Shown here one piece after another: positions 1-64,000 of a stretch of DNA of 64,000 bases. Source of the DNA: Cnuella takakiae (GTDB taxonomy: Bacteria; Bacteroidota; Bacteroidia; Chitinophagales; Chitinophagaceae); the NCBI RefSeq assembly GCF_001953305.1, contig NZ_MTFE01000010.1, forward strand, positions 3,156,800-3,220,799, read 5' to 3'. The first letter of the stretch is position 1, and each line of letters begins with the position of its first letter. The position numbers were made by a program, and so were the translations under genes. The notes beneath the pieces are model-generated. The model was given only the letters and a program-made list of their open reading frames with translations. It was not told where the DNA came from and made no database searches.

Positions 1-11
1 GGGCTGTAAAT

Positions 12-48
12 AAAAAGGCGCAAACAGTTACCTGTCTGCGCCTTTTTT
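12..48. terminator. Bidirectional intrinsic terminator
   Basis: An 11-bp stem with one mismatch (arms 17-27 and 32-42, TTAC loop) is flanked by five A on the left and six T on the right, so it can act on either strand. On the minus strand it lies directly after the 128-aa membrane protein gene. Confidence 0.8.
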
Positions 49-63
49 ATGGTCGGTTATGGT

Positions 64-450
64 TTACATTTCCCGGTACTCGGGTTCACGCCTGGTGGCT
101 TCCGAAACATGCGGCTGGCGCAGGGTTTCTTTTTTCTCGATCATATAGGAGAATATCAGGCCCAATCCGCCGCCCACGGCAATCAAGCCGAAATAGATGG
201 CTTCATTGTTCCAGCCGCCGATGTTTTTATCCAGGAAAAAAGCAATGATGAGGCCAATACCCGCGCCCAGGAAGAGTAATCCGGATTTCAGGTTGCGGTA
301 AGGTGCTGGCCTGTTGGCAAAAGCCTTGGGGTTCATGCCTTTTTCGATCATGGCCATATTTTCACGTGTTTTCAGGTAGATGATGCCGAAAACCATAGCA
401 AAAGCACCTAGGGGAACAAGGATCGGTACAAGTAATTCAACTCCGTTCAT
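64..450 (-). CDS. DUF6249-like small membrane protein
   Basis: 128-aa protein with three predicted membrane segments at about residues 5-26, 56-73 and 84-104, the last two rich in Gly. A short basic loop (about 27-55) separates the first two and an acidic/basic tail follows the third. The layout resembles the DUF6249 family of small inner-membrane proteins common in Bacteroidota, whose function is unknown. It is transcribed away from the ECF sigma factor gene, with about 500 bases between them, and ends just before a strong terminator. Family assignment is from recall of the pattern. The coding call itself is solid because the frame is the only coherent one here. Confidence 0.8.
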   Translation of the reverse strand: MNGVELLVPILVPLGAFAMVFGIIYLKTRENMAMIEKGMNPKAFANRPAPYRNLKSGLLFLGAGIGLIIAFFLDKNIGGWNNEAIYFGLIAVGGGLGLIFSYMIEKKETLRQPHVSEATRREPEYREM

Positions 451-949
451 GATGGTAAGTTTATTTTTTTATTGATTTTGTTTGCTGCTTTCCCAATCTG
501 ACTACGGCGGTACCATCGTGGTTACAGGAAAGGGAAAGTTTTTTATAACCTTTTTAAGCGGTTTACAATAACTCTGACGCTATCCGAAATCATGAGGTTA
601 CAGGGTTCTGCAAAATTCCAGATCAGAAAGTAGGGTCATGGGCTTGGTTCAAGGGCATATTTTATACATCCTCCCTGTAATCACCTTTATTATCGTCCAA
701 TTGTCTGATGCTACCGCATAACCACCTGACCTGTTGCCCCGATGTTATAATCAGCGCTTTTATGCCCATTTCACAACAAAAAAGTTCCGTTTCATCACAG
801 CGCTATTATTTTGTAGCAAATATTTGACAACATTGTGCTTGTAACCCAAAACAGGAAACCGCACCTTTCCTTCTAAATTGTTTCACCAGCATAGAATTCT
901 GCGGAACCCTGTAACCTGGCCCAATCAACAAGCGTCAAAACTCAGACAC
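451..949. other. Intergenic region between divergent genes
   Basis: About 500 bases between the minus-strand membrane protein and the sigma factor start at 950. No convincing ORF, RNA or repeat is seen. An open frame extends upstream of 950 to 878 but looks non-coding. The region presumably holds both promoters. No full TAnnTTTG match was located near either start. Confidence 0.5.
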
Positions 950-1528
950 ATGCAAGCCGAGCGATCAGACATAGAAATCATAGAACAGGTGCTTAGTGGT
1001 GACCATGCCGCGTATGCGGTGCTGGTGAACCGCTACCAGTCCTATGTTTTTACCATCGCCCTGCGGTATGTAAAAGGAAGGGAAGATGCGGAAGAGGTGG
1101 CACAGGATATTTTTGTAAAAGCCTACCGGGCACTTGCCGACTTCAAGGGTGGATCCAAGTTCAGCACCTGGTTGTACACCATTGCTACCACTACCTGTAT
1201 TACCTTTCTACGGAAGAAGAAACTGGAGACTTATTCGCTGGATAATGAAAAGGTATTTGCCGTGGCAGATAATTTTGACGGGGGCATGAACGCCAACCAG
1301 ATTGAACAAAAGTCGAAGGTGAATATGGTGAACAGGGCTATCCAACTGCTTAGTCCCGATGATGCTCAGGTAATCACGCTGTTTTACAAAGGCGAACAAA
1401 GCCTGGAAGAAATAGCCCAGATCATGGGTAAGGAACCCAATACCGTAAAAGTGCAGTTGCACCGGGCCCGTATCCGATTGAAGGAAAAAATGCAACGCCA
1501 TTTTGCGGCCGAAGTAAACGACCTTTAA
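950..1528 (+). CDS. ECF-type RNA polymerase sigma factor
   Basis: 192-aa sigma-70 family protein of the ECF class, which directs RNA polymerase to a dedicated promoter set. Region 2 lies around residues 20-85, with the EDAEEVAQDIFVKAYR core helix and the FSTWLYTIA segment that binds the -10 element. Region 4 is the C-terminal helix-turn-helix (SLEEIAQIMGKEPNTVKVQL). The open frame reaches back to 878, but the ATG at 950 gives the usual ECF length. The next gene starts 31 bases downstream and encodes a membrane protein with anti-sigma layout, so the pair is probably cotranscribed, with the sigma factor held inactive at the membrane. The signal sensed cannot be told from sequence. Confidence 0.93.
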   Translation: MQAERSDIEIIEQVLSGDHAAYAVLVNRYQSYVFTIALRYVKGREDAEEVAQDIFVKAYRALADFKGGSKFSTWLYTIATTTCITFLRKKKLETYSLDNEKVFAVADNFDGGMNANQIEQKSKVNMVNRAIQLLSPDDAQVITLFYKGEQSLEEIAQIMGKEPNTVKVQLHRARIRLKEKMQRHFAAEVNDL

Positions 1529-1559
1529 AAGGTAATTAGCAACAATTAAATCCATCATC

Positions 1560-2102
1560 ATGGATCCATTATTTGATAACCTACCCCCAGGCCATGAGTT
1601 TGAGGAAGACATGGAGCTTCGTTTGTGGGAATACATCGATGGGCTGAGTACCGATCAGGAACGCTCTGCAATCGAGCATATGCTGGTGGAACATGCGGAA
1701 TGGCGGGCCAAATACAAAGAATTGCTGGAAGTGCACCGGGGCATTGAAGAGGTGGAACTGGAGCAGCCTTCCATGCGGTTTACCCGCAATGTGATGGATG
1801 AAATTGCCCGCCTGCAGATAGCACCTGCCACCCGAAACTATATCAACAAGAATATCATTTACGGCATCGCTGCCTTTTTTATTACCGTAATCGTTGGCTT
1901 CCTGGGGTATGGCATCAGCCAGATGGAATGGAGTTCGACCGGGTCCGATAGTTTGGTTGGCGTCGATTTTTCCTCGGTTGATTATAGCCGGATGTTCAAC
2001 AATAATTTCGTCAATGGCTTTATGGTACTCAATATCATCCTTGGCCTGATGTTGCTGGACCGCTACCTGGGGCAGCGCAAAAAAGAATGGCAGGCAGCTT
2101 AA
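1560..2102 (+). CDS. Putative membrane anti-sigma factor
   Basis: 180-aa protein. The N-terminal about 90 residues are acidic and helical, with an LWEYIDGLSTDQERSAIE segment like the anti-sigma domain of ECF regulators, but it lacks the His/Cys zinc motif of ZAS anti-sigmas. Two hydrophobic segments follow at about residues 99-120 and 148-169. It starts 31 bases after the ECF sigma gene, and a terminator closes the operon. By position and domain layout it is inferred to bind and inhibit that sigma factor. There is no direct family signature beyond this, so the regulatory role is inference. Confidence 0.75.
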   Translation: MDPLFDNLPPGHEFEEDMELRLWEYIDGLSTDQERSAIEHMLVEHAEWRAKYKELLEVHRGIEEVELEQPSMRFTRNVMDEIARLQIAPATRNYINKNIIYGIAAFFITVIVGFLGYGISQMEWSSTGSDSLVGVDFSSVDYSRMFNNNFVNGFMVLNIILGLMLLDRYLGQRKKEWQAA

Positions 2103-2120
2103 ATGAGCTTAAATGGAATA

Positions 2121-2152
2121 AAAAAGCGCCCTACTATTGTGGGGCGCTTGTA
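2121..2152 (+). terminator. Intrinsic terminator after sigma/anti-sigma operon
   Basis: Stem AAGCGCCC (2124-2131) with GGGCGCTT (2142-2149) and a loop of about 10 bases. A-rich on the left and T-rich on the right, it lies between convergent genes and may serve both. Confidence 0.7.
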
Positions 2153-2204
2153 TTTCCGGGCTGTCAAATCATCGATCTGCTAATATATTTCCGGCCTGTT
2201 TTTA

Positions 2205-4478
2205 CTAGTTCTTGAACCTGCCTTTAAGTGCCATCAGGCTCTTTTGAAAATCATTCAGGCTTTCCTGCTTTTGTTGGGGCTTATTTGCAGGTTTATTACT
2301 TCCGGGCCGGCTTTCAGAGCGGCTGCCCTCAGGTTTGGCGCCGCCCGCAGTTTTCATGGTCAGGGCAATGCGCTTGCGGGCAACATCCACTTCGGTAACC
2401 GTAACCTGTACCTTTTGCCCCAGCTTTACTACTTCATTTGGATCGGTTATGTACTTGTTGCTCATTTGGGAAACGTGTACCAAACCATCCTGTTTTACAC
2501 CAATATCTACAAAGGCACCAAAGGCCGTGATATTGGTTACAATACCCGGAACCTGCATACCTGGTTTTACATCTTCAATGGTTTTGATGCTATCGTCAAA
2601 ACGGAACTCCTCTATTTGTGCACGGGGGTCGCGACCGGGCTTTTCCAGTTCTTTCAGGATGTCTTCGATGGTAAACTCACCCACCGATTCCGAAATATAT
2701 TTCCTGCGGTTGATCTGCTTGCGTAGGTTTGCTTTCTTAATCAGGTCTTCAAGGGATGCCTGCAGGTCGGCAGCCATCTGTTCTACTACCTTATAACTTT
2801 CCGGGTGCACCGACGAATTGTCCAGCGGGTTGGTGGCACCGGGTATCCGCAGGAAGCCCGCACACTGCTCAAAGCTCTTGGGACCCATCATCGGCACTTT
2901 CTTCAACTCGGAGCGGCTGCGGAATGGACCGTTTTGCAGGCGGTATTCAACGATATTACGTGCCAGGGTGGCGGTAATGCCCGAAACATATTGCAGCAGG
3001 TGCTTGGATGCGGTGTTTACATCCACACCCACGAAGTTCACCGCGCTTTCTACCACGCGGTCGAGGCCGTCCTTCAGTTTATTCTGGTTTACATCGTGCT
3101 GGTACTGCCCTACACCAATTGATTTCGGATCGATCTTTACCAGTTCGCTCAAAGGATCCAAAAGACGGCGCCCGATGGAAATGGCACCCCGAACCGTTAC
3201 ATCATGGTCGGGAAACTCTTCGCGGGCCACCTCAGATGCTGAATAAATAGAAGCGCCGCTTTCATTTACCTGGAACACGCTTACAGGCTTTCCAAAATCG
3301 ATGCTGCGCACCAGGGTTTCTGATTCGCGGCCGGCGGTGCCGTTGCCAATCCCGATGGCTTCTATATCGTATTTGCTTACCAGGCGCTTCAGTTCGGCAA
3401 TACTTTCCTGCCAGTTGTTTTGCGGCGGGTGCGGATAGATGGCGGTATTGTACAACAGGTTGCCCTGTGCATCAAGGCATACTACTTTACAACCGGTACG
3501 AAAACCAGGGTCAAGGGCCAGTACCCTTTTGCTGCCCAGCGGAGATGCCAGGAGCAGCTGGCGCAGGTTTTCGGTAAATACATTGATGGCTTCCTCGTCT
3601 GCCTTATTCTTGGAGCTGAGGCGGAATTCGTTTTCGATGGAAGTTTTCAGCAGGCGGACAAAAGAATCTTCCACCGCTTTGCGCACTTCATCGGCCGCAG
3701 GGTTATTTTCTTTTACAAAAATCTGGCTGAGCGAATCAACAGCCGATTCCTTTTCAATATTGATGTCCATGGCCAGGTAGCCTTCTTTTTCGCCACGTCG
3801 GATGGCCAAGAGGCGGTGCGAGGGGCTTTGCGAAAGGGGCTCGCTGAACTCGAAGTAATCGCGGTATTTCTGCGCCTCGGCTTCGTCTTTTTTTGTGGCA
3901 AACACTTTAGCTACCAGGGTGCCTGTTTCGGTAAACAGCTGGCGCACCTTGTTTCGTGCTTCTTCGTTTTCCGATACCCATTCGGCAATAATGTCGCGGG
4001 CACCCTGGAGTGCTTCTTTGGTATCTTTTACCTCTTCGCCCTTGATGTATTTGGCAGCTTCGGCTTCCACATCTAAGTTTGATTGGGTGAAAATGATCTC
4101 TGCCAGGGGCTGCAGGCCTTTTTCAATGGCCTGGGTTGCACGGGTTTTGCGCTTGGGTTTGTACGGCAGGTATATATCTTCCAGAACGGTTAGGTCCAGG
4201 CAGCTATCGATCCGCTCCTTTAGCTCGGGCGTCATCTTGCCCAGGCCTTCGATGGTTTTGATAACCGTTTCCTTACGCTTTTCAAGCTCGGTAAAATCCT
4301 TGATGGCTTCCACCACATTGCCGATGGCCACCTCGTCGAGGTTATTGGTGGCTTCCTTGCGGTAGCGGGCCATAAAAGGTATGGTTGCCCCTTCGGCCTG
4401 CATCTGGTAAATATTATTGATTTGCTTGAGGGTGAGCCCCAGCTTTTCTGCGATATTTTGGATGTACTTCGGTTCCAT
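2205..4478 (-). CDS. tex: Tex family S1 RNA-binding protein
   Basis: 757-aa Tex protein, a cytoplasmic nucleic-acid-binding factor linked to transcription and RNA metabolism. The order is typical: N-terminal helical Tex domain, YqgF/RNase H-like fold (ALDPGFRTGCK), helix-hairpin-helix region (VSGITATLARNIVEYR), and an S1 domain near the C-terminus (GIVTNITAFGAFVDIG). A Lys/Gln/Pro-rich tail ends the protein. The frame stays open 81 codons further upstream, but the ATG at 4478 matches the family start (MEPKYIQNIAEKL) and sits 37 bases after a TACCTTTG promoter element (4516-4523). It converges with the anti-sigma gene and is divergent from the cystathionine beta-synthase-type gene. Confidence 0.95.
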   Translation of the reverse strand: MEPKYIQNIAEKLGLTLKQINNIYQMQAEGATIPFMARYRKEATNNLDEVAIGNVVEAIKDFTELEKRKETVIKTIEGLGKMTPELKERIDSCLDLTVLEDIYLPYKPKRKTRATQAIEKGLQPLAEIIFTQSNLDVEAEAAKYIKGEEVKDTKEALQGARDIIAEWVSENEEARNKVRQLFTETGTLVAKVFATKKDEAEAQKYRDYFEFSEPLSQSPSHRLLAIRRGEKEGYLAMDINIEKESAVDSLSQIFVKENNPAADEVRKAVEDSFVRLLKTSIENEFRLSSKNKADEEAINVFTENLRQLLLASPLGSKRVLALDPGFRTGCKVVCLDAQGNLLYNTAIYPHPPQNNWQESIAELKRLVSKYDIEAIGIGNGTAGRESETLVRSIDFGKPVSVFQVNESGASIYSASEVAREEFPDHDVTVRGAISIGRRLLDPLSELVKIDPKSIGVGQYQHDVNQNKLKDGLDRVVESAVNFVGVDVNTASKHLLQYVSGITATLARNIVEYRLQNGPFRSRSELKKVPMMGPKSFEQCAGFLRIPGATNPLDNSSVHPESYKVVEQMAADLQASLEDLIKKANLRKQINRRKYISESVGEFTIEDILKELEKPGRDPRAQIEEFRFDDSIKTIEDVKPGMQVPGIVTNITAFGAFVDIGVKQDGLVHVSQMSNKYITDPNEVVKLGQKVQVTVTEVDVARKRIALTMKTAGGAKPEGSRSESRPGSNKPANKPQQKQESLNDFQKSLMALKGRFKN

Positions 4479-4515
4479 GTGCACTTGAAAAAACCCGATT
4501 TTTACGGGAGGGTGG

Positions 4516-4523
4516 CAAAGGTA
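4516..4523 (-). promoter_or_regulatory. Bacteroidota -7 promoter element for tex
   Basis: Minus-strand TACCTTTG, an exact match to the Bacteroidota TAnnTTTG -7 consensus, 37 bases before the tex ATG. It supports the 4478 start over the longer open frame. Confidence 0.65.
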
Positions 4524-4756
4524 AGGAACCGCAGATTTGTAGGATTCAAAATGATTTTTATGACTTTGACGCCCAATCTGTTTAGGTATTTGGACGACCA
4601 GTTTAAGGATCATGTTTTTTATCAATACGGTAATCCATCCTGTGTTACCTGTTAATTCAGAAAGGAAAATTGCGGTTAAAGCTCCTTCCATTTTAGACAG
4701 CGGAATAATTCCCAGGTTCATTCAATCATTAATAAACATTCAAATCTGGGGTTCCA

Positions 4757-4764
4757 TACCTTTG
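4757..4764 (+). promoter_or_regulatory. Bacteroidota -7 promoter element for the beta-synthase gene
   Basis: TACCTTTG matches TAnnTTTG exactly and lies 18 bases before the ATG at 4783. Confidence 0.65.
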
Positions 4765-4782
4765 ACCCCTTAGCTCATAACC

Positions 4783-6138
4783 ATGGACGTAAAGAACAAC
4801 ATACTGGAAACCATCGGCAATACGCCTCTTGTACGTTTAAACAAGATCACCAGGGAACTGCCCTGTGCGGTGTATGCCAAAGTAGAATATTTCAATCCCG
4901 GCAATAGCACCAAGGACCGCATGGCCCTGAAAATGGTAGAAGTGGCCGAAGCTGAGGGCAAGCTGAAACCCGGGGGTACCATCATTGAGTGTACTTCGGG
5001 AAATACAGGTCTTGGACTGGCGATGGCTGCCGTTATCAAAGGATACAAGTGTATTTTTTCCACTACCGATAAGCAGTCGCAAAGCAAGATGGATATTCTG
5101 AAAGCTTTGGGTGCGGAAGTGATCGTTTGCCCCACCAATGTGGAGCCCGAAGATCCCCGCTCCTACTATTCGGTGGCTGCCCGGCTGGCCCGCGAAATTC
5201 CGAACAGCTTCCTGATGAACCAGTACGACAACCTGGCTAACAGGCAGGCGCACGTGGAAACCACCGGCCCCGAACTGTGGCGCCAAACGGATGGTAAGAT
5301 CACCCATTTTGTAACCACTGCAGGTACCGGCGGCACCATCACCGGTACGGCCATGTACCTGAAGCAAATGAACCCCGATATCCAGATCTGGGCCATTGAC
5401 GTGTTTGGTTCGCTGCTGACCAAGTATCACCGTACCGGCGAAATGGATATGAACGAGGTGCATCCTTATATATCCGAAGGTTTTGGGGAAGATTTTATCC
5501 CGAAGAACTACGACATGTCGGTAATCGACCATTTTGAACAGGTGACCGATAGGGATGGCGCCATCATGGCCCGCAAATTGGCCCGGGAGGAAGCCCTGTT
5601 TTGCGGTTACAGCTCCGGTAGTGTGCTGGCTGGTTTGATGCAACAAAAGGACAAGCTGAAGAAAGACGATGTGGTGGTGGTACTGCTCTGCGATCATGGC
5701 AGCCGGTATGTAGCCAAAATTTACAACGACCAGTGGATGGCAGAGCGGGGTTTCTTCGAGGTAAAAACTTTCCGCGACGTGGTGAGTGCCCGTGGCCGTA
5801 AAAAACTGATTACCATTGAGCCTACCCAATCGGTTTCGGAAGCTGTAGAACTGATGAAGAAATACGATATCGAACATATACCTGTTGTAAAGGACGGAGA
5901 ACTTGTTGGCTCCATCAGCGAAAGTGGGTTGTTCCAGCAGGTGTTTCAAAATCCTGAACTCAAAACCGCCCGCATCGACAGTGTGATGGATGCACCCCTG
6001 CCCATTGTGGCGCAGGAAACGGCTATAGAAAAACTAAGCACCCTGATCAGCAAGGAACAGGGCGCGGTACTGGCAAAAGATGAAAGCGGCCATTACCAGA
6101 TTGTAACCAAATATGATGTGTTGCAAGCCCTGGCCTGA
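4783..6138 (+). CDS. Cystathionine beta-synthase / cysteine synthase with CBS domains
   Basis: 451-aa PLP enzyme of the cysteine synthase/cystathionine beta-synthase family. It makes cystathionine or cysteine by beta-replacement on (activated) serine. The PLP lysine is K44 in NSTKDR, and the phosphate-binding SGNTG loop is at 72-76. The catalytic fold ends near residue 330, and two CBS domains fill the C-terminus (for example AVELMKKYDIEHIPVV), which usually bind adenosyl ligands and regulate activity. There is no N-terminal heme domain as in animal CBS. The gene is single, with its own promoter and terminator. Whether the substrate is homocysteine or sulfide cannot be settled from sequence. 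Confidence 0.93.
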   Translation: MDVKNNILETIGNTPLVRLNKITRELPCAVYAKVEYFNPGNSTKDRMALKMVEVAEAEGKLKPGGTIIECTSGNTGLGLAMAAVIKGYKCIFSTTDKQSQSKMDILKALGAEVIVCPTNVEPEDPRSYYSVAARLAREIPNSFLMNQYDNLANRQAHVETTGPELWRQTDGKITHFVTTAGTGGTITGTAMYLKQMNPDIQIWAIDVFGSLLTKYHRTGEMDMNEVHPYISEGFGEDFIPKNYDMSVIDHFEQVTDRDGAIMARKLAREEALFCGYSSGSVLAGLMQQKDKLKKDDVVVVLLCDHGSRYVAKIYNDQWMAERGFFEVKTFRDVVSARGRKKLITIEPTQSVSEAVELMKKYDIEHIPVVKDGELVGSISESGLFQQVFQNPELKTARIDSVMDAPLPIVAQETAIEKLSTLISKEQGAVLAKDESGHYQIVTKYDVLQALA

Positions 6139-6156
6139 ACATAAAGCTTTATTGCA

Positions 6157-6186
6157 AAGCGGGCAGTTCACTGCCCGCTTTTTTAT
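6157..6186 (+). terminator. Intrinsic terminator
   Basis: Perfect 10-bp stem AAGCGGGCAG/CTGCCCGCTT with a TTCA loop (6167-6170), followed by a T run. It lies 18 bases after the beta-synthase stop. Confidence 0.9.
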
Positions 6187-6606
6187 TGGGGTAAATCTAC
6201 GATCCGGACCGGGCTTTAATACGTGCGCATGCGTAAATGCCGAAGGGTACAAAACGGGCAGTTATGCCATATTTCACCCGGGTGCAAGCGCCTAGTTTTG
6301 TACCGAAGTTGATGCCATCCTTTTGGTTATCAAATCCATCCTCCTGAAAAACCAACCGTCCAAAAACAAATTACCCTTAGCAGTACGAAACCAATTACGG
6401 CATCAACTTCAACTTTTCCCTATTCTACTTTGCGGCTTCACCTTATACCATACCTCATGCCACCTATGAAAAACAACGTGGCCATCAAGCTGCGGTCCAC
6501 TAAACCTATCACCTCCGGAGGAAAACCATCCCCGCCTGAATTACCTTAAACGGTTCAGGCGGTGGTGATAGCCTCCACTGTTTGTTTTTTCTTTTACTGC
6601 CTGTCT
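6187..6606. other. Intergenic region with nested inverted repeats
   Basis: About 420 bases without a recognised gene. It holds two perfect inverted repeats: GGTACAAAAC (6246-6255) with GTTTTGTACC (6295-6304), and GAAGTTGATGCC (6305-6316) with GGCATCAACTTC (6399-6410). The inner arms are adjacent, which suggests two stacked RNA or DNA stems. A 30-codon ORF (6457-6549) and a 9-bp stem (6532-6540 with 6554-6562) follow. Function unknown. Confidence 0.45.
6457..6549 (+). CDS. Possible 30-aa peptide
   Basis: ATG at 6457 (or 6466) to TAA at 6547-6549 encodes a basic, Pro/Ser/Gly-rich 30-mer ending SGGKPSPPELP. A TACTTTG promoter-like element lies near 6425. The last codons overlap the left arm of a hairpin. 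No modification enzyme or exporter is adjacent, and ORFs this short arise by chance, so this is only a candidate. Confidence 0.15.
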   Translation: MPPMKNNVAIKLRSTKPITSGGKPSPPELP

Positions 6607-6613
6607 TACCTTG
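6607..6613 (+). promoter_or_regulatory. Promoter -7-like element
   Basis: TACCTTG, one T short of TAnnTTTG, lies 4 bases before the ATG at 6618. A TTTG (6581-6584) sits 22 bases upstream at about -33 spacing. The transcript would be nearly leaderless. Confidence 0.5.
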
Positions 6614-6617
6614 CAGC

Positions 6618-7415
6618 ATGCCCTTTGTTACAGATCAAACCGGACGGCCCTTAATGCTAAATAGTCCTGCCCGCCGCATAGTTTCCCTTGTTCCTTCCCA
6701 AACAGAACTGCTGCACTCCATTGGCCTTGATGCCGAAGTAATCGGGATCACCAAATTCTGCGTTCATCCAAACGCCTGGTTTCATTCCAAGCAGCGGATT
6801 GGCGGCACCAAGGATATCAAAATGGACCTGATCAAGTCGCTGGACCCAGACCTCGTTATAGCAAACAAAGAGGAAAATGTACGGGAGCAGGTGACAGCTT
6901 TGTGGCAGGATGTACCGGTATATGTAAGTGATGTGGCTGGCCTCGATGATGCGCTTTCCATGGTGGCAGATATTGGCGTATTAACAGGCAAAGAGGCTGC
7001 TGCCCAGGAATTGTCCAACAACATTAAAATTGGTTTCCAATCCCTGCTCCCAACGGCACCCGTTAAGGTTGCCTACCTCATTTGGCGAGCGCCTTACATG
7101 ACCATCGGCGGGGACACTTTTATTCACCAAATGTTGGCCCATGCCGGGTTTGAACAGGTGTTTGCCAACAGGCGGCGGTATCCTGTTGTCAGCATAGATG
7201 AGCTGCGCAACTCTGGCTGCCAGCTGGTACTGCTATCATCGGAGCCCTACCCTTTCAGGGAAAAACACATGCAGGAATTGGCCGAACTGCTCCCCGGCAT
7301 TCCTTCCTTGCTGGTAGATGGCGAGCTATTCAGCTGGTTTGGCAGCCGCCTGCTCCATGCGCCGGCATATTACGCCCGCCTCCGGGAGGATGCGCAGCAG
7401 GTTTTGCATTTATGA
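6618..7415 (+). CDS. BtuF-like ABC transporter substrate-binding domain protein
   Basis: 265-aa protein of the helical-backbone metal receptor superfamily (BtuF/FepB type), which binds cobalamin, siderophores or heme for ABC import. The conserved first strand RIVSLVPSQTELL is at residues 20-32. I chose the ATG at 6618 over the frame start at 6582 because a promoter-like TACCTTG ends 4 bases before it and the family commonly starts MPF.TDQ. No signal peptide is then visible, unusual for a periplasmic receptor but seen in Bacteroidota homologues. No permease or ATPase gene is next to it, so the ligand and partner are unknown. Confidence 0.82.
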   Translation: MPFVTDQTGRPLMLNSPARRIVSLVPSQTELLHSIGLDAEVIGITKFCVHPNAWFHSKQRIGGTKDIKMDLIKSLDPDLVIANKEENVREQVTALWQDVPVYVSDVAGLDDALSMVADIGVLTGKEAAAQELSNNIKIGFQSLLPTAPVKVAYLIWRAPYMTIGGDTFIHQMLAHAGFEQVFANRRRYPVVSIDELRNSGCQLVLLSSEPYPFREKHMQELAELLPGIPSLLVDGELFSWFGSRLLHAPAYYARLREDAQQVLHL

Positions 7416-7491
7416 ATACGAGCCCATGGCATTAGCTGAGATAATGCAACTGTCCTGTCCCGTCTGCCCCGAAAATTCTCTTATCTTCGGC

Positions 7492-7499
7492 CACGAATT
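7492..7499 (+). promoter_or_regulatory. Promoter -7 element for the aldolase gene
   Basis: TATCTTCG, a TAnnTTCG variant of the Bacteroidota -7 box, 39 bases before the fba ATG. Confidence 0.5.
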
Positions 7500-7538
7500 T
7501 TTGCAGGTATTGCACTAAATCTTAAAAATTCTTCTTTT

Positions 7539-8606
7539 ATGAGTAAATACAGGGCCGGAGTACTTTTCGGCGAAGAACTGGAAGCCTTATACCGCGATGC
7601 CAAGGACAACCAGTTTGCACTGCCCGCAGTGAACACCACAGGAACCAACACCATCAATGCAACGCTGGAAACAGCCGCTAAGGTGAACTCTCCCGTAATT
7701 ATCCAGTTTTCGAACGGCGGTGCCCAGTTCATTGCCGGTAAAGGAATGCCCAACGATAACCTGCAGGCCAATATCGCTGGTGCCATTTCCGGTGCCCTGC
7801 ATATTCATAATGTAGCCAAATACTATGGCGTACCCGTAGTATTGCATACCGACCATGCCGCTAAAAAGTGGCTGCCCTGGATCAGCGCACTCGTTGATGC
7901 CGGCGAGCAGTACCATAAGGAAAAAGGCCAGCCCCTCTTCTCTTCCCACATGCTCGACCTGTCGGAAGAACCCCTGGAAGAAAACATTGAAACCTCTGTT
8001 GAATTTTTCAAACGCATGGCCCCGCTGGGTATGGGTATTGAAATTGAGCTGGGCGTTACCGGTGGTGAAGAAGATGGCGTGGACAACAGTGGTGTTGAGA
8101 ACGAAAAGCTGTACACCCAACCTAAAGAGGTGGCATATGCTTACGAGCACCTGAAAAAAGTGGGTAACCTCTTTACTGTTGCAGCTGCCTTTGGCAATGT
8201 ACACGGCGTGTACAGCCCCGGCAATGTAGAACTGCGCCCCGATATCCTTAAGAACAGCCAGGTTTATATCCAGGAGCAATTCGGCACCGGTGAGAAGCCT
8301 GTATTCTTTGTGTTCCATGGTGGTTCGGGTTCACCCCAGCATCAGATCCGCGAAGCGATCTCTTATGGCGCCATCAAGATGAACATTGATACCGACCTGC
8401 AATGGGCGTTCTGGGAAGGTATTCTGTATAACTACAAAAAGGCAGAAGCTTACCTGCAAGGCCAACTGGGCAACCCCGAAGGCACAGATAAGCCAAACAA
8501 AAAGTACTACGATCCACGCGTATGGTTGCGCAAGGGTGAAGAAACCTTCATCAAACGTCTGGAAGTTTCTTTCGAAGACCTCAACTGCATCAACAGGAAT
8601 GCATAA
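7539..8606 (+). CDS. fba: Class II fructose-bisphosphate aldolase
   Basis: 355-aa zinc-dependent class II aldolase that interconverts fructose 1,6-bisphosphate with DHAP and glyceraldehyde 3-phosphate in glycolysis and gluconeogenesis. HTDH at residues 103-106 carries the catalytic Asp and a zinc His. The phosphate-binding FHGGSGS and NIDTD motifs are intact, as is the metal-binding FGNVHGVY segment. Length and insertions match the FbaA (type A, E. coli-like) group. The gene is single, with a promoter 39 bases upstream and a terminator about 20 bases downstream. Other glycolytic genes in the window (tpiA, pgi) are not linked to it. Confidence 0.97.
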   Translation: MSKYRAGVLFGEELEALYRDAKDNQFALPAVNTTGTNTINATLETAAKVNSPVIIQFSNGGAQFIAGKGMPNDNLQANIAGAISGALHIHNVAKYYGVPVVLHTDHAAKKWLPWISALVDAGEQYHKEKGQPLFSSHMLDLSEEPLEENIETSVEFFKRMAPLGMGIEIELGVTGGEEDGVDNSGVENEKLYTQPKEVAYAYEHLKKVGNLFTVAAAFGNVHGVYSPGNVELRPDILKNSQVYIQEQFGTGEKPVFFVFHGGSGSPQHQIREAISYGAIKMNIDTDLQWAFWEGILYNYKKAEAYLQGQLGNPEGTDKPNKKYYDPRVWLRKGEETFIKRLEVSFEDLNCINRNA

Positions 8607-8628
8607 TTCCTTACTTAGTATTTTGGAG

Positions 8629-8659
8629 AGCGCTGCCCCTGGGCGGCGCTTTTCTTTTT
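8629..8659 (+). terminator. Intrinsic terminator after fba
   Basis: Ten-bp stem (8629-8638 with 8641-8650, one G-T wobble, tight CT loop) followed by TTTCTTTTT. Confidence 0.8.
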
Positions 8660-8760
8660 ATGAAAAAAATGGCCCATCGTATTTATACATCAAGCTGATG
8701 TTATCAATGCTCCTAATGCGTATCTTTTACCAAATTTCCTAACCAGCATAACGATTGACT

Positions 8761-9726
8761 ATGTCCCAAAATCGCCGCCAGTTTGTATCCCAGCTGGCTA
8801 CTATTGCCGCAGGTCTGGCCATTGCTCCTGCTGCACTTGCCCGGGAGTTTGCCGCCAAACCTCAGTTTGAAATTTCACTTGCCGAATGGTCGCTCCACAA
8901 ATCCCTGCAGGCAAAAAAGTTTACCAACCTCGATTTTCCCGGAATTGCCCGTAAGCAGTTTGATATTGGCATCGTTGAGTATGTCAACCAGTTTTTCAAA
9001 GACAAGGCAAAGGATACGGCTTACCTCAACCAGCTGCTCCAGCGATGCAAGGATAATGGCGTGCGCAACCACCTGATCATGATTGATGGTGAAGGCGGTT
9101 TGGGTGAGTTGGATGCTGCCAAGCGCAACCAGGCGGTAGAAAATCATTACCAGTGGGTGGATGCCGCAAAATACCTCGGTTGTGCCACCATCCGGGTAAA
9201 CGCCTATGGTGTGGGCAGCCGCGAAGAGGTGGGCAAAGCCGCTGTGGAAGGCCTGAGCAAATTGGGTGAATATGGCGCCAAACAAAACATCAATATCATT
9301 GTTGAAAACCATGGCGGCTGGAGCTCGGAAGGCACCTGGCTGGCCGGTGTGATGAAGCAGGTAGGAATGAAAAATGTAGGCATCCTTCCTGATTTCGGAA
9401 ACTTCTGCGTAAAACGCGCCACCGGTGATCTGTACTCCGGTAAATGCGAATTGGAATACGACCGCTACAAAGGTGTACAGGAGTTTTTGCCTTATGCAAA
9501 AGGCCTGAGCGCTAAAACCTTTGAATTTGATGCGGCTGGTAATTGCATCGATACCGATTATAACCGAATGCTGGGTATTGCGAGGAAGGGCAACTGGAGT
9601 GGTATCATCGGTATAGAGTACGAGGGCGATAGCCTCAGCGAAGAGGCCGGAATCAAAAAAACCAAGGAACTGCTGGAGAAAGTTGGTCCGCAGGTTGGTT
9701 ATACCGTTAAAAAGGCTGCCGCTTAA
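8761..9726 (+). CDS. Tat-exported sugar phosphate isomerase/epimerase-like protein
   Basis: 321-aa protein of the xylose isomerase-like TIM-barrel superfamily (AP_endonuc_2 fold). A twin-arginine signal opens it: NRRQF followed by a hydrophobic Ala-rich stretch to ALA, so it is probably exported folded to the periplasm. Metal-site-like motifs are visible: IEVNHGG-type IVENHGG in the middle, DFGNF, and a late GIEYEGD carrying a conserved Glu. The frame opens with TTG at 8755, but the ATG at 8761 is the natural start. Single gene followed by a shared terminator. Substrate unknown; such proteins in Bacteroidota often act on inositols or uncommon sugars. Confidence 0.85.
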   Translation: MSQNRRQFVSQLATIAAGLAIAPAALAREFAAKPQFEISLAEWSLHKSLQAKKFTNLDFPGIARKQFDIGIVEYVNQFFKDKAKDTAYLNQLLQRCKDNGVRNHLIMIDGEGGLGELDAAKRNQAVENHYQWVDAAKYLGCATIRVNAYGVGSREEVGKAAVEGLSKLGEYGAKQNINIIVENHGGWSSEGTWLAGVMKQVGMKNVGILPDFGNFCVKRATGDLYSGKCELEYDRYKGVQEFLPYAKGLSAKTFEFDAAGNCIDTDYNRMLGIARKGNWSGIIGIEYEGDSLSEEAGIKKTKELLEKVGPQVGYTVKKAAA

Positions 9727-9751
9727 TTTTTCATCCTATATAGAGCCATAC

Positions 9752-9787
9752 AAAAAGAAAGCGTTCCAAAGGGAACGCTTTCTTTTT
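9752..9787. terminator. Bidirectional terminator between convergent genes
   Basis: Perfect 16-bp stem (9752-9767 with 9772-9787, AAAG loop). The A-rich left arm and T-rich right arm let it terminate both the isomerase-like gene and the mscS-like gene. Confidence 0.92.
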
Positions 9788-9805
9788 ACAAGGATTATTT
9801 GCTCA

Positions 9806-10591
9806 TTACAGCCCGGGCAACTTCAACCCGCCGGTTTTAAAGTCATTGATGATGGCTTCCTGGAAACGGAGTCGCAGGTCGTAAAACTGGTGGGCGTCCA
9901 CCCAAATGCGGATCATCACTTTATAACCATCAGGGTCAACGGTGGAAACGCCGAAATCAGCTGCCGGCTCCTTAAGTATTTCAGGAGATTGGTTTATGCG
10001 CTTCTGTACAATATCCCGCACCTGTTCGAAAGAGATACCGAAATTGAACTTGAACTCCATTTCCAGCCTGCGGATCCCCTGCTTGCTTAAATTGATGATC
10101 ACCTCGTTAGAGAGTTTGCTGTTGGGAATGATCACCGTTGTATTGTTGTAAGTGGTAACGATGGTGAAAAATATCTGGATAGACGTCACAATGCCTTCCT
10201 GTCCCTGCGCTATAATGCTGTCGCCCACCCGGAATGGTTTGAGCAGCAGGATCAACACGCCGGAAGTAAAGTTTTGCAGGGTGCCGGATAATGCCAGGCC
10301 GGCAGCAACACCCATGGCCCCGATGAGGGCCGTGAAAATGGTCATTTGCAAACCCAGCACCTGCATCAATGCCAGGATCAGCATTACCTGGAGGGCTGTT
10401 ACAAACAGCGAAATCAGGAAGGGTTGAAGCGAAGGGTCAAAATCCCGGTTCACCATATGGCGGTTGAGCGCCCGCTTTAAAAAGCGGATCAGCCAGATGC
10501 CCAATGACAGCACAATAATGGCCAGGATGATGCGGGGACCAACGGTCAGTATCCAGTTATAAGCCTTGTCGTAAAACGATTCCCAGTTCAT
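9806..10591 (-). CDS. mscS: Small-conductance mechanosensitive channel (MscS family)
   Basis: 261-aa MscS family channel, which releases solutes when membrane tension rises on osmotic downshock. Three membrane helices lie at about residues 12-35, 55-80 and 85-115. The third is the Gly/Ala-rich pore helix (ALIGAMGVAAGLALSGTLQN), and a beta-domain (VGDSIIAQGQEGIVTSIQ) and a mixed C-terminal domain follow. The open frame extends 12 codons further, but the ATG at 10591 sits 5 bases after a TACATTCG promoter element. A strong stem-loop separates it from the upstream PQQ dehydrogenase gene, so it is probably transcribed alone. Confidence 0.94.
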   Translation of the reverse strand: MNWESFYDKAYNWILTVGPRIILAIIVLSLGIWLIRFLKRALNRHMVNRDFDPSLQPFLISLFVTALQVMLILALMQVLGLQMTIFTALIGAMGVAAGLALSGTLQNFTSGVLILLLKPFRVGDSIIAQGQEGIVTSIQIFFTIVTTYNNTTVIIPNSKLSNEVIINLSKQGIRRLEMEFKFNFGISFEQVRDIVQKRINQSPEILKEPAADFGVSTVDPDGYKVMIRIWVDAHQFYDLRLRFQEAIINDFKTGGLKLPGL

Positions 10592-10596
10592 GGCTA

Positions 10597-10604
10597 CGAA
10601 TGTA
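10597..10604 (-). promoter_or_regulatory. Promoter -7 element for mscS
   Basis: Minus-strand TACATTCG, 5 bases before the ATG at 10591, predicting a leaderless or nearly leaderless mRNA. Confidence 0.5.
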
Positions 10605-10626
10605 GGGCCTAAACAGGTTGGCTGCA

Positions 10627-10668
10627 TGTCAAAGCCCCTCTTGGTTATTACCTAAAGGGGCTTTGACA
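10627..10668 (-). terminator. Stem-loop between PQQ dehydrogenase and mscS
   Basis: Perfect 13-bp inverted repeat (10627-10639 with 10656-10668). It lacks a clear T run on the minus strand, so it may be a weak terminator or an mRNA 3'-end stabiliser. Confidence 0.55.
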
Positions 10669-10704
10669 TCCTGTTTGCTGGAATTGAATCAGCTTTTGAA
10701 CAAA

Positions 10705-12858
10705 CTAACCGGGTAAGCTAAAGGCTACATAATAATCGCCTGATTTGGTGTTCAGCTTTCCGCCGCCACAGGCAATGACAATATACTGTTTGCCGCCTTG
10801 TTCGTAAATGGCAGGGGTTGCAAATGCAGGTGCCGGAAGTTTGATCTCCCGGAGCAGTTTGCCGGTCCGTTTATGGTAAACCCGGAACATACCATCTGCG
10901 GTAGCGCCAATAAACAGGAGCCCGCCTTTTGTCACAACGGGTCCGCCATAGTTTTCACTGCCTGTTTTAATCCCCTTGTCAGCAAATGCGGGATGTACGC
11001 CAAAGGTGTCGCGCCAAACATGAACGCCGGTATGCAGGTTGATGGCGGTAAGCGTGCCCCAGGGTGGGCTCAGGGCAGGCAGTCCTTCCTTACTCAGGAA
11101 CTTATTGTAGCCGGTGGTATTATAAGGCAGTTTCAGGTACTGGTCTGCTGTACTGGTTTTTGTTGCCGCGTAAGGTTGGCTGCCTTTTTCTTTTTGTTGC
11201 AAAATATAGGTGGCAAGGGCAGCCTGCTCTTTCTTGCTAAGCCTTGCAAAAGAGGGCATCATCCGGCGGCCTGTTTGCAGCAGTTGTACAAACTGGGGCT
11301 CGCTGTATTTGCGGTGCGCCTGCACAAGCGATGGAAAATTCCCGCCGCCCTGCAGTTGGGTGCCATGACAGCTCATGCAGTTGGCCTGGTACAACCGTTT
11401 GCCGGCCTGCAGGTTGGTTTCGCCTTTTAGTCCAGCACCTTTGATCGGTACCATGGTCAGCACCCAGGCCATTTCATTGGCATTTACATACAGGTTGCCG
11501 GTTTCAGGGTCGTAGGCTGGTCCGCCCCACTCCGCCCCACCATCATAACCGGGCAGGATAATGGTTCCCTTTTCGGATGGGGGCTCAAATATGTGCCCGC
11601 GTTTAAATGCCTGTAAACGCTTTTTGACCTCGGCCTGCGATGCTGGCGACAGCAAGGGGTTGATGTCCTTTTCGGTAAACTGCTGCCGCACAAAAGGTTT
11701 TGGCCATTGCGGAATGGGCTGCGTGGCAGAAAGTTTTTCACCAGCCAATGCTGAAGTATTGGGCACCGGCGTTTCTTTTATGGGAAATAAAGGTTTCCCG
11801 GTGGTGCGGTCCAGCACATACACGAAACCAGTTTTGGAAACCTGCGCCAACGCTTCGATCTTCCTGCCCTCTTTATTGATGGTTACCAGTATGGGCGGCG
11901 TTGGAAAATCGCGGTCCCAAACATCATGATGCACTGCCTGAAAGTGCCAGGCTTTTTTACCCGTAGCTGCATCCAGTGCCAGGATGCAATTGCCATAAAG
12001 GTTATCGCCTTTCCGTTTGCCCCCATAAAAGTCGAATGATGCCGAGCCGGTGGCACAAAATACCAGCCCCCGTTTTTCATCCAGGCTGAAGCCACTCCAT
12101 GCATTGGCTCCCCCTATATATTTATAGGCTTGCGGGTCTTCCCAGCTTTCGTATCCTGGTTGGCCGGGCTGTGGAATGGTATGGAAGATCCAGCGGCGTT
12201 TGCCGGTGCGGACATCAAAAGCCCGTATATGCCCGGGGGCGGCGGCGGCGCCTTCGTCTACCCGGCTGCCCATAATGATCAGGTCTTTGTACACCATACC
12301 CGGCGAAGTTGCCGTAATGAACAACCCATTTACATCGCGGTCCAGGCCCTGGTGGAGATCGATAGAGCCCTTTTCACCAAAACCTCCAATAGGTTTACCA
12401 GATTTTGCATCAATACAGAATAGCCGGGAACCGGCAGTGTAAAACAGTCGCTTGTCCCTTTCACCATCACTCCACCAGGCGATGCCCCGGCTGTTATTGA
12501 GGATAAAAAATCCTTTGTTGCCTTCAAGCGCCTCGCCATATGGATCAAAAGACCAGATTTCTTTGCCCGTACCGGCATCCAACGCAAAAAGCTTCATCCG
12601 CGGGGTGGTGCCATACAAAACGCCATCCACCACCAGCGGGTTGCACTGAATCTGCGAATTGTTGACCGTGTCCATGTCTCCGGTGCGGTAGGTCCAGGCA
12701 ACCTCCAGGTTCTGCACATTATTGGTGTCTACCTGGCTGAGGGATGAGTATTGAATCTTTTCTTTGGAACCACCATAGCTGTTCCATCCTGCAAAAGGTT
12801 CTGCTTTGTAAACGAGGAATGCCGCCAGTGCAGCAAGGGGTAGAAATTGTTTGATCAT
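10705..12858 (-). CDS. PQQ-dependent (glucose-type) dehydrogenase with inserted cytochrome c
   Basis: 717-aa quinoprotein dehydrogenase. A hydrophobic N-terminus (about 1-20) directs it to the envelope. The beta-propeller repeats typical of PQQ enzymes run through the protein (ALDAGTGKEIWSFDP, AWSGFSLDEKRGLVFCATGS, VYVLDRTTGKP). A c-type cytochrome domain is inserted at about residues 478-555: CMSCH at 494-498 binds heme, with a probable Met ligand at 533/534. The propeller then resumes (INLHTGVHVW, RVYHKRTGKLL). It most resembles membrane glucose dehydrogenase-type enzymes that oxidise sugars in the periplasm. The fused heme could take electrons directly from PQQ. No PQQ biosynthesis genes are in the window, and the substrate is unproven. 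Confidence 0.9.
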   Translation of the reverse strand: MIKQFLPLAALAAFLVYKAEPFAGWNSYGGSKEKIQYSSLSQVDTNNVQNLEVAWTYRTGDMDTVNNSQIQCNPLVVDGVLYGTTPRMKLFALDAGTGKEIWSFDPYGEALEGNKGFFILNNSRGIAWWSDGERDKRLFYTAGSRLFCIDAKSGKPIGGFGEKGSIDLHQGLDRDVNGLFITATSPGMVYKDLIIMGSRVDEGAAAAPGHIRAFDVRTGKRRWIFHTIPQPGQPGYESWEDPQAYKYIGGANAWSGFSLDEKRGLVFCATGSASFDFYGGKRKGDNLYGNCILALDAATGKKAWHFQAVHHDVWDRDFPTPPILVTINKEGRKIEALAQVSKTGFVYVLDRTTGKPLFPIKETPVPNTSALAGEKLSATQPIPQWPKPFVRQQFTEKDINPLLSPASQAEVKKRLQAFKRGHIFEPPSEKGTIILPGYDGGAEWGGPAYDPETGNLYVNANEMAWVLTMVPIKGAGLKGETNLQAGKRLYQANCMSCHGTQLQGGGNFPSLVQAHRKYSEPQFVQLLQTGRRMMPSFARLSKKEQAALATYILQQKEKGSQPYAATKTSTADQYLKLPYNTTGYNKFLSKEGLPALSPPWGTLTAINLHTGVHVWRDTFGVHPAFADKGIKTGSENYGGPVVTKGGLLFIGATADGMFRVYHKRTGKLLREIKLPAPAFATPAIYEQGGKQYIVIACGGGKLNTKSGDYYVAFSLPG

Positions 12859-12877
12859 ACAACAAGCGCTAGCTTGC

Positions 12878-12885
12878 CGAATGTA
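12878..12885 (-). promoter_or_regulatory. Promoter -7 element for the PQQ dehydrogenase gene
   Basis: Minus-strand TACATTCG, 19 bases before the ATG at 12858. Confidence 0.5.
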
Positions 12886-12940
12886 GCTTTTTTAAGCTCC
12901 TGCGCAATACACCAGTAAGGAAATATTAGCAACAATTCCC

Positions 12941-13666
12941 TTATTTGTTTTGCTCCTTCCTTTCTTCGGGAAGGAGCACGGATTCGAAATCGTGTTGTTC
13001 TTCTTCGGGGTGGTCGATGCGGTGTTCCACATCCTTGTGCCGCATCATCTTAATGGCCTGGATAATGGCTGTTACCAGAAAAATGCCCCCGATGATCCAG
13101 TTCAGCACATTCTGGTTGCCGTTAAGTTTTTGAGATAAAAGCAGGCCGCCAAAAACAAATACAAAGTTGCCCAGCAAGGTGCCGGTACCAATACCCAGGG
13201 TGTACCAGTTGTATTGTGTAGCATGGGGTTGTAAAATGCCTTTTGTAAACAGTACCGTACTCCAGCCAAACCAAAAAGGGATCTGAACAGGGTTGAGTGC
13301 ACTCATAAATAGGCCCAGCCAGTAACGGTGGAGCGTGCTGCTCAAAATGACATTCTTTTTAACGGATGGATGCAGGGCGGCATAAAAGGAAGAAATAGCC
13401 AGGGCAACTACAATGGCCAGCGTGATCCATTCCAGGTAGCTGAAGATCTTCTTTTGCTTTCTTACCCAATCCATCGCAATCAGCGAGAGCCGCACATACA
13501 CTACTTCCGATGTGAGGCTACCCAGGCCAAACCATATGGCGGGCATCAACCCGTCGGAAATGGAGATCTGCATGATGGCCACATTGAGGGTGCCCAGTGG
13601 CAGCGACCCAAGGAAGGAGATCAGTAAGCCTGTAAATAGTATGCGAATCAGTTTCATCATGGCCAT
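12941..13666 (-). CDS. LysE family exporter
   Basis: 241-aa inner-membrane protein of the LysE/RhtB translocator family, which exports amino acids or related small molecules. Six or so hydrophobic segments are spread through it; the N-terminal FLGSLPLGTLNVAIMQ carries the family's Gly-Pro/Leu-Gly pattern, and FMSALNPVQIPFWFGWS matches its NP motif. The start overlaps the stop of the upstream ATP-grasp gene as TGATG, so translation is coupled; the open frame further upstream is inside that gene. A charged tail (residues 205-241) follows the last helix. Coupling to an ATP-grasp ligase suggests it may export that enzyme's product. Confidence 0.85.
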   Translation of the reverse strand: MAMMKLIRILFTGLLISFLGSLPLGTLNVAIMQISISDGLMPAIWFGLGSLTSEVVYVRLSLIAMDWVRKQKKIFSYLEWITLAIVVALAISSFYAALHPSVKKNVILSSTLHRYWLGLFMSALNPVQIPFWFGWSTVLFTKGILQPHATQYNWYTLGIGTGTLLGNFVFVFGGLLLSQKLNGNQNVLNWIIGGIFLVTAIIQAIKMMRHKDVEHRIDHPEEEQHDFESVLLPEERKEQNK

Positions 13667-14721
13667 CAAATTAGAACGGCGGCGTCCAGTTGCTCCAGCT
13701 TTTTCCCATGTTGGGCGGCCGCTTTCATAAAATGGTAGCCTTTTCCGAACGACCAATAAGGATGCCCGTTGCGGTGGTTGTAACGGGAAATTTCAAACAA
13801 TACTTTCCAGTGTTGTAGCAATACTCGGTAGGCTTGCAGCAGGCTCAGCCCCGATTGGTACACATGGTTGGGCTCCGCTCCTGCCCCGTTAAATTCAAGG
13901 ATCTGGAACTTGCGGCCCATTTTCAGGTCAGCTATCGACTCGCATTTAATATCGAAGCGGCCATAGTAAAAGGAGGTTTGGTGGCTGATGGCGTCAAACA
14001 GGTCATGCAAGTCCCCGTCAATTTCCTTTTCCAGGTTGGTGAATCTAGCGCCCCGGTTGAGGTTGGCTGCATAGGAAAGGAAATACCGATGCCCTGCTTC
14101 AATTACCTCCTCTAAATGGCCACCATGCTTTATTTCCATTTCGGCCATCCGGTGCTGTGCAATGGGATGTTGTTGTATCAGTTGGCGTAAAGTAGATATT
14201 CCGTTGCCGGTTACTTCCATCAGGTCCTTTTGCAAAAAACCGGTGATCACCCCTTTTTGCTGGTTGGGAAACCGGTAATAAAATACACTCACCTCCAGCG
14301 GCATCAGGATCAGGTCCTGGACGATAAATTCCAGGTCCACTTTCTGGTGGTAATAATGCAATGCTGCTTCAGTATCTATTTTGCGGAAAAGCAAACCTTT
14401 TAGCCCTACATCAGGTTTAACACAAAAGGGAAAACGGAAGCCATGTGCTTGTACCGCTTTCATCACCTCTGTAAAAGGAGTGCCAGGTTGAATATAAATG
14501 GTACGGGGATAGGTGCCTTCGGGAAGTTGCTGGTACATTTCCTTTTTGCCTTCGCCATCAAAACCACCAAAGGTGATGGTAGGATTGGAAGCAGTAAAAA
14601 ACCAGGGCGTACCGGAGCGTAAACAATACCAGGCCCAGAAAGGTGCCAGCCCGGCATAACGGAGCGCAAAGGGCCACAGTTCCCAGTTGGTAAGTTTTTG
14701 CCAGGTCTTTTTCCACTGCAT
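13666..14721 (-). CDS. ATP-grasp ligase-like protein
   Basis: 351-aa protein with ATP-grasp features: FCVKPDVGLKG in the ATP-binding lobe, a central hydrophobic strand FIVQDLI, and a C-terminal metal-binding strand ILEFNGAGAEPNH resembling the E-x-N motif of D-Ala-D-Ala ligase-type enzymes. The N-terminal 100 residues carry a Trp-rich segment (LRYAGLAPFWAWYCLRSG) that is unlike D-Ala ligases. The start at 14721 is chosen because TACTTTTG ends 8 bases before it. The frame is open to 14784. It is coupled by TGATG to a LysE exporter. It probably activates a carboxylate and joins it to an amine; the substrate is unknown. Confidence 0.75.
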   Translation of the reverse strand: MQWKKTWQKLTNWELWPFALRYAGLAPFWAWYCLRSGTPWFFTASNPTITFGGFDGEGKKEMYQQLPEGTYPRTIYIQPGTPFTEVMKAVQAHGFRFPFCVKPDVGLKGLLFRKIDTEAALHYYHQKVDLEFIVQDLILMPLEVSVFYYRFPNQQKGVITGFLQKDLMEVTGNGISTLRQLIQQHPIAQHRMAEMEIKHGGHLEEVIEAGHRYFLSYAANLNRGARFTNLEKEIDGDLHDLFDAISHQTSFYYGRFDIKCESIADLKMGRKFQILEFNGAGAEPNHVYQSGLSLLQAYRVLLQHWKVLFEISRYNHRNGHPYWSFGKGYHFMKAAAQHGKKLEQLDAAVLI

Positions 14722-14729
14722 AAGGGCGG

Positions 14730-14737
14730 CAAAAGTA
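14730..14737 (-). promoter_or_regulatory. Promoter -7 element for the ATP-grasp/LysE operon
   Basis: Minus-strand TACTTTTG, exact TAnnTTTG match, 8 bases before the ATG at 14721. It lies inside the longer open frame, which argues for the shorter start. Confidence 0.55.
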
Positions 14738-14850
14738 AGCAATGATGTATTTGGGCGGGAAGAATGCATTTTAACTGAGCCCAATAAGTGTTTAGCATGC
14801 GGTTATGGTTCCGGGTACGTATTAAATGCCTGAGCTAATTGCCGATGCCT

Positions 14851-14858
14851 TAATTTTG
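14851..14858 (+). promoter_or_regulatory. Promoter -7 element for the (Fe-S) protein gene
   Basis: TAATTTTG, exact TAnnTTTG match, 19 bases before the ATG at 14878. Confidence 0.55.
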
Positions 14859-14877
14859 AAACCACCTTAAAATTCTG

Positions 14878-15669
14878 ATGTACATGCAGGTTCGATCAAT
14901 GGCTGAATATTTTGCTTCCGGTGAGGTGCCTGAGGTTTTGTTTTGGGTAGGCTGTGCGGGTTCTTTCGACCAGCGTGCGCAAAAGATCACAAAGGCCTTT
15001 GCCACCATTCTGAATAAGGTAGGTGTTTCCTTTGCCATTTTGGGTAAAGAGGAAATGTGTACCGGTGATCCTGCACGACGTGCAGGCAACGAATTCCTGT
15101 TTCAGATGATGGCTTACCAGAACATCCAGGTGCTCAATAACTACGAAGTAAAAAAGATCGTTACCACCTGCCCGCACTGCTTCAATATCTTTAAAAACGA
15201 ATATCCCCAACTCGGTGGCAATTACGAGGTGATGCACCACACCAGCTTTCTGCAGCAGCTTATTGATGAAGGCAAGGTAAAACTTACCGACACGGACCTG
15301 TTCAAAGGGAAGAAGATCACCTACCATGACAGCTGTTACCTGGGCCGTGGCAACGGTATTTACGAGGCGCCCCGCAAAGTGCTGGAAGCCCTCGATGCCG
15401 AACTGGTGGAAATGAAACGATGCCGCAAAAATGGTTTCTGTTGTGGCGCCGGCGGATCGCAGATGTTCAAGGAAGAAGAGCCGGGCAAAACCCGGGTAAA
15501 CTGGGAGCGGGCAGGTGAAGCAATCGACACAGGTGCACCTATAGTAGCGGCTGCCTGTCCTTTCTGTAATACCATGCTAACAGACGGTATCAAGCATGCT
15601 GAAAAGGAAGGTGATGTACAGGTGCTGGATGTTGCCGAGATCGTAGCTGCGGCTTTGCAAAAGCAATAA
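14878..15669 (+). CDS. (Fe-S)-binding CCG-domain oxidoreductase subunit
   Basis: 263-aa protein of the heterodisulfide reductase-related family (CCG domains, as in HdrB, GlpC and LutA). Cysteine clusters typical of the domain are seen: TTCPHCF, YHDSCYLGR, GFCCGAGG and AACPFCN; the first CCG repeat is degenerate (GCAGSF, EEMCTGDP). Such subunits carry iron-sulfur clusters and pass electrons between a dehydrogenase and the quinone pool or a disulfide. In Bacteroidota a partner 4Fe-4S ferredoxin-type membrane subunit is often adjacent, but none is present in this window. The start may be 14878 or 14884 (both ATG). Monocistronic by terminator. Confidence 0.88.
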   Translation: MYMQVRSMAEYFASGEVPEVLFWVGCAGSFDQRAQKITKAFATILNKVGVSFAILGKEEMCTGDPARRAGNEFLFQMMAYQNIQVLNNYEVKKIVTTCPHCFNIFKNEYPQLGGNYEVMHHTSFLQQLIDEGKVKLTDTDLFKGKKITYHDSCYLGRGNGIYEAPRKVLEALDAELVEMKRCRKNGFCCGAGGSQMFKEEEPGKTRVNWERAGEAIDTGAPIVAAACPFCNTMLTDGIKHAEKEGDVQVLDVAEIVAAALQKQ

Positions 15670-15690
15670 TTATAAACTTTTATATTTTGA

Positions 15691-15728
15691 ACACCTGCCC
15701 TTTTTAACGGGCAGGTGTTTTGCTTTTG
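15691..15728 (+). terminator. Intrinsic terminator
   Basis: Perfect 10-bp stem ACACCTGCCC/GGGCAGGTGT (15691-15700 with 15709-15718) followed by TTTGCTTTT. Confidence 0.88.
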
Positions 15729-15946
15729 AAAGGTATTCCTTGCTGCTATGGTACAATTTCAAAACTGTAAACTGGCCATTGCTCAAAACTGTTCAGCATA
15801 ATCAGGTAGTTGGATATTCGTTTTACCAATTAACAACTTAATAATGGCTTCCACAATGCCAACCTATAAAGTGTTTACCCTTTTTCCGCCTACCCTCCCA
15901 TTCTTAATTTCCTACTAATCCTTATTCAATCCTCCTGCTCACCGGT

Positions 15947-15954
15947 TAACTTTG
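15947..15954 (+). promoter_or_regulatory. Promoter -7 element, near-leaderless
   Basis: TAACTTTG, exact TAnnTTTG match, only 4 bases before the ATG at 15959. Confidence 0.6.
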
Positions 15955-15958
15955 CACC

Positions 15959-16471
15959 ATGGATTTGGAATTCAAACATTTACTTCCTGAAGATTTTGCA
16001 CCCAACAGCCGGGTGTGGGTATACCAGTGCAGCCGCCAGTTGGGTATGAGTGAAGCACTGCAACTGGAGCCTTTGCTTGAAGAATTTATAGAACAATGGC
16101 AGGCGCACGGCGCTTCCGTAAAGGCTTATGGCAACCTATTCTTTGGACAGTTCCTGGTGCTGGTAGCGGATGAAACGGCAGGTGCTGCTGTTAGCGGGTG
16201 CAGTACCGACAGCTCGGTACGTTTTGTAAAAAGCCTCGAGGCCAGGTTCAACGTCAATTTTTTCGACCGTACCATGCTGGCCTTTTACCGTAAAGAAAAG
16301 GTGGAACGCTTGCCGCTTGGCCAGCTTCAATATGCTTTTGACAATAATTTTATTGATGCAGATACCCTCTTCTTTAATAATGTGGTTCTTACCAAAAAAG
16401 GACTGGAAGAATCCTGGATCATCCCGGTGAAAAATTCCTGGCTGGCCAAAAGGCTGCGGATTGTGGCTTAG
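15959..16471 (+). CDS. Conserved Bacteroidota protein of unknown function
   Basis: 170-aa soluble protein. I recognise the family (opening RVWVYQCSRQL; central LFFGQFLVLVAD; ending VKNSWLAKRLRI) as one widely present in Bacteroidota and often labelled 'ABC transporter ATPase' in databases. The sequence has no Walker A, signature or Walker B motif, so that label is not supported. No signal peptide or membrane segment is seen. Monocistronic, with a promoter almost touching the start and a strong terminator downstream. Function unknown. Confidence 0.8.
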   Translation: MDLEFKHLLPEDFAPNSRVWVYQCSRQLGMSEALQLEPLLEEFIEQWQAHGASVKAYGNLFFGQFLVLVADETAGAAVSGCSTDSSVRFVKSLEARFNVNFFDRTMLAFYRKEKVERLPLGQLQYAFDNNFIDADTLFFNNVVLTKKGLEESWIIPVKNSWLAKRLRIVA

Positions 16472-16501
16472 AGGCAAATCATCATCCTAATTATTTGGTT
16501 G

Positions 16502-16540
16502 AACGAGCCTGGTATAACTTCACCAGGCTCGTTTTGTTTT
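16502..16540 (+). terminator. Intrinsic terminator
   Basis: Perfect 12-bp stem (16502-16513 with 16522-16533) followed by a T-rich run. Confidence 0.9.
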
Positions 16541-16760
16541 AAGCTATGTAAAGCTTGTTTTAGTTTGAACAGCACTACAAAGACCTGTTCCTATTTATTG
16601 GAAAGCAACCTCCAGCTTAAACTTTTAAGTTGTTTCAAAGCACCGTTTTTTCCTGTTCACTAGATGGTACCCTTTTAGGTAGTTGTGTTAGGATTCTTAC
16701 AAATCATTTGCAATCACACAATTCTGCTGTTCCTGCCAACCTGTCACACTTTCCTTTTCC

Positions 16761-16768
16761 TATCTTTG
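16761..16768 (+). promoter_or_regulatory. Promoter -7 element for the miaB operon
   Basis: TATCTTTG, exact TAnnTTTG match, 21 bases before the miaB ATG at 16790. It lies inside the longer open frame and so favours the shorter start. Confidence 0.6.
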
Positions 16769-16789
16769 CCCTCAATTTTTTACCGGACT

Positions 16790-18208
16790 ATGTTAGAACT
16801 TGTTTCCAAAGTGCATGATGAAACCCGGCAGGGTGAGGCTTTTGCCCCTTTCACCGTGGATCCGAATCCGTACAAACGTCATTTTTATATAGAGAGCTAT
16901 GGCTGCCAGATGAATTTCAGCGATAGCGAGATCGTGGCTTCCATCCTCAACGAGGAAGGTTTTGGGGCTACCCGCAACTTCGAGGAAGCCGATCTTATTT
17001 TTCTCAACACCTGCTCCATCCGCGAAAAGGCGGAACAAACGGTGCGTAAACGCCTGACCGAATTCCGGAAACTGAAGCAAGCCCGCCCGGGTTTGCTCGT
17101 GGGTGTATTGGGTTGTATGGCCGAGCGTCTGAAATCCAAGTTTCTGGAAGAAGAAAAGCTGGTGGACATTGTAGTAGGCCCCGATGCCTACCGTACCCTC
17201 CCCAACCTGATTACAGAAGCTGATGGCGGACAAAAAGCCATCAACGTGTTGCTGAGCCGCGAGGAAACTTATGCCGATATTTCTCCGGTGCGACTCAACA
17301 GCAATGGCATAACTGCTTTTGTATCCATCATGCGGGGCTGTAATAATATGTGCTCTTTTTGCGTAGTGCCTTTTACCCGTGGCCGCGAAAGAAGCCGTGA
17401 TGCCCAAAGCATCCTGAACGAATGCCAGGACCTGTTTGACCGGGGTTATAAAGAGGTTACCCTGCTGGGGCAAAATGTAGACAGCTATTACTATATAGCC
17501 GAAGGCGCCACACAGCCCGTGACCTTTGCCAATTTGCTGGAAAGGGTAGCCCTCATTTCCCCTGAACTGCGGGTGCGCTTCTCCACATCGCACCCCAAGG
17601 ATATTACAGATGATGTGCTGGCAACCATGGCCAAATATGAAAATATCTGCCGCTATATTCACCTGCCCCTGCAAAGTGGTTCTACCCGTGTACTGCAGTT
17701 GATGAACCGCAGCTATAGCCGCGAATGGTACAAAGCCAAGGTAGACCGCATCAGGGAATACATGCCCGATTGCGGTATTTCCAGCGATATCATTGCGGGC
17801 TTTTGTACGGAAACAGAAGCCGACCACCAGGATACCCTTGATGTGATGCGCTATGCGCGTTACGACATGAGTTATATGTTTTTTTACAGCGAACGACCCG
17901 GAACCCTGGCACAGCGCCGATACGAAGATGATATTCCGGAGGATGTAAAAAAACGCAGGCTCCAGGAGATCGTTGAAATGCAAAACAAGTTGTCTGCCGA
18001 AAGCAACCGCCAGGACCTGGGCAAAATATTCAAGGTGCTGATTGAAGGCAATTCGAAGCGCAGTGAGCTGGACTGGATGGGCCGCAACAGCCAGAACAAA
18101 GTGATTGTATTTGCCAAAGAGCAGTACGACCTCAAACCCGGCGATTATGTGCAGGTAACGGTGCACGACTGCACCCAGGCTACCTTGCTTGGAAAAATCA
18201 CCAGCTAA
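16790..18208 (+). CDS. miaB: tRNA-2-methylthio-N6-dimethylallyladenosine synthase
   Basis: 472-aa radical-SAM methylthiotransferase that adds a methylthio group to i6A37 of tRNAs reading UNN codons. The N-terminal UPF0004 domain has its three cluster cysteines ([21 protein letters not shown]). The radical-SAM CxxxCxxC is CNNMCSFC, and a TRAM domain ends the protein ([10 protein letters not shown] to the end). The open frame extends 35 codons upstream, but that stretch is Leu/Phe noise and contains the promoter element, so 16790 is the start. It is followed 56 bases later by a sigma-54 activator gene, probably in one operon. Confidence 0.96.
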
Positions 18209-18264
18209 GGCCTGCAACCTCATTTTTATATTGACAGGAGTTTAGAACGACAAAGACGAAATCA

Positions 18265-19533
18265 ATGGATTTGCAAAGCATCAAAAACAGGTTCGGTATC
18301 ATTGGCAGTTCCCCTGCGCTCAACTTTGCATTGCAGGTGGCGGCTCAGGTGGCCAACACCGATCTTACCGTGCTGATTGTAGGAGAAAGTGGCGTAGGTA
18401 AAGAAGCATTTTCGCATATCATCCACTCCCTATCTGCACGCAAGCACAATCCATTCATTGCCGTTAACTGCGGAGCTATTCCGGAGGGTACCATCGACTC
18501 AGAACTCTTTGGTCATGAAAAAGGATCCTTTACCGGTGCCGTTGACAGCCGCAAGGGTTATTTTGAAACGGTTAACGGCGGTACCATTTTCCTGGATGAA
18601 ATTGGCGAAATGCCCTTGGGTACTCAGGCACGTTTGCTGCGGGTTCTGGAAACCGGCGAATTTATTCGCGTGGGTTCTTCCAAGGTGCAAAAGACCGATG
18701 TGCGGGTAATTGCAGCTACCAACCGCGACCTTTTGCAACAAGTGGACGCAGGTAAGTTTCGCGAAGACCTGTATTATCGACTGAGTACCGTGCCCATCCG
18801 TGTGCCTTCGCTTCGTGACCGTAAGGAAGATATACCCCTGCTGTTCCGCAAGTTCGTGGTTGATTTTGCGGAGCGCTACCGCACCACACCGGTGCAGCTG
18901 GACGATGATGCCCGGCAAAAGCTGGTGAATTATACCTTCCCGGGTAATGTGCGCGAACTGAAAAACCTTGCCGAGCAGATCTCTGTTCTGGCATCTGATA
19001 AACAGGTGAACATCCGGGAACTGGAACGCTTTTTACCCGCAAATAATGGCAACCGCCTGCCCGTGCTGGCGGCCAACAGCGGTGGCAGCCCGCCCAACGA
19101 GTTTGCCAATGAAAGGGAGATCCTGTACAAACTTTTCTTCGATATGAAAAAGGATGTTACGGAGTTGAAGCGCCTCTTTTTTGAAGTGACCCAAAATCCG
19201 GGTGTGGTGCAGCAAAACCCGGCAATGATGGCCGAAATGGCGCAGTTGCAGGCGCAATCCTTTCCGCAGCAGCAGGCTTTTATGCCACACGATTTTAACC
19301 AGCAGATGATTGTGCACCAGCCGCAGCAATCGGCGCCCGTGATCCTGAACAACGGCGATATACACGACCATGTAGAAGTGGAAGAAAGCCTCAACATCAT
19401 GGACAAGGAAAAAGAGCTGATCGTCAAGGCATTGAAAAAGCATAAAGGCAAACGCAAGGATGCCGCCCTAGACCTGGGTATCAGCGAGCGTACCCTTTAC
19501 CGCAAGCTGAAAGAGTACAATATTGATGAATAG
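18265..19533 (+). CDS. Sigma-54-dependent transcriptional activator (no receiver domain)
   Basis: 422-aa enhancer-binding protein. The AAA+ domain starts almost at residue 1. Walker A is GESGVGKE (40-47), the sigma-54 contact loop reads GSFTGA (87-92) instead of GAFTGA, and Walker B is IFLDEIGE (108-115). A Fis-type helix-turn-helix ends it (about 385-422, GKRKDAALDLGISERTLYRK). Between them (about 270-375) is a Gln/Pro-rich linker. There is no N-terminal sensor or receiver domain, so control must come from level, partner proteins or the linker. In Bacteroidota this regulator is regularly found between miaB and lptE; its targets are not apparent here. Confidence 0.92.
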   Translation: MDLQSIKNRFGIIGSSPALNFALQVAAQVANTDLTVLIVGESGVGKEAFSHIIHSLSARKHNPFIAVNCGAIPEGTIDSELFGHEKGSFTGAVDSRKGYFETVNGGTIFLDEIGEMPLGTQARLLRVLETGEFIRVGSSKVQKTDVRVIAATNRDLLQQVDAGKFREDLYYRLSTVPIRVPSLRDRKEDIPLLFRKFVVDFAERYRTTPVQLDDDARQKLVNYTFPGNVRELKNLAEQISVLASDKQVNIRELERFLPANNGNRLPVLAANSGGSPPNEFANEREILYKLFFDMKKDVTELKRLFFEVTQNPGVVQQNPAMMAEMAQLQAQSFPQQQAFMPHDFNQQMIVHQPQQSAPVILNNGDIHDHVEVEESLNIMDKEKELIVKALKKHKGKRKDAALDLGISERTLYRKLKEYNIDE

Positions 19534-19620
19534 CAATTGCTCCTGTAAGGTTTGACCTTCTTTAGCAATCCTTTTCGCCTGGTTCAAACTAATTTGCCGT
19601 ATGATAAACAACCCGCTGAA

Positions 19621-20172
19621 ATGAAACAAAAGCAAAGCATCCTGATTTTAGTGGCCATCTTTTTTGCCACCTTGCTTACCACGCTTAATACAGGTTGTGG
19701 GGTGTATTCCTTTGCCGATGTTTCCATTCCCGACAGTGTTAAATCTGTGCGGGTGAACTTCATTGAAAACAAAGCCCGTTATGTAAACCCGCAGTTGAGT
19801 CCGCAGCTTACCGAAAGGCTCCGGCAAAAAATTGTGAACCAAACTAGGCTGCAGCAAACCCAAAACGATAATGCACATTGGGATATAAACGCCACCATCA
19901 CCCAGTATGATGTAAGCACTTCAGCCATCTCTTCCAACCAATCGGGTGGTACCGGCGGACAAAGACAGGGTGCTGTTACCAACCGTTTGACGGTGGGAAT
20001 TCAAATGACCGTTTTGAATCGTCTCAACAATACCAGCCAGGAGTTTAGCGTGAGCCGCAATTTTGATTTCGATGCCCAGCTTTCCCTGCAGAATGCCGAA
20101 AACCAGTTGCTGGACGAAATGTTGCGCAACCTCACTGATGATATGTTCAACCGCATGTTCTCCAACTGGTAA
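19621..20172 (+). CDS. lptE: LptE-family LPS-assembly lipoprotein
   Basis: 183-aa lipoprotein. Signal peptide with lipobox LNTGC at about residues 22-26 after the ATG at 19621; the frame start at 19552 would bury this signal. The mature part has the LptE pattern seen in Bacteroidota: CGVYSF..VSIPDSVKSVRV near the start, then a beta-rich centre and a helical C-terminus (LLDEMLRNLTDDMFNRMF). LptE plugs the outer-membrane LPS translocon LptD. It follows the sigma-54 activator in the same orientation with an 87-base gap and precedes a 268-aa gene. Confidence 0.85.
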   Translation: MKQKQSILILVAIFFATLLTTLNTGCGVYSFADVSIPDSVKSVRVNFIENKARYVNPQLSPQLTERLRQKIVNQTRLQQTQNDNAHWDINATITQYDVSTSAISSNQSGGTGGQRQGAVTNRLTVGIQMTVLNRLNNTSQEFSVSRNFDFDAQLSLQNAENQLLDEMLRNLTDDMFNRMFSNW

Positions 20173-20290
20173 GCCTTACTGTATTTTGATCCCCTTTCAG
20201 GATTTTATCATTATCGGTCATCGGGCATCCGCAATTTATACAACACTGTTTGCATAAATAGGAAGTCCATACCGCCTGCCCAACTTTTCA

Positions 20291-20298
20291 TTACTTTG
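20291..20298 (+). promoter_or_regulatory. Promoter -7-like element
   Basis: TTACTTTG (one mismatch to TAnnTTTG), 5 bases before the ATG at 20304. Confidence 0.4.
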
Positions 20299-20303
20299 CC
20301 TAC

Positions 20304-21110
20304 ATGAGCAGCCGCTTTGATCTGATAGCCCAACAGGTTTTTCAAAAAGATTTTGCCTTCTGTACCCTCGATGAACTGGAGCAGTATGCTGCTGCCAACC
20401 CCTATTTTGCTGCTGCACAATTCCTGTTAACCAAAAAGTTGCAGGAAACCAACCCAACCCGCTACCAGCGCCAGGTACAAAAGGCAGCACTGTATTTCCA
20501 CCAGCCGGCTGCTTTCGAAGCATTTTTGCTGGCACCAGAATTTGAACCAACCCAAGCTGTTCCTGAAATATTGGAGGAGGAACCCAGCATATTAGTGGCG
20601 CCTGAAAATGAAACGGAAGACGAGGCCATTGCAACTGAAATCCTGGAGCCGGCACCAGCACCTGAAGCGGAACCTGTTGCAGCAGAAAAGCCTTTTGCAT
20701 TACCTGTACTGCCAAAGCTGAATGCCGAACCCTCTGCTGATGCGCTGGCATTTGAGCCTTTCCATACGGTAGATTATTTTGCCTCTCAAGGGATCAAGCT
20801 TTCGCAGGCCGACCTGCCCAAAGATAAGTTTGGCAAACAGCTGATGAGTTTTACCGCCTGGCTGAAAACCATGAAAAAACTGCCTGCCAGCGAACATGCC
20901 AAGAATATGGATCCGCAAGCCGAAGCAAGGGTGGAGACGATGGCGGCGCACTCGGTAAACAGCTCCGATATTGTTACTGAAACCATGGCAGAAATATGGA
21001 TCAAACAGGGCCAGCCGGCAAAGGCCACGGAAATCTATAAGAAATTAAGTTTGCTACATCCATCCAAAAAAGCTTATTTTGCCGCGAAACTTGAAAATCT
21101 AAAGCAATAA
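20304..21110 (+). CDS. Conserved hypothetical protein with TPR-like C-terminus
   Basis: 268-aa cytoplasmic protein. The N-terminal 70 residues are helical (SSRFDLIAQQVFQKDFAFC). An acidic Pro/Glu-rich linker runs from about residue 75 to 135. The C-terminus contains a helix pair like a single tetratricopeptide unit (ETMAEIWIKQGQPAKATEIY). It sits between lptE and secG, a placement that recurs in Bacteroidota. I do not recognise a biochemical function. Confidence 0.8.
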   Translation: MSSRFDLIAQQVFQKDFAFCTLDELEQYAAANPYFAAAQFLLTKKLQETNPTRYQRQVQKAALYFHQPAAFEAFLLAPEFEPTQAVPEILEEEPSILVAPENETEDEAIATEILEPAPAPEAEPVAAEKPFALPVLPKLNAEPSADALAFEPFHTVDYFASQGIKLSQADLPKDKFGKQLMSFTAWLKTMKKLPASEHAKNMDPQAEARVETMAAHSVNSSDIVTETMAEIWIKQGQPAKATEIYKKLSLLHPSKKAYFAAKLENLKQ

Positions 21111-21116
21111 CCGTAT

Positions 21117-21473
21117 ATGACCGTCCTCTTTCTCATTCTCATTATTCTTGCTTGTGTGGTGCTGGCCCTGGTTGTTTTGGTGCAAAATCCCAAGGGCGGT
21201 GGCCTTGCCGGAAATGTTGCCGGTTTCAGCAATCAGTTCATGGGTGTTAAACAAACTACCGATGTGCTGGAAAAAGGCACCTGGATCTTCGCTGCAGTTA
21301 TTGCTGTTTTGTGCATCACTTCTACCTTCTTCATTTCTGGCGGCGCTGCCGTTCAGGATCGCCTGGAGAATGTAGGTACCGGTACCCTGCCCATGCGCCA
21401 GGGCACTACTCCCAACGCTACTGCCCTGCCTGCTCCCCAGCAGACAGCGCCTGCAGCCGACTCTGGTAAATAA
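21117..21473 (+). CDS. secG: Preprotein translocase subunit SecG
   Basis: 118-aa SecG, the small membrane subunit of SecYEG. Two hydrophobic helices lie at about residues 2-20 and 54-76, separated by the conserved loop QNPKGGGLAG..GFSNQFMGV that is diagnostic for SecG. The C-terminus is a Pro/Ala/Thr-rich tail, longer than in E. coli and typical of Bacteroidota. It begins 6 bases after the preceding gene, so they are cotranscribed. Confidence 0.95.
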   Translation: MTVLFLILIILACVVLALVVLVQNPKGGGLAGNVAGFSNQFMGVKQTTDVLEKGTWIFAAVIAVLCITSTFFISGGAAVQDRLENVGTGTLPMRQGTTPNATALPAPQQTAPAADSGK

Positions 21474-21494
21474 GTTCTTACGATATTGAGCGCG

Positions 21495-21525
21495 CCCTGC
21501 CCCAACCGGGCAGGGTTTTTTATTT
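21495..21525 (+). terminator. Intrinsic terminator after secG
   Basis: Stem CCCTGCCC/GGGCAGGG (21495-21502 with 21508-21515) followed by TTTTTTATTTT. Confidence 0.85.
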
Positions 21526-21547
21526 TCATGATTCGATACGCTCCGGT

Positions 21548-22570
21548 ATGAAAAAAACTGTTCTCCTTGTAGCTGCCTTGTTGTTGGTTATGGTTCTTGT
21601 TGGCGCCTGGATTTTTTTGGGGCCAGCTACGGCATTTAGCGACAGCAAAAAGTACCTCTATATTGCAACGCCTGCCGCAAACGAAAAGGCGGTGATGGAT
21701 TCTCTCCAAAAAAATGAACTGCTGAAAAGCGAAGGTGTTTTTAACTGGCTGGCCAGCCGCATGGGCTATTGGGAAAAAGTAAAACCCGGCCGATATGAAA
21801 TAAAAAAAGGCACCAGCCTGTTAAGTGTGGTACGGATGCTCCGCAATGGACAACAGGCGCCTGTAAACCTGGTGATCACCAAGCTGCGTACGCCGCAGGA
21901 CTTTGCCCGGCTGGTAGGCCGCAAATTTGAAACCGACTCGGCGCAGATGATGGCTTACCTGCAAAGTGAAGCTTTTAAAAACAAGCGGCAGATCAGCGCA
22001 GATGAGGCCATGGCCTATGTGCTGCCGGATACCTATACTTATTTCTGGAACAGCGACCCCGAAAAGATCTTTCAAAAGCTGGCAGATGCATCCCGTAACT
22101 TTTGGACCGCCGAGCGCAAGGCTAAGGCTGAAGCTAAAGGCTTTACGCCCTTGCAGGTGGCCATTATTGCCTCCATTGTAGACGAGGAAAGCAATGCCCT
22201 TTCAGAAAAAGACACCATTGCCTCCGTTTATATGAACCGGCTGAAAACAGGCATGCCCCTGCAAGCCGATCCGACCGTTAAATATGCTTTGCAGGATTTT
22301 AGTTTAAAGCGTATTTACGAAAAACACCTGGCGGTTGTATCGCCATACAATACCTACCGCAACCGCGGGTTGCCGCCTGGTCCTATCTGTACGCCGCAAA
22401 AGAAAACCATCGACGCAGTACTGGATGCACCGCAAACCAATTACGTATACTTCGTTGCCAGTCCCGCCTTCAATGGCACCCATGTGTTTAGTGCCACTTA
22501 TGCCGAACACCAGGGAAAAGCCAGGCTGTACCAGGAAGCCCTTAACCGCCTGATGGCGCAAAAGCAATAA
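21548..22570 (+). CDS. mltG: Endolytic transglycosylase MltG
   Basis: 340-aa YceG/MltG protein that cleaves nascent peptidoglycan strands inside the chain and so sets glycan length. One N-terminal membrane helix (about 4-26) anchors it. A LysM-like segment (VKPGRYEIKKGTSL) follows, then the catalytic region with IASIVDEESN, whose Glu pair at 213/214 matches the catalytic Glu of MltG, and ADPTVKYAL and YNTYRNRGLPPGPI. It is 14 bases before the YihY-type gene, in the same orientation. Confidence 0.95.
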   Translation: MKKTVLLVAALLLVMVLVGAWIFLGPATAFSDSKKYLYIATPAANEKAVMDSLQKNELLKSEGVFNWLASRMGYWEKVKPGRYEIKKGTSLLSVVRMLRNGQQAPVNLVITKLRTPQDFARLVGRKFETDSAQMMAYLQSEAFKNKRQISADEAMAYVLPDTYTYFWNSDPEKIFQKLADASRNFWTAERKAKAEAKGFTPLQVAIIASIVDEESNALSEKDTIASVYMNRLKTGMPLQADPTVKYALQDFSLKRIYEKHLAVVSPYNTYRNRGLPPGPICTPQKKTIDAVLDAPQTNYVYFVASPAFNGTHVFSATYAEHQGKARLYQEALNRLMAQKQ

Positions 22571-22584
22571 GCAGGAAGCAAAGA

Positions 22585-23580
22585 ATGCCCCACAGAGAAA
22601 ATTTAAAACGACGCCTCACCACTTCGGCACCTGTAAGAGGAATCATACGCCGGAGCAAGGCCGTATTTATTCCGGGCTTTTCGGGGCATTCGCTGCACTC
22701 CGTTGGACCTGCGTTTGTGAAGCAACTAGAGCGGGCCAACCTGGTGGAAAGAGCGGCGGCCATTTCCTTCAACGTGTTCATGGCCATTCCGCCTACCATG
22801 ATCTTTGTTTTCACCCTGGTGCCCCTATTGCCGATTTCCAACCAGTTTATTCTGGAACTGTACCGCGTGATCAGGGATATCGTGCCCGGCGAGCGGAACA
22901 ACTCTGTAATCATTGGTTTTCTTGATGATTTTTTGAAACGACCCCGCAATGAACTCCTTTCTTTTGGTCTGTTGCTTGCGGTGTTTTTCTCATCCAACGC
23001 CATGATGGGCATTCTTCGCTCCTTCGATGAAGGCTATGAAGGTTTTTTCAAAAGAACTGGCTTGCAGATGCGGCAAACTGCCCTGAAGCTTACCCTCATC
23101 ACCTTTTCCCTGGTCTTTCTTTCCGTGCTGTTGCTGGTGGCACAAGGTGCTGTACTGCACTGGTTGGGAATTGAAAACAAGGGCGTGCGCATACTCATCG
23201 AAAACCTGCGTTGGGTGATCCTTTTGGGATTGATTTATTTTGTAATCTCCTTTATGTACCGGCATGGGCCGGCATTAAAAATCAAATGGCCTTTCTTTAC
23301 GCCTGGTGCCGTATTCGCTACCACGCTGGTAATCATCGCCACGATATTGGTGACCTTTTATGTCAACAATTTCAGCAATTACAACAAGCTGTACGGCTCC
23401 ATCTCTGCTGTCTTTATCCTGATGGTCTTGATTTACGCCAATGCGCTGGTTGTGTTGCTGGGGTTTGAGCTTAACGTTACGCTGGCTTACCTGCAGCAAC
23501 AGAAGCAACAGGCATCGCTTGCCCTTTCGCCACAGTCGGTTACTACTTCCGGCCCCGAAGCACCTTATTCCGCTGAATAA
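22585..23580 (+). CDS. YihY/BrkB family membrane protein
   Basis: 331-aa inner-membrane protein of the YihY (once called BrkB/RNase BN) family. The family core is plain: ERAAAISFNVFMAIPPTMIF in the first helix, then several more membrane segments, ending with YGSISAVFILMVLIYANALV and GFELNVTLAYL. Family members are proposed transporters of unknown substrate; the RNase label is a historical error. The last 16 bases overlap the 3' end of the convergent trmH-type gene on the other strand. Confidence 0.92.
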   Translation: MPHRENLKRRLTTSAPVRGIIRRSKAVFIPGFSGHSLHSVGPAFVKQLERANLVERAAAISFNVFMAIPPTMIFVFTLVPLLPISNQFILELYRVIRDIVPGERNNSVIIGFLDDFLKRPRNELLSFGLLLAVFFSSNAMMGILRSFDEGYEGFFKRTGLQMRQTALKLTLITFSLVFLSVLLLVAQGAVLHWLGIENKGVRILIENLRWVILLGLIYFVISFMYRHGPALKIKWPFFTPGAVFATTLVIIATILVTFYVNNFSNYNKLYGSISAVFILMVLIYANALVVLLGFELNVTLAYLQQQKQQASLALSPQSVTTSGPEAPYSAE

Positions 23581-24155
23581 GCATACCAGTCAGACCGCAA
23601 TTGATCTATTTGTGTTGGGGGTAGTTTTGGCATATCGTAATGTCCTGCCGCTGCCTTCTGACGGTATCCTTCATAAAGGGCAATGGCACAGGCAACACTG
23701 ATATTCAGGCTGCGAATCATACCCATTTGCGGGATGATAAAATTGCCATCCGCCATTCCCCGCAGGGTTTCGCTTACACCTTTTTGTTCGTTGCCAAATA
23801 CCAGCGCAATGCTCCCGGTGAGGTTCATTTCATAAAGCGAAACCACATCAGAGGAAAGATGCGTGGTAAATACCTGCTGGTAACGGCTACGCACAACCGA
23901 CATACAGGATTGCACATCGGTAAACTGGTGTGCCGTGATCCATTTGTAGGCACCACCGCTGCTGCGAAATCCCCACCTGCCCGGCGGAGGTTCGCGGTCG
24001 TTAATTACAAAAATTTCCTGGATACCGATGGCATCGCAGGTGCGCATGATGGCTGAAACATTGTGCACATCAAATACATTTTCCAGTACCACGGTAAAAT
24101 CGGGCTGGCGGTGTGCCAACACTGTCTCAATTCGGTTTTTTCTAGCTTCAGTCAT
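23565..24155 (-). CDS. trmH: TrmH-family tRNA/rRNA 2'-O-methyltransferase
   Basis: 196-aa SPOUT methyltransferase that methylates a ribose 2'-OH using SAM through a trefoil knot. Motif 1 is NVFDVHNVSAIMRTCDAIG with its conserved Asn and Arg, motif 2 is ALVFGNEQKGVS, and motif 3 is IPQMGMIRSLNISVACAIAL. The length and N-terminal helix (RKNRIETVLAHRQPDFTVVLE) fit TrmH, which makes Gm18 in tRNA, better than larger RlmB enzymes. The open frame starts at 24167, but MTEARKNRIE at 24155 is the usual start. The 3' end overlaps yihY by 16 bases. Confidence 0.92.
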   Translation of the reverse strand: MTEARKNRIETVLAHRQPDFTVVLENVFDVHNVSAIMRTCDAIGIQEIFVINDREPPPGRWGFRSSGGAYKWITAHQFTDVQSCMSVVRSRYQQVFTTHLSSDVVSLYEMNLTGSIALVFGNEQKGVSETLRGMADGNFIIPQMGMIRSLNISVACAIALYEGYRQKAAAGHYDMPKLPPTQIDQLRSDWYAYSAE

Positions 24156-24255
24156 TTTCTGGTGCAAAGAAAAAAAATGTTTTGGTGGAAAATGAAAAAG
24201 CCCATTATATTTGCACTCCCGAAGCGAATGATAATGAGGTGATTGAGTAAAAGTT

Positions 24256-24329
24256 CGGGACGTAGCGCAGCCCGGTAGCGCACTTGCATGGGGTGCAAGG
24301 GGTCGCTAGTTCGAATCTAGTCGTCCCGA
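24256..24329 (+). tRNA. tRNA-Pro (GGG)
   Basis: 74-base cloverleaf. Acceptor CGGGACG pairs with CGTCCCG, with discriminator A at 24329. The D arm contains AGCCCGGTA. The anticodon stem CTTGC/GCAAG encloses the loop ATGGGGT, giving anticodon GGG. The T loop is TTCGAAT. No CCA is encoded. Confidence 0.96.
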
Positions 24330-24340
24330 CGAACACAGGA

Positions 24341-24369
24341 CCTCCGACAGAAGTGTCGGAGGTTTTTGT
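24341..24369 (+). terminator. Terminator after tRNA-Pro (GGG)
   Basis: Perfect 9-bp stem CCTCCGACA/TGTCGGAGG (GAAG loop) followed by TTTTTGTTT. Confidence 0.9.
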
Positions 24370-24455
24370 TTGTACCCATGCCCATTTCCATGCGCAAAAA
24401 TTTTTGGATAATTGTTGATTGTAAATAAGTTTGTACTGCCTCGCTTGTTGGCATT

Positions 24456-24529
24456 CGGGATGTAGCGCAGCCCGGTAGCGCGCTTCGTTCGGGACGAAGA
24501 GGCCGCTGGTTCGAATCCAGTCATCCCGA
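24456..24529 (+). tRNA. tRNA-Pro (CGG)
   Basis: 74-base cloverleaf nearly identical to the tRNA 126 bases upstream outside the anticodon arm. Acceptor CGGGATG pairs with CATCCCG. The anticodon stem CTTCG/CGAAG encloses TTCGGGA, so the anticodon is CGG. No CCA is encoded. Confidence 0.96.
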
Positions 24530-24546
24530 CTTCGACCTTGTCCTTT

Positions 24547-24583
24547 ACAAAAGCTCCTGCATGCGCCGGAGCTTTTGTGATTT
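24547..24583 (+). terminator. Terminator after tRNA-Pro (CGG)
   Basis: Perfect 11-bp stem ACAAAAGCTCC/GGAGCTTTTGT (24547-24557 with 24568-24578), followed by a T-rich stretch. Confidence 0.85.
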
Positions 24584-24735
24584 TAACATCAGTTGGATCT
24601 TGTTTTCTTGCTCTGCTTTAAGCTCCTTCTTTTTGTAAATGAACCCGAAGCTATTCTGTACAAAAATTGGATGATTACCGCCTTTTTATACCTGTTACGA
24701 ATATGTAAACTCTTCTATTATTGTTTTAAGAAGTT

Positions 24736-24743
24736 TACCTTCG
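24736..24743 (+). promoter_or_regulatory. Promoter -7 element for the response regulator gene
   Basis: TACCTTCG, TAnnTTCG variant, 40 bases before the ATG at 24784. Confidence 0.5.
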
Positions 24744-24783
24744 GTCTTTATAAGTTTCCTCATTCCCTACAAAGTCGAGCTAT

Positions 24784-25191
24784 ATGACTGGATTTTCTGG
24801 CCGATATGTGTTACTCGCGGAAGATGATATTGACGACCAGGAGTTCCTGATTGAAGCGCTGCATGAATTGGATCCCGAATTGAATGTTCATGTAGCCGAT
24901 TCTGGAGAAAAGGCAATTGAGTACCTGAGTTCAGTAACGGTCACTTCCTTTCCCAGCCTAATCATTCTGGATTATAACTTGCCTAAAATTAACGGGCAAC
25001 AAATTTTATCCTATCTGAAAAATGATGAACGATATGATGGCGTGACCAAATTGGTATGGAGTACTTCCAATGCACCACATTACGTTCAATGCTGCCTGCA
25101 GGAAGGTGCCAAGGCTTACCTTGTAAAACCAACCGACCTCGGCGGCATCAAAAAAGTAGCTGCTACCATGCTTGCCTATTGCAGTAGTTAG
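24784..25191 (+). CDS. Single-domain response regulator
   Basis: 135-aa CheY-like receiver. The acidic pocket is E13-D14-D15, the phosphoacceptor is D63 in LILDYNLP, the switch residue is in WSTS (S93/T94) and the invariant Lys is K115 in LVKPTD. There is no output domain, so it acts through protein contacts, as in phosphorelays. The LDYNLPKINGQQIL pattern belongs to the 'Rcp1-like' receivers common in Bacteroidota, which usually pair with hybrid or phytochrome-like kinases. No kinase is near. Monocistronic by appearance, with tRNA genes upstream. Confidence 0.93.
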   Translation: MTGFSGRYVLLAEDDIDDQEFLIEALHELDPELNVHVADSGEKAIEYLSSVTVTSFPSLIILDYNLPKINGQQILSYLKNDERYDGVTKLVWSTSNAPHYVQCCLQEGAKAYLVKPTDLGGIKKVAATMLAYCSS

Positions 25192-25234
25192 TAAATGCCC
25201 GGTTTCATTGGGTGCAAGGAATGCTGCCATACCT

Positions 25235-25242
25235 TAACTTCG
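25235..25242 (+). promoter_or_regulatory. Promoter -7 element for the dihydroorotase-like operon
   Basis: TAACTTCG, TAnnTTCG variant, 7 bases before the ATG at 25250, so the leader would be very short. Confidence 0.5.
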
Positions 25243-25249
25243 CCCCTTA

Positions 25250-26515
25250 ATGAATATTTTGCTCCGGCAGGCCCTTATTCTGGATCCTGCATCCGTTTTT
25301 CACCAGCAACATACCGACCTTCACATTCGTGATGGCATCATCCAGGCTATTGGAAATGATCTTGCAATCAGCAATGCAACAATCGTTGATTTACCCGGTC
25401 TTTGCGTGTCTACGGGTTTTACTGATATCTTCACCAGTCTTTGCGACCCGGGTTATGAACACAAGGAAACCCTGCAAACAGGTGCTGCTGCGGCGGCCGC
25501 TGGTGGGTACACCGATATCTTTTCCCTGCCCAATACCCAACCCGCCGTGCACAATCGTGCAGCGGTAGAGTACCTGGTACAGGGCGCCCGATTCCTGCCG
25601 GTGTCTGTGCATCCCATAGGAGCTGTAACCAAAAATATTGAGGGCAAAGAGCTTTCTGAAATGTATGATATGCGCAACAGCGGCGCCCTCGCTTTTGGCG
25701 ATGGCACCAGCGCCATACAACCCTCGGGCATCCTGTTGAAAGCGTTGCAATACCTTAAAGCTATTGATGCAGTTTTGATTCAGGTGCCGGATGATAAATC
25801 CATATCTGCACATGGCCTGATGAATGAAAGCGTGGTGTCTACCCAAATGGGACTTGCAGGCAAACCCGCCATTGCTGAAGAACTGATGATCAGCCGCGAT
25901 ATTAAACTGGTAAGGTATACTGGTGGTAAAATTCATTTTACCGGTATCAGTACCGCCAAAAGCCTCCACCTGGTTCGCAAGGCAAAAGAAGAAGGTCTTG
26001 CAGTAACCTGTTCCGTCACGCCGTACCATCTTTATTTTACCGAAGAGGACCTGCAGGGTTATGATACCAACCTAAAGGTTAACCCGCCCATACGGAGCGC
26101 TGCCGACCGGGATGCATTGCGCCAGGGTGTATTGGATGGAAGTATCGATTGTATTGCTTCGCATCACCAACCCCACGAAAAGGATAGCAAGATCGTGGAG
26201 TTTGAATATGCCCGCAATGGTATGACCAGCCTAGAAACCGCATTTGGAGTTGTGCGTACTGCTGTTCCTGATATTACTGCAACAAGGCTCGCGGAGCTTT
26301 TCAGCACCAACGCAAGGGAGATATTTGGACTGCAACGTGCTGGCATAACCGAAAACGCACCTGCTTCCCTAACCCTGTTTCAGATGGATGCAGTATGGCA
26401 GGTAAACGTATCGGACACCCGCTCCAAATCGGTAAACACCCCTTTTCATGGCCAGAGCCTTAAGGGTAAAATCGCGGGCATTATCAACAAGGGACAAATC
26501 ATTTTAAATAAATAA
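25250..26515 (+). CDS. Dihydroorotase homologue, probably non-catalytic
   Basis: 421-aa protein of the amidohydrolase/dihydroorotase family (PyrC class of the multifunctional type). The fold signature is kept (GFTDIFTSLCDPGYEHKET, GGYTDIFSLPNTQP, GALAFGDG). The active site is not: the metal HxH after DI is F61-x-S63, the substrate Arg is C65, the usual HxxH near KIHFTGIST lacks the second His (G232), PHHL is PYHL, and the catalytic Asp of TDHAPH is His305 (SHHQPH). It should therefore not hydrolyse dihydroorotate, and resembles PyrC'-type structural partners of aspartate carbamoyltransferase. It heads an operon with a DUF4199 protein (5 bases downstream) and two glycosyltransferases. Confidence 0.88.
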   Translation: MNILLRQALILDPASVFHQQHTDLHIRDGIIQAIGNDLAISNATIVDLPGLCVSTGFTDIFTSLCDPGYEHKETLQTGAAAAAAGGYTDIFSLPNTQPAVHNRAAVEYLVQGARFLPVSVHPIGAVTKNIEGKELSEMYDMRNSGALAFGDGTSAIQPSGILLKALQYLKAIDAVLIQVPDDKSISAHGLMNESVVSTQMGLAGKPAIAEELMISRDIKLVRYTGGKIHFTGISTAKSLHLVRKAKEEGLAVTCSVTPYHLYFTEEDLQGYDTNLKVNPPIRSAADRDALRQGVLDGSIDCIASHHQPHEKDSKIVEFEYARNGMTSLETAFGVVRTAVPDITATRLAELFSTNAREIFGLQRAGITENAPASLTLFQMDAVWQVNVSDTRSKSVNTPFHGQSLKGKIAGIINKGQIILNK

Positions 26516-26520
26516 AATTC

Positions 26521-27042
26521 ATGCAAGAACAAAAACCAATTACCCATGTTCAGGGAGGATTGATCATCGCAGGTATCCTGGTGGTGGCATCTACCATTAT
26601 CCAGTTCATGAATTTGTCCAATAACCCCGGTGCAGGGCTCATCCAACCGGTGGTAATTATCCTTGGCCTGCTCCTGCTGATACGCGCTTATGGCAAAGCC
26701 AACAACTACACCCTGAGTTTTGGAAACCTCTTTGCCTATGGTTTTAAATCAACGGCTGTATTTACGATTATCTCCATTGCTTTTTCGGTGATCTTCCTGC
26801 TGCTTTTTCCCGACCTGAAGGAAAAGAGTTTTGAAATGGCCCGCCAGCAGATGGAGGACAATCCCAAACTCACCGAAGAGCAGATCGACCAGGCTATTGA
26901 AATTTCCAGAAAGTTCTTTTGGGTAGGCATTGTGGGTGGTTCCATGATCTTCATGATCATCCTGGGTGCCATTGGTTCCCTGATTGGCGCTGCCGCAACA
27001 AAAAAGCAACCCAACAATCCTTTTATCCAAGAAACGCACTAA
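26521..27042 (+). CDS. DUF4199 membrane protein
   Basis: 173-aa inner-membrane protein matching the DUF4199 pattern common in Bacteroidota. Four hydrophobic segments lie at about residues 14-33, 38-58, 67-96 and 138-160. A Gln/Glu-rich helix between the third and fourth (about 97-128) probably faces the cytoplasm. Function unknown. It lies 5 bases after the dihydroorotase homologue, and its stop overlaps the start of the GT2 gene as TAATG, so the three are translated together. Confidence 0.9.
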   Translation: MQEQKPITHVQGGLIIAGILVVASTIIQFMNLSNNPGAGLIQPVVIILGLLLLIRAYGKANNYTLSFGNLFAYGFKSTAVFTIISIAFSVIFLLLFPDLKEKSFEMARQQMEDNPKLTEEQIDQAIEISRKFFWVGIVGGSMIFMIILGAIGSLIGAAATKKQPNNPFIQETH

Positions 27043-27980
27043 TGGATTTATCAATCGTCGTTCCGCTTTTCAACGAAGAAGAGTCGCTGCCCGAACTTTG
27101 TGCCTGGATACGCCGTGTGTGTGCCCACCAGTATAGCTATGAAGTGATCCTGGTGGATGATGGCAGTACCGATGACTCGTGGGAAGTGGTGCAACGCCTG
27201 CGTGTTGAAGACGCTGCCGTAAAAGGCATCCGTTTCCAGCGCAATTATGGCAAATCGGCTGCCCTCAATGAGGGCTTCAAGGCTGCACAGGGCGATGTGG
27301 TGATTACCATGGACGCCGACCTGCAGGACTCGCCTGATGAAATACCCGCGCTGTACTACATGATCATGGTGGAGCGCTACGACCTCGTGAGTGGCTGGAA
27401 GAAGAAGCGTTACGATAATACCCTGACGAAAAATATCCCTTCCAAATTCTTCAATGCAGTTACCCGCAAGGTTTCTAAAATACACCTTCATGATTTCAAC
27501 TGCGGACTGAAGGCTTACCGCAAAAAGGTGGTAAAAAGCATTGAAGTGTATGGCGAAATGCACCGCTATATACCAGTGTTGGCTAAATGGGCGGGCTTCC
27601 GGAAAATTGGTGAAAAAGTGGTGGAGCACCGTGCCCGGAAGTACGGTATAACCAAGTTTGGCTGGGAGCGTTTTGTAAACGGTTTCCTCGACCTGCTTTC
27701 CATCACCTTTGTAGGCAAGTTTTCCAAAAGGCCAATGCATTTTTTCGGCCTATGGGGTACCCTGTTTTTCCTGGTTGGTTTTTTCAGCGCACTGTACCTC
27801 ATCATTGCAAAAATTTTCAATGATGAAGTGTGGGTAACCAACCGACCTGCATTTTACCTGGCACTCACTTCCCTGGTGATTGGAATGCAGCTTTTCCTGG
27901 CAGGCTTTATCTCCGAGCTGGTAACCCGTAATGCACCCGGCCGTAATACTTACCTGATTGAAGAAAAGACCGGGTTGTGA
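27042..27980 (+). CDS. Family 2 glycosyltransferase (DPM1/GtrB-like)
   Basis: 312-aa membrane-bound GT-A glycosyltransferase. Catalytic motifs are IVVPLFNEEESL at the N-terminus, DDGSTDDSW for nucleotide-sugar binding, MDADLQDSPDEI carrying the DxD region, and a GLKAYRKKV acceptor segment. Two C-terminal membrane helices (about 225-255 and 265-295) are typical of polyprenyl-phosphate glycosyltransferases such as GtrB/ArnC. It probably loads a sugar onto undecaprenyl phosphate for glycan modification. The start is the ATG overlapping the DUF4199 stop; the longer frame runs inside that gene. The stop overlaps the next gene's GTG. Confidence 0.94.
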   Translation: MDLSIVVPLFNEEESLPELCAWIRRVCAHQYSYEVILVDDGSTDDSWEVVQRLRVEDAAVKGIRFQRNYGKSAALNEGFKAAQGDVVITMDADLQDSPDEIPALYYMIMVERYDLVSGWKKKRYDNTLTKNIPSKFFNAVTRKVSKIHLHDFNCGLKAYRKKVVKSIEVYGEMHRYIPVLAKWAGFRKIGEKVVEHRARKYGITKFGWERFVNGFLDLLSITFVGKFSKRPMHFFGLWGTLFFLVGFFSALYLIIAKIFNDEVWVTNRPAFYLALTSLVIGMQLFLAGFISELVTRNAPGRNTYLIEEKTGL

Positions 27981-29119
27981 GCAAGCGTATTATCATCCTG
28001 GGACCTGCGCACCCTTTGCGTGGTGGCATTGCCGCTTTCAACGAAAGGCTGGCAAAAGCCTTCACGGCTGAAGGGCATAGCTGTACCATCGTTTCGTTCA
28101 AATACCAGTACCCGGAATTTCTTTTTCCGGGCAAAACACAATACAGCAAAAGCCCGGCACCTGTAGGTGTTGATATAAAGCCACTGGTACATTCGCTCAA
28201 TCCGCTCAATTGGGTGCGCACGGCACAATGGATTGCTGCACAAAAACCTGATATTATTCTGGTTCGTTTCTGGTTGCCCCTCATGGCGCCTGCCTTGGGA
28301 AGTATCTTGAGATTGGCTACCCGCAACAAAAAGACCCGCGTGGTATGCCTGGCTGATAATGTGCTGCCCCACGAAAAGCGTCCGGGAGATGGTCCTTTTA
28401 CCCGCTACTTGTTTCAAGCCTGTGCTGCTTTTCTGGTGATGAGCGAAAAGGTGCGCAAGGACCTGCTACAGTTCAATACCACCAAGCCGGTAACCCTCCT
28501 GCCCCACCCTTTATACGACCATTTTGGCGCACCTGTGGGCAAAAAGGAAGCCCGTGCACATCTTTCTATTCCACCAAGCGACAAGCTGGTCCTGTTTTTT
28601 GGCTTTATCAGGAAATACAAGGGGCTTGACCTGCTGTTGGAAGCTATGGCAGATGAACGGGTAAAAGCTGCCGGTATCCGCCTGCTGATTGCCGGTGAGT
28701 TTTACGAAGAGGAAGCCCCCTACCGTGAGCAGATCCTACGGCTTCAATTGCAGGAAAGGGTGTTGCTCCACAATGATTTTATTCCTGATGAAGCGGTGAA
28801 ATATTATTTGTGTGCCGCCGATTGCGTGGTACAACCTTACCGCAACGCTACCCAAAGTGGCGTTACACCACTCGCCTATCATTTTGAAAAGCCGATGGTG
28901 GTGACCAATGTAGGGGGGCTGCCCGACCTTGTGCCCCATGAAAAGGTTGGGTTGGTGACAGCACCTGAACCAAAGGCAATTGCTGATGGCTTGCTTCGGT
29001 TTTATGCGTTGGGTGCTGATCATTTTGCTCCTTTTATCAAAGAGGAAAAGCAAAAGTATTCCTGGGAGCGGATGGTACAGGCTATCATAGACTTGGCTGC
29101 AGTTTCCGTAAAAAGCTAG
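27977..29119 (+). CDS. Family 4 glycosyltransferase (GT-B)
   Basis: 380-aa GT-B glycosyltransferase of the GT4 type. The N-terminal GPAHPLRGGIAAFNERLAKA is the acceptor-side opening loop. The C-terminal donor domain has LVLFFGFIRKYKGLDLLLEA and the EX7E-like region ending HFEKPMVVTNVGGLPDLV. Start is GTG, overlapping the GT2 stop as GTGA, so translation is coupled. With the upstream polyprenyl-type GT2 it likely builds a cell-surface glycan; donor and acceptor are unknown. Confidence 0.93.
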   Translation: MSKRIIILGPAHPLRGGIAAFNERLAKAFTAEGHSCTIVSFKYQYPEFLFPGKTQYSKSPAPVGVDIKPLVHSLNPLNWVRTAQWIAAQKPDIILVRFWLPLMAPALGSILRLATRNKKTRVVCLADNVLPHEKRPGDGPFTRYLFQACAAFLVMSEKVRKDLLQFNTTKPVTLLPHPLYDHFGAPVGKKEARAHLSIPPSDKLVLFFGFIRKYKGLDLLLEAMADERVKAAGIRLLIAGEFYEEEAPYREQILRLQLQERVLLHNDFIPDEAVKYYLCAADCVVQPYRNATQSGVTPLAYHFEKPMVVTNVGGLPDLVPHEKVGLVTAPEPKAIADGLLRFYALGADHFAPFIKEEKQKYSWERMVQAIIDLAAVSVKS

Positions 29120-29237
29120 TTTTCCAGGGTAGCTGCGCTTCCTCGCCTTAACCCTACACTGGTGTACTAATCGGTGCCGCTAATCTTAGGATAACCTTTG
29201 AACATAATATCCCAACTTCGTTATCCGTTTCAAGCCT

Positions 29238-30206
29238 ATGATCCGCAAACTCCTTTTTATATTCAGTTTTTTTGCTGCCGCTTTGCAGGTGGAGGCACAG
29301 CCAGCTTTGTCGGCCCAACAAAGGCAGGTGCTTCGTGCTAAAGAAGACAGCCTGAAAACCCTTGCCAAAAGCCTGATCGTTGACTCGCTCACTGCTGGCC
29401 GGATGCGTAACGACAGCCTTTTTGTCCGGACCCTTATCCGGAGCCTGCAGGTTAAGCATTCATTTTTCTATCCTTTCGATTCCGTGCAGGGTATCGGGAA
29501 AGTTTATGCACCGGATAGCAGTTTCCGCATTTTCAGCTGGACCCTTTCTTTTGATGATTTCTATTCGCGTCAGCGGGCAGCCATTCAATTCCGTACTCCC
29601 GATGGATCGCTGAAGTTGGTGCCCTTGCGCGACTACTCTGAGTTTACTGAAAAGCCACACGATTCGCTCCGGACTAAAGACAATTGGATTGGTGCGGTGT
29701 ATTACAACATCATTAAAACAGCGCACAACGGTAAGCCTTATTATACCTTGTTTGGTTTTGACGACAACAATGTACGCTCCAATAAGAAGTGGATTGATGT
29801 AATGCACCTCGATGAAAAGGGCATGCCTGTTTTTGGCGGTGCACCATTCAGTTTTGAACGCGACAGTGCCAAGCGGGCGCCCCAGCAACGGTACAGCATT
29901 GAATACAAAAAAGAAGCAAGCGCATTGGTGAACTACGACCCCGACCTGAATGTCATCCTGGTAGATCACCTTGTTTCAGAGTCGGAAGAGGATGATAAAC
30001 CCTACACCTTTATTCCGGATGGCGACTATGAAGGGTTTAAATGGGAAAATGGAAAATGGGTGCACATCAATAAAGTATTTACCGAAAAGCTACTGGATGG
30101 GCAGGCACCGGTTCCCGATCCAATCCTTGATGCCGGCGGTAACCGCAACGATGCCAAATTGCAGCAGCAGTCGGAGAAAAATAAGGTAAGGAAAGGGAAG
30201 CAGTAA
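29238..30206 (+). CDS. Secreted protein of unknown function
   Basis: 322-aa protein with a signal peptide (MIRKLLFIFSFFAAALQVEAQ cut near residue 20-21). The mature part begins with a charged helix (SAQQRQVLRAKEDSLKTLAK), then a mixed domain of about 180 residues with many aromatics, ending in a disordered Lys/Gln tail. It is a conserved Bacteroidota hypothetical. I recognise no catalytic motif. It lies 118 bases downstream of the GT4 gene, so cotranscription is possible but not certain. Confidence 0.85.
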   Translation: MIRKLLFIFSFFAAALQVEAQPALSAQQRQVLRAKEDSLKTLAKSLIVDSLTAGRMRNDSLFVRTLIRSLQVKHSFFYPFDSVQGIGKVYAPDSSFRIFSWTLSFDDFYSRQRAAIQFRTPDGSLKLVPLRDYSEFTEKPHDSLRTKDNWIGAVYYNIIKTAHNGKPYYTLFGFDDNNVRSNKKWIDVMHLDEKGMPVFGGAPFSFERDSAKRAPQQRYSIEYKKEASALVNYDPDLNVILVDHLVSESEEDDKPYTFIPDGDYEGFKWENGKWVHINKVFTEKLLDGQAPVPDPILDAGGNRNDAKLQQQSEKNKVRKGKQ

Positions 30207-30380
30207 CCTGCTTCGTTAATAGATATTGGGTATTGGCGATTAGTGATTGGAGCATAGTGAACGCTTGTTTTAAATGCCTAATTGTAAAAAGCTTATTGTA
30301 CGCATCTTACTGTTTCCAAAGAGCAACCTCTACTTCGCTATAGTTTTAAAAGGCTAAAACGGTCGAAAACACTGCAACTA

Positions 30381-30428
30381 CCATAAACAACAAAGGCCAG
30401 GATCACTCCTGGCCTTTGTTGTTTATGG
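30381..30428. terminator. Very long perfect hairpin, terminator of lepA
   Basis: Perfect 22-bp inverted repeat (30381-30402 with 30407-30428) with a TCAC loop. It lies 14 bases after the lepA stop on the minus strand, and on the plus strand follows the secreted protein gene. The left arm is A-rich and the right arm T-rich, so both strands can use it. Confidence 0.85.
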
Positions 30429-30442
30429 TATACTAGATAATT

Positions 30443-32233
30443 CTAATCATCCAACTTCAGTACAGCGAGGAAGGCCTCCTGTGGTACTTCAACGTTACCG
30501 ATCTGGCGCATCCGCTTCTTACCTTCTTTCTGCTTTTCCAGCAGTTTGCGTTTACGGCTGATATCACCACCATAACATTTGGCGGTAACGTCTTTACGCA
30601 TGGCGGAAATGTTTTCCCTGGCAACGATCTTGGCGCCAATGGCAGCCTGGATCGCAATCTGGAACTGCTGACGGGGCAACAACTCTTTCAGTTTTTCGCA
30701 CAGCTTGCGGCCAAATTCATGAGCGCGGCTGCGGTGAATCAACGCACTGAGGGCATCTACCTTTTCGTTGTTCAGCAGGATATCCATCTTCACGATATCT
30801 GCATCGCGGTAACCAATGGGGTTATAATCGAAAGAAGCATATCCCCGGGTCTGGCTTTTCAGCTTATCGTAAAAATCAAATACGATTTCAGTGAGTGGCA
30901 TTTCAAAAATCAACTCAACGCGGCTTGGGGTAAGATAGCTTTGGTTGATCAGAATACCACGTTTACCCAGGCAAAGGGTCATGATATTGCCAATATAATC
31001 TGGCTTGGTTATGATCTGGGCCCTGATAAATGGTTCTTCAATGCGGTCTGTCCGCACAGGATCCGGCATTTCGGCAGGGTTGTTTACAATCACCTTTTCG
31101 CCCTTAGTGGTATAAGCGATAAAGCTTACGTTGGGTACCGTAGTAATTACGGTTTGGTTGAACTCCCGCTCCAGGCGCTCCTGGATGATTTCCATATGCA
31201 GCAATCCAAGGAAACCGCATCGGAAACCAAAGCCAAGTGCCTGGGAAGTTTCCAGTTCGAAAGTGAGGGAAGCATCGTTCAGCTGGAGCTTTTCCATGCA
31301 GTCGCGCAGTTCCTCAAATTCATCGGTGTTTACCGGGAAGATACCCGCAAACACCATTGGCTTTACCTCCTGGAAACCTGTGATGGGCTCCTTGGTGGGG
31401 TTCAATGCATTGGTGATGGTATCACCTACTTTTACTTCCTTGGCGTTTTTAATACCAGTGATGAGGTAACCTACATCGCCTGCACCTACTTCTTTCTTTA
31501 CTTCAAGACCAAGTTTCAAAATGCCAATTTCATCAGCATCATACACCTGGCCGGTAGAAACAAATTGTACTTTATCACCTTTACGGAGGGTGCCGTTCAA
31601 TACACGGAAGTAAACGATAATACCACGGAAAGAATTGAAAACCGAATCAAATACCAGGGCCTGCAACGGATCGGTAGGATTGCCTTTCGGGGCAGGAATA
31701 CGCTCCACAATGGCTTCCAGGATGCCTTCAATGCCCAGGCCGGTACGGCCTGAAGCTAAAAGGATATCTTCGGGTTTGCAACCAATAAGATCGATAATCT
31801 GGTCCTTTACCTCTTCAATCATGGCACCGTCCATGTCAATCTTGTTGATTACAGGAATGATCTCCAGATCATTTTCGATGGCCAGGTAAAGGTTTGAAAT
31901 GGTTTGTGCCTGGATGCCCTGTGCGGCATCTACCAGCAGCAGTGCGCCCTCACAGGCAGCAAGAGCCCGGCTCACTTCATAGCTGAAGTCAACGTGGCCA
32001 GGCGTATCAATAAGGTTGAGGGTATATTGTTCCCCCTTGTGGATATGGTTGATCTGGATGGCGTGACTCTTAATGGTGATCCCTTTTTCTCTTTCCAGGT
32101 CCATATCGTCAAGCACCTGGTCCATCATCTGCCTTTCGGAAATGGTGTTGGTGGATTGCAACAATCGGTCGGCCAGGGTACTCTTACCATGGTCGATATG
32201 GGCAATGATGCAAAAATTCCGGATATGCTTCAT
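30443..32233 (-). CDS. lepA: Elongation factor 4 (LepA)
   Basis: 596-aa translational GTPase that back-translocates or remodels stalled ribosomes. G1 [15 protein letters not shown]2 RGITI-type region [11 protein letters not shown]3 DTPGHVDF and G4 NKIDM are intact. Domains II, III, the LepA-specific V and the C-terminal domain ([20 protein letters not shown]) follow in normal order, and the length is standard. A TAGCTTTG promoter element lies 29 bases before the start, and the 22-bp hairpin follows the stop. Confidence 0.98.
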
Positions 32234-32262
32234 GTAGCTGTTTATGCGCTTTTAAGAACGGG

Positions 32263-32270
32263 CAAAGCTA
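32263..32270 (-). promoter_or_regulatory. Promoter -7 element for lepA
   Basis: Minus-strand TAGCTTTG, exact TAnnTTTG match, 29 bases before the lepA ATG. Confidence 0.6.
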
Positions 32271-32508
32271 CGAAAATAAGGGGAGTGCCCGCCGCTTGTT
32301 TTATAATTAACAGCAGCTTGCCGGACCTGATTTTTTGGTGGCGGAGCTCCGCCTAGCTGAAGAAAAAATAAGGGTAAATGAAAGGCTACTTGTTGGAAGT
32401 TTGCAATAGCATTTTGTAAAACAACCTACTTGCAAAACAAAGGTTCCTCTTTCTAACAGTAAGGCTTTTAGCAATCTCTTGTTGTATACCCTTCTTTCGC
32501 ACTTTCAA

Positions 32509-34407
32509 CTAGGGTTGAACAGTCGCATCTGAAGCACGGTGTGCTGCATCTATCAGGCTTTCTTCATCCCAGCCCCTTTCTATATCCTGCATGTTTTGCA
32601 CCATATCTGTTTGCAAAAGTTTTTCCAGTTCCTCTATTTTCTCCCGGGCAGAAAGAATGTATTCCTCTTCATCGCGGATGGCAGAAAGTTTACGCAGGTT
32701 GGCTTCGTCTTTTTTAAAAAACAAACTGGCGGCACGCTGGGCGGTATAAGCCCTGAACCCAAGGAAGCGCATCGCATCTACACCCACACGAAGGGAAGTA
32801 TCCATCGTTTCCCGGTAAATGTGGAGCATACCTGCATTCATCAGGTCGTAGGCATCGTAGCGATTGCTGGCCCTTACCAGCATCCGGAGGTTGGGAAAAT
32901 GCTTTTTGATTGTTTCAATCAGTTCGAGCCTTTTTTCGGAAGGCTCCAGGCAGATGATGATCAATTTTGCACTTTCGGCACCGGCAGCAGCCAGCAATTC
33001 ATGACGCGACGCATCGCCGTAGTATACTTTAAAACCCATACGGCGCAGCAACTCCACCCGGTCAGCATCGTTGTCGAGGATGGTCAGGCCAATTTTGTGT
33101 GCCCTTAAAAAGCGTCCAACGGTATTCCCAAAATGTCCGAAGCCTGCAATGATCACCTGGTTGTGTTCATCGATGGCATCATCCTGCTGCCTGGCAGATG
33201 CATTTGCTGGTTGCAGTCTTTTTGCAAGCAGGTGCTCATGAACCAAAAGCGCCAAAGGCGTTAGTGCCATGCTTAGTGCTACAACAGCTACCATCAGGCT
33301 GGTGAGTTCCTGCGGCAAGATGCCATGCTGGTTGGTAAAAGTGAGCAGCACAAAAGCAAACTCACCTACCTGGCTAAGGCCAAAAGCAAAAAGGAACCGG
33401 TCGTTCAGGGATAGTTTTGCACTGCGGCCAAGCAGGTATAACACCACCGCTTTTGCTGCCATTACGCCCAGCACCAGCCCGCCAATAATAAGGGGTTGTG
33501 CTGCCACGAGCGTAAAATTGATAGAAGCACCAACGGCTATAAAGAATAGCCCCAATAACAAACCCTTGAAGGGCTCCAGGTCACTTTCCAGTTCGTGGCG
33601 GTATTCACTGTTGGCCAAAACAACACCGGCCAGGAACGTGCCCAGTGCCGGGCTCAATCCTACCTGCATCATCAATACTGCAATGCCAATTACCAGCAAC
33701 AAAGCCGTGGCGGTAAATACTTCCCGCTGTCTTGTTTTGGCTACCAGCCGCAATAAGGGGCGCACCACAAAGCGACCTGCACCAATAATCAGGGCAACAG
33801 ACCCTAAAACCACAAGGGTTTGGAGCCATGCCGGTAATCCATCTACAAGGGTGCTGTGTTCATCGCCGGTAGCGTCACCCAGCGGGAGGTTTTGTAAAAG
33901 CGGGAACAATGCCAGCATTGGAATGACTGCGATATCCTGGAAGAGCAAAACCGAAAAAGAATGCCTGCCAACAGGTTGTTGCATCAGCCCTTTTTCCTGT
34001 AAGGTTTGCAAGACAATGGCCGTAGAGGAAAGCGAAAGTATCAGGCCCAAAGCAACAGCTTGCTGCCAGGGCAAACCCAAACCAAAACTGATACCTGCGA
34101 TGATTACTGCGGATAGCAAAACCTGCAAACCACCAAGGCCAATGATGGATTTGCGCAACCGCCACAGCAAAGCGGGTTCCAGCTCCAGGCCTATAAGGAA
34201 CAACATCATCACCACGCCAAATTCGGCTGCGTGCATGATATCGCCGCTATCATTGTGGATCAATCCCAATACTGCCGGACCGATGATAATACCTGCCAGC
34301 AGGTAACCCAGTACCGATCCCAAACCCAAACGTTTGGCAATAGGAACCATGATTACTGCAGCAGCCAGGAAAATCATTGCCTGGGTTAAAAATGTTTGTT
34401 GGTCCAT
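32509..34407 (-). CDS. CPA2 monovalent cation:proton antiporter (KefB/KefC type)
   Basis: 632-aa antiporter. About twelve membrane helices fill residues 1-385, with the Gly-rich LLIGLELEPALLWRLRK and LGTFLAGVVLANSEYRHELE regions characteristic of CPA2. A cytoplasmic RCK/TrkA-N domain follows (VIIAGFGHFGNTVGRFLRA, NAD-binding GxGxxG) and a helical tail ends it. In KefB/KefC this domain gates K+ efflux in response to glutathione adducts. The gene starts 3 bases after the stop of a flavodoxin-fold protein of the KefF/KefG kind, the expected ancillary partner, so the pair probably forms a K+/H+ stress-response system. Confidence 0.93.
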   Translation of the reverse strand: MDQQTFLTQAMIFLAAAVIMVPIAKRLGLGSVLGYLLAGIIIGPAVLGLIHNDSGDIMHAAEFGVVMMLFLIGLELEPALLWRLRKSIIGLGGLQVLLSAVIIAGISFGLGLPWQQAVALGLILSLSSTAIVLQTLQEKGLMQQPVGRHSFSVLLFQDIAVIPMLALFPLLQNLPLGDATGDEHSTLVDGLPAWLQTLVVLGSVALIIGAGRFVVRPLLRLVAKTRQREVFTATALLLVIGIAVLMMQVGLSPALGTFLAGVVLANSEYRHELESDLEPFKGLLLGLFFIAVGASINFTLVAAQPLIIGGLVLGVMAAKAVVLYLLGRSAKLSLNDRFLFAFGLSQVGEFAFVLLTFTNQHGILPQELTSLMVAVVALSMALTPLALLVHEHLLAKRLQPANASARQQDDAIDEHNQVIIAGFGHFGNTVGRFLRAHKIGLTILDNDADRVELLRRMGFKVYYGDASRHELLAAAGAESAKLIIICLEPSEKRLELIETIKKHFPNLRMLVRASNRYDAYDLMNAGMLHIYRETMDTSLRVGVDAMRFLGFRAYTAQRAASLFFKKDEANLRKLSAIRDEEEYILSAREKIEELEKLLQTDMVQNMQDIERGWDEESLIDAAHRASDATVQP

Positions 34408-34410
34408 GGC

Positions 34411-35013
34411 TTAGTGGGTTAAGATGCCTGAAGAGGTTAACTGGTCGTTCAGCAGTTCGGCACCGGGGTCGGTTGGTGCATTTCCTGCAGTGAGCAGGAT
34501 CAATGCCTGCCGGTACAGTGCAGCAAAGGTTTCGAGATCCTGTTGCTCCATCCTGTGGGTACCGGGTACAACGAAGGGCGGCAGGTAATCCATTTTGCAA
34601 AGCCGCACGCTTTGCTCAAATGGGGCCAGGAACTGCCGGTAGGTAAACCTGTTTCGTCCTTCCGGCGCATATACATGCCTGGGACCTCCGCTTGAAATGA
34701 TGTTCAGTGCTTTTTTCCCTTCCAGCATCCTGCCTTCACTGCCATAGGCCCAGCCATGCTCCAGCACCAGGTCCATCCATTGTTTGATGATGGCTGGTGC
34801 GCTGTACCAGTAAAAGGGATGTTGGAAAGCGATAATGTCGTGGGAAAGCAGCAATTGCTGTTCGGTTGCAATGTCAATATTGAAGTCGGGATAGGCTTCG
34901 TACAGGTCATGAAAGGTGACTTGTGGGATGCTTTTCAATTCCCTGATCAGTCTTTTGTGTATGCGCGATTTTTCCAGCGCAGGGTGTGCAAACAGGAGCA
35001 GTAAACGGGGCAT
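34411..35013 (-). CDS. KefF/KefG-like NAD(P)H quinone oxidoreductase
   Basis: 200-aa flavodoxin-2 fold protein. The N-terminal LLLFAHPALEKSRIHKRLI loop, FQHPFYWYSAPAIIKQWMD and the ISSGGPRHVYAPEGRN loop match the FMN-binding NAD(P)H:quinone oxidoreductase family that serves as ancillary subunit of Kef antiporters. It is the first gene of the pair and ends 3 bases before the antiporter start. By family knowledge it both reduces quinones and is required for full antiporter activity. Confidence 0.92.
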   Translation of the reverse strand: MPRLLLLFAHPALEKSRIHKRLIRELKSIPQVTFHDLYEAYPDFNIDIATEQQLLLSHDIIAFQHPFYWYSAPAIIKQWMDLVLEHGWAYGSEGRMLEGKKALNIISSGGPRHVYAPEGRNRFTYRQFLAPFEQSVRLCKMDYLPPFVVPGTHRMEQQDLETFAALYRQALILLTAGNAPTDPGAELLNDQLTSSGILTH

Positions 35014-35194
35014 TGGTATTCGTTGGTTCAGGGTACAAGTTATAAGGTTTTAGTAAAATGGGTAAAGAGCGATGGAAGCGGTTGCACAAAAGAGGTAAGG
35101 TGCAGGGGTGGTTTATGTTACCGTTTAAAGAGCAGTAAGTCCTTTTGATTGCGGGCTTTTACAACGTACTTGCCAAAGCAATTACTAATGCTGA

Positions 35195-35566
35195 TTACCC
35201 TTGCTGTATACGTACGGTAAGAAATTGGCTGCGCCTAAAGTAGTACTGGTACAAACCGTACAACAGGGGCATCAGGGTAATTACCCTTGCCCACAGCCAA
35301 CCGGAAAAAAGTGCGGTGCAGTAAAAAAGGATGGTAGATAAAAGCCCAATGAGGAGTTGTTCATTGTCGATGCGGCAACCCACATACAGCCTGCAAACTT
35401 TTCCTGCAGGTAACGGAACCTCCAGTCGGGGTGTTATGTGAAATCCATCCGTGACCACGAGGGTAAGTACCTGCTGGTGGGAAGGAATATACAATGCTTC
35501 CTGTTGAAGCAGGGGATATATGGATCTTTCATTGATCACCACCCGGAGGTCCAGGAAACGCAACAA
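35195..35566 (-). CDS. Small membrane protein of unknown function
   Basis: About 123-aa protein. The N-terminal 60 residues are a mixed beta-type domain (VINERSIYPL, PLPAGKVCRLYVGCRI). Two adjacent hydrophobic segments at about residues 72-90 and 92-108 form a hairpin, followed by a basic YYFRR end. The only start I see is TTG at 35566, 47 bases after the tpiA stop; the frame stays open upstream into tpiA, so the true start may be another rare codon. It is probably the last gene of the tpiA operon. Confidence 0.55.
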   Translation of the reverse strand: MLRFLDLRVVINERSIYPLLQQEALYIPSHQQVLTLVVTDGFHITPRLEVPLPAGKVCRLYVGCRIDNEQLLIGLLSTILFYCTALFSGWLWARVITLMPLLYGLYQYYFRRSQFLTVRIQQG

Positions 35567-35613
35567 GGCCTGGCTGCTCCGGGTTATGATCAGGTGGTAT
35601 GTAACCGGTGTAC

Positions 35614-36378
35614 TTATTTTTTCAAGGCTTGGATGATGGCGGTGAATTCCGCTGCCTGCAGCGAAGCGCCGCCTACCAGGCCACCGTCAACATCGGGTGA
35701 AGCAAAAATTTCAACGGCATTGGCGGCCTTTACACTACCACCATACAGGATACTGATGCCATCGGCTACATCGGCACCAAACTTATCGGCCAGTACCTTG
35801 CGGAGGTGTTGCTGCATATCCTGAGCCTGCTGGGTGCTGGCGGTTTTGCCGGTACCGATCGCCCAAATGGGTTCGTAAGCAATCACCACTTTGCTTACCT
35901 GTTCGACAGTCAGGTGAAAAAGCGACTCTTCCAGTTGCTGTTGCACAAATGCATTCTGGGTTTCAGCCTCGCGGATGGGCAGGGGCTCGCCACAGCAAAA
36001 AATCGGGGTTACACCTGCAGCCAGGCAGAGGTCTACTTTTGTGGCCAGCACGGCATTCGATTCATTATAATACTCGCGGCGCTCGCTGTGACCGATAACG
36101 ATATGCCCGATACCGATCGACTGCAATTGTTCAACAGAAGTTTCACCGGTATAGGCACCGCTTTTTTTGTCCGAACAGTTTTGTGCTGCAACGAAATAAT
36201 TGGTTTTGCCGGCTACTTTCTCCTTAGCCATGGCCAGGTAAGGAAAGGGAACGGCAAAGATCACTTCCTGGTTGGGCGCCAATTCAATTTGTTGGGCCAA
36301 CAGTTCGTCCAGCAAGCCTGCTGCCTGCTGGTAAGAGAGGTTCATTTTCCAATTTGCCGCGGCAATTTGTTTTCTCAT
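35614..36378 (-). CDS. tpiA: Triosephosphate isomerase
   Basis: 254-aa TIM, interconverting DHAP and glyceraldehyde 3-phosphate. The N-terminal AANWKMN holds the catalytic Lys, the catalytic His is in IGHSERR, the catalytic Glu is in AYEPIWAIGTG, and the phosphate-binding ILYGGSVK and GGLVGGASL loops are intact. The ATG at 36378 is chosen; the open frame begins with TTG at 36390. It starts 8 bases after a DUF4177 gene and is probably cotranscribed with it and the NTP_transf_4 gene. Confidence 0.97.
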   Translation of the reverse strand: MRKQIAAANWKMNLSYQQAAGLLDELLAQQIELAPNQEVIFAVPFPYLAMAKEKVAGKTNYFVAAQNCSDKKSGAYTGETSVEQLQSIGIGHIVIGHSERREYYNESNAVLATKVDLCLAAGVTPIFCCGEPLPIREAETQNAFVQQQLEESLFHLTVEQVSKVVIAYEPIWAIGTGKTASTQQAQDMQQHLRKVLADKFGADVADGISILYGGSVKAANAVEIFASPDVDGGLVGGASLQAAEFTAIIQALKK

Positions 36379-36386
36379 AAAAGGTG

Positions 36387-36587
36387 TCAATTATTGATGG
36401 GTCGTTTTAAAATAAGGATGATGCCCCGGGATGCGCCTTCGTACATATTTGTATCCGTACTGCTAACCAACTCCCAGCCATCGGCTCCCAGCGTGTTGAG
36501 CTTATCGGCCAGTTCCTGGTAGTTGATCTTACCGCCAAAAAAACCTTTGGCGGGTACATCCAGCACTTTGTATTCGAAGCGGGTCAT
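36387..36587 (-). CDS. DUF4177 domain protein
   Basis: 66-aa protein matching the DUF4177 pattern (FEYKVLDVP, then ELADKLNTLGADGWELVSS, ending in a beta strand ILILKR). The family is small, soluble and of unknown function. It lies 32 bases after the NTP_transf_4 gene and 8 bases before the tpiA start, so it appears to be the middle gene of an operon. Confidence 0.88.
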   Translation of the reverse strand: MTRFEYKVLDVPAKGFFGGKINYQELADKLNTLGADGWELVSSTDTNMYEGASRGIILILKRPINN

Positions 36588-36619
36588 GAAGCTTGGTTAT
36601 GGTTTGAAAATCCCGAATT

Positions 36620-37798
36620 TCAGTAGTGGTCAAAGATATGCTTCAGGATGATTTTTTCATTTTCAGCAATGGCGCCTCCTTTAAGGGCTTTCCAGTTGGC
36701 AATATCTTCCAATGCTTTATCATAACGGTAGCGTTCGATACCGTCGGTGCCCCAACTGAATGAAGGAATAAATTTAGGCGTCAGTCCCTGTCCAAATACA
36801 TTGGCTGAAACACCGATTACCGTTCCGGTATTGATAGCGGTGTTGATGGCTGTGCGGGAGTAGTCGCCCATGATCACGCCACATTTAAGGCCAACGGTCT
36901 GCTCGCCTTTTGGGGTCCATACCTGTACGCAGGATGCATTATTCTTCAGGTTGGAATTGGTAGTGCCCGCACCCAGGTTGCACCACGCTCCTATTACCGA
37001 ATCGCCCAGGTAACCATCATGGGCCTTATTGCTGTTGGCAAACAAAATGCTGTTTTTTATTTCGCCGCCAGCGGTGCAGGACGGGCCAATGGTAGTGGCG
37101 CCGTAAATTTTGGTGCCCATTTTCACCACGGCGTTTTCGCCAATGGAAAGGGGGCCGCGAAGCAGGCATCCTTCCATTACCAGGGCGTTTTTCCCAATGT
37201 AAACAGGACCGTCCTCGCAGTTGATAATGGCATGTTTAACCAACGCTCCTTTTTCTATAAATAAACCGGCAGCTCCGCTTACCGTACTGGTTTTATCCAG
37301 GCTGGCAGATTGCCTGTTTTTAGTCAGCAGCCGGTAGTCCAATCCAATAGCAAATGCATTGAGTTGAAAGATGTCCCAGGGATAGCAGATCTCCCGTACT
37401 TCCTCGTCCAGTTCCAGCACTTTGGACACTTTGATTTTGTTGGCATCCACAATTTCGGAGCGCGAAATGCAATAGGCTACGCTTTCCTTTCCGCCCGCCG
37501 AAATGCACTCACCAGGTTTTAGTTTCTTCACCAGTTTCACCAGCCCGGGTGTTGGCAGAATATTCCCATGCAGGAGGTACACGATGTCCTTCCCTATTTG
37601 CTGGTCCAGTACCATGGAACGATCCAGGTCTTTATAATCTTCTTCAAATTTATCGAAGGAAGGGAGCCCCAGTGCCAGTTCCCACTTCTCGCGAATGGTT
37701 AATATACCCACCCTGATATCCTGCACCTGGCGGGTGAGGGTAAAAGGAAAAAGGTTTTCGGGCTGGCAGAATTCTTCGGTAAAGACGATCTTTTTCAT
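36620..37798 (-). CDS. GlmU-like putative sugar nucleotidyltransferase
   Basis: 392-aa protein of the Bacteroidota NTP_transf_4 type. The N-terminal half is a divergent nucleotidyltransferase (FPFTLTRQVQDIRVGILTIREKW) without the canonical GxGTRLxPLT loop of GlmU. The C-terminal half is a left-handed beta-helix of hexapeptide repeats (about 190-350, for example IGKNALVMEGCLLRGPLSIG), as in acyltransferases. The family is related to GlmU and may act in amino-sugar nucleotide supply, but the altered N-terminal loop leaves the activity open. First gene of the operon with DUF4177 and tpiA. Confidence 0.88.
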   Translation of the reverse strand: MKKIVFTEEFCQPENLFPFTLTRQVQDIRVGILTIREKWELALGLPSFDKFEEDYKDLDRSMVLDQQIGKDIVYLLHGNILPTPGLVKLVKKLKPGECISAGGKESVAYCISRSEIVDANKIKVSKVLELDEEVREICYPWDIFQLNAFAIGLDYRLLTKNRQSASLDKTSTVSGAAGLFIEKGALVKHAIINCEDGPVYIGKNALVMEGCLLRGPLSIGENAVVKMGTKIYGATTIGPSCTAGGEIKNSILFANSNKAHDGYLGDSVIGAWCNLGAGTTNSNLKNNASCVQVWTPKGEQTVGLKCGVIMGDYSRTAINTAINTGTVIGVSANVFGQGLTPKFIPSFSWGTDGIERYRYDKALEDIANWKALKGGAIAENEKIILKHIFDHY

Positions 37799-37961
37799 AT
37801 CCTGGCTGGTGCTGGCAAATGGGTTAATACAGGTTGTTTAGCTGGGCTAAAAACGAAAAAGTTGTTGTTGCTTGCCTGCTTCTTGGCAGGCCCTGGTGCG
37901 CCAGTCTCTCTTTGGCTTTTTGCCCGGTGGGAAGTTAGCCCATCGCCTGCAACTGGCAGGC

Positions 37962-37989
37962 ATAAAAAAATCCCGCACAGGGCGGGATT
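37962..37989 (-). terminator. Terminator of rpmE2
   Basis: Stem AATCCCGC/GCGGGATT (37969-37976 with 37982-37989). On the minus strand it is followed by seven T. It lies 22 bases after the rpmE2 stop. Confidence 0.88.
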
Positions 37990-38011
37990 ACTATAATCAA
38001 GGCAGGTAGCC

Positions 38012-38260
38012 TTATTTCTTCGCGTATTTCTTGTTGAACTTGTCGATACGACCAGCGGTATCCACCAGTACGTTCTTACCAGTGAAGAAGGGGTGCGACT
38101 GGCTGGAAATTTCCAATTTGATAACGGGGTATTCGTTACCGTCTTCCCACTGAATGGTTTCTTTAGAATGGGCAGTGCTCTTGCTCAGGAAAGCATAGCC
38201 ATTACTCATGTCTTTGAAAACTACGTAACGGTAGCTTGAAGGATGCAAATCTTTTTTCAT
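38012..38260 (-). CDS. rpmE2: Ribosomal protein L31 type B
   Basis: 82-aa L31 of the type B group ([19 protein letters not shown], ending KFNKKYAKK). There are no cysteines, so it is the zinc-free form. The frame opens at 38281, but the ATG at 38260 is the family start. A TAACTTTG element at 38352-38359 implies a leader of about 90 bases. Monocistronic with a good terminator. Confidence 0.96.
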
Positions 38261-38351
38261 GTTGTATTTGTTTGGGAGCATGCCAAATATCCCTGCTGGA
38301 CACCCTACATACTCGATTATCTTTTGGCCGCAAGGTAAAATTGCGAAGCCG

Positions 38352-38359
38352 CAAAGTTA
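38352..38359 (-). promoter_or_regulatory. Promoter -7 element for rpmE2
   Basis: Minus-strand TAACTTTG, exact TAnnTTTG match, 91 bases before the rpmE2 ATG. A TACCTTG lies about 20 bases nearer as an alternative. Confidence 0.55.
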
Positions 38360-38397
38360 AGGCGCACCACCTATGCCACCAAAAGCTTTTTTGTTAA

Positions 38398-38889
38398 TCA
38401 ACTCCGCATATTCACGTACTGAAGGGGCAGGTCCAGGTTGGCGCCACGACACAGTTGAATAACTGCCTGTAGGTCGTCGATTTTCTTTGCGGTAACCCGA
38501 ACGGTATCATCCATAATAGCTGCCTGCACCTTCATGCCGCTGTCCTTGATCAGCTTTACAATTTTTTTTGCGTCTTCCTGCTTAAGTCCATTGCGTACAG
38601 GCACTTCCTTTTTAACCGTTTTGCCGCTGGTATAGGCATCTTTTGAAGTGTCCAAAGCTGCGGCATCAATACCCTGCTTCATGGTGCGGCTGATGAGTAC
38701 ATCGATGATTTGACCGATCTGCATCTCGCTGCCGCTTTCCACGTCGATTTTCGAATCCTTTTTGTTCAGCTCCAGTACCACATGGGCGTCTTTAAAATCA
38801 AAGCGGTTGGTGATTTCCTTTCGGGTAACATTTACAGCGTTGTCCAGCAGCTGCAAATCAGCTTTGCTAACGATATCGAAGGATGGCAT
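38398..38889 (-). CDS. yajQ: YajQ family nucleotide-binding protein
   Basis: 163-aa YajQ protein (MPSFDIVSKADLQLLDNAV, ITNRFDFKD, VRVTAKKIDDLQ). Some homologues bind cyclic di-GMP and act as transcriptional co-regulators; others bind tRNA or GTP. Length and ends match the family. Monocistronic by orientation, with 500 bases of gene-free sequence upstream. Confidence 0.95.
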   Translation of the reverse strand: MPSFDIVSKADLQLLDNAVNVTRKEITNRFDFKDAHVVLELNKKDSKIDVESGSEMQIGQIIDVLISRTMKQGIDAAALDTSKDAYTSGKTVKKEVPVRNGLKQEDAKKIVKLIKDSGMKVQAAIMDDTVRVTAKKIDDLQAVIQLCRGANLDLPLQYVNMRS

Positions 38890-39390
38890 AATTTGAAAAT
38901 TTCAGGTTGCAGAATTACAACATTTTACACGTTTGCAAAAGAATTAAAGCAGTAGGCCTTATTGGTTCTGGTCAATCTTTGGGCGTAAAATGGGAACAAA
39001 CGCAGCGTTCGCGGTATGGGCAATTACCGGTTTGATATAGTGCTGAAAATAAAGAAGCCCCAGTAGAGACCGGGGCCGAAGTTCACATGAGAAAAACACA
39101 AAATTTTTGAAAAAGTACAAACAAATTCGGGTTGTGCAAATATTTCGTGCAATTATTTTCTGTATTTCTTGAATTTTATTCGAATTCTTGGTATTTCAAA
39201 AAATATCCTACAAGCTCGTGTAGATGGTACATGGAAGGTAAAACTTAACTGGCCCGGAAACAAGCGTAGTACTACCAATGGTTATAAGATGCTTTAAATG
39301 GTAGGAATACTATTTGGCTCCCGTAAAACATGCATTTAAGCCAAGGGGCACCAGCGGCCTGGTACCCCTTGGGTGATGTTTGGGTTCCTT
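38890..39390. other. Gene-free region between yajQ and the TonB receptor
   Basis: About 500 bases, AT-rich in its middle. A 69-codon frame without an ATG start (39091-39297, +) ends in a basic stretch but shows no family resemblance. A strong stem-loop lies at 39341-39372. Presumably it contains the yajQ promoter. No RNA gene was recognised. Confidence 0.4.
39341..39372 (-). terminator. Stem-loop after the TonB-dependent receptor gene
   Basis: 14-base arms (39341-39354 with 39359-39372, one mismatch, CGGC loop) 18 bases after the receptor stop. There is no T run on the minus strand, so it is a terminator-like hairpin rather than a textbook terminator. Confidence 0.6.
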
Positions 39391-41850
39391 TTAATTGCCC
39401 GAACCTACCCGCTCGGCTTCGTCGCTTGAGCTGCCGGTGCGGCGTTTGGGCGCTCCGCCATTGAGTTTGCCCTTGGTAAACCGGTAGGTGAAGCTCAGGT
39501 TTACAACCCTGCTGTCGCGGTATTCCTGGAAAGCAGCGTCCACATTGCCATAGCGGGTAATGGCTTTGAACTTCTGGGTGTACAGCACATCGCGAACGTT
39601 CAGGCGAACACTGCCCTTGTTTTTCATTACCTGCTTGCCTACACCAAAGTTCAGCACACCTACAGGTTTGGTGAGGATCACACCCTCCAGGCCACGGGTG
39701 CGATAAAAGCCACTCAGTTCAGCACTCCATGTTTTGCTCAACTTAAACTGCTGCGAACCGTTGAGCATGATCATCCTGGCTTTTACCACCACATTCGATC
39801 CGTCTACAATTCCTTCAAAGCGATTGTCGCTGGCGTTTACATACAGGCTGCTGGTCCACCACTTGCGGATGGGCACCTGGGCGCTTACCGAAATACCCAT
39901 TTGGCGTGCATCGGCGATATTGGCCTGTTTTACAAAAGTTTCCTTGGCTTCTACATTTTGCTCGATCACCTGCTGAATGATATCCGATGTGCGGGTGTAG
40001 TTGAACGTTGTGGTCAGAAACTGGCGGTAGGTATGGCTCAGTTCAATATTGTGGCTGAACTGGGGTTTCAGGTTGGGATTGCCCTGTTGGAAGGTATACC
40101 GGTCAATGTATTCCATAAAAGGATTCAGGCTTTCGTAGTTGGGTCGGCGGATTCGGCGGCCATAGTTCAGCCCGAAATTGTGCTTTTCGCTGGCGGCGTA
40201 TTGTACAAATGCGGTGGGAAACAGGCTTACATAATCGCGGGTAAACGATTCGCCCGTTGTGCGCTGCCTGCCGGTGGCACTGGTATGTTCGGCACGCAAG
40301 CCCAGTTGGCCATTCCATTTTTTGCTGATGGGACCACTCAGGTTTACATAAGCAGCATTGATGTTTTCGCGGTAAACAAAATGGTTGCTCCGGCCTGCAT
40401 CGTACACACGGGTGCCATTGTTCATGGTATCAAATCGGGCATTGTTGTCGGTACGTACGATACTTGTTTTTAAGCCTGCTTCAAAACGGGCACCTTTTTT
40501 CAGGGGCTGCAGGTAGTCGGCTTTGGCGGTATAGATATCGATATCCTGGGGCAGGTAGGTATAAAGGGTATCACCTTTCCGGATGGGGATACCAAAGGCA
40601 TTGCCATAAGCGTTGAACAGTGCCTGGTTGTCGCGGTTTTTATAGGTAAGATAATCGGCGTCAAAGGTCAGCTCGCGGCCGGTGCTGTCAAACTGGTGGC
40701 GCAGGTTCAGGTTGGTGGTCAGGTTGCGGAAGGTGCTGGAACCGGTGCTATGCGAGCGGGTGATTTCCTGCAGCTTGCCCAATCCATCGGAAATATGCGA
40801 GGTGGTATTGCTATACCCTTCCCCAGGGTTGGACATCCCGCCGATTACAGCACCGATGGTGGTTTTGGAAGAAAGGGTAATGTCTGCTCCTATCTTGGCA
40901 TTATAGGAGTTATTGCTGTTGGTGAATTTGGCTTTCTGGTCAAAGTAGTACAGCAGTTCCTTGGAGTTTTCGCTGATCAGGTTGCGTTGGATATCCAGGT
41001 TCTGGAAACCCTTCCGGCCATTGTGGCTCAGGTTGGTAAACAGGTTCACCTTGCCCTTGCGGTAGTTCAGGTTCAGGCCTTCATTGTATTTAGGCAGTAC
41101 GCCCTGACCGTATCCCAGGTTAACCGAACCATTAAACCCAAACTGCTTTAGCTTTTTGGTTTTGATGTTGATGATGCCTGCATTACCGGCGGCGTCAAAC
41201 TTTGCAGGTGGATTGGTCATGATCTCAACCTGTTCCAGTTGACTGGCATTCATGTTGCGCAGCATATTGGCCAGGTCTGCGGCACCCAGTTGGGTTTGCC
41301 GACCATCCACCAGTACCATTACGCCATCTTTTCCTTTCAGGCTGATGTTACCGTCCTTATCAACCGTTACGCCAGGTGCTTTTTCCAGTACTTCCAAAGC
41401 ATTGTTACCCGCGTTGGTTACCGATGCTTCTACGTTTACTATTGTACGATCGATCTTTTGTTCGATCATTGGCTTGCGGGCAGTAACCGTAACGCCGCTC
41501 ATGTCCTTGGTGGCTGGCGAAAGCACAAGGGGTTGCAAGGTGTAACGGGCGCCATCTGCCAGTTGAAATGCCTCCGAATATTTTTTGGTAAAACCTGCCG
41601 ATGTAGCCAGTACCAGGTATTTGCCGGGAGTCAGGTTGTCGAATGCAAATTTGCCCGCAGCATCAGCAACGGTATATTTTACCACCGAAGAGTCCTTGCC
41701 TTTCAGCAGGGCAATGGTAGCAGCTTCAATTTTACGCTGGCCCGCATCACCTACGGTACCTTTGATGGTGGCAGGGCCGCCTTGGTTTTGCGCAAAAGCC
41801 GGTGATCCAAAGAAGGCGGCAGCTGCAATAAGGGTGAAAAACTTGCTCAT
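39391..41850 (-). CDS. TonB-dependent outer-membrane receptor (OMP_b-brl_3 type)
   Basis: 819-aa outer-membrane beta-barrel protein. A signal peptide ends at about residue 20 (SPAFAQ). A CarboxypepD_reg-like Ig domain follows (about 28-105, GKFAFDNLTPGKYLVLATS), then a plug (about 115-230, ALEVLEKAPGVTVDKDGNIS) and a barrel to the C-terminus, which ends in a charged Gly/Ser tail. It imports a ligand using TonB/ExbBD energy. No SusD partner or degradative enzymes are adjacent, so it is not part of a polysaccharide utilisation locus; iron or another small ligand is possible but unproven. Confidence 0.93.
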   Translation of the reverse strand: MSKFFTLIAAAAFFGSPAFAQNQGGPATIKGTVGDAGQRKIEAATIALLKGKDSSVVKYTVADAAGKFAFDNLTPGKYLVLATSAGFTKKYSEAFQLADGARYTLQPLVLSPATKDMSGVTVTARKPMIEQKIDRTIVNVEASVTNAGNNALEVLEKAPGVTVDKDGNISLKGKDGVMVLVDGRQTQLGAADLANMLRNMNASQLEQVEIMTNPPAKFDAAGNAGIINIKTKKLKQFGFNGSVNLGYGQGVLPKYNEGLNLNYRKGKVNLFTNLSHNGRKGFQNLDIQRNLISENSKELLYYFDQKAKFTNSNNSYNAKIGADITLSSKTTIGAVIGGMSNPGEGYSNTTSHISDGLGKLQEITRSHSTGSSTFRNLTTNLNLRHQFDSTGRELTFDADYLTYKNRDNQALFNAYGNAFGIPIRKGDTLYTYLPQDIDIYTAKADYLQPLKKGARFEAGLKTSIVRTDNNARFDTMNNGTRVYDAGRSNHFVYRENINAAYVNLSGPISKKWNGQLGLRAEHTSATGRQRTTGESFTRDYVSLFPTAFVQYAASEKHNFGLNYGRRIRRPNYESLNPFMEYIDRYTFQQGNPNLKPQFSHNIELSHTYRQFLTTTFNYTRTSDIIQQVIEQNVEAKETFVKQANIADARQMGISVSAQVPIRKWWTSSLYVNASDNRFEGIVDGSNVVVKARMIMLNGSQQFKLSKTWSAELSGFYRTRGLEGVILTKPVGVLNFGVGKQVMKNKGSVRLNVRDVLYTQKFKAITRYGNVDAAFQEYRDSRVVNLSFTYRFTKGKLNGGAPKRRTGSSSDEAERVGSGN

Positions 41851-41889
41851 ATGTGTTGGTATTAGTACTTGTACTTGTTATTTACTTCA

Positions 41890-41897
41890 CAAACATA
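41890..41897 (-). promoter_or_regulatory. Promoter -7 element for the receptor gene
   Basis: Minus-strand TATGTTTG, exact TAnnTTTG match, 39 bases before the ATG at 41850. Confidence 0.45.
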
Positions 41898-42085
41898 GGT
41901 ACTATGCAAAGCTTAGTACATTGTTTTCTAACGAACGGCTTTTGGAAAGGATAAATGGTAAGTGGTTGATTGATGAATGGGACGCAACACCTTAAAAGAG
42001 GTTACGGCTACCTGGCTCCTTTGTGGTAAACGGCGGCAGTTAGCCATAAGCGGCAAAAGCCTGTTGAAGCTGGGCGATGCTTCTT

Positions 42086-42092
42086 TATCTTG
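42086..42092 (+). promoter_or_regulatory. Promoter -7-like element
   Basis: TATCTTG, one T short of TAnnTTTG, 17 bases before the threonine aldolase ATG. Confidence 0.35.
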
Positions 42093-42109
42093 CGGCCAAA
42101 TTTTTGGGA

Positions 42110-43126
42110 ATGTTGATTGATTACCGGTCCGATACTGTTACCCGGCCCACAGCGGGTATGAAGGCAGCCATGGATGCTGCCCCTGTTGGGGATGATGTTT
42201 TTGGAGAAGACCCTTCGGTAAATGCCCTGGAGGCACGTTCAGCGGCTATGTTTGGAATGGAAGCCGGCCTCTTCTGCCCTTCCGGCACCATGACCAACCA
42301 GATTGCCATCCGGGTGCATACCCGTCCCGGCGATGAAGTGATCTGCGACTGGACCGCACATATATATCAATACGAAGGGGGGGGTATTGCCGCCAATTCA
42401 GGTGCGTCGGTCCGGCTTTTACAGGGCGACCGGGGACTGGTAACTGCACAAATGGTGCGCGAAGCCATCAACCCCGACGATGTGCACAAACCCCGCACGG
42501 CACTTATCAGCCTCGAAAACACTTCCAACAGGGGCGGCGGGAGTTGCTACAACCTGGAAGATATTGCAGCCATCAGGCAGGTGGCCGATGACAATGGTTT
42601 GCCCCTGCACCTGGATGGCGCCCGCCTTTTTAATGCCCTCATTGCAAAAAGCCAAAGCCCCTCGGAAATGGGTGCCCAGTTTCACACCATATCCGTTTGC
42701 CTCAGCAAAGGTTTGGGCGCACCGGTTGGCAGTGTGCTGTTGGGCCCCAAAGATTTCATCCATAAAGCACGCAGGGTGCGTAAACTATTTGGTGGCGGTA
42801 TGCGCCAGGCCGGTTCTATTGCCGCTGCCGCAAGCTATGCCCTCGACCACCATATTGAAAGGCTGGCAGAAGATCATCACCATGCCTCCCTGTTGGGCGA
42901 AACGCTGGAGCAGCTCCCCTGGGTTTCTAAGGTGCTGCCCGTTGAAACCAATATCCTGATTTTTGAAGTGGCTGCACCGCATACAGCTTCGGGCATTGTA
43001 GCTGCACTCAAAGAAAAAGGAATACTGGCCTATGCCATTGCACCCATGCAGGTGCGCCTGGTAACCCACCTGGACATAAGTGAAGCCATGGTTAACCAAA
43101 CCATCAGTATCTTCAAGGCCCTTTAA
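42110..43126 (+). CDS. ltaE: Low-specificity L-threonine aldolase
   Basis: 338-aa fold-type I PLP enzyme that splits L-threonine to glycine and acetaldehyde. [11 protein letters not shown] is the family opening, [12 protein letters not shown] the substrate region, [11 protein letters not shown] the PLP-ring Asp segment, and K200 in [14 protein letters not shown] the PLP lysine. The ATG at 42110 gives this canonical start; the frame extends 11 codons upstream. A run of eight G lies at 42377-42384 in the GGG codons of YEGGG. It is followed after 23 bases by pgi, likely in one operon. Confidence 0.95.
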
Positions 43127-43149
43127 GCAATAAAGCAAACAAGCAACTA

Positions 43150-44799
43150 ATGTTTCCACGCACCAATCCCACCAACACTGCGGCCTGGCAGGCTTTGCAG
43201 GCACATGCAGGGCAAATGAAAGCAGTTCAAATGAAAGAACTGTTTGCCCAGGATCCCCAACGTTTTGAACAATTCAGTTTCCGTTTTGAAGACATCCTGG
43301 CTGATTTCTCCAAAAACCGCATCAACCAGGAAACCCTGGACCACCTGGTGGCACTGGCCCATGAGTGCGGTTTAAAGGAAGGCATTGCTGCCCTTTTTGA
43401 TGGTGATTTCATTAATGAAACCGAAGGCCGTTCTGTATTGCATGTGGCACTCCGCAACTTCAGCGGCCAGCCCATGTACTCGGCAGGTGAAGACGTGATG
43501 CCCCAGGTGCAGGCAGTATTGCAGCAAATGAAAGGATTTTGCGAGCAGGTGCACAGTGGTGCATGGAAAGGATTTACGGGTAAACCCATCCGTTATATTG
43601 TAAACATTGGCATTGGCGGTTCCGATCTGGGTCCCCTGATGGTTACAGAAGCCTTGAAACCTTACTGGGTAGCAGGCATCACGCCTTATTTTGTTTCCAA
43701 CGTAGATGCCACACATATCGAAGAAACCCTGAAAAAGGTAAATGCCGAAGAAACCCTATTCCTTGTGGCTTCCAAAACATTTACTACGCAGGAAACCATG
43801 ACCAATGCCCTCACGGCCCGCGACTGGTTCCTCCAATCGGCTGGCGATGCAGCGCATGTAGCCAAACATTTTGTGGCACTCAGCACCAACGAAAAAGAAG
43901 TGACGAAATTTGGTATCGACAAGGCCAATATGTTCCAGTTCTGGGACTGGGTTGGTGGTCGCTACTCGCTGTGGAGTGCTATAGGATTGAGCATTGCGCT
44001 TACCATAGGTTATGAAAACTTTGAAGGTCTGCTCAAAGGTGCACACGCTTCCGACCTCCATTTCCGCAACACGGCTTTTGCAGAAAACCTGCCGGTACTG
44101 ATGGCGTTAATCGGCATCTGGTATGTTAATTTCTTTGGTGCCCAAAGCGAAGCCATTCTCCCTTATGACCAGTACCTGCATCGTTTTGCCGCCTACTTCC
44201 AGCAGGGAAATATGGAAAGTAATGGCAAGAGTGTTGACCGCAATGGTGAGCCTGTTGATTACGCTACCGGGCCTGTTATCTGGGGCGAACCCGGCACAAA
44301 CGGTCAGCATGCTTTCTACCAACTGATTCACCAGGGTACGGTACTCATACCTTGCGATTTCATTGCGCCTGCGCAAAGCCACAATCCCACAGGCGACCAT
44401 CATGCGAAGCTGTTGTCCAACTTTTTTGCACAAACCGAGGCCCTGATGAATGGCAAGGGTGAAGAAGAAGTAGAGCAGGAATTGCTGGCACAAGGCAAGA
44501 GTGCTGAAGATGTGGCCAAGCTGGCTCCCTTCAAAATCTTTGAAGGCAACCGTCCTACCAACAGCTTCCTGATTAAAAAGATCACACCTTATACTCTTGG
44601 TCAATTGATTGCCTTGTACGAGCACAAGATCTTTGTTCAGGGTGTTATCTGGAATATCTACAGCTTCGACCAGTGGGGTGTGGAACTGGGCAAGCAACTG
44701 GCAACCAAGATCCTGCCCGAGTTGGTTACGGAAGACACCATCAACTCCCATGACGCTTCTACCAACGGCCTGATCAATGCCTATAAAGCCATGCGCTAA
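43150..44799 (+). CDS. pgi: Glucose-6-phosphate isomerase
   Basis: 549-aa isomerase interconverting glucose 6-phosphate and fructose 6-phosphate. The substrate-binding [21 protein letters not shown], and the catalytic [23 protein letters not shown] and [16 protein letters not shown] regions are all present. The length matches the large bacterial/eukaryotic PGI class. It lies 23 bases after ltaE and is closed by a hairpin and a terminator shared with the convergent PUR gene. Confidence 0.98.
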
Positions 44800-44820
44800 A
44801 TTGCATCACCTCTAAATGGA

Positions 44821-44852
44821 GCATGGCGGCCGGTACTTACCAGCCGCCATGC
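44821..44852 (+). other. Hairpin after pgi
   Basis: Perfect 10-bp stem GCATGGCGGC/GCCGCCATGC with a 12-base loop, 22 bases after the pgi stop. There is no T run; it may protect the mRNA 3' end ahead of the true terminator. Confidence 0.5.
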
Positions 44853-44870
44853 CTTTAAAGTACAGCGCAT

Positions 44871-44904
44871 AAAAAAAGCTTCCGTGAGGGAAGCTTTTTT
44901 GTTT
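44871..44904. terminator. Bidirectional terminator
   Basis: Perfect 12-bp stem AAAAAAGCTTCC/GGAAGCTTTTTT (44872-44883 with 44889-44900, GTGAG loop) between convergent pgi and the PUR gene, A-rich and T-rich on the proper sides for both. Confidence 0.92.
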
Positions 44905-44913
44905 ATCGTAATG

Positions 44914-45348
44914 TTACCATTTGTCTACTTCTTCCGAAGTGGTGGCGGATGCAACCGGTGCAACGCTTACCGGCACTTCGCTTACCACAACGGTGATTTC
45001 TTCTGAAATGATGGTGGTGGAAGGCATATCCAGCTCTTCGCCGTCCAATTCGTACGCTTCATCGTGGTTGAAGGCGTCGAAATCAAAGTCGGGCATAAGG
45101 TCTGTTTTTACATAATCAACTGCTTCGGTAAGGGCTTTGATGAATTTGTTGAAATCCTCTTTGTACAAAAAGATTTTGTGGCGATCGTAGCCGTTGTCGT
45201 TGAAACGTTTGCGGCTTTCGGTGATGGTGAGGTAGTAATCGTTTCCACGCGTTGCCCGTACATCAAAGAAATAAGTTCTGCGTTTACCCGCACGGATTCG
45301 TTTGCTGTAAATGCTTTCCATTTTCTTGTCGTTGTTCTCGTACGCCAC
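44914..45348 (-). CDS. PUR-domain (DUF3276) nucleic-acid-binding protein
   Basis: 144-aa protein whose residues about 9-85 form a PUR repeat domain (SIYSKRIRAGKRRTYFFDVR, DYYLTITESRKR), as in the DUF3276 family of Bacteroidota and the Borrelia BpuR/PurA-like proteins. These bind single-stranded nucleic acid as dimers. The C-terminal 60 residues are acidic and Ser/Val/Thr-rich, presumably disordered. The start could be M1 or the Met at residue 10. A TATATTTG promoter element lies 65 bases upstream. Confidence 0.9.
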   Translation of the reverse strand: MAYENNDKKMESIYSKRIRAGKRRTYFFDVRATRGNDYYLTITESRKRFNDNGYDRHKIFLYKEDFNKFIKALTEAVDYVKTDLMPDFDFDAFNHDEAYELDGEELDMPSTTIISEEITVVVSEVPVSVAPVASATTSEEVDKW

Positions 45349-45413
45349 AGTTGTTGTTTTTACAGTTGATTAAATGTTTTGGCCAATGATTATTCCTCAA
45401 AAAAGCTTCCTTA

Positions 45414-45421
45414 CAAATATA
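45414..45421 (-). promoter_or_regulatory. Promoter -7 element for the PUR gene
   Basis: Minus-strand TATATTTG, exact TAnnTTTG match, 65 bases before the ATG at 45348. Confidence 0.5.
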
Positions 45422-45449
45422 ATTATGTTTTTCAAACAGCCAAATTCAC

Positions 45450-47288
45450 TTAATTATTTGCAACATCATCGCCTTTTTGCTGTTGTGCAAACAATTCGGC
45501 ATATAAACCGCCCCTGTTTACCAGGCTTTCGTGGGTGCCAATTTCGGCAATGCGTCCTTCGTCCAGCACCACAATTTTATCAAACTGCAGGTGCCTGAAA
45601 ATCCGGTGGGTAATGATGATGGCCGTTTTGTGCTGCCAGTATTGATCCAGCCTTTCCAATATGGTCTTTTCTGTACGGGTATCTACAGCGCTGAGCGAAT
45701 CGTCCAGGATCAGCACGGGTGCATCTTTCAGCAATGCCCGGGCAATGGAAACCCGCTGCTTTTGGCCGCCGCTAAGCGTCACACCACGCTCGCCTACAAT
45801 GGTTTCATAACCTTTGGCAAACCCCTTGATCTCCTCATCTACCACGGCAGTATGAGCTGCTGCTGCTACCCTTTCCTGGCTGGCCTGCCATTCGCCAAAG
45901 GCAATGTTCTGGGCTACCGTATCACTAAACAGGAAACCATCCTGTGGCACATAGCCAATATTGCGGCGGAGGTGGGCAAGGTCGATGTTTTGGATATTTT
46001 GGTTCCCTAACAGTATCGAACCACTGGTGGGATCGAAAAGGCGGAGCAGCAACTGGGCAAGCGTGGTTTTACCACTGCCGGTGCGGCCAACAAAAGCTAC
46101 CTTCTCGCCTGCCTTTATGTGAAGGGTAAAATCTTTGAGTGCCTGGATGCCGGTATTGGGGTAAACAAAGTTGACGCCTTCAAACCGGATCTCACCGCTG
46201 ATGGCAGGCTTTGGCGCGCCTGGTTCATGTACAATGGCTGGTTGCGTCAGCAGGAATTCATTCAGGCGCTTTTGGGATGCTGCCGCCCGCTGGATCATGG
46301 AGGCGGTCCAACCGATGGCGCTCACGGGAAAGGTGAGCATATTGATATAAATAACAAACTCCACGATGGTGTCTACGCCAATATTGGAGGAGCCATTGAT
46401 ATAAGCCAGTCCGCCCACCATTATGGTTACCAGTGTTGACAAACCAATAAAGAGTGTCATGCTCGGGAAATATAGGGCTTCGATTTTCGCAAGTTCGGTT
46501 GCACGTGAACGGTAGTTGAGGCTATTGTCTTCAAAAAAGCGGTACATGGCGCTTTCCTGTGCAAAACTTTTGATTACCCGGATGCCTGCATAGCTCTGTT
46601 GTGCATTGGTGGTAAGCGATGAAAGGGTGGCCTGCAACTGTTCGCTCTTCCGGTGGATGATGGTATTGACAAAATAGATGGTGCCGGCCAGTAGTGGCAG
46701 CGGCGCCAGCACGTACAGGGTTAGCGCCACGTCGCGGCGGAACATAAAATAGAGGCAAAAGCAGATCACCGAAACAAGGTTTACGACGTACATCACAGCG
46801 GGCCCGGTGTACATCCGCACCTTACTTACGTCTTCCGACATGCGGCTCATGAGGTCACCGGTACTGTTGGCTTTGTAAAAGGCTGCATCCAGTTGCTGGT
46901 AGTGACCAAACACTTCGTTCTTCTGGTTGTACTCTATGTGGCGGCTCATGACAATGATGGTTTGCCGCATGAAAAACATAAACAAACCACGCAACAGGGC
47001 CAGGAGGATAATGGTGATGCCTACAATGGCTACGATACCTGCCACTGAATACTGTAAACCTTCTACCCAATGGATAAATTGCTGCACCAGTACATCGTAT
47101 GCCCGAACATTGTCGTGCTGGCGGTAGCCGGGTAGCTGCAGTGAACGTTGTACAAAGTCGATGATAAAACCCGTAACCTGGGGTGCCAGGATGCCAAAGT
47201 AGTTGGACACCAGGATAAAGAATATGCCCACCACCAAACGGAAACGGTACTTCCAGAAATATTTGTTGACTGCCGACAGATGTTTCAA
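45450..47288 (-). CDS. ABC exporter, MsbA-like half-transporter
   Basis: 612-aa ABC half-transporter with fused domains. Residues 1-330 hold six membrane helices of the exporter type. The ATPase follows: Walker A GRTGSGKTTLAQ, Q-loop VPQDGFLFSD, signature LSGGQKQRVS, Walker B PVLILDDSLSAVD and switch ITHR. It should work as a dimer exporting lipid or drug-like substrates; substrate not predictable. A TAATTTTG promoter element lies 19 bases before the start, so it is transcribed alone. Confidence 0.95.
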   Translation of the reverse strand: MKHLSAVNKYFWKYRFRLVVGIFFILVSNYFGILAPQVTGFIIDFVQRSLQLPGYRQHDNVRAYDVLVQQFIHWVEGLQYSVAGIVAIVGITIILLALLRGLFMFFMRQTIIVMSRHIEYNQKNEVFGHYQQLDAAFYKANSTGDLMSRMSEDVSKVRMYTGPAVMYVVNLVSVICFCLYFMFRRDVALTLYVLAPLPLLAGTIYFVNTIIHRKSEQLQATLSSLTTNAQQSYAGIRVIKSFAQESAMYRFFEDNSLNYRSRATELAKIEALYFPSMTLFIGLSTLVTIMVGGLAYINGSSNIGVDTIVEFVIYINMLTFPVSAIGWTASMIQRAAASQKRLNEFLLTQPAIVHEPGAPKPAISGEIRFEGVNFVYPNTGIQALKDFTLHIKAGEKVAFVGRTGSGKTTLAQLLLRLFDPTSGSILLGNQNIQNIDLAHLRRNIGYVPQDGFLFSDTVAQNIAFGEWQASQERVAAAAHTAVVDEEIKGFAKGYETIVGERGVTLSGGQKQRVSIARALLKDAPVLILDDSLSAVDTRTEKTILERLDQYWQHKTAIIITHRIFRHLQFDKIVVLDEGRIAEIGTHESLVNRGGLYAELFAQQQKGDDVANN

Positions 47289-47307
47289 AACCGAAATATT
47301 ATGCTTG

Positions 47308-47315
47308 CAAAATTA
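47308..47315 (-). promoter_or_regulatory. Promoter -7 element for the ABC exporter gene
   Basis: Minus-strand TAATTTTG, exact TAnnTTTG match, 19 bases before the ATG at 47288. Confidence 0.6.
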
Positions 47316-47421
47316 GGCTTCTGTTTCTGCCTGGGCTGTATTAAATACTACTTGGTCCAATGGCATAATTATTTGAACCCGCTACCCCTACCAACAGCTT
47401 TCTTCATCAACAACAAAGCCC

Positions 47422-48465
47422 ATGCAAGCTCCCGACCTGAAAGCTTTTGACCAGAAAGTATGGCGCACCATAGGAATGGTAGCCCTTACCCTAATACTTC
47501 TGTGGATCATCAAGGATACCATCCGCGTATTCCTGCTCATCATTACAGCTATCCTGGTGTCCATATTCTTCCTTCGGCTGGCTGGCATTATCAGGAGCAA
47601 AACTGGATGTAAGCAGGGCCTTAGCCTTGCGTTGGCCATCATCGCCAGCATTGCATCCCTTGTTCTGGTGTTCTGGTTCATAGGAGCAAGGGTGCAATTG
47701 CAGATTGCTGAACTAAGCGACACCCTGCCCGCATCAATTGAAAATGTAAGGCAGAAAATTGAGGCCAACCCACTTGGCAAAAGACTGCTAGGCGGTATGG
47801 GAAAAAGCGGCCAGTCGCTCCAGAAATACGCCCCTGCGGCACAGCGCTTTTTTACCGGGTCCTTTGGTGTGCTGGGCGACCTCTATGCCATCCTTTTCTT
47901 AGGTATCTTTTTTACCATCTCACCCAAGACCTATGTTGGTGGCCTGGTGCGGCTGGTACCTTTAAAAGGCAGGGATACCGCCCGCCATGTGCTCCATGAA
48001 ATGGACACAACCCTTGGCCACTGGCTTAAAGGCCAGCTGATTGCCATGCTGGTGGTGGCGGTTCTTACCTGGGTAGGCCTCGCCATCATTGGTGTGCCCA
48101 TGGCCATTGCACTGGCCATCATTGCCGGCTTGTTCAACTTCGTGCCCAACCTAGGGCCATTGGTGGCCATGATACCTGCCGTGCTGGTAGGTATGATGCA
48201 GGGAGGCAACACTGCACTGTATGTTGCAGGCCTTTACCTGCTGGTGCAGGCATTGGAAAGCAACCTGATCACACCCTATATCCAAAACAAGATGATCGAA
48301 ATACCTCCTGCCCTCATCCTGATGGGACAATTGCTGATGGGCACCCTCCTGGGTGTAATGGGTATCATTTTAGCTACGCCACTGGTAGCATTGATCATGG
48401 TGGCTGTACGCGAACTGTATGTGAAAAAGCAGGAAGCGGGCAGCCCGCAAAACACAGGGTTATGA
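47422..48465 (+). CDS. AI-2E family transporter
   Basis: 347-aa inner-membrane protein of the AI-2E transporter (formerly PerM/UPF0118) family. About seven membrane helices; the family core LGHWLKGQLIAMLVVAVLTW, the GLFNFVPNLGPLVAMIPA re-entrant motif and the C-terminal NKMIEIPPALILMGQLLMGT are clear. Members export quorum signals or act as Na+/H+ antiporters. Its last codons overlap the start of the erythromycin-esterase family gene as ATGA, so the two are translated together. Confidence 0.94.
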   Translation: MQAPDLKAFDQKVWRTIGMVALTLILLWIIKDTIRVFLLIITAILVSIFFLRLAGIIRSKTGCKQGLSLALAIIASIASLVLVFWFIGARVQLQIAELSDTLPASIENVRQKIEANPLGKRLLGGMGKSGQSLQKYAPAAQRFFTGSFGVLGDLYAILFLGIFFTISPKTYVGGLVRLVPLKGRDTARHVLHEMDTTLGHWLKGQLIAMLVVAVLTWVGLAIIGVPMAIALAIIAGLFNFVPNLGPLVAMIPAVLVGMMQGGNTALYVAGLYLLVQALESNLITPYIQNKMIEIPPALILMGQLLMGTLLGVMGIILATPLVALIMVAVRELYVKKQEAGSPQNTGL

Positions 48466-49781
48466 GCAAAGGATATTTCAGTGCAACGGAAAAGAAAATT
48501 CAACAGGTTATTAGCGAGAAAGGCAGGGTGCTGGATGGCTTTAAAAACCTGGATCCACTTTTTGATAAAATGAGCAGGGCGAGGGTGGTCATGCTGGGCG
48601 AGGCATCGCACGGTACGCATGAATATTATACCTGGCGCACTTATATCACCAAGAAGCTGATCACTGATTACGGCTTCAATTTTATAGGTGTCGAGGGCGA
48701 CTGGCCTGACTGTTATGCCGTCAACCGTTATATCAAACACAAGGAAGGCGCTGGGTCTTCGGCCGAAGCAGTACTTCGTGGCTACGACCGGTGGCCTACC
48801 TGGATGTGGGCCAACTGGGAAATCACGGGGCTTACGGAATGGTTGCACCAGTATAACAAAGGAAAGAGCTGGCCAAACCAGGCCGGGTTTTACGGCCTGG
48901 ATGTATATAGCCTTTGGGATTCGCTTACGGCGGTGCGCCAGTACCTGGCAGCCAATGACCCAGAGGCACTCCATCAGGCGGAAAAAGCATTCCGTTGTTT
49001 TGCGCCTTACAAAGATGATGAAACCTCTTATGCATACGCCGCACAGGTAGTGCCGCAGCGGTGCCAGCAGGAAGTGGTCCATTTACTACAGCAATTTCAG
49101 CGGGAAAAGGACGGCCGGGGGGACGATGCTGAAGAACGTTTTGCTGCTGAGCAAAATGCGCTGGTAACCGTTAATGCTGAAAAATATTACCGCACTATGA
49201 TTGGCGGTGGTGCAGCATCCTGGAATGTCCGCGACAGCCATATGGCCGAAACCCTGGAGCGGCTGATGCAATTGCATGGTCCCGATTCAAAGGCCATTGT
49301 ATGGGAGCACAATACCCATATCGGTGATGCCCGGGCCACCAGCATGAGCGATGAAGGGATGTACAATATCGGGGAACTGGCACGGAAGCAGTACGGCAAG
49401 GGGGATGTTTTTCTGCTGGGGTTCGGCAGTTATGCAGGCAGTGTGATGGCTGCCACCAGTTGGGGCGCCCCGCAACAGGTAATGGAAGTGCCGGAAGCGA
49501 GGGAAAACAGTTGGGAATACCATCTGCATGCAGCGGGTGGCAACCGGTTGCTTTTAAGTGACGACTTAAGGGAATCGGTCCTGGCAGAAAAAAGACTTGG
49601 CCACCGCGCCATCGGCGTGGTATACCGCCCGCAATACGAAAAGTTTGGCAACTACGTGGCTACCCTGGTACCCGAACGTTACGACGGGTTTATTTTCCTG
49701 GATCAAACCAAAGCGCTTCACCCGCTGCATGGTGAAGCACACAACCAAAAAATGCCGGAGACTTATCCTTTTGGGGTATAA
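48462..49781 (+). CDS. Erythromycin esterase family protein
   Basis: 439-aa protein of the erythromycin esterase (EreA/EreB) superfamily. The catalytic-type motifs are present: GEASHGTHEYYTWR at the N-terminus carries the Glu/His pair, VEGDWPDCYAV the second Glu, and VWEHNTHIGDA the second His region. There is no signal peptide, so it is cytoplasmic. The family contains true macrolide esterases and many uncharacterised hydrolases, including succinoglycan-biosynthesis homologues, so resistance must not be assumed. It overlaps the AI-2E transporter gene by 4 bases. Confidence 0.9.
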   Translation: MSKGYFSATEKKIQQVISEKGRVLDGFKNLDPLFDKMSRARVVMLGEASHGTHEYYTWRTYITKKLITDYGFNFIGVEGDWPDCYAVNRYIKHKEGAGSSAEAVLRGYDRWPTWMWANWEITGLTEWLHQYNKGKSWPNQAGFYGLDVYSLWDSLTAVRQYLAANDPEALHQAEKAFRCFAPYKDDETSYAYAAQVVPQRCQQEVVHLLQQFQREKDGRGDDAEERFAAEQNALVTVNAEKYYRTMIGGGAASWNVRDSHMAETLERLMQLHGPDSKAIVWEHNTHIGDARATSMSDEGMYNIGELARKQYGKGDVFLLGFGSYAGSVMAATSWGAPQQVMEVPEARENSWEYHLHAAGGNRLLLSDDLRESVLAEKRLGHRAIGVVYRPQYEKFGNYVATLVPERYDGFIFLDQTKALHPLHGEAHNQKMPETYPFGV

Positions 49782-49782
49782 A

Positions 49783-49844
49783 AAACTGGTGTTGGAAAAG
49801 TGAAAAGGCAGTATATCCTTTATCGCTGATACCAACACCAGTTT
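49783..49844. terminator. Long-loop hairpin between convergent genes
   Basis: Perfect 13-bp arms AAACTGGTGTTGG (49783-49795) and CCAACACCAGTTT (49832-49844) with an inner AAAGG/CCTTT pair in the 36-base loop. It starts directly after the esterase-family stop and ends 22 bases from the isoaspartyl peptidase stop. Confidence 0.6.
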
Positions 49845-49866
49845 ACATTTTTAGTCAACATTTTCA

Positions 49867-50844
49867 TTATGGATAAATCCATGTGCCGGTATAGCCATCA
49901 TTGGTTTTTACACCCCGGTGCATCCTTTCTGAATTAAACGCCATTCCAAAATTCCCTTCCCGGTCTATAGAAATCATACCCATATCACCCTCCGTACCCT
50001 TATTGTCAATATGGATAAAACGATGTATCGCTTCTGGTACGCCTAAACCTGCATATCGAACCAGGGATGCAATTTCATGTCCCGCTACCCGCTTGATCAG
50101 GTATTCGCCGTCACCCGTTGTAGACACTGCACAGGTTTCGTTTTCGGCATAGGAGCCCACGCCAATCATGCTGCTGTCCCCAATACGGCCTTCTTTGGCA
50201 TACTCGGTACCTCCTGTTGATGTGGCAGCAGCTACATTGCCCTCTTTATCTACCGCCACTGCTCCTACCGTTCCATGCATGCGGGAGCCTATTTCTTCCA
50301 GTGCAGTGTCCTGTGTATTCCCATCCGCTTCCTTGCGGGCAGATTCATATGAATCGTACTGGTATTCGGTTACAAAATAAGCGTCCGGCTCCAGGCTGAT
50401 GCCGATGTTTTTGGCAAAATCAAGCGCCCCATAGCTACCCAGGTAAATGTGGTTGGTTTTTTCCATTACCGCACGGGCAAGGGTTACCGGGTTTTTGACA
50501 TTGCGTACAATGGCCACTGCTCCCGATTTGCCATTGCTGCCATCCATGATGGAGGCACACATTTCTACCTGTGCTTTTTGGTTGATGGCCGACCCGCGGC
50601 CTGCATTAAACAAGGGGTTATTTTCCAAAACATTTACGGCTGCTTCCACAGCATCTATAGCTGAGCCCCCTTCTTCCAATACCGAATAGCCGGCATCCAA
50701 TGCTGCCTGCAAGCCTTCATGATAGCCTTTTTCATTTTGATGTATATGCTCCGAATCGGGCCCTGCGCCCCCATGTACCACAATGCCAAAGTTTTGCATA
50801 CCTACAGTATTATTGTTATCCCTTTGTCTCCTGAAAGATTTCAT
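49867..50844 (-). CDS. iaaA: Isoaspartyl peptidase / L-asparaginase (Ntn hydrolase)
   Basis: 325-aa plant-type asparaginase/isoaspartyl peptidase, made as a precursor that cleaves itself before Thr192 (GSRMHGTVGAVAVD) to expose the nucleophile. The IVVHGGAGP start, NPLFNAGRGSAI and the STGGT region match the family. It hydrolyses beta-aspartyl dipeptides; beta-Asp-Arg is the product of cyanophycinase. The ATG at 50844 comes 1 base after the cyanophycin synthetase stop, so the genes are translationally linked; a second Met at residue 16 is possible. This context makes it the likely last step of cyanophycin breakdown. Confidence 0.93.
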   Translation of the reverse strand: MKSFRRQRDNNNTVGMQNFGIVVHGGAGPDSEHIHQNEKGYHEGLQAALDAGYSVLEEGGSAIDAVEAAVNVLENNPLFNAGRGSAINQKAQVEMCASIMDGSNGKSGAVAIVRNVKNPVTLARAVMEKTNHIYLGSYGALDFAKNIGISLEPDAYFVTEYQYDSYESARKEADGNTQDTALEEIGSRMHGTVGAVAVDKEGNVAAATSTGGTEYAKEGRIGDSSMIGVGSYAENETCAVSTTGDGEYLIKRVAGHEIASLVRYAGLGVPEAIHRFIHIDNKGTEGDMGMISIDREGNFGMAFNSERMHRGVKTNDGYTGTWIYP

Positions 50845-50845
50845 C

Positions 50846-53485
50846 CTAGACAGCAGCCCGCATTTGTGTTCTTGCTTCTTTATACTTGTTTAAATGTTCC
50901 TGCACCCGTTCGCAAACAGATTTTACATTGTCCACAAAAATCACGGTCAGCGAGCCGGGTGTGGCCGAGCTTACCGCATGGTCGATGGCCGAAGGTTCGT
51001 TGGAAAAATAATTGACCTTTTTATCCTGTGCCACCTTTTGAATACCGCTGCGCAAAAGCGAGGAGATTTCAAACTCTGTCCGGCCGCGCAGGTCTTCATC
51101 CTGGCGGATGATGATCTCGTCAAAGATCCTTGCAGACTCTGTTGCCAGGTTTACAATGTCTTCGCTTCTGCGGTCGCCAATACCTGCAATGACCCCAATA
51201 CGGCGGGTAGCAGGTAGGGCATGCACCAACTGTCCTACAGCTTTAAGTCCATGCACATTATGGGCATAATCTACCAGTACGGTAAAGTCGCCGAAGTTGA
51301 ACTCGTTCAACCTGCCGGGGGTATTTTGCACGCTGTTGCGGAAATTGCGGAGGGTAGCCCTGATGGCGGGCATGGTTACACCCGTGCAATAAGCCGCCAG
51401 TGCAGCACCCATAGCGTTGTAAATATTGAATTGGGCTTTTCCACCCATGGTCAGGGGAATGTTCTGTACTTCATCAATGGGCAATAACCTGTTGCCTTCC
51501 CTGATGATCAGGTATCCTTCATCCAGGATGGCAGCTCGTCCGCCAGCTTCGCAATGCTCCTGCACCCGTACGCTATCGGGGTAAATGGAAAACAAGGCCA
51601 CCTTACATTTTACCCGGTGCCGCATGGCATATACCAGGTCGTCATCGGCATTGAGCACCGCGTAGCCATCCGCCTTTACGGTTTCCGGCACCACCGATTT
51701 TACCTTTGCCAGTTGTTCAATGGTATTGATGCCTTCGATGCCCAGGTGGTCTTCTGCAACATTGGTTACCACGGCGCAATCGCACTGGTCATAACCCAAA
51801 CCAGACCTGAGAATGCCACCGCGGGCTGTTTCCAGAATGGCAAATTCAATGGAGGAATCTTTTAAAATAACCTGTGCTGATGCCGGGCCTGCACAATCGC
51901 CTTTATAAATTTGGCTGCCGTTGATATAAATACCATCGGTAGTGGTCAAACCAGTTTGGTAACCCGCTTGTCTTGCCATGCTGGCCAGCAGCCTTGAGGT
52001 GGTAGTCTTTCCGTTGGTACCCGTAACGGCAATGAGCGGAATACGGCCATTGCTGCCATTGGGAAACAGCATGTCTATTATAGGCTCGGCCACATTTCGG
52101 GGCCTACCGGATGTGGGTTCCAGGTGCATCCGCAAACCGGGGGCGGCATTTACTTCGATGACAGCACCACCGTTCTCAGCTATTGGGGAATGGAGTTCTG
52201 GCGCCATCACGTCGATGCCGCAAATGTCCAGCCCTATATTGCGGGCAATGCGTTCAAACAACAGTTTGTTGGCTGGATGTACCGAGTCGGTTATATCTGC
52301 TGCCGTGCCGCCGGTGCTGAGGTTGGCCGTTGTTTTTAGCCATAACTCTTTTCCTTCGGGCAGTACCGTGTCCAGGCTGAGCCCCTGCTTGGTTAAGATC
52401 TCTACTGTAGCAGCGTCGATCTCAATTTTAGATAACACTTTGCAGTGGCCATTTCCCCTGCGAGGATCGGCATTTACCAGGTCTATCAACTCCCGTATAC
52501 TATGGCTGCCATCGCCGGTAACCGCAGCAGGGGTGCGCTGCGCCACTGCCACCAACTGGTAATTGATCACCAGGGCCCGGAAATCGCATCCAGCAATAAA
52601 TTGCTCCACGATCACATCTTTGGAAATGGCCTGCGCCCTGATGAATGCATCCTGTGCACAGCCAATGCTGCGGATATTGGTGGTGGCACCTTTTCCCTGG
52701 TTTCCATCAAGGGGTTTTACCACCAGCGGGTAACCTACTTCTGCTATCGCCTGTTCCAGTTCTGCCTGGCTGGAAATAACCACCCCGCGTGGCACCGGCA
52801 CAAAGGCATCCTCCAGGATCTTTTTGGTGCGGTCCTTATTGCCTGCCATTTCAACGGCTATGATGCCTGTATCACCGGTAAGGGTGGCTTCAATCCGCTT
52901 CTTCTGGCTGCCATAACCCAATTGCACCAGGGCACCTTCATCCAGCCGCATCACCGGGATACCTCTTTTACGGGCTTCCGCCACTACACTCCAGGTGCTG
53001 GGACCCAGGCTGTATTGTTCGTGGTAATGCCGCAGTTGTTCCAGGTCACTTTCAAGGTCGTAGGCATTGCCTGCAATAAGGGCTTCTGCCAGGCGGACTG
53101 AAGCGGTGGCGGCATACAAGCCGGCCTGTTTTACCTGGTAGGCAAAAACAACATGGTATTGCCCTTCAACACCATTGCCACGGGTGCGGCCAAAGCCTAC
53201 ATCCATACCCGCAAGTGTTTGCATTTCCAAAGCGATGTGTTCAATAACATGCCCCATCCAGGTACCATCTTTTACCCTTAGGAAAAAGCCCCCGGGTACC
53301 CCTTCACTGCATTGGTGGCGGTACAGGCTGGGCATCAAGGCTTCCAGTCTTTCGCCAAAACCGGGAATCAAATTGGTGGGTTGGGTTTCCAGTTCTTCCA
53401 GGTCCAGCAGCATTTCCACCAGCTGTGTTTTTCGTATTGACCAAAAGTTTGGTCCATTCAATGTTTTCAGTTTCAGAACTTTCAT
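50846..53485 (-). CDS. cphA: Cyanophycin synthetase (CphA1)
   Basis: 879-aa enzyme that builds cyanophycin, a poly-Asp backbone with Arg on each side chain, using two ATP per unit. Residues 1-160 are the N-terminal domain (VGFGRTRGNGVEGQYHVVF). An ATP-grasp domain spans about 220-475 (YPLVVKPLDGNQGKGATTNI, EVNAAPGLRMHLEPT). The Mur-ligase-like domain has an intact P-loop VTGTNGKTTTSRLL at 487-500 and a C-terminal half with FTVLVDYAHN. An intact P-loop and full length indicate the two-site CphA1 class rather than CphA2. It is operonic with isoaspartyl peptidase and divergent from cyanophycinase. Confidence 0.96.
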   Translation of the reverse strand: MKVLKLKTLNGPNFWSIRKTQLVEMLLDLEELETQPTNLIPGFGERLEALMPSLYRHQCSEGVPGGFFLRVKDGTWMGHVIEHIALEMQTLAGMDVGFGRTRGNGVEGQYHVVFAYQVKQAGLYAATASVRLAEALIAGNAYDLESDLEQLRHYHEQYSLGPSTWSVVAEARKRGIPVMRLDEGALVQLGYGSQKKRIEATLTGDTGIIAVEMAGNKDRTKKILEDAFVPVPRGVVISSQAELEQAIAEVGYPLVVKPLDGNQGKGATTNIRSIGCAQDAFIRAQAISKDVIVEQFIAGCDFRALVINYQLVAVAQRTPAAVTGDGSHSIRELIDLVNADPRRGNGHCKVLSKIEIDAATVEILTKQGLSLDTVLPEGKELWLKTTANLSTGGTAADITDSVHPANKLLFERIARNIGLDICGIDVMAPELHSPIAENGGAVIEVNAAPGLRMHLEPTSGRPRNVAEPIIDMLFPNGSNGRIPLIAVTGTNGKTTTSRLLASMARQAGYQTGLTTTDGIYINGSQIYKGDCAGPASAQVILKDSSIEFAILETARGGILRSGLGYDQCDCAVVTNVAEDHLGIEGINTIEQLAKVKSVVPETVKADGYAVLNADDDLVYAMRHRVKCKVALFSIYPDSVRVQEHCEAGGRAAILDEGYLIIREGNRLLPIDEVQNIPLTMGGKAQFNIYNAMGAALAAYCTGVTMPAIRATLRNFRNSVQNTPGRLNEFNFGDFTVLVDYAHNVHGLKAVGQLVHALPATRRIGVIAGIGDRRSEDIVNLATESARIFDEIIIRQDEDLRGRTEFEISSLLRSGIQKVAQDKKVNYFSNEPSAIDHAVSSATPGSLTVIFVDNVKSVCERVQEHLNKYKEARTQMRAAV

Positions 53486-53590
53486 ACGGCTAGGTATATG
53501 TTCAAGTCTAGAGGAAATTCTGTGCCATATTCATTAACATACGTTGATACTCAGAAAGGTAAATGGCATAAGTTTTTTGCACGTATTTAC

Positions 53591-54460
53591 ATGAGTCTTC
53601 CAAAAGGTATTTTGATTGCTGTAGGTGGGGCTGAGGACAAGGGTATAGAAGCGGAAAGAGCTGATATTAACCGCCTTGATTTTTTTAAAGAAGGAATCCT
53701 GAATAGGATTGTAGAACTGGCGGGTAAAAAAGAAGAGCCGAGAATTGAAGTGGTCACCACTGCCAGCTCCATTCCTGAAGAGGTAGGAAGGATCTATAAG
53801 AAGGCTTTTAAAAAGCTGGGTTGCGCCTACGTGGGGCATTTAAAGATCGTGCAGCGCGAGGAAGCCGACCAGCCCAAAGTATTGGAAAGACTGGAGCAGG
53901 CTAACTGTATCCTGTTTTCAGGAGGCGACCAGTTGCGTTTATGTTCCATCCTGGGAGGTACCCAGTTTATTTCCCGTATGAAGGAGCGTTATTTCCAGGA
54001 ATATTTTATTGTTGCCGGCACCAGTGCAGGCGCAGCTGCCATGAGCCATACCATGATCAGTGGCGGACCCGATGATAAAGCTTACCTGAAAGGGGAAGTG
54101 CGTTTGAGCATCGGGTTCGGATTTATGCAAAATGTGATAATAGATACCCACTTCGATACCAGGGGGCGGTTCGGAAGGCTTGCACAGGCAATTACCAACC
54201 AGCCAAACGAGCTCGGCATTGGATTGGATGAAGATACGGGTGTGATTGTAGAAAAAGGATACCGCCTAAAAGCCATTGGCAGCAGCAGCGTAGTGCTGAT
54301 CGACGGCCGGGAAATCACCCATAGCAATGTAGCCAATATAAAGGGTGGAATGCCCATTTCTGTATCCAACCTGAAGGTGCACATCCTATCCCATTCTGAT
54401 GTTTATGATATTGATAAGCACCAGTTCATTAGCAAGTCGCTTGACTTTCACGTAAAATAA
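53591..54460 (+). CDS. cphB: Cyanophycinase
   Basis: 289-aa serine peptidase of family S51 that cuts cyanophycin into beta-Asp-Arg dipeptides. The nucleophile is Ser145 in AGTSAGAAA; the GGDQ loop (111-114), DTHFDTRGRFGRL and LGIGLDEDTG regions are all typical of CphB. There is no signal peptide, so it acts on cytoplasmic granules. The ATG at 53591 is used; the frame opens 31 codons earlier, in the divergent promoter region. It is 105 bases from the cphA start on the other strand and 11 bases before a 57-aa ORF. Confidence 0.96.
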   Translation: MSLPKGILIAVGGAEDKGIEAERADINRLDFFKEGILNRIVELAGKKEEPRIEVVTTASSIPEEVGRIYKKAFKKLGCAYVGHLKIVQREEADQPKVLERLEQANCILFSGGDQLRLCSILGGTQFISRMKERYFQEYFIVAGTSAGAAAMSHTMISGGPDDKAYLKGEVRLSIGFGFMQNVIIDTHFDTRGRFGRLAQAITNQPNELGIGLDEDTGVIVEKGYRLKAIGSSSVVLIDGREITHSNVANIKGGMPISVSNLKVHILSHSDVYDIDKHQFISKSLDFHVK

Positions 54461-54471
54461 AACCCACGTTT

Positions 54472-54645
54472 ATGAACCAGCAAGACAACAAAACAAACCT
54501 GCACCAGCCTGCGGATCAACCTGCAAGTGTAACCAAACAGGATCAGGATCCAAGGCAGGAGGCAATTGAAAAGGAAGAAGACACTGCGCGAATCCGCAGT
54601 GAAAAGCAAAGTGTTCAGGACGGTTCGCAACAGCAGGATCAATAA
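54472..54645 (+). CDS. Small Gln/Asp-rich hydrophilic protein
   Basis: 57-aa ORF, 11 bases after cphB and before a strong terminator, so almost certainly transcribed with it. It has 13 Gln, many Asp, Glu, Lys and Arg, no Cys or Trp and no hydrophobic stretch (for example TKQDQDPRQEAIEKEED), so it should be disordered and soluble. I recognise no family. Position suggests, but does not prove, a link to cyanophycin use. Confidence 0.55.
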   Translation: MNQQDNKTNLHQPADQPASVTKQDQDPRQEAIEKEEDTARIRSEKQSVQDGSQQQDQ

Positions 54646-54676
54646 AAAAAGGAACGGCACCAGCCGTTCCTTTTTT
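54644..54676. terminator. Bidirectional terminator after the cphB operon
   Basis: Perfect 8-bp stem GGAACGGC/GCCGTTCC (54651-54658 with 54663-54670) flanked by seven A and six T, between convergent transcripts. Confidence 0.9.
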
Positions 54677-54695
54677 GCAAGAAATTCCTGGAAGC

Positions 54696-55010
54696 TTATT
54701 GCCCTGTAGGTTTGTTGCCGACACCGGTTTGTGTTTCGGTACCAATGCCCCGCTTTGTATCGGGTGCACGTTCTGCGGCACTGGGGCGGGTGGTATCGGT
54801 GGAATCAACCGGCTGTACCGCACTTACATCCAAACCCGTAGTATCGCCACCAGAAGTCATCCCTGTAGTACCGGTTCCATCCCTACCCATATCATCGGCG
54901 CCTGAAGCTACCGAGCTGGTATCGCTGGCTTGCGAACCGGTATCATTACTTCCGTAGGTACAACTAAATACGCCTATTGCAAGGGCAGCACATACAAACA
55001 ATCGCAACAT
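54696..55010 (-). CDS. Small Ser/Thr/Asp-rich lipoprotein
   Basis: 104-aa protein with a lipoprotein signal (MLRLFVCAALAIGVFSC, modified Cys at residue 17). The mature part is Gly, Ser, Thr and Asp-rich and probably disordered (GADDMGRDGTGTTGMTSGGD). Such low-complexity lipoproteins are frequent in Chitinophagaceae; function unknown. Its 3' end faces the cphB transcript across a shared terminator. Confidence 0.7.
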   Translation of the reverse strand: MLRLFVCAALAIGVFSCTYGSNDTGSQASDTSSVASGADDMGRDGTGTTGMTSGGDTTGLDVSAVQPVDSTDTTRPSAAERAPDTKRGIGTETQTGVGNKPTGQ

Positions 55011-55120
55011 AATCTCTTGTTTTTAGGTTAGCAAAGCTTAGCAAGGTGCAAAGTCTGTACCTAGCTTTCCCGGGTAAAGCTTCTCCAATATTAAATTTTC
55101 ATCTACTGCTTGGAAGGCAT

Positions 55121-55147
55121 AAAAAAAGCCCCGCACAAGGCAGGGCT
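55121..55147 (-). terminator. Terminator of the LolA-like gene
   Basis: 8-bp arms (55127-55134 with 55140-55147, one mismatch, ACAAG loop), followed on the minus strand by a run of T. It lies 20 bases after the stop. Confidence 0.8.
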
Positions 55148-55167
55148 AAATAGTAAAGCATTCAGGG

Positions 55168-55818
55168 TTATCGAAGGTCAACAACCTCAACACCGGGGTA
55201 TTTCTTTTTGTCAAATACAAAGGCTGCATCGGTAACAGCTGCATTTGGCGCAAGCGAATTGATGGTATAACTGTAGCGGTTGCCACTTTTTTCCAGGAAG
55301 CGTGCGCTATAAATGGTTTTGTTGGCCTTGTCTACCAGCACATATACTTTATGGAAAGGCTTTGACTTATCGGTTGGTGTCAGCTCTACTTCCTGAACTG
55401 CTTTGCCGGCCACTTTTTTCTCCCCGTTCATTTTGTACAGGAAATCGCGGTCGTAGAAATTGGTAAACAGTTTTTGGGGTGTCATAGCCGAACTGCCCAG
55501 GTCAACACCCGAAACGGTTACTTCATTGGCGCCCTTATCAAAGTTCCAGGAAGTACGGCCATCAGAAAAAATCTCCAGGCCACCCATGGTTACTTTGTAC
55601 TTGTTGCCCTTCATATTCACCTGGCCTTTTTTGGAACTCAATACCTTACCCTGTGCATTTTCCACCTGGTAGGTAAAAGTAGCGGAAGGGGATTTGAAAG
55701 TGCGGAATTTGGCGCTTACTGCGTCCAGTACTTTCTTGGCTTCAGGATCGTTTTTAGTTTGGGCCTGCACGCTGACAAAGGAGGCAAGCAGCAGTACGAA
55801 TGCGTACATTTTTTTCAT
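55168..55818 (-). CDS. LolA-like outer-membrane lipoprotein carrier
   Basis: 216-aa periplasmic protein. A signal peptide ends at about residue 20 (SFVSVQAQ). The mature domain has the LolA/LolB beta-barrel pattern: DAVSAKFRTFKSPSATFTY at the start, GQVNMKGNKYKVTMGGLEI, SDGRTSWNFDKGANEVTVS and a C-terminal KVYVLVDKANKTIYSARF. LolA carries lipoproteins to the outer membrane; in Bacteroidota several LolA-fold paralogues exist. A promoter element lies 87 bases upstream, and ftsK follows further upstream on the same strand. Confidence 0.88.
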   Translation of the reverse strand: MKKMYAFVLLLASFVSVQAQTKNDPEAKKVLDAVSAKFRTFKSPSATFTYQVENAQGKVLSSKKGQVNMKGNKYKVTMGGLEIFSDGRTSWNFDKGANEVTVSGVDLGSSAMTPQKLFTNFYDRDFLYKMNGEKKVAGKAVQEVELTPTDKSKPFHKVYVLVDKANKTIYSARFLEKSGNRYSYTINSLAPNAAVTDAAFVFDKKKYPGVEVVDLR

Positions 55819-55905
55819 TGGTAAATTATGTTTTCATAAACCAGCAGTAGGACAGCTTCTTGTTGCCTGCTGACAAAGGCCGGTTTATCCTTCAATAAAT
55901 CGGGT

Positions 55906-55913
55906 CAAATATA
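55906..55913 (-). promoter_or_regulatory. Promoter -7 element for the LolA-like gene
   Basis: Minus-strand TATATTTG, exact TAnnTTTG match, 87 bases before the ATG at 55818, in the gap between ftsK and this gene. Confidence 0.5.
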
Positions 55914-55983
55914 ACCCCATGACGCCACCATTTGGGCAAGTTGCGTACCGGCTTTGTTGAATGTTAGGGTTCTTAACGCATTC

Positions 55984-58809
55984 CTAACCAAAGTTTTCCA
56001 AAAACTCTTCCAACTCGTGCTCAGTCTTGAACAGCACCTCCCGGGCCTTGCTGCCCAGGTTGGGCCCTACCACCCCGGCTCGTTCCAGCTGGTCCATCAG
56101 GCGGCCTGCCCGGTTGTACCCCAGCTTCATACGGCGCTGGATCAGCGAAGTGGAACCTACCTGGTTTTGAACGATCAGGCGTGCCGCATCGGCAAAGAGG
56201 GGATCGCGTTCGCCGCTATCCAGGTCGCCGCCTTTTTCCACTTCCTTATCATCCACGTACTCGGGTAGCAGGAAGGCCTGCGAGTAGCCACGTTGTACGC
56301 CGATATGATCCACTACCCTTTCTACTTCAGGGGTATCTACAAAGGCGCACTGCAAACGAACGATCTCGCCATTGTAGGAAATCAGCATGTCGCCCTTACC
56401 AATCAACTGCTCGGCGCCACCTGCGTCCAGGATGGTGCGGCTATCAATTTTTGAAGAAACCTTAAAAGCAATACGTGCAGGGAAGTTGGCCTTGATGGTA
56501 CCGGTGATGATATTAACCGAAGGACGCTGGGTAGCGATGATCAGGTGGATACCAACGGCACGGGCCAGCTGCGCCAGTCGGGCAATGGGCATTTCCACTT
56601 CCTTGCCCGCGGTCATGATCAGGTCGGCAAATTCGTCCACAACCAGCACAATAAAGGGCAGGTACTGGTGACCCTTTTGCGGGTTTAGCCTGCGCTTGGT
56701 AAACTTCTCGTTGTACTCTTTGATGTTGCGGGTACCGGCTTCCTTCAGCAGGTCGTAGCGGTTGTCCATCTCGATACAAAGGGCATTCAGGGTGTTGATC
56801 ACCTTCTTGGTATCGGTAATGATGGCTTCTTCTTCCCCTGGCAGTTTAGCCAGGAAGTGTTTTTCGATATGGCGGTATACGCTCAGTTCCACCTTTTTCG
56901 GATCCACCAATACAAACTTCAGTTGCGAAGGATGTTTTTTATACAGCAGTGAAACCAGGATGGCGTTCAAACCAACCGATTTACCCTGGCCGGTAGCACC
57001 CGCCATCAGCAGGTGGGGCATGGTGGCGAGATCGGCAATAAAATTTTCGTTGTCGATCTTTTTACCAATGGCAATGGGCAGGCTGAAATTGCTGTGCTGG
57101 AATTTGTCCGATGCCAACAGGGTGCGCATGCTCACAACCGTTTTCTTTACGTTGGGCACTTCAATACCAATGGTGCCTTTACCCGGTATGGGGGCAATGA
57201 TACGGATACCCAATGCTGCAAGACTGAGTGCAATATCGTCTTCCAGGTTCTTGATGCGGGAAATACGCACACCAGCGGCGGGTACGATTTCATACAGGGT
57301 TACTGTTGGACCAACCGTTGCGCTGATCTTCTGAATTTCAATGCTATAGTTCTTAAGTGTGCTCAGGATCTGGTTTTTGTTGGCCTCCAGTTCGGCTGCA
57401 TCCTGAACGATCTTCTCCGAACCGTGGGCTTCCAGCAGTTCCAGCACCGGGAATTTGTAGTCGCGCAGGTCGAGCGTAGGTTCGTAAGGTGGCAGGTCGC
57501 TGTAATCCTTTTGGCGCCCGGCTCCGTCGAAATCAGATTCCGGAACTTCAGGTTCTGCTTGTTTGATCTCGAAGGTAACTTCGGGCAGGGGTTCCGGTTG
57601 TTTGATCTCGAAGAAAGGCTCCGGCTTTTGGGATACTTCCGGCTCAAAATCTTCTTCCGGTTCGGTCACCTCGATGGCAGGCGATTCAGGAGCTACCGGG
57701 TTATTGATCACCAACTCAGCTTCCGGTTTGAACGCTCTTTTGGGCATGATGACAACCGGCGCTGCAGGTTTGGACATTTCGGCCGTATCCATTGCCGCAT
57801 GACCTGAAAAGTCTTCAAGCAGTTCAGCTCCCATAGCTGGTTGGATCACCGAAGTGGTGGGTGCTGCATATTCGGTTTCCTTTTCCACCAGTGCAAATGC
57901 GGAAGCTGCCTGCTCCTGCTGGGGCACATTCAGGGTAAGTGGAATATCGCCCTTCAAGGCATTGGCTTTGGGTTCAGGTGTTTGCATTTCAGGCATCACC
58001 ATGGGCCTGGTTTCAGCCAACACCGCTTTGGGTGCTGTACCTGATTTTTGCGCAAGCGGTGCGGCGGCCCTGCTGTCCATTTCAGAAAAATGAAGGTCCT
58101 GTTCCTCCTCTTCCTCTTCCTCCTCTTCTTCTTCCACAACAACAGGTTTAGCTTTACGCTCAGGCATTTTAAAGGTGGGATTGAACTGCCAGATCAGGTA
58201 GCTGATGGCCACAACAAGCAGGATGACCGCCGTGCCTACACTTCCCATAAAAGCACTCATCCAATTGGAGATCATATCCCCTACCCTGCCGCCAAAAGGA
58301 AAGTCGGAACCGCCAAACAAAAAAGAAAAGCATACTGAGGCGATGACCAGGCCAAAAGTTACATAGCGCAGGTTGCGCCACAGTGAGTACACTTTGCGGT
58401 TGGTGAGCAGGTTGATGCCCAGTACGAAAAAGAAGGTGCAGAAAAGCAGGGATGCTGCGCCGAAGCCATTGTAAATGAACCCATGGGCGGTCCAGGCACC
58501 CAGGCGGCCCAACAGGTTGGCCACATGCAATTCATCGTTGAGGAGGAAAGAGTCCTCGCTCATGAGTTTATCCTGGTCTTCTTTCCAGGTAAAGAAGTAT
58601 GATATAAAGGCAAGAAATAAAAATATAGCCACCAAAAGCGACACGGTACCCATAATTTTCCAGGTACGTTCATCTTTGGCCAGTTTTTTCAGGTCTACCT
58701 GCTCTTCCCGGTCCTGCTTCAGTTTTTCTGTTACAGGCCTGGGATTTTCTTTCTTCACGGGCTTTTCAGCCGGCTTAGGCGGAGCGGGCTTTTTCAGCTT
58801 ATTTGCCAT
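55984..58809 (-). CDS. ftsK: DNA translocase FtsK
   Basis: 941-aa septal DNA pump that clears and aligns chromosomes at division. About four membrane helices occupy residues 50-205. A long linker (about 220-450) is acidic and Pro-rich, with an uninterrupted Glu run near 227 and repeats of FEIKQ-PEP. The motor follows: alpha domain, then Walker A GATGQGKSVGLN at about residue 603 and Walker B FIVLVVDEFADLI. The C-terminal winged-helix gamma domain (QRRMKLGYNRAGRLMDQLER) is present. A TATCTTTG element ends 5 bases before the ATG, implying almost no leader. Confidence 0.96.
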   Translation of the reverse strand: MANKLKKPAPPKPAEKPVKKENPRPVTEKLKQDREEQVDLKKLAKDERTWKIMGTVSLLVAIFLFLAFISYFFTWKEDQDKLMSEDSFLLNDELHVANLLGRLGAWTAHGFIYNGFGAASLLFCTFFFVLGINLLTNRKVYSLWRNLRYVTFGLVIASVCFSFLFGGSDFPFGGRVGDMISNWMSAFMGSVGTAVILLVVAISYLIWQFNPTFKMPERKAKPVVVEEEEEEEEEEEQDLHFSEMDSRAAAPLAQKSGTAPKAVLAETRPMVMPEMQTPEPKANALKGDIPLTLNVPQQEQAASAFALVEKETEYAAPTTSVIQPAMGAELLEDFSGHAAMDTAEMSKPAAPVVIMPKRAFKPEAELVINNPVAPESPAIEVTEPEEDFEPEVSQKPEPFFEIKQPEPLPEVTFEIKQAEPEVPESDFDGAGRQKDYSDLPPYEPTLDLRDYKFPVLELLEAHGSEKIVQDAAELEANKNQILSTLKNYSIEIQKISATVGPTVTLYEIVPAAGVRISRIKNLEDDIALSLAALGIRIIAPIPGKGTIGIEVPNVKKTVVSMRTLLASDKFQHSNFSLPIAIGKKIDNENFIADLATMPHLLMAGATGQGKSVGLNAILVSLLYKKHPSQLKFVLVDPKKVELSVYRHIEKHFLAKLPGEEEAIITDTKKVINTLNALCIEMDNRYDLLKEAGTRNIKEYNEKFTKRRLNPQKGHQYLPFIVLVVDEFADLIMTAGKEVEMPIARLAQLARAVGIHLIIATQRPSVNIITGTIKANFPARIAFKVSSKIDSRTILDAGGAEQLIGKGDMLISYNGEIVRLQCAFVDTPEVERVVDHIGVQRGYSQAFLLPEYVDDKEVEKGGDLDSGERDPLFADAARLIVQNQVGSTSLIQRRMKLGYNRAGRLMDQLERAGVVGPNLGSKAREVLFKTEHELEEFLENFG

Positions 58810-58814
58810 GTCGG

Positions 58815-58822
58815 CAAAGATA
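58815..58822 (-). promoter_or_regulatory. Promoter -7 element for ftsK, near-leaderless
   Basis: Minus-strand TATCTTTG, exact TAnnTTTG match, 5 bases before the ftsK ATG. Confidence 0.6.
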
Positions 58823-59012
58823 AGGTTCAGGGATGGTAGCAGGGGCCTTTCAAAGGGTAAAAAAAAGGCATAAGTGTATCGGGAAAGCTATAGCTAAGGA
58901 ATTGTAACTCAAACACTAATCATGTGTAAGTAAAAAGTATTACCGGTTAAACTTTTTAGTCCTTACCGCCAACCTATTGGGGCCTAATCAGGAGCATGAA
59001 ATTCAGATTAAA

Positions 59013-59045
59013 AATCAAAACCCTGGCTTTACCAGGGTTTTGATT
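59013..59045. terminator. Terminator after the aroK/DUF423 operon
   Basis: Perfect 14-bp stem (59013-59026 with 59032-59045, CTTTA loop), 9 bases after the DUF423 stop on the minus strand. AT-rich outer arms. Confidence 0.85.
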
Positions 59046-59054
59046 GCAAATAGT

Positions 59055-59450
59055 TCAGGCCCTTTTCATCAGTGCCAGGGCGAGGAACACCCACCCGGCT
59101 ATAAAGAACAAACCACCAATAGGCGTAATTATACCAATGCCGCCCAACCCAACTTTGTTGGTGGCTTTCAGCATCACCAGTGCATAGAGGGAACCTGAAA
59201 ACAAGAGAATGCCGATGATAAAACTCCAGCCAGCCCAGCTGAGGCTGGAAGTTGCTGCAAGCCGCTCCCACAAAAGTCCCGCAACCAGCAGTGCAAAAGC
59301 ATGGTACATCTGGTACTGAACCCCGGTCTGGAAAGTGCCCACTGTTTCAGGCGCTACCAGCTTTTTCAATCCATGTGCGCCAAAAGCACCCAGTACCACG
59401 CCCAAACCTGCCAGCAGGCTGCCCAGCACCATCATAAGTTTTCCGTTCAT
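59055..59450 (-). CDS. DUF423 membrane protein
   Basis: 131-aa inner-membrane protein of the DUF423 (YgdD) family, with four hydrophobic helices and the family's GAFGAHGLKK motif near residue 22-31, plus FQTGVQYQMYHAFALL and FSGSLYALVML. Function unknown. Its ATG overlaps the shikimate kinase stop as TGATG, so it is translated with aroK. Confidence 0.93.
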   Translation of the reverse strand: MNGKLMMVLGSLLAGLGVVLGAFGAHGLKKLVAPETVGTFQTGVQYQMYHAFALLVAGLLWERLAATSSLSWAGWSFIIGILLFSGSLYALVMLKATNKVGLGGIGIITPIGGLFFIAGWVFLALALMKRA

Positions 59451-60031
59451 CAGTTCTTGTTTTCTGTATTTAAGATTTTATCCAAAAAATTATCCAGGCT
59501 TAACTGGTCCTCGTAAATGACCTCGCGTGCCTGCTGGTAGAAGATCTTCCGGTCGCCTACTTTTTTCACGATATAGGCCTTCAGTTGCTCATCATCCAAG
59601 GTGCTGATCAGGGGGCGTTTTTCCTTCTCCCCTTTCAGGCGTTCGGCAAGACACTCGGCCGAGCAGTTGATCCAGATGGTCTTTCCCATCCGGTTCATGT
59701 AATCAATATTGTTGAAAAAGCAGGGCGTGCCGCCACCGGTGGACATAACAAAGGCCGGCGTAGATTCAGTGAGGTGCATCAGCATTTCCTTTTCGCGCCT
59801 GCGGAAAAACTCCTCGCCATCCACGGCAAAGATTTCAGCTATTTTTTTACCAGCCATGTCCTCGATCTGTTCGTCGAGGTCGAGGAATGGAACCTGAAGT
59901 TTCTGGGCCAGTTGCCTGCCCCAATAGGATTTGCCACAACCCATGAAACCAATGAGATAAATGCCACCCCCTGTCCCCTTCAAAGGGGAACTTAGACCGG
60001 AATTGTCCTTGTTGTTCGTAATGTTTTCCAT
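59450..60031 (-). CDS. aroK: Shikimate kinase
   Basis: 193-aa kinase that phosphorylates shikimate in the aromatic amino-acid pathway. Walker A is GFMGCGKS (28-35), the shikimate-binding DLDEQIED and FRRREKE (with its Arg) and the STGGGTPCF loop are intact. The first 23 residues (MENITNNKDNSG, SSPLKGTGGG) precede the normal family start IYLIGFMG and look added. The SSPLKGTGGG codons are made by a small repeat element (59969-59995), whose inverted copy lies upstream of the gene. DUF423 is coupled downstream. An alternative start inside the extension is not obvious. Confidence 0.92.
   Translation of the reverse strand: MENITNNKDNSGLSSPLKGTGGGIYLIGFMGCGKSYWGRQLAQKLQVPFLDLDEQIEDMAGKKIAEIFAVDGEEFFRRREKEMLMHLTESTPAFVMSTGGGTPCFFNNIDYMNRMGKTIWINCSAECLAERLKGEKEKRPLISTLDDEQLKAYIVKKVGDRKIFYQQAREVIYEDQLSLDNFLDKILNTENKN
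59969..59995 (+). repeat. Interspersed repeat copy A (inside aroK N-terminal codons)
   Basis: Consensus CCCTGT-CCCCT...AGGGG-AACTTAG. It is itself palindromic in its centre (CCCCTT/AAGGGG). Read on the minus strand it encodes SSPLKGTGG of shikimate kinase. Its partner lies in opposite orientation at 60081-60106. Confidence 0.7.
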
Positions 60032-60080
60032 GCGATTATTTTATTGGCCAAAGACTTTGGAATATCTAGGGATGTTGTAC

Positions 60081-60106
60081 CTAAGTTCCCCCTCAGGGGT
60101 ACAGGG
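60081..60106 (-). repeat. Interspersed repeat copy B (upstream of aroK)
   Basis: Reverse complement matches copy A: CCCTGTACCCCT then AGGGGGAACTTAG. It sits in the gap between aroK and the acyl-CoA dehydrogenase gene, so the two copies form an inverted pair about 85 bases apart. Confidence 0.7.
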
Positions 60107-60109
60107 AGT

Positions 60110-61288
60110 TTACTTAAAAGCATTCAAACCCGTAACATCCATACCTGTTATCAGCAGGTGAATGTCGTGGGTGCCTTCGTATGTAATAACGCTTTCGAGG
60201 TTCATCATGTGGCGCATGATGGAGTACTCGCCGGTGATGCCCATACCCCCCAGCATCTGTCGGGCCTGCCGAGCAATATTGGCTGCTACCTCGCAGCTGT
60301 TGCGCTTGGCCATGGACACCTGCTGCGGGGTTGCCCTGCCTTCGTTCATCAGTACACCCAGGCGCCAGTTAAGCAGTTGTCCTTTGGTGATCTCTGTGAT
60401 CATTTCAGCCAGCTTTTTCTGCTGTAATTGAAAACCACCTATGGGCCGATCAAACTGGCTGCGCTCCTTGCTGTATCGCAGGGCGGTATCGTAACAATCC
60501 ATGGCTGCACCCAGTGCGCCCCAGGCAATGCCATATCGGGCCTTACTCAAACAACTCAGTGGTCCCTTTAGACCTTTTACATTGGGCAGGATGTTTTCCT
60601 TGGGCACTTTTACATTATCAAATACCAGTTCACCGGTCGCCGATGCGCGGAGGCTCCATTTACCATGGGTGGTGGGGGTACTAAATCCTTCCATACCTCT
60701 TTCTACGATGATACCACGTACATCGCCGCTTTCGTCCTTGGCCCAAACCACTGCTACCTGTGCAAAGGGTGCATTGGAAATCCAGAGCTTGGCGCCGTTT
60801 AAAATAACATGGTCGCCGGCATCCCGGATATTGGTGATCATCCCCGCCGGGTTGGATCCATGATCCGGCTCGGTGAGGCCAAAACAACCCAACCATTCAC
60901 CCGAACCCAGCCTGGGCAGGTATTTCTGCTTTTGTTCTTCACTGCCGTATGCATATATCGGGAACATCACCAGGGATCCCTGAACCGAAGCGGTAGAGCG
61001 CACCCCACTGTCGCCCCGTTCCAGTTCCTGCATCATCAACCCATAAGCAATATAATCGAGTCCGCCACCGCCATATGCTACAGGTACCGTAGGCCCAAAG
61101 CAACCCAACTCACCCAATTGCCGAACAATCTGCGTGGGAAATTCGGCCCGCTGCGCATAGTCCTCTATGATGGGTGAGATTTCCTTTTTTACATAATTAC
61201 GTACTGTCTCGCGAATCAGTTTTTGTTCGTCGGTAAGTAATTCATCTACCAGAAAATAATCGGGTGACTGAAATTGGTCGGTAGCCAT
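60110..61288 (-). CDS. gcdH: Acyl-CoA dehydrogenase, glutaryl-CoA dehydrogenase type
   Basis: 392-aa FAD flavoenzyme. The family motifs LTEPDHGSNPAGM, KLWISNAPFAQ and the C-terminal YEGTHDIHLLI are present; the Glu in YEGTHD is the catalytic base of glutaryl-CoA dehydrogenase. SVQGSLVMFPIYAYGSEEQK and RYGIAWGALGAAMDCYDTAL also fit GcdH more than short-chain enzymes. GcdH oxidises and decarboxylates glutaryl-CoA to crotonyl-CoA in lysine and tryptophan breakdown. An electron-transfer flavoprotein is needed but not in the window. A TACATTTG promoter element lies 67 bases upstream. Confidence 0.92.
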   Translation of the reverse strand: MATDQFQSPDYFLVDELLTDEQKLIRETVRNYVKKEISPIIEDYAQRAEFPTQIVRQLGELGCFGPTVPVAYGGGGLDYIAYGLMMQELERGDSGVRSTASVQGSLVMFPIYAYGSEEQKQKYLPRLGSGEWLGCFGLTEPDHGSNPAGMITNIRDAGDHVILNGAKLWISNAPFAQVAVVWAKDESGDVRGIIVERGMEGFSTPTTHGKWSLRASATGELVFDNVKVPKENILPNVKGLKGPLSCLSKARYGIAWGALGAAMDCYDTALRYSKERSQFDRPIGGFQLQQKKLAEMITEITKGQLLNWRLGVLMNEGRATPQQVSMAKRNSCEVAANIARQARQMLGGMGITGEYSIMRHMMNLESVITYEGTHDIHLLITGMDVTGLNAFK

Positions 61289-61355
61289 ATGGGTGATCGT
61301 TTGTGTTTATGTGAACAGGCGGTGCCCTGTTTTGCTAGGTGCCAGCCCGCTGCTA

Positions 61356-61363
61356 CAAATGTA
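61356..61363 (-). promoter_or_regulatory. Promoter -7 element for the gcdH-like gene
   Basis: Minus-strand TACATTTG, exact TAnnTTTG match, 67 bases before the ATG at 61288. Confidence 0.55.
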
Positions 61364-61809
61364 ATACGCAATACCATGGAAAGCTGATAAAGGAAACAGA
61401 AGCATTGGCGCAATGGAAAGGGGGAAAATTATCGTTTAACGATGGAGATTAAAATGGAGAAGATCAAATAACAAAGAGAAGGGTTTAAAACTTTACTTGA
61501 TCTATCCCCTGGGTCTTAAGGTCTGTAAAAGGCCACCTGACCTTCGGGGCATTCTGAAATAGCAAATACCCATGATCAGATGTATGGAGGATTACGAAAG
61601 AAAAGAAACTGACCTGCTACCAACCGCAACAAGTAAGGTGCAATTATCACATAAGCAAGGGAAGGCTACACGTCCACACGCTTTTTCTCGGAGATATAGA
61701 GGGGGACAACCAGTTAAGGAATATTCAATAACCAAATACAGGCTAAATTAAAAACCTGTGAGGTTGGTCCCAATCAGAATGAATCGTGATTTGGGAAATA
61801 GCAACAGGA
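61364..61809. other. Gene-poor region upstream of gcdH
   Basis: About 450 bases with lower GC than the neighbours. One 59-codon ORF (61572-61751) is present. No terminator, tRNA or clear repeat was seen. Confidence 0.4.
61572..61751 (+). CDS. Possible 59-aa basic protein
   Basis: ATG to TAA frame of 59 codons with a hydrophilic, Lys/Arg-rich product (YERKETDLLPTATSK, FSRRYRGGQPVKEYS). No promoter match or family resemblance. It may be a real small gene, a remnant or chance. Confidence 0.2.
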   Translation: MIRCMEDYERKETDLLPTATSKVQLSHKQGKATRPHAFSRRYRGGQPVKEYSITKYRLN

Positions 61810-62289
61810 TTACTTTTTGCCAAATGTTTGCGTCCAGTACTGCCCGTTGCGGGCAACACCCATTTCCTTGAAGTTGGCATTCATCAGGTTTTTGCAATGG
61901 GAAGGACTGCCTTTCCAGGCATTTACCACTTCGGCCTCATCTCGGTACCCCATCCCAATGTTTTCGCCATAAGACATCCATTTGTATCCTGCCTGCTCTA
62001 TGCGGAACCCCGCATTCTTACCTTCAGGTGAGCGGTGCGCAAAATACTTGCGGGTAAACATATCATCGCTATGGCTTTGCGCAGCAGCTTCCAGTTGGTC
62101 GTTCCAAAGCAGGGGCGCTGCAGGCCCATACCAGGTATCGCCGCACTGGCAGCCTTTGCTCCTGATCTCATTCACCAGGCGCAGCACGCCGGTTTTGTTA
62201 AGTGGTTCCGGACCTGAAGTTTTCGGTCCCGGACCAGGACCCGCAATTGTTTGCATGAATAAACTGGCTGCAAGTAAAACCTGTATCAT
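61810..62289 (-). CDS. Secreted CAP-domain (SCP/PR-1) protein
   Basis: 159-aa protein with an N-terminal signal peptide (MIQVLLAASLFMQTIA) and a short Gly/Pro linker. The CAP fold is clear: LRLVNEIRSKGCQCG helix, LLWNDQLEAAAQSHSDDM, YFAHRSPEGKN, YGENIGMGY, and VVNAWKGSPSHCKNLMN. The conserved His and Glu of the CAP cavity (HSDDM, YGEN) are present. Bacterial CAP proteins are exported and poorly understood, with proposed lipid-binding or protease-like roles. Two Cys near 47-49 and one in SPSHC may form disulfides. Confidence 0.92.
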   Translation of the reverse strand: MIQVLLAASLFMQTIAGPGPGPKTSGPEPLNKTGVLRLVNEIRSKGCQCGDTWYGPAAPLLWNDQLEAAAQSHSDDMFTRKYFAHRSPEGKNAGFRIEQAGYKWMSYGENIGMGYRDEAEVVNAWKGSPSHCKNLMNANFKEMGVARNGQYWTQTFGKK

Positions 62290-62563
62290 AGGAGTAATAA
62301 TAGAAGTATAACAAAAGAGCAGCTGTAAAATTGTGATCCGCTTTCTTAAAAAAATGTTGCTGCCACCAATAAGGATGGTCTTAGTAACCGTTTTAACAAT
62401 TGCTGATTAGGGAACACCGTTTCATATAGGTGTTGCTGCCGGATTTTTTTCATAAGCAATAGGTGGATGAATCAGTAACACTTTGCACCTGCACCTAACT
62501 GACTTTCCTCATAATGTAAGGTTTGCAAAAACCTTCTATTTGCGCTCAAACCAATTGCTCGGC

Positions 62564-64000
62564 ATGATTGCTCCTCACCAATTTCATATTCCCGTTATGG
62601 GATTGGCGTATACTGTTGATACGCCCCTAAAGGTTGCCCGCTATGGCATAGATTCCGTCCTGTCTATTGTAGAGGACCGGCTGATCGAACTGATGCGCCG
62701 CCATTATTATCCACAAAGTGGCCGCGAATACATTCCCATCAACAGCAATGAACCCGACTACCGGGCACGCCGCATCACCGATTACCTCAACCTGGTGCAA
62801 ACACTGGTGCACGAACAGGTGGCTGCAATCAAAGCACAGGATTTTGCTCCCGGCTCCGAGCTCACCAAGTACTTTGAATTGTTGCCTTCCAGTAGTCCTT
62901 TACGCAAGGCCTACCTGGATATGCTTGCAGCAACAGATGCGGATAAAAAAGGAGCACAGGCACAGTGGCTCCGCCAACAGGTTGTACCAGGCTCCATTGA
63001 TGTCAACATCATGACCAAGGTGGACAAAAACAATTTTGATGCGGCAGGGCAATTGATTGAAAATGGCTCAGATGCTCTGGCTTCGCTGCGCGGATATGTT
63101 GCCAGCAATCTTACCCATTCTTCCATAGTTTTTTCTGCCGGTCTCAACCCAAGGTTGTACAACTACCTGGAAAGCTTCCGCGAGCTGGATGCACAGGGAT
63201 GGGGACAGTTTAATAAGAAAATAGTAATCAAGGTGAGCGACTACCGCTCAGCCCTCATTCAAGGCAAGTACTTGGCAAAAAAAGGCGTTTGGGTGAGTGA
63301 GTTCCGCATTGAATCGGGGCTTAACTGCGGTGGTCATGCTTTTGCTACCGATGGTTTCCTGCTGGGTCCCATTCTCCAGGACTTTGCTGCTAAAAAAGAG
63401 GAACTGGCATCGGCCCTTTGGTCCCTGTACCAACCCGCTGTACAGGCACGTGGCGGTATAGTTTACGACAAGCCCCATCCCATTCGGTATACCGTACAGG
63501 GTGGTATTGGCACTGCATCGGAGGCGGAATTCCTGCTTGCCCATTATGGCATGGAAAGCACCGGCTGGGGTACGCCCTTCCTGCTTTGCCCTGAGGCCAC
63601 TACCGTAGATGCAGAAACCCTCGGTCAATTGTGCCAAGCCAAAGAAGAGGACGTAGTACTGAGTAACAACTCCCCTTTGGGTGTACGTTTCCATTACCTT
63701 AAGGGCACAAGTGGAGAACAGGAAAAGCAGGCCCGTGTGTTTACCGGTAAACCCGGCAGCCCTTGTACCGAAAAGCACCTTGTTTCCAACACGGAGTTTA
63801 CCACCGAACCCATTTGCAGTGCCTCCCTAAAATACCAGCAGTTGAAACTGAAACAACTGGATGCAGCAGATATTGCAGCAGCAGAAAAAGAACAACAAAA
63901 AGAGGCTTTGTTCAGTAAGGAGTGCTTGTGTGTTGGCCTGATCAATGCAGCCATCAAATCGTACCAACTACCGGCACTCAAACGACAGGAAGGTGTTACG
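62564..64000 (+). CDS. Large conserved protein, partial (runs off the right edge)
   Basis: At least 479 codons from the ATG at 62564, open to the window end. The opening HIPVMGLAYTVDTPLKVARYG and later SGLNCGGHAFATDG, YTVQGGIGTASEAEFLLAHY and STGWGTPFLLCPEATTV resemble the TIM-barrel FMN enzymes of the nitronate monooxygenase/IMPDH kind, whose barrels carry AGGH and GGIGT phosphate loops. That likeness is pattern-based and weak. I recall homologues in Bacteroidota as hypothetical proteins of about 600 aa. No signal peptide or membrane helix. Near the visible end it has a Gln/Lys-rich helix (QQLKLKQLDAADIAAAEKEQ) and CLCVG. Confidence 0.85.
   Translation, partial: MIAPHQFHIPVMGLAYTVDTPLKVARYGIDSVLSIVEDRLIELMRRHYYPQSGREYIPINSNEPDYRARRITDYLNLVQTLVHEQVAAIKAQDFAPGSELTKYFELLPSSSPLRKAYLDMLAATDADKKGAQAQWLRQQVVPGSIDVNIMTKVDKNNFDAAGQLIENGSDALASLRGYVASNLTHSSIVFSAGLNPRLYNYLESFRELDAQGWGQFNKKIVIKVSDYRSALIQGKYLAKKGVWVSEFRIESGLNCGGHAFATDGFLLGPILQDFAAKKEELASALWSLYQPAVQARGGIVYDKPHPIRYTVQGGIGTASEAEFLLAHYGMESTGWGTPFLLCPEATTVDAETLGQLCQAKEEDVVLSNNSPLGVRFHYLKGTSGEQEKQARVFTGKPGSPCTEKHLVSNTEFTTEPICSASLKYQQLKLKQLDAADIAAAEKEQQKEALFSKECLCVGLINAAIKSYQLPALKRQEGVT

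Follow-up and report, generated by a model that had tools for sequence, protein, structure and literature searches.

Known cyanophycin systems and the gene layout

The closest described systems are the cyanophycin synthetase CphA1 (TIGR02068; SuCphA1, PDB 7LG5; TeCphA1, PDB 7WAC), the cyanophycinase CphB (TIGR02069; PDB 3EN0 and 7UQV) and the E. coli IaaA (2ZAK; Asparaginase_2). According to PMC9427784, His267 (TeCphA1/SuCphA1 numbering) is critical in the G-domain P-loop, where it stabilises the acylphosphate; when it is replaced by Ala, the activity of TeCphA1 and SuCphA1 is reduced or lost. The N-domain motif Cx19HxxEH is the primer-making site and is present in 83% of nr70 CphA1 (PMC9262961), so it is not universal in CphA1. 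In PMC10206079, 86 complete Bacteroidota genomes with CphA1 are counted, 100% of which also have cyanophycinase, and across all bacteria cphA1, cyanophycinase and iaaA are clustered in 49 of the 153 genomes holding all three. The preliminary description had regarded a compact cyanophycin locus as notable for this phylum; given this count, that view was dropped, as a cyanophycin cycle is not new in Bacteroidota.

The locus of Cnuella takakiae lies in the 64,000-nucleotide stretch analysed here (the window). Its features are as follows.

49783-49844: 13-nt perfect inverted repeat with a 36-nt spacer, lying between iaaA and the erythromycin-esterase-family gene convergent with it
49867-50844, minus strand: iaaA-like gene, Asparaginase_2 protein (Pfam) of 325 aa from the first ATG; codon of the Thr192 nucleophile at 50269-50271
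50846-53485, minus strand: cphA, cyanophycin synthetase family protein of 879 aa (TIGR02068 and SuCphA1 alignment)
52001-52021, minus strand: intact Mur-domain P-loop GTNGKTT, CphA residues 489-495
52697-52699, minus strand: codon CAG for Gln263, replacing the catalytic G-domain P-loop His267 (alignment)
53237-53311, minus strand: N-domain motif C59, H79, E82, H83 of CphA, primer-making site
53486-53590: divergent intergenic region between cphA and cphB
53522-53527, minus strand: TGGCAC before cphA
53564-53569, plus strand: TGGCAT before cphB
53591-54460, plus strand: cphB, cyanophycinase of 289 aa; Ser145 codon at 54023-54025 (TIGR02069; GTSAGA alignment)
54472-54645, plus strand: 57-aa low-complexity ORF, 11 bases 3' of cphB
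54645-54676: 14-nt perfect inverted repeat with a 4-nt loop, terminator-like, absent from the terminator scan list

The three genes lie within 5 kb, as in the clusters counted in PMC10206079, but differ from them in having iaaA directly behind cphA. Synteny comparison revealed that the cphA-cphB neighbourhood is common in relatives, cphB being divergent and less than 600 bases from cphA in 48/80 and 11/43 loci of two samples. The cphA-iaaA neighbourhood was not recovered there, with iaaA directly 3' of cphA in 0/80 and 0/43 loci; among 20 further loci it was seen in one (G267a, gap of 122 bases). A plasmid search using the cph region gave no match.

Synthetase family and the Gln263 variant

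CphA scored 1209 bits in the profile search against TIGR02068, above the equivalog cut-off of 850, and residues 1-859 aligned end-to-end with SuCphA1. The single chain holds the N, ATP-grasp and Mur-ligase domains (Pfam: PF18921, RimK/ATP-grasp, Mur_ligase_M and Mur_ligase_C) in the order known from CphA1. A Mur-like ligase of another clade, which the preliminary description had named as the case against this identity, was ruled out, as the best MurE-type model listed reached 136 bits. In common with SuCphA1 and TeCphA1, the protein has the N-domain motif, 10 of the 11 mapped catalytic residues of the G domain and the 4 of the M domain, and the mapped Asp-binding residues R317, N388 and R452 are retained. 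The P-loop and ATP-grasp motifs had been called intact, which holds for the Mur-domain P-loop and the ten G-domain residues but not for the G-domain P-loop, where Gln263 stands in place of His267.

The His267 column contains His in 123/125 aligned Bacteroidota CphA rows and in 133/145 CphA rows of a fuller alignment. The presence of Gln263 lowers the claim of CphA1 activity, while membership by the family model stands. The aligned P-loop column of E. coli RimK, the ribosomal protein S6 glutamate ligase, also contains Gln, although RimK is a single-domain ATP-grasp enzyme and no cyanophycin enzyme.

Approximately 3.1 Mb away on the same contig, the genome has another full-length cphA and another cphB, and both of its CphA copies carry Gln for the G-domain P-loop His. 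Two cph clusters are also present in Anabaena PCC 7120, which thus resembles this genome in having two cphA/cphB sets and differs in phylum; we know of no Gln variant in the Anabaena clusters. A first tree, built with FastTree and flagged for long branches, placed the window CphA together with its paralog. In a fuller, quick tree the window copy was placed on a long branch separate from the paralog, grouping with the copies G375b and G329 (support 94, not starred), and the paralog grouped with G227a (100) and then G150b (99).

When the variant was searched for across the taxonomic class of the window, Gln at the His267 column was found to recur in CphA of scattered Chitinophagaceae genomes, and the Gln-type proteins did not form one clade in the tree. 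Seven of the ten Gln-type genomes carry the Gln-type CphA as a second copy alongside a His-type copy; two of these seven are fragmented or have contamination estimates of 7% (G331) and 4% (G230), so their second copies are less sure. The one-contig genome G329 yielded a single CphA, which is of the Gln type and has cphB divergent from it. Two related Gln-type CphA proteins, G375b and G329, have lost the N-domain motif. Purifying selection was evident in one other Gln-type pair (dN 0.121, dS 1.251); the window copy has no close relative, the best match being 59% identical.

The tetramer-interface Trp672 of SuCphA1 corresponds to Arg666 in the window CphA and is replaced in both copies of the genome, a further difference from SuCphA1 and TeCphA1. 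Since this Trp is missing, the window CphA may be dimeric. The column contains Trp in 123/145 CphA rows, and Trp672 is no defining feature of the CphA1 family.

Breakdown genes and the intergenic region

The divergent cyanophycinase reported earlier at 105 bases from cphA was borne out by its coordinates and by a TIGR02069 score of 251 bits (equivalog cut-off 126.6). Its Ser145 nucleophile lies in GTSAGA, aligned with 7uqv and 3en0; compared with 7UQV, the window CphB has a longer N-terminal stretch (residues about 17-34). The small ORF noted behind cphB is present, but its gene status is doubtful: the Pfam search gave no match, no relative could be found among the loci searched, and it may not be a gene.

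IaaA scored 330 bits against Pfam Asparaginase_2 (cut-off 27) and shares with the E. coli enzyme its fold family and the Thr nucleophile, the Thr192 column being Thr in 37/37 aligned rows. It differs in reaching only 227 of the 567 bits of the E. coli-type beta-aspartyl-peptidase equivalog cut-off (NCBIfam PRK10226), so it belongs to the same superfamily, is not a PRK10226 equivalog, and its exact substrate is putative. An isoaspartyl peptidase starting one base after the cphA stop had been described, which is correct for the first ATG; however, the closest relatives start at the position corresponding to Met16 (50799). This is the likelier start judging by the alignment, and it leaves a gap of 46 bases to cphA.

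Opposite switching of synthesis and breakdown had been deduced from the divergent layout. This could not be supported: iaaA, which serves breakdown, follows cphA, which serves synthesis, in the same orientation, and a single genus-specific motif (TGGCAT/TGGCAC) stands before both divergent genes. A sigma-54 promoter was considered for the TGGCAC motif, but the -12 GC part was not kept in the compared sequences (by eye) and no claim is made. Neither the sigma-70-type promoter scan (8 sites, 6.3 expected) nor the terminator scan (9, 5.6 expected) tells much.

Reading of the locus and its alternatives

The best reading, with a probability of roughly 0.75, is a working locus for cyanophycin synthesis and breakdown with a variant synthetase, its activity, product and regulation being predicted from sequence. 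The cycle proposed in the preliminary description is retained as to gene set and nucleophiles, and is qualified as to the synthetase by Gln263. The G domain would add Asp to the polymer C-terminus and the M domain Arg to the Asp side chain, while the N domain could cut early product into primers; CphB would trim the polymer to beta-Asp-Arg, which IaaA would split into Asp and Arg. Gln263 would take the position from which His267 stabilises the acylphosphate; RimK likewise has Gln there. Counted for this reading were the family scores above cut-offs (CphA, CphB, IaaA by Pfam), the end-to-end CphA1 match, the kept catalytic residues and N-domain motif, the frequency of cphB beside cphA, the recurrence of Gln, the selection on a Gln-type pair and the Gln of RimK. 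Counted against it were the His267 to Ala effect, the prevalence of His, the best identity of 59% and the low IaaA equivalog score.

It is unlikely, though compatible with the best reading, that the iaaA-like gene encodes a general isoaspartyl peptidase/asparaginase for damaged proteins and stands behind cphA by chance. One IaaA and one IadA encoded in cyanophycin clusters showed no preference for beta-Asp-Arg (PMC10206079), and the arrangement is missing from both larger samples; however, the gene is on the cphA strand, no more than 46 bases from cphA, and the nearest relatives identified (56-62% identity) without exception sit in cphA loci elsewhere, in a sampling confined to cphA loci. An improbable alternative is that the substrate or product of Gln-type CphA differs: it would make a cyanophycin-like polymer with a different backbone or side chain, or would work slowly or yield short chains, either alongside canonical CphA1 or in its place. 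The recurrence of Gln in the Asp-adding site, its frequent occurrence in second copies and the long branch of the window CphA are in its favour, but the Asp-binding residues are retained, a canonical-type cyanophycinase adjoins cphA, and the second copies in two of the two-copy genomes are less sure. That the window CphA is decaying and no longer active is highly improbable: His267 is replaced, the branch is long and related Gln-type copies have also lost the N-domain motif, yet the 879-codon frame is open with the remaining mapped catalytic residues kept, another Gln-type pair is under purifying selection, and in G329 a Gln-type copy is the sole CphA found.

The locus is mostly ordinary, its one oddity being the Gln variant. 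A bolder and rather doubtful proposal is that Chitinophagaceae recurrently evolved a second synthetase type with a RimK-like Gln loop, Trp usually lost, and changed chemistry, chain length or product, which wholly replaced the His type in this genome. With this locus, the known carriers of cyanophycin genes gain a further heterotroph. The Gln variant offers a natural experiment on the need for His267 in Asp addition and on the role of a RimK-like loop in a polymerase and, if active, Gln-type CphA may provide new synthetases for biopolymer production.

Gene content of the cyanophycin locus

Three genes of the locus could be assigned from their family scores, and their enzyme functions are predicted from sequence throughout.

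50846–53485, minus strand: cphA, cyanophycin synthetase (TIGR02068, 1209 bits; cut-off 850)
49867–50844, minus strand: iaaA-like Asparaginase_2 gene behind cphA (Pfam Asparaginase_2, 330 bits; cut-off 27)
53591–54460, plus strand: cphB, cyanophycinase, divergent from cphA (TIGR02069, 251 bits; cut-off 126.6)

These scores bore out the preliminary description of a cphA, a same-strand gene of the isoaspartyl-peptidase type and a divergent cyanophycinase 105 bases away. The Ser145 claimed for the cyanophycinase was found at the nucleophile position, as was Thr192 in IaaA. The 879-amino-acid window CphA could be aligned with the solved SuCphA1 structure 7lg5 across residues 1–859, and the N-domain residues C59, H79, E82, and H83 were all kept. 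The IaaA protein scored only 227 bits against the 567 cut-off of the NCBI E. coli-type beta-aspartyl-peptidase model, so its exact substrate can be assigned only tentatively.

The iaaA gene had been placed 1 base after the cphA stop. It does lie behind cphA on the same strand; however, its closest relatives start at a place equal to Met16 of the window protein (50799), which makes a gap of 46 bases more likely than one of 1 base. The alignment used here comprised 37 rows longer than 200 aa; shorter extracts, including those of the fetched loci L028, L030, L064, and L088, were left out, and L186 is also absent. The small ORF described behind cphB is present as a frame of 57 aa at 54472–54645, but it had no Pfam match and no relative among the searched loci (best non-self E-value 2.7). 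A terminator-like perfect inverted repeat of 14 nt lies at the end of this ORF and is absent from the terminator-scan list.

Further features were observed nearby. At 49783–49844, between convergent genes, is a perfect inverted repeat with arms of 13 nt and a spacer of 36 nt. The protein encoded at 48462–49781 belongs to the erythromycin esterase family (Pfam, 390 bits) and scored far below the NCBI cut-offs of named Ere resistance enzymes. A 104-aa ORF at 54696–55010 is rich in Ser, Thr, and Asp, has a lipoprotein-like start as judged by eye, and gave no Pfam match.

Gene order in relatives and the upstream motif

A compact locus had been considered noteworthy for the phylum, and this was not upheld. 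According to excerpts of a published survey, CphA1 occurs in 86 complete Bacteroidota genomes, with cyanophycinase in 100% and IadA and/or IaaA in 22.1% of these (PMC10206079); a cyanophycin locus is thus ordinary in Bacteroidota. Among all bacteria, the same excerpts give clustering of cphA1, cyanophycinase, and iaaA in 49 of the 153 genomes having all three (PMC10206079). In Flavobacterium psychrophilum, cphA was co-expressed with metalloproteases, as stated in an excerpt of PMC9723704, and no paper on cyanophycin in Flavisolibacter was found in the open-licence literature.

The layout was compared in the best 80 of at least 587 relatives on genome contigs, and in 43 Chitinophagaceae loci, i.e., 44 CphA-positive family genomes minus the window's own. 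A divergent cphB within 600 bases of cphA was present in 48/80 and 11/43 loci, a cphB anywhere in the fetched stretch in 58/80 and 25/43, and a relative of the window iaaA in 27/80 and 5/43; these counts are lower bounds, since a flank of 1,500 bases or more was available upstream in 72/80 and 40/43 and downstream in 71/80 and 40/43. An iaaA directly behind cphA (same strand, within 150 bases) was seen in 0/80 and 0/43 loci, and in one of 20 further stretches (copy a of sampled genome G267, gap 122), some of which repeat genomes of the first set and two of which are halves of one gene. In the locus L012 and the copy G227b, iaaA lies behind cphB on the cphB strand, with 57% and 62% identity to the window iaaA.

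The divergent layout had been read as opposite switching of synthesis and breakdown. One motif before both genes, together with the breakdown gene iaaA behind cphA, argues against simple opposite switching but does not prove joint control. Every one of the eight genus loci has TGGCAT within 80 bases before cphB (six at −27, the other two at −28 and −45), vs 1/85 other cphB loci (1.0 expected). Before cphA, TGG[CT]A[CT] was found in six of the eight, with TGGCCC in the other two, vs TGG[CT]A[CT] in 13/134 other cphA loci (5.3 expected); the contrast overstates the evidence, because the motif was chosen after viewing the alignment of these same related loci. At the second locus of the genome, the motif was absent within 80 bases of cphA and cphB.

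A second locus and the residue at position 267

The window spans C1:3156800–3220799 of the 5.70 Mb genome, which also carries a second locus (C1, contig coordinates).

C1:106928–109504: second full-length cphA (1170 bits)
C1:103051–103839: second cyanophycinase (231 bits)

The proteins of the two loci share 58.7% (CphA) and 54.0% (CphB) identity, and the genome has three Asparaginase_2 genes. In the family sample, CphA was detected at E 1e-150 or better in 44 of 117 genomes, among which the window's genome is the only one with two such copies. Two trees disagreed on whether these copies are sisters. Between the second cphB and cphA lies a 711-aa ORF (L009:5665–7800) in which a glycosyl hydrolase family 1 part is fused to an RmlD part; its relatives were found near the Gln-type cphA of G227 (58%) and near the cphA of Fibrisoma limi (48%).

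In excerpts of the structural literature, His267 of TeCphA1 lies on the G-domain P-loop with a proposed role in acylphosphate stabilisation, and Ala at this position lowered activity in TeCphA1 and SuCphA1 (PMC9427784); in SuCphA1, His267 to Ala was used as an inactivating G-domain mutation (PMC9262961). His occupies the position in four distinct solved CphA1 (7lg5, 7wac, 7lgn, and 7lgm; 7txv, a mutant of 7lg5, was not counted). The same is true of 123 of the 125 Bacteroidota rows (120 different); the two exceptions are both CphA copies of the window's genome. The P-loop and ATP-grasp motifs had been described as intact, which applies to the remaining 10 residues mapped in the G domain and to K493, T494, D579, and H580 of the M domain, but not to the P-loop His, which is Gln263 in the window CphA. 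When three sequences were aligned, RimK of E. coli also showed Gln in this column. No report of a Gln-variant CphA was found in the open-licence literature (titles and abstract beginnings) on cyanophycin in Chitinophaga, Bacteroidetes (20 of 56 papers listed), or Bacteroidota, or on His267/H267.

Distribution and history of the Gln-type synthetase

A Gln-loop DNA pattern matched 8/394 family genomes, with all 10 matches inside a CphA, and 3/295 genomes of the wider class sample (the window's own and two from another family), where the matches likewise fell in CphA. Loop variants escape this pattern: the genus copies G375b and G329 were found by family search only. These two copies (L201 and L202) also lack all four N-domain primer-site residues. 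The final alignment has 145 rows, seven of which duplicate others. Gln was present in 12 rows, including two that represent the halves of a single split gene.

Ten of the 15 genomes examined carried a Gln-type copy. It occurred together with a His-type copy in seven (G227, G150, G331, G230, G267, G300, and G375) and alone in two (G352, 88% complete, and G329, one contig); in the window's genome, both copies are Gln-type. The paired copies of G331 and G230 are less sure, since both are fragmented assemblies with an estimated contamination of 7% and 4%, respectively.

At least five Gln/His changes were placed on a 50-row quick tree with long branches. A single Gln clade was rejected (AU p 2.6e-9, 11 vs 39 rows) for a group chosen after the rows were seen and with long branches present. 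One Gln-type pair gave dN 0.121 and dS 1.251, and two His-type pairs gave dN/dS values of 0.109/1.475 and 0.077/1.037 (dN first); two other Gln pairs, and the window CphA against G104, were too diverged for dS.

The SuCphA1 mutant W672A is dimeric, according to an excerpt of PMC9262961. At position 672, Trp was present in 123 of the 145 rows, another residue in 21, and a gap in one. Among the 12 Gln rows, Trp was lost in nine and kept in two (G331a and a G230 half), with the gap in the remaining one. The 12 remaining rows with another residue are of the His type and include the genus's own His-type copies, and loss of Trp672 is therefore not tied to Gln alone.

The preliminary description recognised the locus correctly; it is of an ordinary kind with one specific oddity, the replacement of the catalytic His by Gln in both of the genome's synthetases.
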